This document shows, one piece after another, positions 1-32,641 of a DNA stretch of 32,641 nt; position 1 is the stretch's first letter, and each line of letters starts with the position of its first letter. Location of the stretch: the NCBI GenBank assembly GCA_021159185.1, contig JAGGSH010000015.1:1-32641 (forward strand), written 5' to 3'. The translations under genes and the position numbers were made by a program. This DNA is from a bacterium (lineage in GTDB: Bacteria; Patescibacteriota; Minisyncoccia; Moranbacterales; UBA9337). The notes beneath the pieces were generated by a model. That model did no database searches and was not told the DNA's origin. It saw only the letters and a program-made list of their open reading frames with translations.

Positions 1-140
1 TTCAACTTTTAACTTTACAAACTTTCAACTTTCAACTTTACAAACTTTCAACTTTTAACTTTACAAACTTTCAACTTTCAACTTTACAAACTTTCAACTT
101 TCAACTTGATAACTTTCAACTTTCAACTTTACAAACTTTC
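1..140. repeat. Minisatellite array, ~23 bp unit TTTCAACTTTYAACTTTACAAAC, about 6 units with one TTGATAAC variant unit
   Basis: Direct reading: successive tttcaactttcaactttacaaac / tttcaacttttaactttacaaac units; array runs off the window start. Confidence 0.95.
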
Positions 141-147
141 TACTAAT

Positions 148-492
148 CTATAAAGTTTTAATAAAGCCGGATAAGAGTTTGGAAATTTCTAATGATAAAT
201 CGTGAAGTATTTTAAAATCATCTTTTGATATGTACCCTAATTCTAAAGCAAGATCTAACATTGAGCGAACTTCTCCGCAAGAACCCTTGGCAATAAAAAG
301 AAATTGCCTAAACTCCTTATTGCTCTGCCGCTCAAATCCTTCCGCTATATTATTCATTATTGACACGGAAGCTCTTTGAATTTGATCACGAAAACCGAAG
401 TCCCTGCTGTCTTTCAGTATTCTATAAATATCAACGGTCAATTCTTTTGACTTCTGCCAGGCAATAATATCTTCAAATCTTTCAATCCTCAT
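148..492 (-). CDS. Four helix bundle protein (23S rRNA intervening-sequence / S23-like family)
   Basis: 114 aa; family-typical RFEDIIAWQKSKELTVDIYRI...FGFRDQIQRASVSIMNNIAEGFERQSNKEFRQFLFIAKGSCGEVRSMLDLA. Confidence 0.9.
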   Translation of the reverse strand: MRIERFEDIIAWQKSKELTVDIYRILKDSRDFGFRDQIQRASVSIMNNIAEGFERQSNKEFRQFLFIAKGSCGEVRSMLDLALELGYISKDDFKILHDLSLEISKLLSGFIKTL

Positions 493-684
493 AAACTTGA
501 TAACTTTCCACTTTTTACTTGATAACTTTCAACTTGATAACTTTCAACTTGATAACTTTCAACTTGATAACTTTCAACTTGATAACTTTCAACTTGATAA
601 CTTTCAACTTGATAACTTTCAACTTGATAACTTTCAACTTTCAACTTGATAACTTTCAACTTTCAACTTTCAACTTTCAACTCT
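493..684. repeat. Minisatellite array: 15 bp unit GATAACTTTCAACTT (8 consecutive perfect copies at 521-640) plus flanking degenerate units
   Basis: Direct reading; unit is also present once in the left array (~92-115). Confidence 0.95.
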
Positions 685-1936
685 TAGCCAGCGCCGCCAG
701 ATAGCCGATTGCGAAAGAAATAGTAACGCCGACGACTACTTCGCGAATAGTGGCGTGAAAAAAACAAATGCTTAATGCCATCAACATTGCTACCCCTAAC
801 AAAATGTAAGAGATTTTAAAATCATGCCGGGCGTAAGCAAAATTGGATTCCAGCGTCAGAAGAGAAAGCGCCAGCGCCATAACGGCGAAAAGCCAAAGAT
901 CGCTATGGAATACGGCATATTTGGCGCCGAACAGCAAGCTAATCACGAAAGTGGGAAACAAGAAATAAAGCCCGGCTGCCGAAAAGCTGATAAGAAAAAT
1001 CAATCCGTAAGCGCTAAATAATATTTTTCGGCTGACACTTTTTCTTCCTTGTCCGTTAGCGCAAGCGTTAGGCAGAATTACGCCGACAACGGCCAGATTA
1101 AGCCACAGAATAATTTTCCCCAAAACGCTTAAGGCGCCGTAATAACCAGTCAACTCCGATGAGGTTAAATTCTTGACCAGAATTATATCAATATTGCTGA
1201 TTAAAATCAAAGCTAAGGAAAAAATGAAAATGGGAACGACGCTCTTTCTGATATTCATCCGCGAAAAATATTTGCTCTGCCAATCGCTTTCCGCTGCTTT
1301 TTCTTTTCGGATCGTAAAATATTTCTTTTTGCTGAAAGCTTTAGCTAAAATCCAACCGGCTATTCCCATAATTAAAAAAGCGATAACAACGGCTGAAGCG
1401 GTGGGAAAAAAGAGGACTATTAAAAAGCCGGCTGCCAACTTCACCAAAGCTCCGAGAATGCCTATTAAGCTTACCTTTCCAAACTCCTCCCAGCCGGTTA
1501 GCATTCCCCGATAGACAGTCGCCACAGTGGAAAAAACAGCAGCTATCCCAATGATAATTAATCCGAAATAATTTTCCGTATGAAGGAATTTGCCGATTAG
1601 GGGAACGCATAGTAAAAATAACAGGAACAGAAAAGTATTTAGGCGAATAATTTTTGAATTCAATAATTTAATGAATTCCTTATTGGAGCGGTAATCTTTG
1701 AATTTGGCAAATACGGAAGAATACTTAATGACAAAATAAGAAAGAGCGGCAGGAAAAACTCCTAATATGGCGGAAACGGAAACCAAACTTTGCAGTTCTC
1801 CATACTGGCCCACGGAAAGTTTTCTGGAAATAATAAAGTGAAAAAGGTAACCCAAAAAACCGCCGATAACGGAACCGGACATATAAATGAAACTGTTTTT
1901 AAAAAATTTATCTTTGAGAAGTTTGGAGAAAAACAT
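677..1936 (-). CDS. Polysaccharide/oligosaccharide flippase-like multi-TM membrane protein (MATE/Wzx superfamily)
   Basis: 419 aa, many TM segments; N-terminal FFKNSFIYMSGSVIGGFLGYLFHFIISRKLSVGQYGELQSLVSVSAI is typical of polysaccharide biosynthesis flippases. Confidence 0.8.
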   Translation of the reverse strand: MFFSKLLKDKFFKNSFIYMSGSVIGGFLGYLFHFIISRKLSVGQYGELQSLVSVSAILGVFPAALSYFVIKYSSVFAKFKDYRSNKEFIKLLNSKIIRLNTFLFLLFLLCVPLIGKFLHTENYFGLIIIGIAAVFSTVATVYRGMLTGWEEFGKVSLIGILGALVKLAAGFLIVLFFPTASAVVIAFLIMGIAGWILAKAFSKKKYFTIRKEKAAESDWQSKYFSRMNIRKSVVPIFIFSLALILISNIDIILVKNLTSSELTGYYGALSVLGKIILWLNLAVVGVILPNACANGQGRKSVSRKILFSAYGLIFLISFSAAGLYFLFPTFVISLLFGAKYAVFHSDLWLFAVMALALSLLTLESNFAYARHDFKISYILLGVAMLMALSICFFHATIREVVVGVTISFAIGYLAALAKS

Positions 1937-2051
1937 TTTTTGGCTTTTAACTTTATAACTCTTTCCGCTAAAGACGAACCGACCAATTAATAACTTCCAA
2001 CTTTATTATACCTTTAAACGCTTCTTTGCCAAACAGCGACATAGCAAACAC

Positions 2052-2080
2052 AAAAGCAGAGCTTTGCGCCCTGCTTTTTT
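2052..2080. terminator. Possible bidirectional intrinsic terminator AAAAGCAG-N11-CTGCTTTT
   Basis: 8 bp inverted repeat followed by T-run on plus strand. Confidence 0.5.
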
Positions 2081-2139
2081 TAAAATCACTCCGCCAAAGG
2101 CGGATTGATGTTCGCGGCTAAATCATAGGTTTAGATGTA

Positions 2140-2412
2140 AGAAACCCTAGCGTTATTTACATTTTCTCTTTTATGCCATTCCGTCCCGCTTAGCGGGAGG
2201 AGAGAAACGGAGAAATTTATCCGGAATCCAGCCTGCCTGCCAACGAGGCAGGGATGAGAAATCGCGGATGTAATGAAATAAACAGCCAACTTAAACACTC
2301 TTGCAATCTGACTCTGGATTCCAGACATTTTTTCTTCCACTGCGTTACAGAAAAAATTCTGGAATGACAAATGAAAATAATTAACAAAAAATGCAAACAA
2401 CGCTGTGAAATC
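2140..2412. repeat. ~270 bp dispersed repeat, copy 1 (second copy at ~6515-6787)
   Basis: Shared blocks: ctagcgttRtttacattttct, cggagaaatttatccggaatc, cttgcaatctgactctggattccagacattttttcttccactgc, gttacagaaaaaattctggaatgaca, gaaaataattaacaaaaaatgcaaacaacgctgtgaaatct. Confidence 0.93.
2231..2252. repeat. Short palindromic unit GCCTGCCTGCCAACGAGGCAGG inside repeat copy 1
   Basis: Absent from the corresponding position in repeat copy 2. Confidence 0.85.
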
Positions 2413-2419
2413 TTACAGA

Positions 2420-2596
2420 TTAGTTCAGCATTTTAACTATATCTTGATATATCCTATCTCTATAAAAACTTTCGTCCAACCAATTTGAATATTTTAACCG
2501 ATAAAAATTCTAACCTGCTGCTTCCAAAATTTTTTGCCTTTCATAATCACTCTCTACATATATATTATGAGCGAATATTGTAAACGGAATGAAACG
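2420..2596 (-). pseudogene. Relic of a restriction-endonuclease-like C-terminal domain (DUF559/Vsr-like, as found at the C-terminus of some large helicases)
   Basis: Reading frame RFIPFTIFAHNIYVESDYERQKILEAAG*NFYRLKYSNWLDESFYRDRIYQDIVKMLN* with one in-frame TAG; pattern ERxxxLExxG-x-xfyRl....W resembles the end of REase-like domains. Confidence 0.5.
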
Positions 2597-4003
2597 CTAT
2601 TTGGCCAACTTTTTCGCTGCTTTCAACTCTTTTGCCACCCTCCAAACATCTCCGGCGCCCATGGAAATTACCACGTCATTGTTGTTTATTTTGCTTTCTA
2701 AAAATTTCACCGCTTCCCCAATGGAAGAAATATATTTAACCCTTCCCGGATCATACCTATTCGCTAAATCCGCTAATTTTTTGGAATGCGCGATTCCGGA
2801 ATTTTCCCTAACGCTTCCGTAAATGTCTAGGATAATAGTTTCACTGCTTCCGCTGAAACTTTGGGCGAATTCCGAAAATAGCGCTTCCGTGCGCGAATAA
2901 GAATGGGGCTGGAAAACGGTTATGATATTCTTGCGCGGATACAGCTCTTTAACCGCTTTAAGCGTTGCTTTTATTTCATTCGGGTGGTGAGCGTAATCAT
3001 CAATTAAAATCGCTCCGCCCCTTTTTCCGATATATTCAAAACGGCGAGCTGTCCCTTGGAAGTTTTTTATGGCCGCTTTGATTTTTTCCAGATTGGCTCC
3101 TAGCTTGCAAGCCGCCGCGACCGCCGCGACCGCGTTTAAAATATTGTGTTTCCCAAAAAGCCCGATTTCAAATTTCCCTAAAGATTTATTCCCGCGATAA
3201 ATTTCAAAAGCCTGCAATTTCCGTTTTGCGCTCCGATTTACAATTCTTGGTTCGCAGATTTTAATTTTATAAACGCTATTTTCACTGAACCCGTAGCTTA
3301 TTTTTTCGCATTTAGCGCCGCTAGCCGCCTCAATAACATTCCTCTCGTCGCCGCAAAAAACCAAAAAGCCATGGCGGGGAATTTTAGCCGTAAAATTTCT
3401 AAAAGCGTCTTTATAATCCTGAAAATTCGGAAAAAAATCGGGGTGATCCCAGTCAACGCTAGTTAACACGACTGCCCAAGGATTATAATACTGGAACTTG
3501 TTTTGGTATTCATCCGCTTCAATTATAAAATAATTCCCGCCGCCTGCCAGAGTGTTAGTTTTCCATTGGATAACTTCGCTTCCCACAACAGCTGTCGGAT
3601 TAGCTTCGGATTCTTTTAAAATCTGGGCCAGCATAGCCGTAGTGGTAGTTTTGCCATGAGTTCCGCAAACCGCCACTCCGAATTTTTGATTAAATAATTC
3701 GCCCAAAGCTTCAGGATAAGAATACAATTTCAGCTTTTTTTCTTTGGCCTCAATAATTTCAGGGTTGTCATTCTTAATTGAAGTGGAATAAACCACCCAG
3801 TCCATATTTTTCGGCAGGTTTTCTTTAGCGTAAGAAGGAAAAACTTTAATTTTTTTTCGCTTTAAAACATCGCCGTAAAAATGGTCTCCATTATCCGAAC
3901 CTAGCACTTTATGCCCTAACCCGGCGTACACCTGCGCTAAAGCGGAAGTGCCCGCTCCTTCAATTCCTATGATATAAATTTTTTCGGCTTTAGATTTGAA
4001 CAT
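2597..4003 (-). CDS. murC: UDP-N-acetylmuramate--L-alanine ligase
   Basis: GIEGAGTSALAQVYAGLGHKVLGSD, GTHGKTTTTAML, DDYAHHPNEIKATL, FQPHSYSRTEAL; start placed at MFKSKAEKIYIIG because the upstream ORF extension runs through a REP-like repeat. Confidence 0.95.
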   Translation of the reverse strand: MFKSKAEKIYIIGIEGAGTSALAQVYAGLGHKVLGSDNGDHFYGDVLKRKKIKVFPSYAKENLPKNMDWVVYSTSIKNDNPEIIEAKEKKLKLYSYPEALGELFNQKFGVAVCGTHGKTTTTAMLAQILKESEANPTAVVGSEVIQWKTNTLAGGGNYFIIEADEYQNKFQYYNPWAVVLTSVDWDHPDFFPNFQDYKDAFRNFTAKIPRHGFLVFCGDERNVIEAASGAKCEKISYGFSENSVYKIKICEPRIVNRSAKRKLQAFEIYRGNKSLGKFEIGLFGKHNILNAVAAVAAACKLGANLEKIKAAIKNFQGTARRFEYIGKRGGAILIDDYAHHPNEIKATLKAVKELYPRKNIITVFQPHSYSRTEALFSEFAQSFSGSSETIILDIYGSVRENSGIAHSKKLADLANRYDPGRVKYISSIGEAVKFLESKINNNDVVISMGAGDVWRVAKELKAAKKLAK

Positions 4004-4046
4004 AAGTGCAGAGATAATAATATTATTTGATTTCTCAGTATGTATC

Positions 4047-4122
4047 ATCCCGGAAAATTTTGAAGCAATGGCAAAAAAATTTGTCGGGAATCTAGATTCC
4101 CGCTTTCGCGGGAATGACATTA
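4047..4122. repeat. REP-like palindromic elements (TCATCCCGGAAAATTT...GTCGGGAATCTAG + ATTCCCGCTTTCGCGGGAATGACAT)
   Basis: Inverted repeat arms and the TTCCCGC-TTTC-GCGGGAA hairpin; same family at ~9240-9345 and ~10021-10225. Confidence 0.85.
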
Positions 4123-4172
4123 CAGTAAATTGCAGGGAACAGAACGCTAAAAAAATAAAAAATATTTTATTT

Positions 4173-5282
4173 TTACTTTCCCGCCAATTCAATCAACCCT
4201 TCCGCTATTTTGTCCGCCGCTTCGGGATGATAAAAAGCGCTGATTTTTTGCGACATATCCTTTCGCAAATTTTCATCTTTTAAGATTTTTTCTATTTTTT
4301 CCAATAACATATTTTTTCCCAGATTACTCTCTTCTAAAACCAGAGCGCCTCCGATTCTGGCTATTTCATAGGCGTTCATTTGCTGATGATTATTGGCTGC
4401 TGTCGGCAAAGGAATCAGAATGGACGGTTTTTCTACTGCAGCTATATTAGCAATAGAGTTAGCGCCGGCGCGGCTTATTACTAAATCGGCAATAGATAAA
4501 GCATTTTTTAGTTCCCCAATTTGCATAAATGAAACCGGATGATACCCCCGCCGCCCGGCTTTAATCCCCGCTTCAGCCGCCAAACGCTTTGTTTCCTCAA
4601 AAGTTTTTTCACCTGTTTGATGAATTAGTTGAGCTTGGCGCAATAGCTCGGGAAGAATTTTTACCATAGCCCGGTTAATGCAGCGAGCGCCTTGACTTCC
4701 TCCCATTATTAATATGGTCGGTTTGGATTCAAGAAGATTAAAATGCTTTCGCGCGGCCTCAGAATTTCCTTGAGTAATTTCTTCCCTGACAGGATTGCCG
4801 GTAATCACAACTTTTGATTTCAAAAAATATTCTTGGGCGGAAGGATATGATATGGCAATCCAATTGGAAAATTTTCCCAGAATTTTATTGGCTATTCCCG
4901 GTATTGCGTCAGACTCGTGGCTTAGGACCGGAATGCGATATATCCAAGCTGCTAAAACTACGGGAACCGCGGCATAACCTCCCTTGGAAAAAACGACATC
5001 GGGCATAAATATAAGCAACGCCCAAAGAGATTGAATGAAACCAATAGGAATTTTAAGCGCATCGGTAAAATTAAGCGGAGAAAAATAACGGCGCATTTTA
5101 CCGCTAATTATGCGCTTGGTTTTTATATTTTCCCGCTTCATAATTTCTTTTTCCATTTTTTGAGAAGGCCCTAAATAAAGAAATTCTATATTATTTCCTC
5201 TTTTTTCTTTTAATTTCGCGGCTACGGTTGCCAAGGGAAAAATGTGTCCCCCTGTTCCGCCGCCAGTTAAAACTATACGCAT
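4173..5282 (-). CDS. murG: UDP-N-acetylglucosamine--N-acetylmuramyl-(pentapeptide) pyrophosphoryl-undecaprenol N-acetylglucosamine transferase
   Basis: MRIVLTGGGTGGHIFPLATVAAKL, GGSQGARCINRAM, SRAGANSIANIAAVEKPSILIPLPTAANNHQQMNA. Confidence 0.96.
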   Translation of the reverse strand: MRIVLTGGGTGGHIFPLATVAAKLKEKRGNNIEFLYLGPSQKMEKEIMKRENIKTKRIISGKMRRYFSPLNFTDALKIPIGFIQSLWALLIFMPDVVFSKGGYAAVPVVLAAWIYRIPVLSHESDAIPGIANKILGKFSNWIAISYPSAQEYFLKSKVVITGNPVREEITQGNSEAARKHFNLLESKPTILIMGGSQGARCINRAMVKILPELLRQAQLIHQTGEKTFEETKRLAAEAGIKAGRRGYHPVSFMQIGELKNALSIADLVISRAGANSIANIAAVEKPSILIPLPTAANNHQQMNAYEIARIGGALVLEESNLGKNMLLEKIEKILKDENLRKDMSQKISAFYHPEAADKIAEGLIELAGK

Positions 5283-5307
5283 AATTTTAATCAGCAACTA
5301 GTAATCA

Positions 5308-5324
5308 GCCTGCCGGCAGGCAGG
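5308..5324. repeat. Short palindromic unit GCCTGCCGGCAGGCAGG inside an aactagtaa/taactagcaact stutter
   Basis: Direct reading. Confidence 0.8.
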
Positions 5325-5384
5325 TAACTAGCAACTGGGGTTATGATTTAATTATTTTTTATGTTATAAATTGTGGGTTGTGGG

Positions 5385-6494
5385 TTAATTATGGGCTTGT
5401 TTAGATATATTAAGCAGTATTCCCATTCCCGCCAGTAAAAAAATTAGCGATGTTCCGCCATAGCTTATAAAAGGCAAGGGAATGCCAGTGAGCGGTATAA
5501 TAGATGTAATAGCAGCGATATTAATAAAAGCCTGAAAAACAATCCATGAAGTAATTCCTGTTGCCGTCAATTTTCCAAAATCATCGGGAGAATTTTTAGC
5601 TATTCTGAATCCGCGAAAGGCCAGAACAATAAATAATAATATTAGTATTCCCGCGCCTATCATTCCCAGCTCTTCTCCGATTATAGCAAAAATTGAATCG
5701 CCTACCGGCTCGGGCAGATAATTAAATTTCTGCCGGCTGTGTCCCAGTCCAATTCCAAAAATTCCTCCTGACCCGATGGCTAAAAGCGCTTGATTAATCT
5801 GATAGCCGATGCCGCGCGGATCCAATTCGGGATTTAAAAAAACTAAAAATCTGTTCATTCTGTAAGGAGCCAGTTTTATAAGCGCTCCCAACCCGGCTAT
5901 AGCCGCTAGAATCAAAGCCAGTATATGAGAAATTTTCGCTCCGGAAACAAAATAAATAATACCTGATACTAAAACAATCAGTCCCAGCGTTCCCGTGTCA
6001 GGCTGTTTTAAAATCAGAAATCCCAGAATTCCTAGAATTCCCAGAAAGGGAGTTAGTCCTTCAAAAAAATCCCCGATTCTTCTTTTTCCCCGGCTTTCCA
6101 ACCATGCGGCTAAATATATAATAGTCGCAATTTTAGCCATTTCGGAAGGCTGGAAAGAAAGATGCCCCAGTTGAATCCAGCGGCTGGCGCCATATATCTT
6201 AGTTCCAATGCCCGGAATAAAAACCAAGACTAAAAATACGAGAGAAATTAAGAATAAAGGCGCTGCTATCCTTCTCCAGTAATGATAATCTATTTTTTGA
6301 AAAAAATACAGCGTTGCCAGTCCGGGAATAAATCCAAAAAACAGCTGATGTTTGAAAAAATAATAATTGTCGCCAAAACGCGTTTCTGAATAAATAACGC
6401 CCGCGCTGGCAATCATCATTAATCCAAAAACCATTAGGGATAAAATAGTAAAAAGTAAAGTCTTGTCTAATTTTTTATTTTTGTCGGAACGCAT
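5385..6494 (-). CDS. ftsW: FtsW/RodA/SpoVE family lipid II polymerase (probable FtsW)
   Basis: Multi-TM; RWIQLGHLSFQPSEMAKIATIIYLAAWL, QPDTGTLGLIVLVSGIIYFVSG, LTGIPLPFISYGGTSLIFLLAGMGILLNIS; start placed at MRSDKNKKLDK because the upstream extension is the dispersed repeat. Confidence 0.93.
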   Translation of the reverse strand: MRSDKNKKLDKTLLFTILSLMVFGLMMIASAGVIYSETRFGDNYYFFKHQLFFGFIPGLATLYFFQKIDYHYWRRIAAPLFLISLVFLVLVFIPGIGTKIYGASRWIQLGHLSFQPSEMAKIATIIYLAAWLESRGKRRIGDFFEGLTPFLGILGILGFLILKQPDTGTLGLIVLVSGIIYFVSGAKISHILALILAAIAGLGALIKLAPYRMNRFLVFLNPELDPRGIGYQINQALLAIGSGGIFGIGLGHSRQKFNYLPEPVGDSIFAIIGEELGMIGAGILILLFIVLAFRGFRIAKNSPDDFGKLTATGITSWIVFQAFINIAAITSIIPLTGIPLPFISYGGTSLIFLLAGMGILLNISKQAHN

Positions 6495-6514
6495 AAATAG
6501 AATTTGTATTATGC

Positions 6515-6787
6515 AAGAATCACTAGCGTTGTTTACATTTTCTTTCTCTGTCATTCCGGAAAATTTCGGAGCAGCAACGGAGAAATTTATCCGGAATCTA
6601 GGACGAGAAATCGCAAATGCAATAAAATAAACAGTTAATTTAAAGGCTCTTGCAATCTGACTCTGGATTCCAGACATTTTTTCTTCCACTGCCTGCCTGC
6701 CGGCGAGGCAGGCGTTACAGAAAAAATTCTGGAATGACAAGTGAAAATAATTAACAAAAAATGCAAACAACGCTGTGAAATCTAACA
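6515..6787. repeat. ~270 bp dispersed repeat, copy 2
   Basis: See copy 1 at 2140-2412. Confidence 0.93.
6691..6713. repeat. Short palindromic unit GCCTGCCTGCCGGCGAGGCAGGC inside repeat copy 2
   Basis: Copy 1 reads ccactgcgttacag where copy 2 reads ccactgc[ctgcctgccggcgaggcaggc]gttacag. Confidence 0.9.
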
Positions 6788-6835
6788 AATTATGTATTAT
6801 AAATATTTTTTATCCTCCATCTTCCATGCTACATA

Positions 6836-7588
6836 CTACTTGCCCCTGTTTTCCTTTCTCCATTTTTCTATTTCCTTATGGTTTCCGCTTAGTAAAACTT
6901 TGGGAGCTTTCCAGCCTCTGAAATTTTCCGGCTTAGTATATTGGGGATACTCGCGTAAGATGTTCAAATTGTTCAATCGCTTCGCTTGTTTAAGCTGTTC
7001 CAAATAATCATTCTTATAATTTTCAACACTTTGAACATCTTGAACATTTTCAACGCTTTTAAAGCTTTCTTCTTTCAACGATCTCGGATTGCCTAAAACA
7101 CCCGGCAATAACCTCGTAATGGAATCAACCAAAATCATCGCCGGTATTTCCCCTCCGGTTAAAACATAATCGCCGATGGAAATTTCTTCATCCGCGATAT
7201 GTTCAGCCACGCGTTCGTCCACCCCTTCATAGCGTCCGCAAATCAAAATTAAATTGTCATATTTAGACAATCTCTCCGCGTCAGATTGAGCATATCTTTT
7301 ACCTTTGGCGGAAAACAAAATGACTCTAGATGTTTTATTATTTTTAACATCTTTAATGCTTTTAACAAACTTAACGGCTTTATAAATTGGTTCTACTTTT
7401 AATACCATTCCCGCCCCTCCGCCGTAAGGAGTGTCATCTACAGTTTTATATTTGTCTTCAGTCCAATCTCTTAAATTATGGGCATTGATTCTTATTTTTT
7501 TCTCATCCTGCGCTCGCTTTATAATTGATTCGGAAAAATAGCTTTCAAATATTTTAGGAAAAATTGTTATGATATTAAAATTTGTCAT
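6836..7588 (-). CDS. trmD: tRNA (guanine-N1-)-methyltransferase
   Basis: [91 protein letters not shown]; start corrected to 7588. Confidence 0.96.
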
Positions 7589-7618
7589 AATGATATAATA
7601 ACATTTCCTAAGAAAACA

Positions 7619-7651
7619 AAAAAGCCACCCTATTAAGCAGAATGGCTTTTT
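7619..7651. terminator. Hairpin AAAAAGCCA-N15-TGGCTTTTT, possible terminator upstream of trmD
   Basis: 9 bp inverted repeat with flanking A/T runs. Confidence 0.55.
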
Positions 7652-7706
7652 TGCTGAATGCCTTCGCAAAACTATAAAATCGCGAAAAGCCAATCAAATA
7701 AAAAAT

Positions 7707-8024
7707 TTATATTTTATTGATGTCGTCCACTACTTCGTCAATGCTCTTTTTTTCTTCTTTCCTCTCGGAACCTTCCGGCTCGTTGATTTTCAGGTTAACG
7801 CGAGCATTGTTCTTGGCTCCAATCACTCTCAAGAGAGTTCTAAGAGCTTTGGCAGTTGCGCCTTCTCGTCCGATGACCATTCCCATATCGTTGGCATTTA
7901 CATCCAAACTAATAAGAACGCCCATTTCGTCAATTTTTCTTTCTACTTTGACATCATCAGGATTATCTACGAGCATTTTTACGACTTGCTCAATAAAATC
8001 CTTGTCTCTTGTTTCTTCGGCCAT
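7707..8024 (-). CDS. khpA: KH-domain RNA-binding protein (KhpA/YlqC-like)
   Basis: 105 aa, DMGMVIGREGATAKALRTLLRVIG = KH GxxG motif; adjacent to trmD. Confidence 0.85.
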   Translation of the reverse strand: MAEETRDKDFIEQVVKMLVDNPDDVKVERKIDEMGVLISLDVNANDMGMVIGREGATAKALRTLLRVIGAKNNARVNLKINEPEGSERKEEKKSIDEVVDDINKI

Positions 8025-8171
8025 ATTGATTAAACTTGAATTACTGATTAAACGGGAGATAGATTTTACAGAGAGTTTCGACCAGTTCTCTTATTTTTCA
8101 TTCTATCTCTTGCGCTAATTATAATCTATTTTAAAAAATCCGTCAATGCCGATTTCCAAAAACCGTTAAAC

Positions 8172-9200
8172 CTACAGCCCGTATTTCACTTTGTTGGCAT
8201 TATGTTCTTCCAGTGTTTTAGAAAAAATCGTTTCTCCTGTTTCAGGATTGCTTAAAAAATAGTTATAATTCGTTTCCACGGGATAAATAGCCGCTTTAAT
8301 GGAAATAATTCCGGGATTGGAAATTGGTCCGGGGGGGAGGCCGGGATTTAAATAAGTATTATAAGGAGATTTAATTTGAGTATCCTCATAAGAATACTGA
8401 TCCTTGTTTTCTCTGAGAATATAAGATAGCGTAGCGCAGCTCTGGAGAGACTGCCCGATTTTTATCCTGTTCCAAAAAATTCCGCTCACTATTTTTTTAT
8501 CATCCGGCGTTTTTACTTCTTTTTCCAATATGCTTGCCAGCGTAATAATTTCATAAATGGTTTTGTTTTGATTTTGAATCTCGCTCCTTAAATCATCAGA
8601 AAGTTTCCTGTCAAAATTATCCAGCATTTTTTTAATAATATCCTCCGCGTTCGCGTCCATTGAAAAAAAGTAAGTATCGGGAAATAAATAGCCTTCCAAG
8701 CTTTTATCTTCCGGAATGCCGGCTAAAAAACCATAATCGTATTCGTCTCTAAAATAATTCGGTCTTTCAACCAAATCCAAAAAATTATCCCCGCTTAATT
8801 TTTGCTTCTTAATTCTAGCTTCCATTTTCCGGCTGTCCCATCCTTCGGGAAAAGTAATTTTCTTTTCATTGGAAACAATTTCTTTTTGCTGGGTAATAAT
8901 TAAGGCTATTTCGGGAATGGTATTTTGAGGATTAACTGCATATTCCCCGGCTATTATTTTACCGTAAATATTTTTCCGCCAAAGATAATAAGCAAAGCAG
9001 ATTTTACTGGAAATAGCTTTTTCCTTTTTCAATCTCTCCCCTATTTTTAAAGCGCTCTCGCCTCTTTCAATCTTAAAATTTATTGGTTTTTTAAGCGATC
9101 CGCGGGAGTAATAAACTTGATTCTGGAAATAAAAAAAACCCGTTATTAGAACGGCAATAACAATTAATCCTATAAATAATTTTTTATTTTTAATAATCAT
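8172..9200 (-). CDS. mltG: Endolytic murein transglycosylase (YceG/MltG)
   Basis: N-terminal TM, ITLASILEKEVKTPDDKKIVSGIFWNRI, SPYNTYLNPGLPPGPISNPG. Confidence 0.93.
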   Translation of the reverse strand: MIIKNKKLFIGLIVIAVLITGFFYFQNQVYYSRGSLKKPINFKIERGESALKIGERLKKEKAISSKICFAYYLWRKNIYGKIIAGEYAVNPQNTIPEIALIITQQKEIVSNEKKITFPEGWDSRKMEARIKKQKLSGDNFLDLVERPNYFRDEYDYGFLAGIPEDKSLEGYLFPDTYFFSMDANAEDIIKKMLDNFDRKLSDDLRSEIQNQNKTIYEIITLASILEKEVKTPDDKKIVSGIFWNRIKIGQSLQSCATLSYILRENKDQYSYEDTQIKSPYNTYLNPGLPPGPISNPGIISIKAAIYPVETNYNYFLSNPETGETIFSKTLEEHNANKVKYGL

Positions 9201-9239
9201 AGGCAACTTGCAACTTGTAACTTTTGAGTTTTCCACCTT

Positions 9240-9345
9240 ATGTCATTCCCGCGCAGGCGGGAATCCAGAGTAATTTCTGGAGCCTATGATTTCATCCCTG
9301 CTTACCGGCAGGCAGGCTGGATTCCCGCTTTCGCGGGAATGACAC
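9240..9345. repeat. REP-like element pair (TCATTCCCGCGCAGGCGGGAATCCAGAG ... TGGATTCCCGCTTTCGCGGGAATGACA)
   Basis: Opposed palindromic arms; translates to the familiar artefact peptide SFPRRRESR...IPAFAGMT. Confidence 0.92.
9297..9318. repeat. Short palindromic unit CCTGCTTACCGGCAGGCAGGCT inside the REP-like element
   Basis: Near-identical to 15478-15499. Confidence 0.88.
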
Positions 9346-9384
9346 AAAGAAGTTATGAGCTATATATTATAAGTCGTGAGTTCT

Positions 9385-10017
9385 TCAGACTAATGGCACA
9401 AAAGAAAATCCGGGATATTTTTCTTCGTAAAAATCATTATTCTTTTCCTTTTTCAGACGCCAGATATCGTTATAAACCGGAATAACCAGCACTCCTCCTA
9501 TTTTAAGCTGTTCTTTTAAAGCTTTCGGGACTTTTTCCGCCATAGCTGAAACTAAAATTCTATCATAAGGAGCATTTTTTGAATAGCCGAGATTTCCGTC
9601 TATATTATAAAATTCCGCGACGCCTTTTTTAATAAAATTAAACTTGGCAGTGTTTCTTTTTCCTAATTCACAAAGTTCCGGAATTGTTTCCAGCGCCGTC
9701 ACTTTTCCTCTGCTTCCAACGGCATAAGAAAGCAAAGCGGTCGTCCAGCCCGATCCGCTGCCTATATCCAAAATGTTTTGTCCCAAATCAGGATCCAGCA
9801 ATTCCAACATAAAGGCCACAGTCAGCGGCTGGGAAATGGTCTGATTATATCCCAGCGGCAAGGGAATATTAGAGTAAGCTTCATCTTTTAAATCTTCAGG
9901 AACAAATTCCGTCCTGTCTATTTCTAAAAACGCTTTAATTACAACATCCGATTTTAAATATCCCCGCTTAACTAAATCGCCAATAAGTATTTCCGCGCCT
10001 TTTACATTTTTTACCAC
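9385..10017 (-). CDS. pcm: Protein-L-isoaspartate O-methyltransferase
   Basis: IPLPLGYNQTISQPLTVAFMLELL, ILDIGSGSGWTTALLSYAVG. Confidence 0.9.
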   Translation of the reverse strand: MVKNVKGAEILIGDLVKRGYLKSDVVIKAFLEIDRTEFVPEDLKDEAYSNIPLPLGYNQTISQPLTVAFMLELLDPDLGQNILDIGSGSGWTTALLSYAVGSRGKVTALETIPELCELGKRNTAKFNFIKKGVAEFYNIDGNLGYSKNAPYDRILVSAMAEKVPKALKEQLKIGGVLVIPVYNDIWRLKKEKNNDFYEEKYPGFSFVPLV

Positions 10018-10020
10018 TTA

Positions 10021-10226
10021 TATGTCATTCCGGAATTTTTTCTGGAACGAAGTGCAAGAAAAAATATCCGGAATCTAGGATTATTAAAATTTTTTAAGCG
10101 TGAGATAATTGAAAGCGTAGATTCCGGATATTTTCTCCGTTGCCACTCCGAAAATTCCGGAATGACAATGGGTTAAGATTCCGGATATTTTTTCCGCTGT
10201 TGCTTCAAAAATTCCGGAATGACATA
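10021..10226. repeat. Cluster of three REP-like units (TGTCATTCCGGAATTTTTTCTGGAACG...AAATATCCGGAATCTAG; two inverted ATTCCGGATATTTT...ATTCCGGAATGACA)
   Basis: Direct reading: one unit in one orientation and two in the other (BIME-like arrangement). Confidence 0.9.
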
Positions 10227-10276
10227 CAGCAAAATTACAAACAGCCCCGGGCTTCTTGCAAATTACGCTTACGATT

Positions 10277-10717
10277 TTACATTCCCATAACCTGCACTAT
10301 AATATCCCTTTTCCTCGCGCCGTCAAACTCAATAGCGAATATGCTTTGGCTATCGTTAATCATCAGCTTTCCTTTTTCCACTGGAATTGTTTCGCTTACG
10401 CCAGTTAAAAGCGACTTGCAATGCGAATGCCCGTTGCTTCTTCCATCAGATGCTTGTTCCCGGCGAAGCTCAAATAAATCATGGGAATATTGGTCGTCTG
10501 CCGGAACAAGTCTATAAAGAATATTCATAAAATCCTGGATCAGCATCGGCTCATTATGATTAATCGCTATGCCCATCGTAGTATGAGGCGCGTAAATCAG
10601 CGCTTGCCCATCTTTAATTCCGGAACTTTCAACAATCTCTTGCGCTTTATCCGTAATATCCATAAATTCAATTTGAGTATCGCTTTCTAACTCTATTTTT
10701 TCTTTATGTATCTTCAT
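10277..10717 (-). CDS. YjbQ family protein (UPF0047; secondary thiamine-phosphate synthase-like)
   Basis: HTTMGIAINHNEP, NGHSHCKSLLTGVSETIPVEKGKL; start moved to MKIHKEKIELESD. Confidence 0.9.
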   Translation of the reverse strand: MKIHKEKIELESDTQIEFMDITDKAQEIVESSGIKDGQALIYAPHTTMGIAINHNEPMLIQDFMNILYRLVPADDQYSHDLFELRREQASDGRSNGHSHCKSLLTGVSETIPVEKGKLMINDSQSIFAIEFDGARKRDIIVQVMGM

Positions 10718-10721
10718 GTTT

Positions 10722-11846
10722 TTATTTTTTAAATATTTCCGCCACAACCTTCACCGTTCTTCTGTCTAGCACTGTTGGAATTATTTTACCATAATTTGGT
10801 TTTCTTATCAAGGAAGCTAAGGCTTTGGCCGCTTTTATCTTGTGTTTATCGCTTATTCTCGCTATTTTACTGTCTAGCGCGCCGCGGAAAATTCCCGGAA
10901 AAACCAGCGCGTTGTTAATTTGGTTTGGATATTCCGAACTTCCCGTAGCTATAATTTCCGCTCCGCCCTTGCGCGCTTCGTTCGGCGCGATTTCCGGGAC
11001 AGGATTGCTCATAGCAAAAACAATCGGCCTCAAATTCATCTTCCTGATGTCATGCTTGTCTAAAAGATTAGGCGCGGAAACGCCGATAAAAACATCCGCG
11101 CCCTTTAACGCCTGCTTTAGCGTTCCTTTGATATTTTCGGAATTAGTAACGGCCGCGATTTTTTTCTTCGCTTCATTCATCCCTCCTTGGCGATTTTTAT
11201 AAATTATACCGCGGCTGTCTGATAGCACAATATTTTTAATTCCATATTTAAATAATAATTTAGCGATGGCTATTCCGGCCGCGCCCGCGCCGGAAATAAC
11301 CACTTTAATTTTTTTCGCGTCCTTTTTTACGACTTTTAAAGAATTGATAAGTCCGGCTAAAACAACAATGGCCGTTCCGTGCTGGTCATCGTGAAAAACC
11401 GGTATTTTAAGACATCTCTTAAGTTTCTCTTCAATCTCAAAACAGCGCGGAGCGGAAATATCTTCCAAATTTATTCCTCCAAAAGTAGGCGCTATCGCTT
11501 TTACTATTTCTATAATCTTTTCTGTGTTTTGAGTATTTAAAACAATGGGAAACGCGTTCACTCCTCCCAGCTCTTTAAATAAAACAGCCTTGCCTTCCAT
11601 TACCGGCAAAGCTCCTTCCGGTCCTATGCCGCCTAATCCTAAAACCGCTGATCCGTCAGAAATAATTGCCACTGAATTTTTGCGAATCGTGTATTGAAAG
11701 GAAAGTTTTTTGTTTCTGGCAATCGCCTTGGAAACTTCCGCTACTCCTGGCGTGTATAAAATCGGAAGAGATTTTTTAGTCAATCTCTTTTTTGATTTTA
11801 TTTCAATCTTTCCTCCGATTTTTTTTGACAGCTGAATCGCGTCCAT
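10722..11846 (-). CDS. NAD(P)-dependent malic enzyme
   Basis: LYTPGVAEVSKAIARN, FHDDQHGTAIVVLAGLINSL, VISGAGAAGIAIAKLL. Confidence 0.94.
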   Translation of the reverse strand: MDAIQLSKKIGGKIEIKSKKRLTKKSLPILYTPGVAEVSKAIARNKKLSFQYTIRKNSVAIISDGSAVLGLGGIGPEGALPVMEGKAVLFKELGGVNAFPIVLNTQNTEKIIEIVKAIAPTFGGINLEDISAPRCFEIEEKLKRCLKIPVFHDDQHGTAIVVLAGLINSLKVVKKDAKKIKVVISGAGAAGIAIAKLLFKYGIKNIVLSDSRGIIYKNRQGGMNEAKKKIAAVTNSENIKGTLKQALKGADVFIGVSAPNLLDKHDIRKMNLRPIVFAMSNPVPEIAPNEARKGGAEIIATGSSEYPNQINNALVFPGIFRGALDSKIARISDKHKIKAAKALASLIRKPNYGKIIPTVLDRRTVKVVAEIFKK

Positions 11847-11870
11847 ATTTTCGCATTAAGTTGTAAGTTG

Positions 11871-12821
11871 CTAGTTGCGAGTTATAAGTTGTTTATACGC
11901 GCTTCCTGCCGCCACCGCTCCTTCGGCTACCGCGGTAATAATCTGGCGAAATTTATTGGAACCGGTAGTAACATCACCCGCCGCGTAAACATTTTCTATG
12001 TTAGTTTTCTGCGCCTGATCCACAATTATATATTCCTGCTCATCCATTTTTATTCCCAAATTTTTGGCAATGGCGATTTTAGGAACAGCCCCTATTTCCA
12101 CGAATACTCCCTGAACCGGAATTTCTTTTTCGCCTTCCGCGCTTTCATAAACAATACCTTCCACTGTTTGATTTCCTTTTATTTCTTTTATGCCCGTGGA
12201 ATCAATTATTTCAATTTTCTTATTTCGCTTGATTTGTTCCGCCAAAGCTGGCTTAAAACGCATCCTCCCCCTGTGAATTAAGTAAATTTTATCGGCAAAC
12301 TCGGACAAATGAATAGCCGCCGCCGCCGCCGAATCGCCGCCGCCGATCACCGCTACGGTTTTATTCATAAAAAACATCGCGTCGCAAGTGGCGCAATAGG
12401 AAATTCCTTTGCCAATAAATTTATCCTCGCCGGGAATATTCATTTTTCTCGGATTCATTCCCAGAGCTAAGATAACGCTTTTGGATTTGCATTTTTCTCC
12501 CGTTCCAACGGATATTTCAAATTCATCGCCTGCTTTTTTAATGTCGTCCGCTTCCGCTTGAACAATTTTCGCGCCTAAATTTTCCGCCTGTTCTTGAAAT
12601 TTTTTCATTAAATCCCTCCCGGAAATAGAATTAAAACCAGCGTAATTTTCAATTTCCGCCGCTTCTACTACCTGTCCTCCAATTTCGCTTCCAATTATTA
12701 AATTTTTCAATTTATACCGTGAAGCGTAAATGGACGCTCCCAATCCCGCCGGCCCGGCGCCGATTATAATCAAGTCGTATAATTTGTTTTTTTCACCCAT
12801 ATATTTCTTTGCAATTTTCAA
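11871..12821 (-). CDS. trxB: Thioredoxin-disulfide reductase
   Basis: DLIIIGAGPAGLGASIYASRYKLKNLIIG, SYCATCDAMFF redox CxxC, VIGGGDSAAAAAIHLSEFA, VYAAGDVTTG; start may be 12800. Confidence 0.96.
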   Translation of the reverse strand: MKIAKKYMGEKNKLYDLIIIGAGPAGLGASIYASRYKLKNLIIGSEIGGQVVEAAEIENYAGFNSISGRDLMKKFQEQAENLGAKIVQAEADDIKKAGDEFEISVGTGEKCKSKSVILALGMNPRKMNIPGEDKFIGKGISYCATCDAMFFMNKTVAVIGGGDSAAAAAIHLSEFADKIYLIHRGRMRFKPALAEQIKRNKKIEIIDSTGIKEIKGNQTVEGIVYESAEGEKEIPVQGVFVEIGAVPKIAIAKNLGIKMDEQEYIIVDQAQKTNIENVYAAGDVTTGSNKFRQIITAVAEGAVAAGSAYKQLITRN

Positions 12822-12903
12822 AATTCAAAACTTTTGGATTTTGGATTTTAAAATTATTTGGAATTTGGAATTTTGAATTTGGAATTTTGTTAGAAATTAG
12901 GAA

Positions 12904-13227
12904 TTAGGAATTAGAAATTAGTTTTAGTTCCTCCGCCAGCGTTTCTTTATTCTGCACGCCGACAAATTCCTTTGCCACTTTTCCGTCTTTAAAAATCTTA
13001 ATAGCCGGTATGGACATAATTCCATATTGAGAGGACATATCCTTATTATCCTCAACATTAAGTTTTCCAATTTTCGCCTTGCCTCCCATTTCTTTAATTA
13101 GTTCCTCAATAACTGGTCCCATCATCTGGCAGGGACCGCACCACGGCGCCCAAAAATCAACCAGCACCGGAACATCGCTTTTCAAAACTTCCTCTTCAAA
13201 ATTCTGATCTGTAAATTCTATAACCAT
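12904..13227 (-). CDS. trxA: Thioredoxin
   Basis: VLVDFWAPWCGPCQMMGPVIEEL; 107 aa. Confidence 0.97.
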   Translation of the reverse strand: MVIEFTDQNFEEEVLKSDVPVLVDFWAPWCGPCQMMGPVIEELIKEMGGKAKIGKLNVEDNKDMSSQYGIMSIPAIKIFKDGKVAKEFVGVQNKETLAEELKLISNS

Positions 13228-13348
13228 ATATTTATTTTTTAGTTATTTTATATTAAAATGCCTCTCGTTATTTAAGACTTTAATCATTGAAAATTTAAAC
13301 ATTGAACATTGATTGAAAATTGTAAATTGAGAATTGTAAATTTTATTC

Positions 13349-14059
13349 CTACTTCCCCAATCTCCTTTCCCTTCTCTGGAATTCCCTTATCGCTTCTTCA
13401 AAATCATCTTCTTTAAAATCCGGGTAAAGTTTTTCGGAAAAATACAGCTGGGCGTTGGCAATGTCCCACATCATAAAACCGACAGACAAATGCGGTTCTC
13501 CTCCGGTGCGGATTAAAAAATCAACCGGCGGCAAATCTTTGGTCATTAAATTATTTTTAATAGTTTCGGCTGTTATATCCTTAGCGGAATTATACTTTTC
13601 GGATATTTTTTTCACCGCTTCCAGCATTTCATCGTCGCCGTTGTAAGCTAAGAAAAAATTAAGAAAGCATTTTCTGTAATTCTTAGTTCTATCAACGCAC
13701 TTTCTGATTATTTTTTTGAGAGAATTGGGAAATTGCTCTTCCCATCTGCCTATCACATTGATTCTGGCTTGATTTTTATGAATGTCATCGCTCTCAATCA
13801 GTCTGGTAAAATATTTTTCAAAAATTTTCAAAAGCGCCCGTTTTTCCTGAAAGGGGCGCTTTGTCAAATTATCCACGGACGATCCCCAAAAAGATAAATG
13901 TTTTATTCCCAGATCAAAAGCTTTCCTGACTATTTTTTCCAGATTTTTCGCGCCCTCCTCATGCCCTTCCCAAGGAACCAGCCCGCGGGAACGCGCCCAG
14001 CGGCGATTGCCGTCGGGAATAAGAGCTATATGAGTCGGGATATTATTTTCTTTTTGCAT
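13349..14059 (-). CDS. uppS: Undecaprenyl diphosphate synthase (cis-prenyltransferase)
   Basis: IPTHIALIPDGNRRWARSRGLVPWEGHEEGAKNL, DFLIRTGGEPHLSVGFMMWDIANAQLYF. Confidence 0.93.
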   Translation of the reverse strand: MQKENNIPTHIALIPDGNRRWARSRGLVPWEGHEEGAKNLEKIVRKAFDLGIKHLSFWGSSVDNLTKRPFQEKRALLKIFEKYFTRLIESDDIHKNQARINVIGRWEEQFPNSLKKIIRKCVDRTKNYRKCFLNFFLAYNGDDEMLEAVKKISEKYNSAKDITAETIKNNLMTKDLPPVDFLIRTGGEPHLSVGFMMWDIANAQLYFSEKLYPDFKEDDFEEAIREFQRRERRLGK

Positions 14060-14061
14060 AC

Positions 14062-14180
14062 TTAATAAATTCTAAATTCTAAATATCAAATTCCAAATAA
14101 ATTCAAATATCAAAATTCGAAACGGTTTTGAATATTAGAATTTTGGATTTATTTAGGATTTGGAATTTTGAGATTGTAAT
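14062..14180. repeat. Long imperfect palindrome built from AAATTCCAAAT / ATTTGGAATTT stutter motifs
   Basis: Left arm ctaaatatcaaattccaaataaattcaaatatcaaaattcgaaac is approximately the reverse complement of ggttttgaatattagaattttggatttatttaggatttggaattttgag. Confidence 0.85.
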
Positions 14181-14323
14181 TTTTAAAGATTGGGCTGTTT
14201 TCTTGAAAAATCAAAGTTTAGGAAAGCATAAGCAGTATTGTAAAATCTAACAGCTTCTATTCTATACTAAAAAATACTTATTTACAATTTTGGATTATAA
14301 ACTACAAGTTTTGAGCTATAAGT

Positions 14324-15379
14324 CTAAAACCTTTTCACCTCCTTTATAAATTCCCTCACTAAATCTTTCTCTTTTACTTTTTTGATCACTCTTCCTTTCT
14401 TTGTGATAAGTCCAACGCCTTTTCCCCCAATAATCGCCAAGTCGGCTTCGCGGGCCTCGCCCGGACCGTTAACGACGCATCCCATTACCGCCACATGCAT
14501 ATCTTTGTCAATAAACCGCAATTCGTTTTCCACTTTTTTCGCCAGTCCTGCTAAATCCACTTCGGTTCTGCCGCAAGTGGGACAGCTAGTGATAGTTATC
14601 CCTCTTTTTCGCAATCCCAATGATTTCAAAATTTCCCAACAAACTCCTATTTCCTCTACTGGGTCAGCAGTCAAAGACACTCGCAGAGTATCACCAATTC
14701 CATCATAAAGCAAGATTCCCAGCCCAATGGAGGACATCACCGTTCCCCGAAAAGCCGTTCCCGCTTCCGTCACTCCGATATGCAGAGGATAATCAACCTT
14801 TTTGGAAAGCAGCCGATAAGCCTCCACCGTCCTTTCAATGTCGGAAGCTTTCAATGAAATTAGGATGTTTCTAAAATTATGCTTTTCCAAAATTTTAATA
14901 TGGCGCGCGGCCGATTCTACCATGCCTTTGGCGGTAGCTTTTCCTTTGTATTTTTTCAAAATTTCTTTTTCCAGCGACCCGGCGTTCACTCCAATGCGGA
15001 TAGGAATCTTTTTTCTCCGGCATTCTTTGGCAAGCTGGGCAACTTTTTCTTCCGATCCTATGTTTCCGGGATTTATCCTTAATTTGTCTATTCCTTGCCT
15101 TATTGATTCCATCGCCAGATCGGCTGAAAAATGAATATCCGCCACCAATGGTATGGAAATCCTTTTTTTAATTTTACCCAAAACTTTCGCCGCTTCCATA
15201 TCCGGAACAGCCACTCTCACCATCTCGCATCCCGCCTTTTCCAACTTTTTAATTTGAGCCACCGTTTTTCTCGCATCGCGCGTATCAGTATTGCACATAG
15301 ATTGGACAACAATAGGAGCGCCGCCGCCGATATAAATACCTCCGACTTTAATTTTTTTAGTTTTTTTTCTTTTAATCAT
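14324..15379 (-). CDS. ispG: 4-hydroxy-3-methylbut-2-en-1-yl diphosphate synthase
   Basis: GGGAPIVVQSMCNTDTRDARKTVAQIKKLEKAGCEMVRVAVPD, SCPTCGRTEVDLAGLA, VMGCVVNGPGEAREADLAI. Confidence 0.97.
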   Translation of the reverse strand: MIKRKKTKKIKVGGIYIGGGAPIVVQSMCNTDTRDARKTVAQIKKLEKAGCEMVRVAVPDMEAAKVLGKIKKRISIPLVADIHFSADLAMESIRQGIDKLRINPGNIGSEEKVAQLAKECRRKKIPIRIGVNAGSLEKEILKKYKGKATAKGMVESAARHIKILEKHNFRNILISLKASDIERTVEAYRLLSKKVDYPLHIGVTEAGTAFRGTVMSSIGLGILLYDGIGDTLRVSLTADPVEEIGVCWEILKSLGLRKRGITITSCPTCGRTEVDLAGLAKKVENELRFIDKDMHVAVMGCVVNGPGEAREADLAIIGGKGVGLITKKGRVIKKVKEKDLVREFIKEVKRF

Positions 15380-15386
15380 ATTTTTT

Positions 15387-15515
15387 CCTCTCCTCCTTTA
15401 CTAAGGGGGAGATGTCCGAAGGACAGAGGGGGTTTCTTAATTTAAATCGTGAGCCTAGACAGCGCCCCTCCTTAATCCCTGCCTACCGGCAGGCAGGCTC
15501 CCCTCAAAGAGGGGA
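15387..15515. repeat. Intergenic repeat of the CTCCCCCTTAGTAAAG...GTCCGAAGGAC...GGGGG type with terminal CTCCCCTCAAAGAGGGGAG hairpin
   Basis: Direct reading; ORF track shows the typical artefact peptide SSPPLLRGRCPKDRGGFL. Confidence 0.75.
15478..15499. repeat. Short palindromic unit CCTGCCTACCGGCAGGCAGGCT nested in the previous repeat
   Basis: 21/22 identical to 9297-9318. Confidence 0.9.
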
Positions 15516-15524
15516 GAAGAAATT

Positions 15525-16592
15525 TCACACTTCCCTGTCCATCATATAATCCGCTATTCCTAATAAAAAATCTTTAGACTCTTTGGAAATTTTTGCCTTC
15601 TCTATTTCCCGCTTTCCTTGAGAAATAAATTTCCGGGCTGTGTTTTGGGCGTAATCCAAAGATCCGGTTTCTTTAATTATTTCACGGAACTTTTTAATAT
15701 CCTGAATGGTTAAATCGTTTTTTCCTAAAAGACTGTTTAATATTTTTCTTTGTTTGCAATTAGCTTTTTCCAGCGCCTTGGAAACTAAAATGGTCTGTTT
15801 CCCTTCCTGAATGTCCGAACCTACTGATTTTCCCAGTTTTTTCTCGGAACCGAATACGCCTAAAATGTCGTCCTGAATTTGAAAAGCAATACCTATGGGA
15901 ATTGCTAATCTACTTAAGCTTTCTAAAACTTTATCGCTGGCTCCGCCTAAAACGGCGCCTAGATGCAACGGGCTTTCAATAGTATATTTAGCAGTTTTAT
16001 TTTTATACATTTCCAAAATTTCTTTTTCAGCAGCCTTTCCTCTGTAGCCTATATAAACATCTTGAGCTTCTCCGATTACTGTCATAGACACGACTGACTG
16101 AAGCTTGGAAAGGGTTTTCATAATTAATTCCGGACTGAATTCGGAATTGAATATAATCTGATTTCCCAAAGCGCTCACCATATCCCCGACAATAATGCCC
16201 ATAGAATTTCCAAAATGCTCGCTGTCTTCTTTGGGAAAAAGTTTTTGACCCAATTTTTTATATCTGAAATGAATTGTGTCTATGCCATGACGCTTATTAT
16301 CCTTGTCAATAATATCATCATGAATTAACAAAAAAATATGGATCAATTCCACGCTCACCGCGGTTCTAATGATTTTATTTTTTTCCTTTCCGTTCACCGC
16401 TAAGTATCCGTAATACATTAAAGCCGGACGCAATCTTTTTCCGCCGGCCAATACCATCTTTTTCACATATCTTAAGGTGTCAGCCATAAAGCAATCTTTT
16501 TCGTTCGCTTCTTCTATAGCCTTGTTTAAATATTTTTCAATTTCCGGATTGATTTTCTTTTTAAAATCCGCCAGCGCTTTTTGAATATTCAT
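15525..16592 (-). CDS. Trans-polyprenyl diphosphate synthase (GGPP/octaprenyl-type)
   Basis: LIHDDIIDKDNKRHG (first Asp-rich motif), QIQDDILGVFG (second), VLAGGKRLRPALMYYGY. Confidence 0.94.
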   Translation of the reverse strand: MNIQKALADFKKKINPEIEKYLNKAIEEANEKDCFMADTLRYVKKMVLAGGKRLRPALMYYGYLAVNGKEKNKIIRTAVSVELIHIFLLIHDDIIDKDNKRHGIDTIHFRYKKLGQKLFPKEDSEHFGNSMGIIVGDMVSALGNQIIFNSEFSPELIMKTLSKLQSVVSMTVIGEAQDVYIGYRGKAAEKEILEMYKNKTAKYTIESPLHLGAVLGGASDKVLESLSRLAIPIGIAFQIQDDILGVFGSEKKLGKSVGSDIQEGKQTILVSKALEKANCKQRKILNSLLGKNDLTIQDIKKFREIIKETGSLDYAQNTARKFISQGKREIEKAKISKESKDFLLGIADYMMDREV

Positions 16593-16667
16593 AAAAAAAT
16601 ACAGCTTGTTAAATTCAAACCTTTCTAAATTCTAACTGCTAAGAATAAAAAAGGCAAGAAAACACCG

Positions 16668-16743
16668 TACCGCGTATGGGATTCGAACCCATGATTTCCA
16701 GGATGAGAACCTGGCGTCCTAGACCAGACTAGACGAACGCGGC
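16668..16743 (-). tRNA. tRNA-Glu (anticodon CUC)
   Basis: Minus strand GCCGCGT-TC-GTCTAGTCTGGTCTAGGAC-G-CCAGG-TTCTCAT-CCTGG-AAATC-ATGGG-TTCGAAT-CCCAT-ACGCGGT-A folds to a cloverleaf; anticodon loop TTCTCAT. Confidence 0.96.
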
Positions 16744-16806
16744 TGTTAATCTCACTTTAAATAATTTACCAGTAAAACTAACATTTATCAAATAGTTTTC
16801 GGAATA

Positions 16807-16857
16807 AAAAAACCGCCGGCAAAAGCAAGTTTGCTTTCCGTTAAAATACCAGCGGCA
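16807..16857 (-). terminator. Intrinsic terminator (minus strand) CCGCTGG...AAAGCAAACTTGCTTT...CCGGCGG-TTTTTTT
   Basis: 7 bp outer stem with one G-U pair, inner AAAGCAA/TTGCTTT stem, followed by 7 T. Confidence 0.8.
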
Positions 16858-16860
16858 AAA

Positions 16861-17034
16861 CTAAAAAATTTTTTGGTATATTCTGTCGTAAACTGTTACG
16901 ACAAAAAAACAAATTATTTTGACTCTCCCTTTTCTCTGAATCCCCAATTTATATATTGGAGCAAAGAGATGGAGAGGAGAAAGATAGTGCGCGACGAGAC
17001 CGCGCAAACTTTTATGATAATACGATCTACACAT
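16861..17034 (-). other. Candidate independent transcription unit: structured ncRNA or 57-aa sORF (MCRSYYHKSLRGLVAHYLSPLHLFAPIYKLGIQRKGRVKIICFFVVTVYDRIYQKIF)
   Basis: TTGACA-like -35 and TATAAA downstream of an upstream terminator; AAAGGAGG-N6-ATG; internal perfect hairpins; followed by its own intrinsic terminator. Confidence 0.45.
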
Positions 17035-17092
17035 CGCGCGCCTCCTTTTTTTGGTTTTATATTTTTTTTATTTTTTGTCAAACAACTTTTTA

Positions 17093-17137
17093 AAAAAACA
17101 AAAGACAACTTCCCGTGGAAACTGTCCTTTGTTTTCA
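17093..17137 (-). terminator. Intrinsic terminator on minus strand downstream of murF: AAAACAAAGGACAGTTTCC-ACG-GGAAGTTGTCTTTTGTTTTTTT
   Basis: Long near-perfect inverted repeat followed by T-run on the minus strand. Confidence 0.85.
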
Positions 17138-17262
17138 AAGCAACTTATGTTGGCAACCCTTGAATTTTCCTCTTATTCTCTTGTAATTTTTATTTTCAAC
17201 GGAAAATTATCTCACCGTTATTTTTATAATAATCCTTTTTTAAATCCTGTAAATACTTACCC

Positions 17263-17271
17263 TGTGGATAA
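17263..17271 (-). promoter_or_regulatory. Perfect DnaA-box consensus TTATCCACA just downstream of murF
   Basis: Plus strand TGTGGATAA. Confidence 0.4.
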
Positions 17272-17284
17272 CTTTCCATCTATC

Positions 17285-18589
17285 CTACGGCTTTGTGTAA
17301 GGCTTTTTTAACCAATCTTCCGACTGGCGGCACAAAATATTTTCAGCTTCTCGCGGATTTAGCATTACTTCTTCCACGATTTTTTCCATTCTCATTGATT
17401 GCGAACCTTTGATTAAAATTAAATTACCATCTCTGATTTCTTCTTGAAGTTTTTTTCCGGCTGAAACAGGGTCGTTGAAATGAAATAATCTGCTCGCGGG
17501 ATAGCCCAGCGATTTGAGTTCCCCAATTGCTATTTTCATTCTATCGCCTACCGTAAAAATAAATTTTGGATTTACTTGAAAAATTTTCCGCGCTATTTTG
17601 CGATGCCCGCCCTCCATATCTTTTCCCAGCTCCAGCATATCCCCCATCACTGCTATTTTGCCGACTGTTCTCACTTTCATTAAAACATCCAGCGCCGCTT
17701 CCGCTGAAGCCGGCGAAGCGTTATAAGTATCATCAATAATAAAACTGTTTTTTATTCCGGGAATTAAATTCATTCTTCCCGCGGGAGGAAAAAAATTATC
17801 TAAAGACTCGGCAATATCCACCAGATTAATTTTAAAAGCTATGCCGGCTGAAATCCCCGCTAAAATCGCGTAAATATGATGCCGGGCCAGAATGTGGCGC
17901 AGGCGCACCGGAATAATCTTTTCTTGATAACTGAGTTTAAAGCTAATGCCTGACGGTCTGCTATTTTGATAATTAAAATCTATAATGTCCGCTTTTACAT
18001 CGGCTTCTTTTAAGCCGAAGGTAATAATTTTAGATCGGACTAGGCTCTCCATATTTTTTATTTGGCTGTCATCGGTGTTTAAAATAGCCATCCCATCTTC
18101 AGGCAAAGTTTCCACTAGTTTTCTTTTTTCTTTGGCGATATGGTTCACACTTTTGAAAAATTCTAAATGGCTGGAGGAAATATTAGTTATAATTCCAACA
18201 TTAATAGGAATAAAATCGGTTAAATATTTCATATCCCCCGGGCGGTCAACTCCCATTTCCAAAACTAAAATTTCCGGGTATCTCGCGGGGAAAATAATAA
18301 TAAAAAGCCATTTAATAAAAACTTTAAGCCATTTTTGCCAAGAGCGCTTTCCGCTTTCCACCCCGATAATAGTAAGCGGAATGCCGATTTCATTATTATA
18401 ATTCTTCTCGCTTTTGCGCGTTCTGAATTTTTGGGAGAGAACCATAAAAACAGCTTCCTTGGCAGAAGTTTTTCCCACTGATCCCGTAATTCCCACAATA
18501 GACGGCTTGTATTTTTTTATAACCATCACCGCCATCCAGCGAAGCATTTTCTCTAGATATTGTATTTTTTTAGTTTTCATAGCTCGCAC
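17285..18589 (-). CDS. murF: UDP-N-acetylmuramoyl-tripeptide--D-alanyl-D-alanine ligase
   Basis: GITGSVGKTSAKEAV, LEMGVDRPGDMKYLTDF, IDDTYNASPASAEAALDVL, AVMGDMLELG. Confidence 0.95.
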   Translation of the reverse strand: MRAMKTKKIQYLEKMLRWMAVMVIKKYKPSIVGITGSVGKTSAKEAVFMVLSQKFRTRKSEKNYNNEIGIPLTIIGVESGKRSWQKWLKVFIKWLFIIIFPARYPEILVLEMGVDRPGDMKYLTDFIPINVGIITNISSSHLEFFKSVNHIAKEKRKLVETLPEDGMAILNTDDSQIKNMESLVRSKIITFGLKEADVKADIIDFNYQNSRPSGISFKLSYQEKIIPVRLRHILARHHIYAILAGISAGIAFKINLVDIAESLDNFFPPAGRMNLIPGIKNSFIIDDTYNASPASAEAALDVLMKVRTVGKIAVMGDMLELGKDMEGGHRKIARKIFQVNPKFIFTVGDRMKIAIGELKSLGYPASRLFHFNDPVSAGKKLQEEIRDGNLILIKGSQSMRMEKIVEEVMLNPREAENILCRQSEDWLKKPYTKP

Positions 18590-20343
18590 TCTTCTGTTGG
18601 GCTAATTTTGTAATACTCCAATAAAAATTTCATTACTCGGCTGAAAGCGGGAGCAGCCGTGGATTCCGCCCATTGGACATCTTTAGGATTATAAATTTTG
18701 ACCAGCACGGTAAATTGAGGATCTTCAATCGGAGCAAAACCGGCAAACGATCCGATCGCTATCCCTTCTTCATATCCTTTTTCGCCCGCCTTGGCAACTT
18801 GAGCCGTTCCCGTTTTTCCGCCCACTAAATATCCGGAAACCCCGGCTTTTTTTCCATGGCCGTTTTCCACCACGCTGAGAAGCATCTGAGAGAGTTTTTC
18901 CGCCGTTTCTTTTTTAATAACCCTCCTAATCTCTTGCGGATTTATTTCTTCTACCCTGCCATCGGGATAAATCTTTTTTTCAATCAGCTGGGGCTTCATT
19001 AATTTTCCGCCATTGGCGATAACAGAATAAGAATTAATCAGCTGCAGGGGAGTAACCGTAATCCCTTGCCCGAACGCGGCGGTAAAAAATTGAATATCTC
19101 TTTTTAACGCTTTTAGATTATTTATATTTCCCCGGGATTCTCCCGGAAGTTCAATCCCCGTTTTTTCGCCAAAGCCGAACCTTTTCACATAGTCGGCAAA
19201 TTTTTTATTGCCTGTCAGTTTTTCAACATAAATCGCTCCTGTATTTAATGATCTTTCCAGAACTTGAGTCATAGTTTGTTCTCCATAAGCCTTTTCATCG
19301 GAATTTTTAATTGTATATCCCGCTTCTTGCACGCTTCCGCTATCATAATAAACGCTGTCTGGTTCCACCTTGCCGCCGTCTATCCCAATAGCCATCGTGA
19401 TAGCTTTAAAAACCGAACCGCATTCGTAAGCTTCGCTCACGGATGGATTCATAAAAAGGGACATATCCTCGCACTTGGAATATTCATTGGGATCAAAGGA
19501 CGGATAATTGGCCGCGGCTAAAATTTTTCCGGTTTTCGGTTCCATGACCAAAATGGTTCCGCTGTCAGCGCCGTGCTTTTCAACGGTTTCTTTTAAAATT
19601 TTCTCGGTCTCATATTGAACAATTCTGTCAATTGTTAAAATTAAATCTATTCCGTTTCTGGCAGGATTAAATTCCCTGTCCGTGATGGAAATCCATCTTC
19701 CTCCCGCGTCTCTTTCTTGGCTTAAATCTCCCGGCGTTCCGCGCAATTCTTTTTCCCAATAAGCTTCCAAACCGTATCGTCCTTTATATTCTTTTCCGTT
19801 TGAGCCGACAAAGCCGATAATTTGCGCCGCTAATTCTTCGGCTGGATAATAACGGAAAGTTTCCGACATAAGATGAATTCCGGAAATTTCAAGATCCTTA
19901 ATTTTAGAAACTTCTTCATCGGTAAGTTTATGCTTGAGCACTTCAAACATATCTTCCGGGTCAGCCAACTTTTTTCTCACTAAATTTTCTTCCAACTCTA
20001 AAATAGAAGAAATTTTAATAACTGCATCTTCTCTATTTTCAATTTCCTTGGGAACGGCATAAGCCATTTTAAGATCTCTGTTGATTGCTAATGGATAAGT
20101 ATTGTCTCCGTCCTTAAGATAAACTTCCCCTCTTTCGGGATTTAGCTCCTGAAAAATATAATGCTGATTTTGGGCGATAGCGCGATAAACATCATAAGCC
20201 GCGACTTGCAAAGAATACAAGCGAAAAAAAATAACAGCCGCTGATAAAAAAACGAGGAGCGCCAAAAAATAAATCCTCCAGCTCTCCATTGATAATCCAA
20301 TTTTTATTTTATGGCCTTTTAATCTTTTGCTGCGCATAACCAC
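18577..20343 (-). CDS. ftsI: Penicillin-binding protein 2 / FtsI-type transpeptidase
   Basis: Active-site SVFK, SLN, KTGT motifs (GSVFKAITMAIG, ERSLNTGAIYVEK, GGKTGTAQV); lies in dcw order before murF. Confidence 0.94.
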   Translation of the reverse strand: MVMRSKRLKGHKIKIGLSMESWRIYFLALLVFLSAAVIFFRLYSLQVAAYDVYRAIAQNQHYIFQELNPERGEVYLKDGDNTYPLAINRDLKMAYAVPKEIENREDAVIKISSILELEENLVRKKLADPEDMFEVLKHKLTDEEVSKIKDLEISGIHLMSETFRYYPAEELAAQIIGFVGSNGKEYKGRYGLEAYWEKELRGTPGDLSQERDAGGRWISITDREFNPARNGIDLILTIDRIVQYETEKILKETVEKHGADSGTILVMEPKTGKILAAANYPSFDPNEYSKCEDMSLFMNPSVSEAYECGSVFKAITMAIGIDGGKVEPDSVYYDSGSVQEAGYTIKNSDEKAYGEQTMTQVLERSLNTGAIYVEKLTGNKKFADYVKRFGFGEKTGIELPGESRGNINNLKALKRDIQFFTAAFGQGITVTPLQLINSYSVIANGGKLMKPQLIEKKIYPDGRVEEINPQEIRRVIKKETAEKLSQMLLSVVENGHGKKAGVSGYLVGGKTGTAQVAKAGEKGYEEGIAIGSFAGFAPIEDPQFTVLVKIYNPKDVQWAESTAAPAFSRVMKFLLEYYKISPTEECEL

Positions 20344-20418
20344 AACATATCGCTACACAACAAACATGTATCATGTATCGTGATGTTTTATTATTTCTTA
20401 CATCTTACGTCTTACGTC

Positions 20419-20778
20419 TTACTTTAAAGCTATTGGACCGCTTTCTTCAATATAAACAACCTCTTTTAAGTCAGACATATTTAAATTCTCGCTTTCCTTT
20501 TTTAACCGATAAAGCGAATTAAGCTCCGCTTCTTGAATTCTTAATTGCTCATTTTTCTTTTCGTTTTTTATCAGCTCTTTTTCCGCGCAACGAATTTGAT
20601 AACCTTTAACCGCGTTGCTGTTTATTGAATACAAATAAAACAGTCCTGAAAGGAAAATGAAAACCGCTATAATAAAGCTCGTATTTATTGAGCCAGTTAT
20701 AGTTTTGTTTTTTATTTTTTGTTTTTTTCGCCGCCATCGGCAATGATTTCCTCCGGCAACTACTCTGTTTCTTATCAT
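20419..20778 (-). CDS. FtsL-like small single-TM coiled-coil division protein
   Basis: 119 aa, one TM (SFIIAVFIFLSGLFYLYSINS), coiled-coil tail, positioned between rsmH and ftsI. Confidence 0.65.
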   Translation of the reverse strand: MIRNRVVAGGNHCRWRRKKQKIKNKTITGSINTSFIIAVFIFLSGLFYLYSINSNAVKGYQIRCAEKELIKNEKKNEQLRIQEAELNSLYRLKKESENLNMSDLKEVVYIEESGPIALK

Positions 20779-20799
20779 CTGTTCACATGCCCCCCGGCT

Positions 20800-20880
20800 A
20801 ACTTACAACTTACAACTTACAACACACGACCCTCTGATTTCTTGTCTTGGGTTGTAGGTTGCAGGTTGTAGGTTGTGGGT
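20800..20880. repeat. Stutter palindrome: (AACTTAC)n ... (GTTGTAG/GTTGCAG)n
   Basis: aacttacaacttacaacttacaac ... gggttgtaggttgcaggttgtaggttgtgggtt. Confidence 0.85.
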
Positions 20881-21827
20881 TATATCTTCTCCGCCACTCT
20901 TAATTTAGCGCTTCTCGCTCTTGGATTTATTTCAATTTCTTCACATTTAGGAATGATCGGCTTTTTGGAAATTATTTTTATTCTTGGCTTTCGCCCGCAG
21001 CGGCAAATTGGAAATTTCGGCGGGCAAATGCATCCCCTTGCATTTTCCTTGAATAAATTCTTGACAATCCTATCCTCTCCGGAATGAAACGATATTACAG
21101 CCAAACGACCGGCCGTTTTTAAAATATCAATTGCTTGCGGCAGAAAACATTTAATATTTTCCAGTTCATTATTAACTTCTATTCTTAACGCCTGAAATGT
21201 TTTAACGGCAAAATGCTTTTTCCCGCGCCTGTATTTTCCCGGCACCGCGCTGCTGATTATTTCTGCCAATCTCAATGTTTTTTCAATCGGCTTTATTTTT
21301 CTTTGGAGAATAATCGCTTTGGCAATTTTGCGAGCGTATCTTTCTTCCCCGAACTCGCGCAATATTTTTTCTAAATGATTTTGACTATAAGTATTGATTA
21401 TCTCCCGAGCGGTTTGTTTCCCATTTTGATCCATTCTCATATCCAGCTCCGCGTCTTTTTTAAAACTAAATCCTCTTTCCGCGTCTTCCAGTTGGTCGGA
21501 AGACATTCCGAAGTCCGCCAAAATCGCATCCACTCGTTCAATTTTTAAGGCTTCCAGAATACTGCCTAAACCCGCGAAATTATCATTAACTAATTCTAAA
21601 TTTTCTTTTTTTAATCCTATGTTTAAATCCTTCAGTTTGCTTTTAAAATTTTTTATAGCTTCTTCATCTCTATCAATAGCAATTAGTTTTCCTCCCGGCA
21701 AAATTCTTTTCAATATTTCCAAACTGTGCCCGCCTCCTCCCAAAGTCGCGTCAACAACCACGCTGCCTTTTTTAAGATTTAATTTCTCTAAACTTTCCTC
21801 CAATAAAACTGGCTTGTGAATAGACAT
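20880..21827 (-). CDS. rsmH: 16S rRNA (cytosine(1402)-N(4))-methyltransferase
   Basis: HKPVLLEESLEKLNLKKGSVVVDATLGGGGHSLEIL, ADFGMSSDQLEDAERGFSF, LAVISFHSGEDRIVKNLFKE. Confidence 0.97.
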   Translation of the reverse strand: MSIHKPVLLEESLEKLNLKKGSVVVDATLGGGGHSLEILKRILPGGKLIAIDRDEEAIKNFKSKLKDLNIGLKKENLELVNDNFAGLGSILEALKIERVDAILADFGMSSDQLEDAERGFSFKKDAELDMRMDQNGKQTAREIINTYSQNHLEKILREFGEERYARKIAKAIILQRKIKPIEKTLRLAEIISSAVPGKYRRGKKHFAVKTFQALRIEVNNELENIKCFLPQAIDILKTAGRLAVISFHSGEDRIVKNLFKENARGCICPPKFPICRCGRKPRIKIISKKPIIPKCEEIEINPRARSAKLRVAEKI

Positions 21828-21837
21828 TCCGGTTATA

Positions 21838-21966
21838 AAATCTAAATTTCAAAGCTCAAATTTCAAATCAATATCAAATGGCTAAATTTCAAATATTCAA
21901 ATTATTAAAAAATTTATCATTTGGATTTTGGGTTTGATTTGGAATTTTGATTTTTGATTTTGGCAT
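21838..21966. repeat. Long imperfect palindrome of AAATTTCAAAT / ATTTGGAATTT stutter motifs between mraZ and rsmH
   Basis: Direct reading. Confidence 0.8.
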
Positions 21967-21977
21967 TTAAACCTTAA

Positions 21978-22412
21978 TTAATATACTCCCAGCTTTCCCA
22001 ACTGCTCCGCTATTTCATCGGCGCTTTTTTCGGTTTTGGATTTATAATCACCCCATTTTTTCTCGTCCCAAATTTCCAGGCGATTATAAAGTCCGGCAAC
22101 CGTAATATTCTTTTTCAGCCCCGCGTATTTTTTTAAATAATCGGGAATCAAAATTCTTCCCTGCTTGTCAATTTCCACATCGGTGGCGCCCGCCAGCATT
22201 AAACGGATAAAACTTCTGGTGCCGGATTCTCCTACCGGCAAACTTCCCAATTTCTTGGCCAGCTCTTCCCATATTTTCATTGGATAAATAAATAAACATT
22301 TATCCAAACCTCTAGTGACAACTACTTTATTTCCTAATTCATTTCTAAACTTAGATGGGACAGCCAATCTTTTTTTTATATCTATAGAATGCTGATACTC
22401 TCCAATAAACAT
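21978..22412 (-). CDS. mraZ: Transcriptional regulator / division protein MraZ
   Basis: MFIGEYQHSIDIKKRLAVPSKFRNELG ... second AbrB-like half TDVEIDKQGRILIPDYLKKYAGL; upstream of rsmH. Confidence 0.95.
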   Translation of the reverse strand: MFIGEYQHSIDIKKRLAVPSKFRNELGNKVVVTRGLDKCLFIYPMKIWEELAKKLGSLPVGESGTRSFIRLMLAGATDVEIDKQGRILIPDYLKKYAGLKKNITVAGLYNRLEIWDEKKWGDYKSKTEKSADEIAEQLGKLGVY

Positions 22413-22436
22413 AACGCTATTTTATATATTCATTCT

Positions 22437-22453
22437 CCACTTTCAACCACTTT
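22437..22453 (-). promoter_or_regulatory. Tandem MraZ-type boxes AAAGTGG-TTG-AAAGTGG
   Basis: 10-bp-spaced direct repeats 25 nt upstream of the mraZ start codon, matching the AAAGTG[T/G]-N3 repeats described for MraZ in Mollicutes. Confidence 0.75.
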
Positions 22454-22469
22454 ATAACACACTAAGTAT

Positions 22470-22498
22470 ATTTTAAACCACCAGTCACCATCGGTCAA
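22470..22498 (-). promoter_or_regulatory. Candidate mraZ promoter TTGACC-N17-TAAAAT
   Basis: Sigma70-like spacing immediately upstream of the MraZ boxes. Confidence 0.5.
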
Positions 22499-22516
22499 CA
22501 TAAAATTAAAAATTAA

Positions 22517-22540
22517 AAAATGGCTTTTTAAAGCCATTTT
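22517..22540 (-). terminator. Intrinsic terminator AAAATGGCTTT-AA-AAAGCCATTTT followed by T-rich tract
   Basis: 11 bp perfect stem; downstream of the RND operon on the minus strand. Confidence 0.75.
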
Positions 22541-22548
22541 AAAAAAAC

Positions 22549-22568
22549 TTATCCACCACTTATCCACA
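22549..22568 (-). promoter_or_regulatory. Two DnaA-box-like motifs, 11-bp phased (TTATCCACC, TTATCCACA on plus strand)
   Basis: Plus strand cTTATCCACCACTTATCCACAa. Confidence 0.4.
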
Positions 22569-22594
22569 ATAAACATTCCATATGGGTGGAATGT

Positions 22595-25500
22595 TTATTC
22601 TGATCCATTGACTATTTTTCCAACTCTTACATAAGCCCGCTTGGAAAACTTTTCCATTAGGCTGTAAATTACGGGGATAACCACCAGCGTTAAAATGGTT
22701 GAAACCAGCAATCCGCCAATTACGGCGATTGCCATCGGCCGCATCATTTCCGAGCCTTCCTGCCTGGACAAAGCCATTGGCAATATTCCTAAAATTGTGG
22801 TCGTGGAAGTAATTAAAATCGGACGCAGGCGAGTTATTCCGCCTTCAACCAAAGCGTCAAACTTGCCCATGCCTTTTTTTCTTAATTGGTTGATATAGTC
22901 AATCAAGACGATGGCGTTGTTCACCACAATTCCCGCCAACATTATTATTCCCATAAAAGACGGCAAAGACAGAGTCTGGCCGGTAATAAACAAAGCCAGC
23001 TCCACGCCGATAAAAGCCAAGGGTATTTCAAACATAACAATAAACGGATGAATTAACGATTCAAACTGCGAAGCCATTACCATATAGACTAACAAAATTC
23101 CCAACGCCAGCGCCAAACCCAATGTGCTAAAAGCATCTTGCATTTGTTTATATGATCCGCCATATTCAATAAAATATCCGGACGGCAATTTGTAATCGCC
23201 TAATTCGTTTTTTATGTCTTTGACAACGCTTCCGACATCCCTGTCAAGGATATTGGCCGTTACCGCTGCCATTCTTAATTGGTCCTCGCGGTTAATTTTT
23301 ACCGGGCCTTCGCCTGGAGAAATTTTAGCCACTTGCTTTAAAGGCACTTGGATTCCCGTTGGAGCGGTAATGGTTAAATTTTTTATTTGCTCAATATCAT
23401 CACGATAAATTTCATCATAACGCACTCTTATGTCCGTTTCTTCTCCGCCTTGCCGCAACTGGGTGGCTACCGATCCCCGCATGGAATTTTTTACGGTTGA
23501 ACCGATCTGTCCGACTGTTAATCCCAGATAAGAAGCTCTTTCCCGGTCAATATTAATAATCAATTCCGGCTTGCCTCGGCTTAAAGTCGTGTCAACATCA
23601 CGGATGCCTTCCACATTGTTAATTTTTCGCGCAATCTCGCCGGAAATATTTTTTAATTGTTCTAAATCTTTGCCAAAAATTTTTATTTCAATCGGCGTCA
23701 TGGCCCCGCCCATCATAACGCCGGCCATATCCATTGGATTAATCTCCAATCCTTTGATCGGCGGCCTGTTTTTCCTGACTACTTCTTCAATTTGCGTGTT
23801 GGACAATTCTCTGTCTTTTTTGTCTTTCAGCCGAATCAAAATCATGGCTTCATTGACGCCGCCGCCCATACCCATTGAACCAGCTTCCGCCGTTTCTTCA
23901 CTTTGGCCGACAAAGCTGGTAGCGTTGATTACGCTGCTGCCTGTCTTATTTAAAACGGTTTCTTCAATTTGTCTGACTGCTTTGTCAGTTTGCTCTAAAG
24001 ATGAACCTACCGGCATTTCCACTTGCAAAATCATCATTCCTTGATCGCTAACCGGCATAAATTCAGCTCCGACAAACGGGACCAAAGCGATGGCGCCAAT
24101 CAATAAACCAACCGCAAGAGCCACAGTTTTAAAGCGATTCTTTAATGACCAAACTAAAACTTTTTTATAAGCGTTTTGAATCTTTTTGAAATGTCGCTCT
24201 CCCGACGCTTTTTGATAATCTTCCGCTTTCTTCCTTTTTTTGAAAATTTTTGAGGCGATCATCGGCACTAAGGTTAAAGCCACAAACAATGAGGAAGACA
24301 AAGCAAAAATAATCGTTAAGGACAATCCCCGTGACATCTGCCCGACGGTGCCAGACCCTAAAGACATCGGCAAGAAAACAGCAATAGTTGTCAGCGTGGC
24401 CGCGGTAATAGCCAATCCTACTTCATTTGAGCCGATTATGGCCGCTTTTTGCCGCTTGCCGATTTTTTCCAAATGCCGATAAATATTTTCAATTACCACT
24501 ACGGCATTATCCACCAGCATTCCAATACCTAAAGCCAACCCGCCCAAAGTCATTAGGTTTAATGTATAACCGACAAGATAAATTGGAATGAAAGTGGCGA
24601 TTAGAGATAAAGGAATGGCTAATCCGATAGCTAAGGTTGGACGCCAATTCCGCAAAAACAAATAAATCATCAGCATGGCCAGCAATCCGCCGATTATCCC
24701 GCTCTGGGTCACAGAATCAGTTGAACTTTTAATTATTCGGCTCTGATCCATAACTAAAGCAAACGCAACATCTTTTGGCAGATATTTTCGCAGTTCCGGC
24801 AATTCATTTTTAATCCTATCGGCTACCTGGGCCGTGTTGGCTCCGGATTGCTTATTAATCATCATCAGAAGGCTGTCCTTTTTGTTAGTGCGGCAATAGC
24901 TTCTTAACTCCTTGCGCGTGTCAATAACTTCTGCCACATCTTTCAGATATATCGGCGCGCTGCCTTTGATAGTGATAATAGTATTTTTTATCTCCTCTAA
25001 ACTTTTATATTCTCCCACTGCGCGCAAAGAAAATTCCTGCAAGCCCTGCTCTATAAATCCGCCGGATAAATTAATATTTTCTCCGCGCAAAATTTGGACG
25101 ACTTGAGCTTGGGTTAAGCCGTAAAGCTCTAGTCGCGGCTTATTTAATTTTATTAAAATTTCTCTTTCTTGCCCGCCGCGCAATTCCACTGAAGCCACGC
25201 CATCCAATCTTTCAATTTTGTCTTTAACATTGTCTTCTAATAATTTTTTAAGTTCTAAAGTAGTTAAACTATCGGCAGTAACGCCATAGCCCAGCACTGG
25301 CATGGCCCCTACGTCCATTTTTAAAACCATAGGATTATTGGCGTCTTGGGGCAAGTAGTTTTCTATCAGCCCGATTTTATCTCTTAAGTCCTGGGCCGCA
25401 AAATCAATATTTGCGCCACTGTTGAATTCTATCTTTACAACCGACATTCCCTCTTGTGAAATTGAAGATACTGACTTAACATCTTTAACCGTGCTAACCG

Positions 25501-25708
25501 CGTCCTCAATTGGCTTAGTTAAGACATCTTCAATATCTTCGGAAGTTGCGCCAGGATATGAAGTAACTACAGATACTACCGGAAATTCAATATCCGGCAG
25601 CATATCCAGCCCTAAACGGCCAAATGAAACAATGCCAAAAACAACAATAATTAAAACCATCATCGTTATAGTTACCGGCTTGTCAACTGAAAATTTTGGC
25701 AGATTCAT
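22595..25708 (-). CDS. RND family efflux permease (AcrB/HAE1-like)
   Basis: 1037 aa; DKPVTITMMVLIIVVFGIVSF, GLDMLPDIEFPVVSVVTSYPGATSEDIEDVLTKPIE, GMLVDNAVVVIENIYRH, second half IMLAGIVVNNAIVLIDYINQLR. Confidence 0.97.
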   Translation of the reverse strand: MNLPKFSVDKPVTITMMVLIIVVFGIVSFGRLGLDMLPDIEFPVVSVVTSYPGATSEDIEDVLTKPIEDAVSTVKDVKSVSSISQEGMSVVKIEFNSGANIDFAAQDLRDKIGLIENYLPQDANNPMVLKMDVGAMPVLGYGVTADSLTTLELKKLLEDNVKDKIERLDGVASVELRGGQEREILIKLNKPRLELYGLTQAQVVQILRGENINLSGGFIEQGLQEFSLRAVGEYKSLEEIKNTIITIKGSAPIYLKDVAEVIDTRKELRSYCRTNKKDSLLMMINKQSGANTAQVADRIKNELPELRKYLPKDVAFALVMDQSRIIKSSTDSVTQSGIIGGLLAMLMIYLFLRNWRPTLAIGLAIPLSLIATFIPIYLVGYTLNLMTLGGLALGIGMLVDNAVVVIENIYRHLEKIGKRQKAAIIGSNEVGLAITAATLTTIAVFLPMSLGSGTVGQMSRGLSLTIIFALSSSLFVALTLVPMIASKIFKKRKKAEDYQKASGERHFKKIQNAYKKVLVWSLKNRFKTVALAVGLLIGAIALVPFVGAEFMPVSDQGMMILQVEMPVGSSLEQTDKAVRQIEETVLNKTGSSVINATSFVGQSEETAEAGSMGMGGGVNEAMILIRLKDKKDRELSNTQIEEVVRKNRPPIKGLEINPMDMAGVMMGGAMTPIEIKIFGKDLEQLKNISGEIARKINNVEGIRDVDTTLSRGKPELIINIDRERASYLGLTVGQIGSTVKNSMRGSVATQLRQGGEETDIRVRYDEIYRDDIEQIKNLTITAPTGIQVPLKQVAKISPGEGPVKINREDQLRMAAVTANILDRDVGSVVKDIKNELGDYKLPSGYFIEYGGSYKQMQDAFSTLGLALALGILLVYMVMASQFESLIHPFIVMFEIPLAFIGVELALFITGQTLSLPSFMGIIMLAGIVVNNAIVLIDYINQLRKKGMGKFDALVEGGITRLRPILITSTTTILGILPMALSRQEGSEMMRPMAIAVIGGLLVSTILTLVVIPVIYSLMEKFSKRAYVRVGKIVNGSE

Positions 25709-25712
25709 AAAT

Positions 25713-26828
25713 TTATTTTTTCACCGTTACTTTTTCTCCATTATCCAATTCGTAATTTCCGTTAATCACCACCTCATCATTTTCAACCAGTCCTTCGGTT
25801 ACTTTTAATTTGCCGCCGAGAGTTTCGGTTTTAACTGCGACTATTTTAATCCTTGAATCATTGCCAACCACGTATATTTTCTCAACTCCATTTTCAATAA
25901 ATACCGCCGCTTTAGGAACCGTTAGAATGTTTTCTTGCTTGGCAGTAATGATTTTTATGCCAGCTATCATACCTGCTTTAATTTTACCGTCCTTATTGGC
26001 AAGTTGAATTTTAACCGGAAATTTTTTGCTTATTGGATCAGCTACGGAACCGACATGATAAACTTCTCCCGTAAATTTTTCGCCGGGATAAGCCGCTAAG
26101 TTAATTTCCGCTTCTTGCCCGACAGATATTTTGCCAATGTCAAACTCGGTCAGCGCCGCTTCAATTTTAATTTTTTGGCTATTAGAAATAACGGCTATCG
26201 GCGTTGTCATAACGGCTAAATCGCCTTTGTCTAAATTTATCCGGCTGATAAAACCGCTAGCCGGCGCTTTAATTAAATATTTATCCAGTTGGGATTGAAT
26301 ATAATTAACTTGCCCTCGCGCTACTTTTACCTGGCCTTCCGCGGCATCAACAGCAAGCCTGGCTGACTTTCTGGCTGATTTTTCCGAAGGAGTTCCCTTG
26401 GCGTCTTTTTTTAATTGCTTCTGTAATTTCTCGGTGTTTTCTTGGCTTTCTTTGGCAATCTTTAAATTGGTTTTGGCATTTTCAAAGTTAGTTAAAAGAG
26501 ACCGGTCTGTTTCCAGTTTTGCCAAAATTTGCCCTTTATTCACATAATCTCCTTCGGAGCAATAGAAAGCAAAAACTTTTCCGTTCATTTCAGGAAATAC
26601 TTCCACTTTTTCAAAAGGTTCGGTAACGGCAGAAACGGAAATGCATTGTTTCACGGTTTCCGGCAATATTTTTTCGGTTCGTACCGTAATTGTTTCTTTT
26701 TCAGAAACAGGCTGAGTATTATCGGATTCATTGCTCAATGCATTAAAAAATACCCATCCCCCGCCCGCGATTATAATAGCCAGTAAAGATATTGCCTTAA
26801 TCGGCTTGTTTTTAAATAGATCTTTCAT
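25713..26828 (-). CDS. RND efflux periplasmic/extracytoplasmic adaptor subunit (HlyD/MFP family)
   Basis: N-terminal TM, EVFPEMNGKVFAFYCSEGDYVNKGQILAKLETD (lipoyl half), IKAPASGFISRINLDKGDLA. Confidence 0.94.
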   Translation of the reverse strand: MKDLFKNKPIKAISLLAIIIAGGGWVFFNALSNESDNTQPVSEKETITVRTEKILPETVKQCISVSAVTEPFEKVEVFPEMNGKVFAFYCSEGDYVNKGQILAKLETDRSLLTNFENAKTNLKIAKESQENTEKLQKQLKKDAKGTPSEKSARKSARLAVDAAEGQVKVARGQVNYIQSQLDKYLIKAPASGFISRINLDKGDLAVMTTPIAVISNSQKIKIEAALTEFDIGKISVGQEAEINLAAYPGEKFTGEVYHVGSVADPISKKFPVKIQLANKDGKIKAGMIAGIKIITAKQENILTVPKAAVFIENGVEKIYVVGNDSRIKIVAVKTETLGGKLKVTEGLVENDEVVINGNYELDNGEKVTVKK

Positions 26829-26877
26829 AAATTTAAATAATCATTATTGCCAGTTTATTTTATTATGTTATCGCGCT

Positions 26878-27321
26878 TTATTTTTGTTTCGTTATTTCTC
26901 TTGAGCTTGACAATTTTTTTAAAATTTTAATGAGATTTTCTCGTTCTTTTTTATTAAGCTTAATTAAAATTTTTCGCATACGGTTTTGGATTTTGCCAAA
27001 GCCATCTTTCAATTTCTTCATTCCTTTCGGTGTGACGGAGAGGCGAGTCGCGCGCCTGTCGTTTTTATCGCTAACTCTTTTTATCGCTTGCGATTTTACC
27101 AATGGGCTAACCAACGAAGTCGCCGATGGCGGAGTAATGCAAAAATAATCAGCCACTTCCTTCATTAACGGATTTTTTTTCTCGGACACATAATGCAAAA
27201 CTTCCAAACGGAGGATAGAAAACGGATCCGGATGGTCGTTTTCCTTTTTTGCCTGTTGGTGCAGTCGGCGGCTGGTGTTAAAAATGAGGGAAATAATGCT
27301 GCTTATTGAGTCATTCTTCAT
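26878..27321 (-). CDS. MarR family transcriptional regulator
   Basis: wHTH: MKEVADYFCITPPSATSLVSPLVKSQAIKRVSDKNDRRATRLSVTPKG. Confidence 0.93.
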   Translation of the reverse strand: MKNDSISSIISLIFNTSRRLHQQAKKENDHPDPFSILRLEVLHYVSEKKNPLMKEVADYFCITPPSATSLVSPLVKSQAIKRVSDKNDRRATRLSVTPKGMKKLKDGFGKIQNRMRKILIKLNKKERENLIKILKKLSSSREITKQK

Positions 27322-27345
27322 ATTTTTAGTTAGATTATTAAATTA

Positions 27346-27358
27346 TTAGACTTTCTAA
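27346..27358. promoter_or_regulatory. Inverted repeat TTAGA-N3-TCTAA just downstream of a TTGACA-N16-TATACT promoter of the MarR operon
   Basis: Minus strand TTGACATTTTTTTAGTTTTATATATACTTAGAAAGTCTAA. Confidence 0.6.
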
Positions 27359-27416
27359 GTATATATAAAACTAAAAAAATGTCAAGCTGGCGAATTATCT
27401 CATTTCAAAAATACAA

Positions 27417-27444
27417 AAAACGGGCTTTAGAGAAGCCCGTTTTA
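27417..27444. terminator. Bidirectional terminator AAAACGGGCTT-TAGAG-AAGCCCGTTTT
   Basis: 11 bp perfect inverted repeat, A/T flanks. Confidence 0.85.
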
Positions 27445-27460
27445 AGAAGCTAAAATACTA

Positions 27461-27721
27461 TTATTTCTTTTTTTTATTCTTGCCCCTTTTGGAAATGAAA
27501 AAGGCGGTAATCGCTCCAAGAGCCGCGCCGACTCCCGCTGAAACAAGCGCCGCTTTTTCCGGATTTTTCTTTATGTAATCACCCATTTTTTTAGAAGTTT
27601 CTTCCATTTGTTTCTGAATCTTTTTTAATTCTTTCATCGTTGCCGCTTCAAGATCGGCGCCTTTGTTTTTGGCTTTAACAATGTTTTCATCCACTGTTTT
27701 TTTTATTTTTTTCGCATCCAT
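27461..27721 (-). CDS. YtxH/DUF883-like small protein with C-terminal TM
   Basis: 86 aa; MGDYIKKNPEKAALVSAGVGAALGAITAFFISKRGKNKKKK. Confidence 0.65.
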   Translation of the reverse strand: MDAKKIKKTVDENIVKAKNKGADLEAATMKELKKIQKQMEETSKKMGDYIKKNPEKAALVSAGVGAALGAITAFFISKRGKNKKKK

Positions 27722-27748
27722 ATTTTTGTTATTAAGATTATTAATTAA

Positions 27749-28051
27749 TTATTTTCTTTTCCTGGCCATAAAATATCCGACAAGAAATACAATCGCGCCT
27801 ACTGCTCCGTAGCCGGCCCATTGTGATTCGTTATCCACTATTGTATTTATATAAATAGCCAAGCAAATTAGAACAAATATAACTCCCGCGGACATAAACA
27901 ATAAACCTATCGTTTTTCTTTTAACATCATTAAACCATTCCTGTATCTTTTCCGATATGTTGCCGCTTGCGCGAGTAATCATATTTGCGACAAAGATTTG
28001 AACAATTTCTTTCCAGCTGTTGCTTTTTACTTTTTTAGTTTTTTTCTCCAT
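27749..28051 (-). CDS. Small two-TM membrane protein (holin-superfamily-like), function unknown
   Basis: KTIGLLFMSAGVIFVLICLAIYINT...WAGYGAVGAIVFLVGYFMARKRK; start MEKKTKKVKSN preferred. Confidence 0.55.
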   Translation of the reverse strand: MEKKTKKVKSNSWKEIVQIFVANMITRASGNISEKIQEWFNDVKRKTIGLLFMSAGVIFVLICLAIYINTIVDNESQWAGYGAVGAIVFLVGYFMARKRK

Positions 28052-28149
28052 TTGTTTTAAAGTTATTTTTCTAAATTTTAACATATCGCGCGAAACATAT
28101 CAAACAGCTTTCCGCGCACCCTAAATTAAAATCTTAAACTTATCATTTT

Positions 28150-28986
28150 TTATCCCTTGAAAAACTCCAAATACTTTTTTAGTCCGCCTCGGCTTTTCTG
28201 ATATATTATTTCTCGCAGTCTTGGCAGTATTTCTTTGACAGCCTTCTCTCCGGCTAAAATTTTATCCTGGCCGTTGGTAAATTGGTACCAATAATTTTTG
28301 CCGACATCCACATTAATAACAATGTCGGCTTTATCCGTATTCAAAAGCGCTAAATGATAGCGCAAAATATTTAATGAATCATTGGCGATATCATACCATC
28401 CCGGCTTCCATTCCCCGTCGTGATAATATCCGTCTAAATTAACGGCAATGACCAGATCAGCGCCCATATTCCTGACAACATCCACCGGAATAGGCGCGGA
28501 TAATCCGCCGTCGGCTAATATTCTGCCGCTTATCTTCTCCGGCTTGAAGATTAGAGGAATAGAGATGCTGGCTCTGATGGCCGGCGTCATCGCGCCTTTA
28601 TCTAAAACCGCGATTTCCCCCGTTTTTAAATCTGTCGCCACGATCGCGCATGGAATTTCACAATCCTCAATTTTTTTTCCGTTAATATAACTCTCAATGA
28701 AAGTTTTTATCTTTTCTCCGCCAATCAGCCCTTGTTTTAAGTGCGGATCAGCTAGCAAAGAAACTATTCGGCGCCAATTAGTGTCCAGCGCTATCTCTTC
28801 CATTTTTTTAATGCCTAATCCGGCCGCGTAAAAACCGCCAACCATAGCTCCAATACTTGAACCGGCGATAAAATCAATCGGAATATTATTTTCTTCCAAA
28901 GCTTTAATAACGCCAATGTGCGCCAATCCCCTTGAACTGCCGCTACCCAGCGCCAATCCGATTTTTGCTTGTTTAGCCTTTGCCAT
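28150..28986 (-). CDS. Patatin-like phospholipase (RssA-like)
   Basis: LALGSGSSRGLAHIGVIKALEE, FIAGSSIGAMVGGFYAAG (GxSxG), ILADGGLSAPIPVDVV (DGG). Confidence 0.93.
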   Translation of the reverse strand: MAKAKQAKIGLALGSGSSRGLAHIGVIKALEENNIPIDFIAGSSIGAMVGGFYAAGLGIKKMEEIALDTNWRRIVSLLADPHLKQGLIGGEKIKTFIESYINGKKIEDCEIPCAIVATDLKTGEIAVLDKGAMTPAIRASISIPLIFKPEKISGRILADGGLSAPIPVDVVRNMGADLVIAVNLDGYYHDGEWKPGWYDIANDSLNILRYHLALLNTDKADIVINVDVGKNYWYQFTNGQDKILAGEKAVKEILPRLREIIYQKSRGGLKKYLEFFKG

Positions 28987-29803
28987 AAAGTTGTTTAGAA
29001 TTTATCAGTTCTTTTATTTCGCTAATTTTTTTATTGGCCTCCTCAAAACCATTTTGATAATATTTTTCAATTTTGCCATTGCTGAAATACCCGAAAAAAG
29101 TTTCTTTCCAGTCGCGAAAACTTATTTTTAAATTATTCGCGGGCTCTATGATAATGTTAGAATTTTCCTCAATAATTTTGTTTCTGTATTGGTATGGAGA
29201 TAAGTAAAGCGATTTTAAGATGGTGTTAAAACGATTTTTTGGCTCTTCTTCCTTAAATTCCAATTTCAAAGTTACGCTAATAACAACTCCGTTTTCGCCT
29301 ACTTTCTTTCTGGCAATGTCAGCCGGATCGGGATTTAAAACTCCCCCGTCAACCAAATAATAATTTTGGTATTTAATCGGCTGCCAAATCCCGGGAAAGG
29401 CGTTTGAAGCCAGCGGGATTAGCAAGGGATCACCTTTTTCAAAAACAACTTCTTTCCCTGTTTTTAAATCCACAGTTATAACTGAAATAGGTATTTCAGT
29501 TTGATTGATATCACTGATGTTTTTCTCTTTAATATATTTCTTTAACGCTTGCTTAAAAATTGACCGCCGAATAAGATGCAGCCATTTATTTTTTCTTTTG
29601 AATTCATTTTTAATTTCTCGGCTGGGAATTCCCAGAGCGAACAAAAAACCTACGATTGAAGCAGACGAGCAAGTCGCCAAAAAATCTATCGGAATCTCAT
29701 TCGCTTTTAAGCAATCCAAAACGCCCAAATGGGCGAATGTTTTGGCTCCGCCGCCGCCAAGAGACAAAGCCACTAAAGGCCTTTGAATTTTCCGCTTAGG
29801 CAT
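28973..29803 (-). CDS. Second patatin-like protein with altered nucleophile elbow
   Basis: LSLGGGGAKTFAHLGVLDCLKANEIPIDFLATCSSASIVGFLFALG (CSSAS in place of GxSxG), YLVDGGVLNPDPADIA (DGG). Confidence 0.88.
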   Translation of the reverse strand: MPKRKIQRPLVALSLGGGGAKTFAHLGVLDCLKANEIPIDFLATCSSASIVGFLFALGIPSREIKNEFKRKNKWLHLIRRSIFKQALKKYIKEKNISDINQTEIPISVITVDLKTGKEVVFEKGDPLLIPLASNAFPGIWQPIKYQNYYLVDGGVLNPDPADIARKKVGENGVVISVTLKLEFKEEEPKNRFNTILKSLYLSPYQYRNKIIEENSNIIIEPANNLKISFRDWKETFFGYFSNGKIEKYYQNGFEEANKKISEIKELINSKQLYGKG

Positions 29804-29810
29804 AGTGATT

Positions 29811-30314
29811 CTATTTAATAAAATAAGTGGCGGCTAAATAGCAAATCGCCGCGCCGGCTGTTCCCATTAAAGACATCTTAAAACCGTAAACCAGCGGGGA
29901 CTCATTTTCCAGCTGCGCTCTGTGAATTCCAAAAATAAACAAAAGCACTAAGCCGGTCATCACCGAAATTACTCTGGCTATGGCTAAATCATCCATCAAG
30001 ACATAGGAGATGAGAGGCATGCCGACAATAATAAAAGTTAGCGCTGAAGAGGCGGTAGCCTGCATAAGATCATTCCCGGAATATGCCTGGCCGCCGGTTA
30101 AACTGGTTAAACGGAATTTGGAAACAAGCGGCCCGAAAGAATTAGCGAAACTGCTGGCTGTCCCCACAATCAGTCCGGACAATAATATCGTCCAATGATT
30201 AGAAGTTAAAACTGAAACTCCCAAAGCCACGCCAAAGCTGGCGATAATAGAACCGAATAATCCCAAAATCACTCCTTTTATTTTGCTTTCTATTTCCTCA
30301 AATGTAAATGGCAT
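29811..30314 (-). CDS. Multi-TM membrane protein, VIT1/CCC1-like
   Basis: 167 aa; GVILGLFGSIIASFGVALGVSVLTSNHWTILLSGLIVGTASSFANSFGPLVSKFR resembles the VIT1 N-terminal pattern but lacks obvious metal-site insert. Confidence 0.5.
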   Translation of the reverse strand: MPFTFEEIESKIKGVILGLFGSIIASFGVALGVSVLTSNHWTILLSGLIVGTASSFANSFGPLVSKFRLTSLTGGQAYSGNDLMQATASSALTFIIVGMPLISYVLMDDLAIARVISVMTGLVLLFIFGIHRAQLENESPLVYGFKMSLMGTAGAAICYLAATYFIK

Positions 30315-30408
30315 AATTTTCCTTAAGGATAACTTTTTTTACGCTTTTAAGCAAGCTCTTGTTTAAAACTTCTTGTTTAAAACTTAAAAATCAATTTTAC
30401 GCGTTGAT

Positions 30409-31863
30409 TTATTTATTGGAAGCGTTCCTATATTCTTTATCCCATATAGGTTGAGTTAATTTCTTAAGTTTTTTGTCATATTCAATAAAGCCTTCATAAT
30501 ATTCTTTTGAATTTCTGGTTTCCTCGGCGAGATCATCTTCTCCCTTAGTTTCTTTAGTAATAATATTTTCCATAAAATTCTTATAATTATCCCTAATGGA
30601 ACAAGGCATCAGCCAATTTTCCGCTTCTTTTTGGCAGGCGAAACCGTATTTTTTCTGCCACTCCCTTCCTCTTCTAAAGAAATCAGAAGTCAAAGCGCCG
30701 GCAATAGTTTTTCCTTGTTTATACAAATCATAAATATTATCCGCATAATAGGGAACAAAAACGCAAGGCATAATATTTCCATTCCAGTCAATATAGAAAT
30801 AACCGCCTCTTGGTCTTCCATAAGCAATACAGCCATTTGATAAAACCGCGGAATTCCAAAAATCAGCAATTGGATATCCTTTTTCTAATAATTGTTCCCA
30901 CTTTCTATATAGTTTAACTCTTTCTTCCGGGGTCGGCATTTGGTCAAAAACTTTTTTTCCTCTGCCAATTGGCATTAGCTGAAACTGCCACATATAGCTT
31001 GCGCCTTGTTTTTCAAACCAAAAATCATAAAATTCATTGCTTAAAAGGGCGTTTATATTCTTTCTTGTTCCGGTAACCGAAACAGAAAATGGCACTCCCG
31101 CTTCTCTTAGATATTCCATTGATTTTAAAACCCTTTGGAAAATTCCTTTTCCTCTGCGTTCGTCAGTTTCTTTTTCAAATCCTTCAACTGAAATTTGAGG
31201 ATAGGCATTGCCGCTTTTAGCCAATCTTCCGGCAACTTCTTTGGTTATCAATGTCCCGTTAGTGTAAAAAATAAAGAAAGTGTCATTGTATTTTTCAAAA
31301 ACATCCAGAATAGTTTTTTCCTGGCTTTTATACATCATCGGTTCTCCGCCGGAAATTACCACAAATCTGCTGCCAAAAATATTATGATTTTCTTTTAAAA
31401 TTCTATCAAAAATGTCAAAAGGCATAGTAACTCCGGTTTCTGGCGAAGAAGAAGCGTAACAACCTTTGCATTTTAAGTTGCACACTTGAGTGGGGGAAAT
31501 AAGTATAAAAAGAGGCGGTTCAACTTCGTATTTGTCCTTAAAAGATTTTTTTATTTTTTTTATCTCTAATAGATCGTCCCTAAAGAAATTATTTAATCCT
31601 AAGACTTCCAGCATTTTTTCAGTGACATGGCGAGAAATATACCCTTTTTCATAATTTTTCAAAAGTTGCTTTACTGAGGCTTTTGCCCATTGACATTTTC
31701 TAAGCCGGACGGCCTCAAGTTGAATTTCCGACCCTTTTCCCAATTTGCAGATTTTTTTATCAAATTGGTTGAGAATAATTTTCCGGCCAGTTTTATTATC
31801 AAGCGCTTTTTTGACAAGAAAAAGGTATGTATTTTGTTTTATTTTTGTCACTTTGTTTAACAT
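30409..31863 (-). CDS. Radical SAM protein with extended N- and C-terminal regions (SPASM-like cysteines)
   Basis: CNLKCKGCYASS (CxxxCxxC), VVISGGEPMMYK; later cysteines NGCIAYG, GNIMPCVFVP, FACQKEAENWLMPCSIRDN. Confidence 0.92.
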   Translation of the reverse strand: MLNKVTKIKQNTYLFLVKKALDNKTGRKIILNQFDKKICKLGKGSEIQLEAVRLRKCQWAKASVKQLLKNYEKGYISRHVTEKMLEVLGLNNFFRDDLLEIKKIKKSFKDKYEVEPPLFILISPTQVCNLKCKGCYASSSPETGVTMPFDIFDRILKENHNIFGSRFVVISGGEPMMYKSQEKTILDVFEKYNDTFFIFYTNGTLITKEVAGRLAKSGNAYPQISVEGFEKETDERRGKGIFQRVLKSMEYLREAGVPFSVSVTGTRKNINALLSNEFYDFWFEKQGASYMWQFQLMPIGRGKKVFDQMPTPEERVKLYRKWEQLLEKGYPIADFWNSAVLSNGCIAYGRPRGGYFYIDWNGNIMPCVFVPYYADNIYDLYKQGKTIAGALTSDFFRRGREWQKKYGFACQKEAENWLMPCSIRDNYKNFMENIITKETKGEDDLAEETRNSKEYYEGFIEYDKKLKKLTQPIWDKEYRNASNK

Positions 31864-31916
31864 ATTATTTTAATTTACTTTTTTATATTTTATGTCTCTG
31901 TCCCATATTCCTATTT

Positions 31917-32504
31917 CTAAAACAAAGCCGCGATTATTTGATCGGCTACTTTACCAGACTTGATTTTCTTGTTTAAAAATGAATACTCTAAAATCAATCC
32001 ATTCATCGTTCCGACAAGCAAAGAGGTCAGTAGCTTATCATCAACTTTTCGCGTTATTTTTTTGCTGGCGGACATTTCTTTAATCACCGGCTGGATTAAC
32101 CCGATAATTTGTTCTCTCAATTGAGCAATACGGTTTTTTATTTGAGGATCAGCCGGCGATAATTTTAGCATTAAGGATTTGACCAGGTTTTTTTCTTTCA
32201 AGCCAAAATCCAGATAATTTCTGATAAGTTTATGCAATTTCTTGTCAACCGTTTTCTCGCTAAGGGCCTCAGAAATGGACAAGCTTAATTTGTCAAAAAC
32301 ATTATTAAGCACTTCTATGTAAATTTCCGCCTTGCCGGTAAAATGATAATAGAGCGCCGCTTTGGTAATATTGAGTTTTTTGGCGATATCATCCATAGAA
32401 ACGCCCAAATAACTATATTCAGAAAAAAGATTGCGAGCCGCGCCGATGATATATTGCTTAGTGTCTTGAATAATATTCTCTCGCGGTTTTTTAATTATTT
32501 CCAT
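31917..32504 (-). CDS. TetR/AcrR family transcriptional regulator
   Basis: AARNLFSEYSYLGVSMDDIAKKLNITKAALYYHFTGKAEIYIEVLNNVF. Confidence 0.94.
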   Translation of the reverse strand: MEIIKKPRENIIQDTKQYIIGAARNLFSEYSYLGVSMDDIAKKLNITKAALYYHFTGKAEIYIEVLNNVFDKLSLSISEALSEKTVDKKLHKLIRNYLDFGLKEKNLVKSLMLKLSPADPQIKNRIAQLREQIIGLIQPVIKEMSASKKITRKVDDKLLTSLLVGTMNGLILEYSFLNKKIKSGKVADQIIAALF

Positions 32505-32528
32505 AATCTTTTAACTGCTTTTTAAACT

Positions 32529-32546
32529 ACTTACCACTCGGTAAGT
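32529..32546. promoter_or_regulatory. TetR-type operator, perfect palindrome ACTTACC-ACTC-GGTAAGT
   Basis: 7+7 bp arms, directly upstream of TetR gene and directly downstream of the -10. Confidence 0.8.
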
Positions 32547-32553
32547 TATCTGC

Positions 32554-32581
32554 AGTGTACCAAACCGCGAAATCTTGTCAA
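32554..32581 (-). promoter_or_regulatory. Promoter TTGACA-N16-TACACT for TetR cassette
   Basis: Minus strand TTGACAAGATTTCGCGGTTTGGTACACT. Confidence 0.65.
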
Positions 32582-32641
32582 GTAAATGTACTAGATGACC
32601 ACCTCTTGGACACTTTTGAATATTTTTGAGTAAAATTAACA

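Follow-up and report, generated by a model that had tools for sequence, protein, structure and literature searches.

The window analysed here, a stretch of 32,641 nucleotides from a genome of Candidatus Moranbacteria, carries on its minus strand, in this order, ftsI, murF, a leader unit, tRNA-Glu and a polyprenyl synthetase gene. The region from murF to tRNA-Glu (Table 1) is best explained as a small self-contained expression unit, made up of a DnaA box, a promoter, a leader of ~125 nt, an open reading frame (ORF) and a terminator.

Table 1. Features of the leader unit and its neighbours, listed in the direction of minus-strand transcription; the 5' end of the leader RNA is inferred from the -10 box.
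Feature	Position	Strand	Basis
murF (Mur ligase), gene upstream of leader	17285-18589	minus	Pfam Mur_ligase_M and Mur_ligase_C
DnaA-box-like TTATCCACA, directly 5' of promoter	17271-17263	minus	pattern search
Leader promoter TTTACA-16-TATTAT, 10/12	17253-17226	minus	promoter scan
Conserved leader RNA (putative attenuator)	~17219-17093	minus	CM R1 match 17091-17193, 89.4 bits
Hairpin 1 (5' arm UUCAAGG 17164-17158, 3' arm CUUUGAA 17140-17134)	17164-17134	minus	covariation
boxA-like element GTTGCTTTGAAAACA	17144-17130	minus	rRNA-derived 18-nt boxA matrix
Intrinsic terminator (putative attenuator) AACAAAGGACAGTTTCC..GGAAGTTGTCTTTTGTT with T-run	~17133-17097	minus	covariation
Shine-Dalgarno AAGGAGG	17047-17041	minus	sequence; full AGGAGG match, 6/6
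57-aa small ORF MCRSYYHKSLRGLVAHYLSPLHLFAPIYKLGIQRKGRVKIICFFVVTVYDRIYQKIF, the hairpin-dense region of the original prediction	17034-16864	minus	homologues, dN/dS
Terminator of small-ORF unit	~16856-16806	minus	sequence; 7/7 pairs of tested stem in sister species
tRNA-Glu (CTC)	16743-16667	minus	ARAGORN and Rfam tRNA

The original prediction for this region was a new structured non-coding RNA gene lying between the two terminators (17092-16807), with a promoter of its own. Both terminator hairpins are present, as are the stems quoted in its support, and in an Rfam scan nothing but the tRNA matched at gathering threshold, with low-scoring chance matches only, over the leader, at E ≤ 10. Predicted folding of the 293-nt unit is also strong (-85.2 kcal/mol, compared with -58.3 in dinucleotide shuffles; z -5.9), which together with the bounding terminator speaks for an RNA gene; for the ORF part alone z is -5.1. 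The homologous region of the sister species, however, shows no excess of folding (z -0.3), and in the only close homologue 18 of the 26 tested pairs are kept, with the long inner stem broken (3 of 7 pairs). The helices singled out in this way are largely not conserved in relatives, whereas those of the leader directly upstream are. The proposed internal promoter (TTGACA 17081-17076 and TATAAA 17061-17056) has a spacer of only 14 nt and is absent from the promoter scan, the best minus-strand promoter of which lies instead upstream of the first terminator.

What occupies 17092-16864 is essentially a 5' gap followed by a protein-coding small ORF with a perfect Shine-Dalgarno (SD) sequence. Its product has a homologue in the sister species, G001, where it is the second ORF (61% identical across 54 residues), and a third genome, G008, has a distant homologue. 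Comparison with the G001 homologue gives dN 0.23 and dS 1.76, and the differences fall 13/10/25 on the three codon positions (binomial p 0.006 for the third), so that, judged by purifying selection and the ribosome-binding site, the ORF is protein-coding. Since an SD-preceded ORF is conserved there as protein and the RNA structure is not, the non-coding RNA gene was rejected, and we give this reading almost no weight. A new structured RNA is nevertheless present, not in that stretch but directly 5' of it, at ~17219-17093. The first terminator, which had been assigned to murF, is likewise real; because the better promoter lies upstream of it, it belongs to the unit's leader, of which it forms the 3' end, and it may also serve murF.

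When the region was compared by blastn with 57 relatives, the widest matches fell in the stretch 5' of the unit originally proposed. Alignment of these loci shows that they have in common a promoter, a hairpin, a CUUUGAAAACA block that is conserved and a terminator whose sequence is conserved too. Covariance-model searches, in which each locus was read, gave 30 leaders of this main type in 26 of the 131 genomes of the order, and besides these there are seven leaders of a second sequence type; a further 11 order-level matches were judged to be generic terminators, were removed from the leader set and serve below as controls. Promoter and terminator are present in all copies bar a few weak exceptions, and an SD-preceded ORF follows in 27 of the 30. 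Some 98 of the 131 genomes have neither type, a figure that includes genomes lacking a contiguous murF region or possibly carrying unrecognised variants, and the element is thus not essential to the order. Within the order it occupies several genomic places, and four genomes carry it more than once; where it is missing from the position described here, murF is often followed directly by tRNA-Glu, and some of these genomes carry the leader elsewhere.

An exact-pattern search of 84,980 genomes returned 14 matches, titled Candidatus Moranbacteria or Moraniibacteriota, Parcubacteria group only (two), uncultured bacterium, Bacterium BMS3Abin15 and Micavibrio, the last presumably mislabelled. In a sample of 384 genomes of the class nothing convincing was seen outside the order among the matches read; weak matches in G335 and G363 were left out, and L136 (G140), L197 (G407) and L116 (G316), also outside the order, looked like generic terminators when read. 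We conclude that this is a previously undescribed RNA leader of Moranbacteria, conserved and without an Rfam match, and that it is very probably an attenuator-like leader for small ORFs.

Other arrangements were seen in the course of reading the loci. Directly after murF, G008, G010, G014 and G108 (L183, L117, L124 and L121) have promoter-leader-small-ORF units in which the leader has diverged; that of L183 keeps a hairpin, followed by GTTCTTTAAAT, lacks a terminator and precedes the homologue of the window's small ORF. In G038 (L016, ~1530-1720) a lysine-rich ORF of 13 residues, MAKKKKAAKKKKR, is preceded by a DnaA box, a TATAAT-type -10 box and an A-rich leader of similar kind, which has a small hairpin and, again, no terminator. 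Degenerate or partial repeats of the tRNA-Glu region follow murF in several genomes (L135, L138, L141, L193, L194).

The relatives have a near-consensus TTGACA-N16-18-TATAAT promoter at the same place, and 20 of the 30 leader promoters score at least 11/12, compared with 0.3% of shuffled sequences. In the 200 nt upstream of them, 20 of the 30 main-type and all seven second-type leaders (27/37) have the DnaA box TTATCCACA or its complement, usually 13-25 nt from the -35 box, whereas it occurs in 5 of 858 other 200-nt windows of the same loci. Genome-wide, TTATCCACA has 23 copies in the window's own genome, compared with one of the reversed control; these scattered boxes possibly mark more DnaA-controlled promoters.

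The leader itself consists of a hairpin with a boxA-like 3' arm and an intrinsic terminator that starts where the boxA-like motif ends. Both helices covary. Across the 30 leaders 15 of 25 pairs are changed on both sides, compared with 4.4 in shuffles and 1-5 when the partners are slid, and 93.8% of cells are paired over the two helices, compared with 45-56% when slid. The doubly changed pairs number seven of eight for hairpin 1, in which (U)UCAAAG(C/U) pairs with (G/A)CUUUGA(A) and several copies pair AAGG with CCUU; for the terminator hairpin they number 8 of 17, with 97.8% of cells paired. One and the same sequence forms the 3' arm of hairpin 1 and the boxA-like motif, an arrangement by which hairpin 1 would hide the core of the boxA-like element. 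Inspection by eye for a classical antiterminator helix involving the terminator's 5' arm gave nothing convincing.

Could the transcript of ~125 nt be an end in itself, a trans-acting small RNA finishing at the first terminator, with the ORF a separate gene or reached by leak-through only? The near-consensus promoter, the strong terminator and the high sequence conservation are all what such an RNA would have. Against this, an SD-preceded ORF begins 28-94 nt after the terminator (median 51 nt) in 27 of the 30 main-type loci, even where the leader sits at other genomic places, and after none of the 11 control terminators. In some loci, moreover, the gap is 28-35 nt, leaving no room for a separate promoter. 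We therefore regard a small RNA as unlikely and favour a leader that acts on the ORF behind it.

The ORFs themselves are diverse. Those of the main type have a median of 54 aa (range 34-157) and belong to many unrelated families, and in the second type the first clear SD-preceded ORF is usually farther from the terminator (124-252 nt; one is cut off by a contig end). A family with a REAIRILMxSPxYF-like sequence recurs behind both leader types. No match was found for the tested ORFs in Pfam, NCBIfam, PHROGs or PADLOC, the last two searched with six ORF products. One leader-linked family of ~150 aa, A7 (L068:2510-2950(-), L070:2557-3021(-), L074:3060-3533(+)), is rich in cysteine; its conserved cysteines comprise a CxxC, a CPxC and four more, and the family is probably metal-binding. 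No database match was found for A7, and its AlphaFold model (mean pLDDT 61, pTM 0.52) was too weak for a structure search. Profile matches of A7 in the PDB to gp41 constructs (E ~0.003) were judged to be chance, because no single stretch passed alone.

Such variety of ORFs, the several genomic places, the multiple copies in four genomes and the direct succession of murF and tRNA-Glu where the leader is lacking might all be expected of a mobile or phage-derived cassette, with the leader a part of its own spread and the ORFs its cargo. The exact pattern, however, has no match in 2.9 million viral contigs, the six ORF products belong to no PHROG or PADLOC family, and no integrase was noticed at the loci, although this was without a systematic search. 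A mobile origin for the unit consequently appears very unlikely, and regulation of the small ORF by its leader is the better account.

What, then, might operate the leader? The published proteobacterial boxA consensus is GYTCTTTAANA (PMC5725501), from which the main-type leaders differ by two to three mismatches, a distance at the level of chance. The 23S and 16S leaders of the order have their own boxA-like words, such as CCTTGAAAACTGAATAG, CTTTGACAATT and CCTTAACAATTTATG, and an 18-nt matrix built from these finds its best site at the same aligned position in 30 of the 30 leaders. This result is moderate evidence, because the choice of rRNA words was made by eye and the 30 leaders, being related, do not agree independently of one another. 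Against shuffles, the main-type family consensus gives p 0.003-0.03 and the extra copies in G055, G078 and G080 give 0.002-0.024 (0.002 for GTGCCTTAACAA in L053, for example); the window's copy alone, at 0.22, is not significant, and nor is that of G022, at 0.16. NusB is encoded in 125 of the 131 genomes, including the window's own (G000:C2:11956-12345).

The 16S and 23S rRNA genes of Moranbacteria appear to be unlinked, and each has a promoter of its own. In the 16S leaders (L091, L092, L094, L095) and the 23S leaders (L157-L160, L162, L164, L165) the boxA-like site is preceded by a hairpin that resembles a terminator and has a long T-run (e.g. GGATGTGTTTTTTTGTTC, GCGGTTTTTTTATT), so that antitermination would be needed there too.

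Stronger support for boxA comes, at the level of sequence, from the second leader type, which seven genomes of family f11 carry in the same position behind murF, again with a DnaA box and promoter. Its terminator has a different sequence, yet the layout is that of the main type: a long hairpin, AGAGAGCT-CGGTTG/AACCGT-AGCTCTTT, has a 3' arm, AGCTCTTT, that runs on as the boxA GCTCTTTAACA, after which comes the terminator. In four of the seven leaders GCTCTTTAACA matches GYTCTTTAANA perfectly, which at most 1 of 200 shuffles achieves, and the hairpin covaries (6 of 15 pairs). Five f11 leaders (L176, L177, L178, L180, L181) also share a TAGGGGAYARCCGT-like segment within the boxA-masking hairpin and, 5' of it, a AAATTGAATA-like word that resembles the 3' half of the rRNA boxA sites.

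The architecture, the covariation and the downstream ORF would hold equally without boxA, and the effector could then be something other than NusB-S10, such as a ribosomal protein, another RNA-binding protein or the state of translation, the boxA likeness of the main type being a coincidence of the conserved UUUGAAAAC word. Consistent with this, the GACAGUU..GGAGUUGUC arms of the terminator, with their conserved G-U pairs, are more conserved than termination requires, suggesting that the stem of the terminator is itself specifically recognised. Against it stand the exact boxA at the same place in a leader type of different sequence, and the extra copies, which vary in a boxA-compatible manner (GTGCCTTAACAA, GCTCTTTGGCAA). 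A different effector is possible, though clearly the less probable of the two; for boxA as the leader's switch we would put the odds at about even.

Our best model, with a probability of roughly 0.5, is a boxA-based transcription attenuator operated by NusB-S10 and placed ahead of a small ORF. In the sequences of these units we see a promoter and a DnaA box, a pair of covarying hairpins, a boxA-like motif whose place is constant, a terminator and an adjacent coding ORF; from these we infer binding by NusB-S10, an antitermination switch and its direction, an action of DnaA and a role for the protein. By default, hairpin 1 would pair with the boxA core and the next hairpin would form as an intrinsic terminator, stopping transcription before the ORF. 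Should NusB-S10 (NusE) capture boxA as it emerges, hairpin 1 could not form, and either the base of the terminator would be blocked or RNA polymerase would become resistant to termination, or both. Read-through would then allow the small ORF to be transcribed and translated from its strong SD, making the small protein depend on how much free NusB-S10 is available and hence on rRNA synthesis and growth, with the DnaA box as a second link, to replication.

Known systems resemble this model in part. The boxA/Nus-controlled 5' untranslated regions, such as that of suhB in Enterobacteriaceae, likewise carry their boxA away from rRNA, in front of a protein gene and in an organism that encodes NusB; putative boxA sites also lie ahead of rpsJ, prsA and ParE-like toxin genes (PMC5725501). 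In Moranbacteria, however, a covarying hairpin holds the boxA in its 3' arm, an intrinsic terminator begins right where the boxA ends, and the leaders precede uncharacterised small ORFs. For suhB, repression and Rho-dependent termination are described, and it is against Rho that the boxA-bound Nus complex of E. coli is said to act (PMC5725501); since the complex represses at E. coli suhB, regulation by the leader could run in the opposite direction to that proposed here. Leaders of rRNA operons that use boxA antitermination share the consensus promoter, the leader and the boxA, of a type similar to that before 16S and 23S in this order, but the Moranbacteria leader is short and leads to a terminator and a small ORF, not to rRNA. 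The attenuators in Rfam (T-box, ribosomal protein leaders, trp/pyr) also have a structured leader that contains an intrinsic terminator and precedes an ORF with an SD; the leader described here, unlike these, has no Rfam match, and no leader-peptide codon run or known ligand domain was seen in it. 6S RNA (RF00013), for which there is no match in the window's genome, is similarly a short conserved bacterial RNA with its own promoter, whereas the present leader comprises two consecutive hairpins with a terminator at the 3' end.

Very little is known of gene regulation in Patescibacteria. Searches of the open-access literature turned up no paper on small RNAs that names Moranbacteria, nor any that brings together Candidate Phyla Radiation, noncoding RNA and riboswitch. 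An rRNA boxA held in a masking hairpin before a terminator would be a new layout for control by Nus factors, and such a leader would directly read out free NusB-S10. More speculatively, these units may be dedicated regulatory cassettes that use a DnaA box together with a boxA-masking attenuator to link fast-evolving small proteins both to the initiation of replication and to antitermination of the rRNA type, a growth-state switch assembled from housekeeping parts in bacteria with tiny genomes, the switch being kept while the proteins are swapped; we hold this idea tentatively. The leaders point to small proteins that have been overlooked, candidates for roles in growth or host association, which, on the sequence data, the leader probably controls in step with growth.
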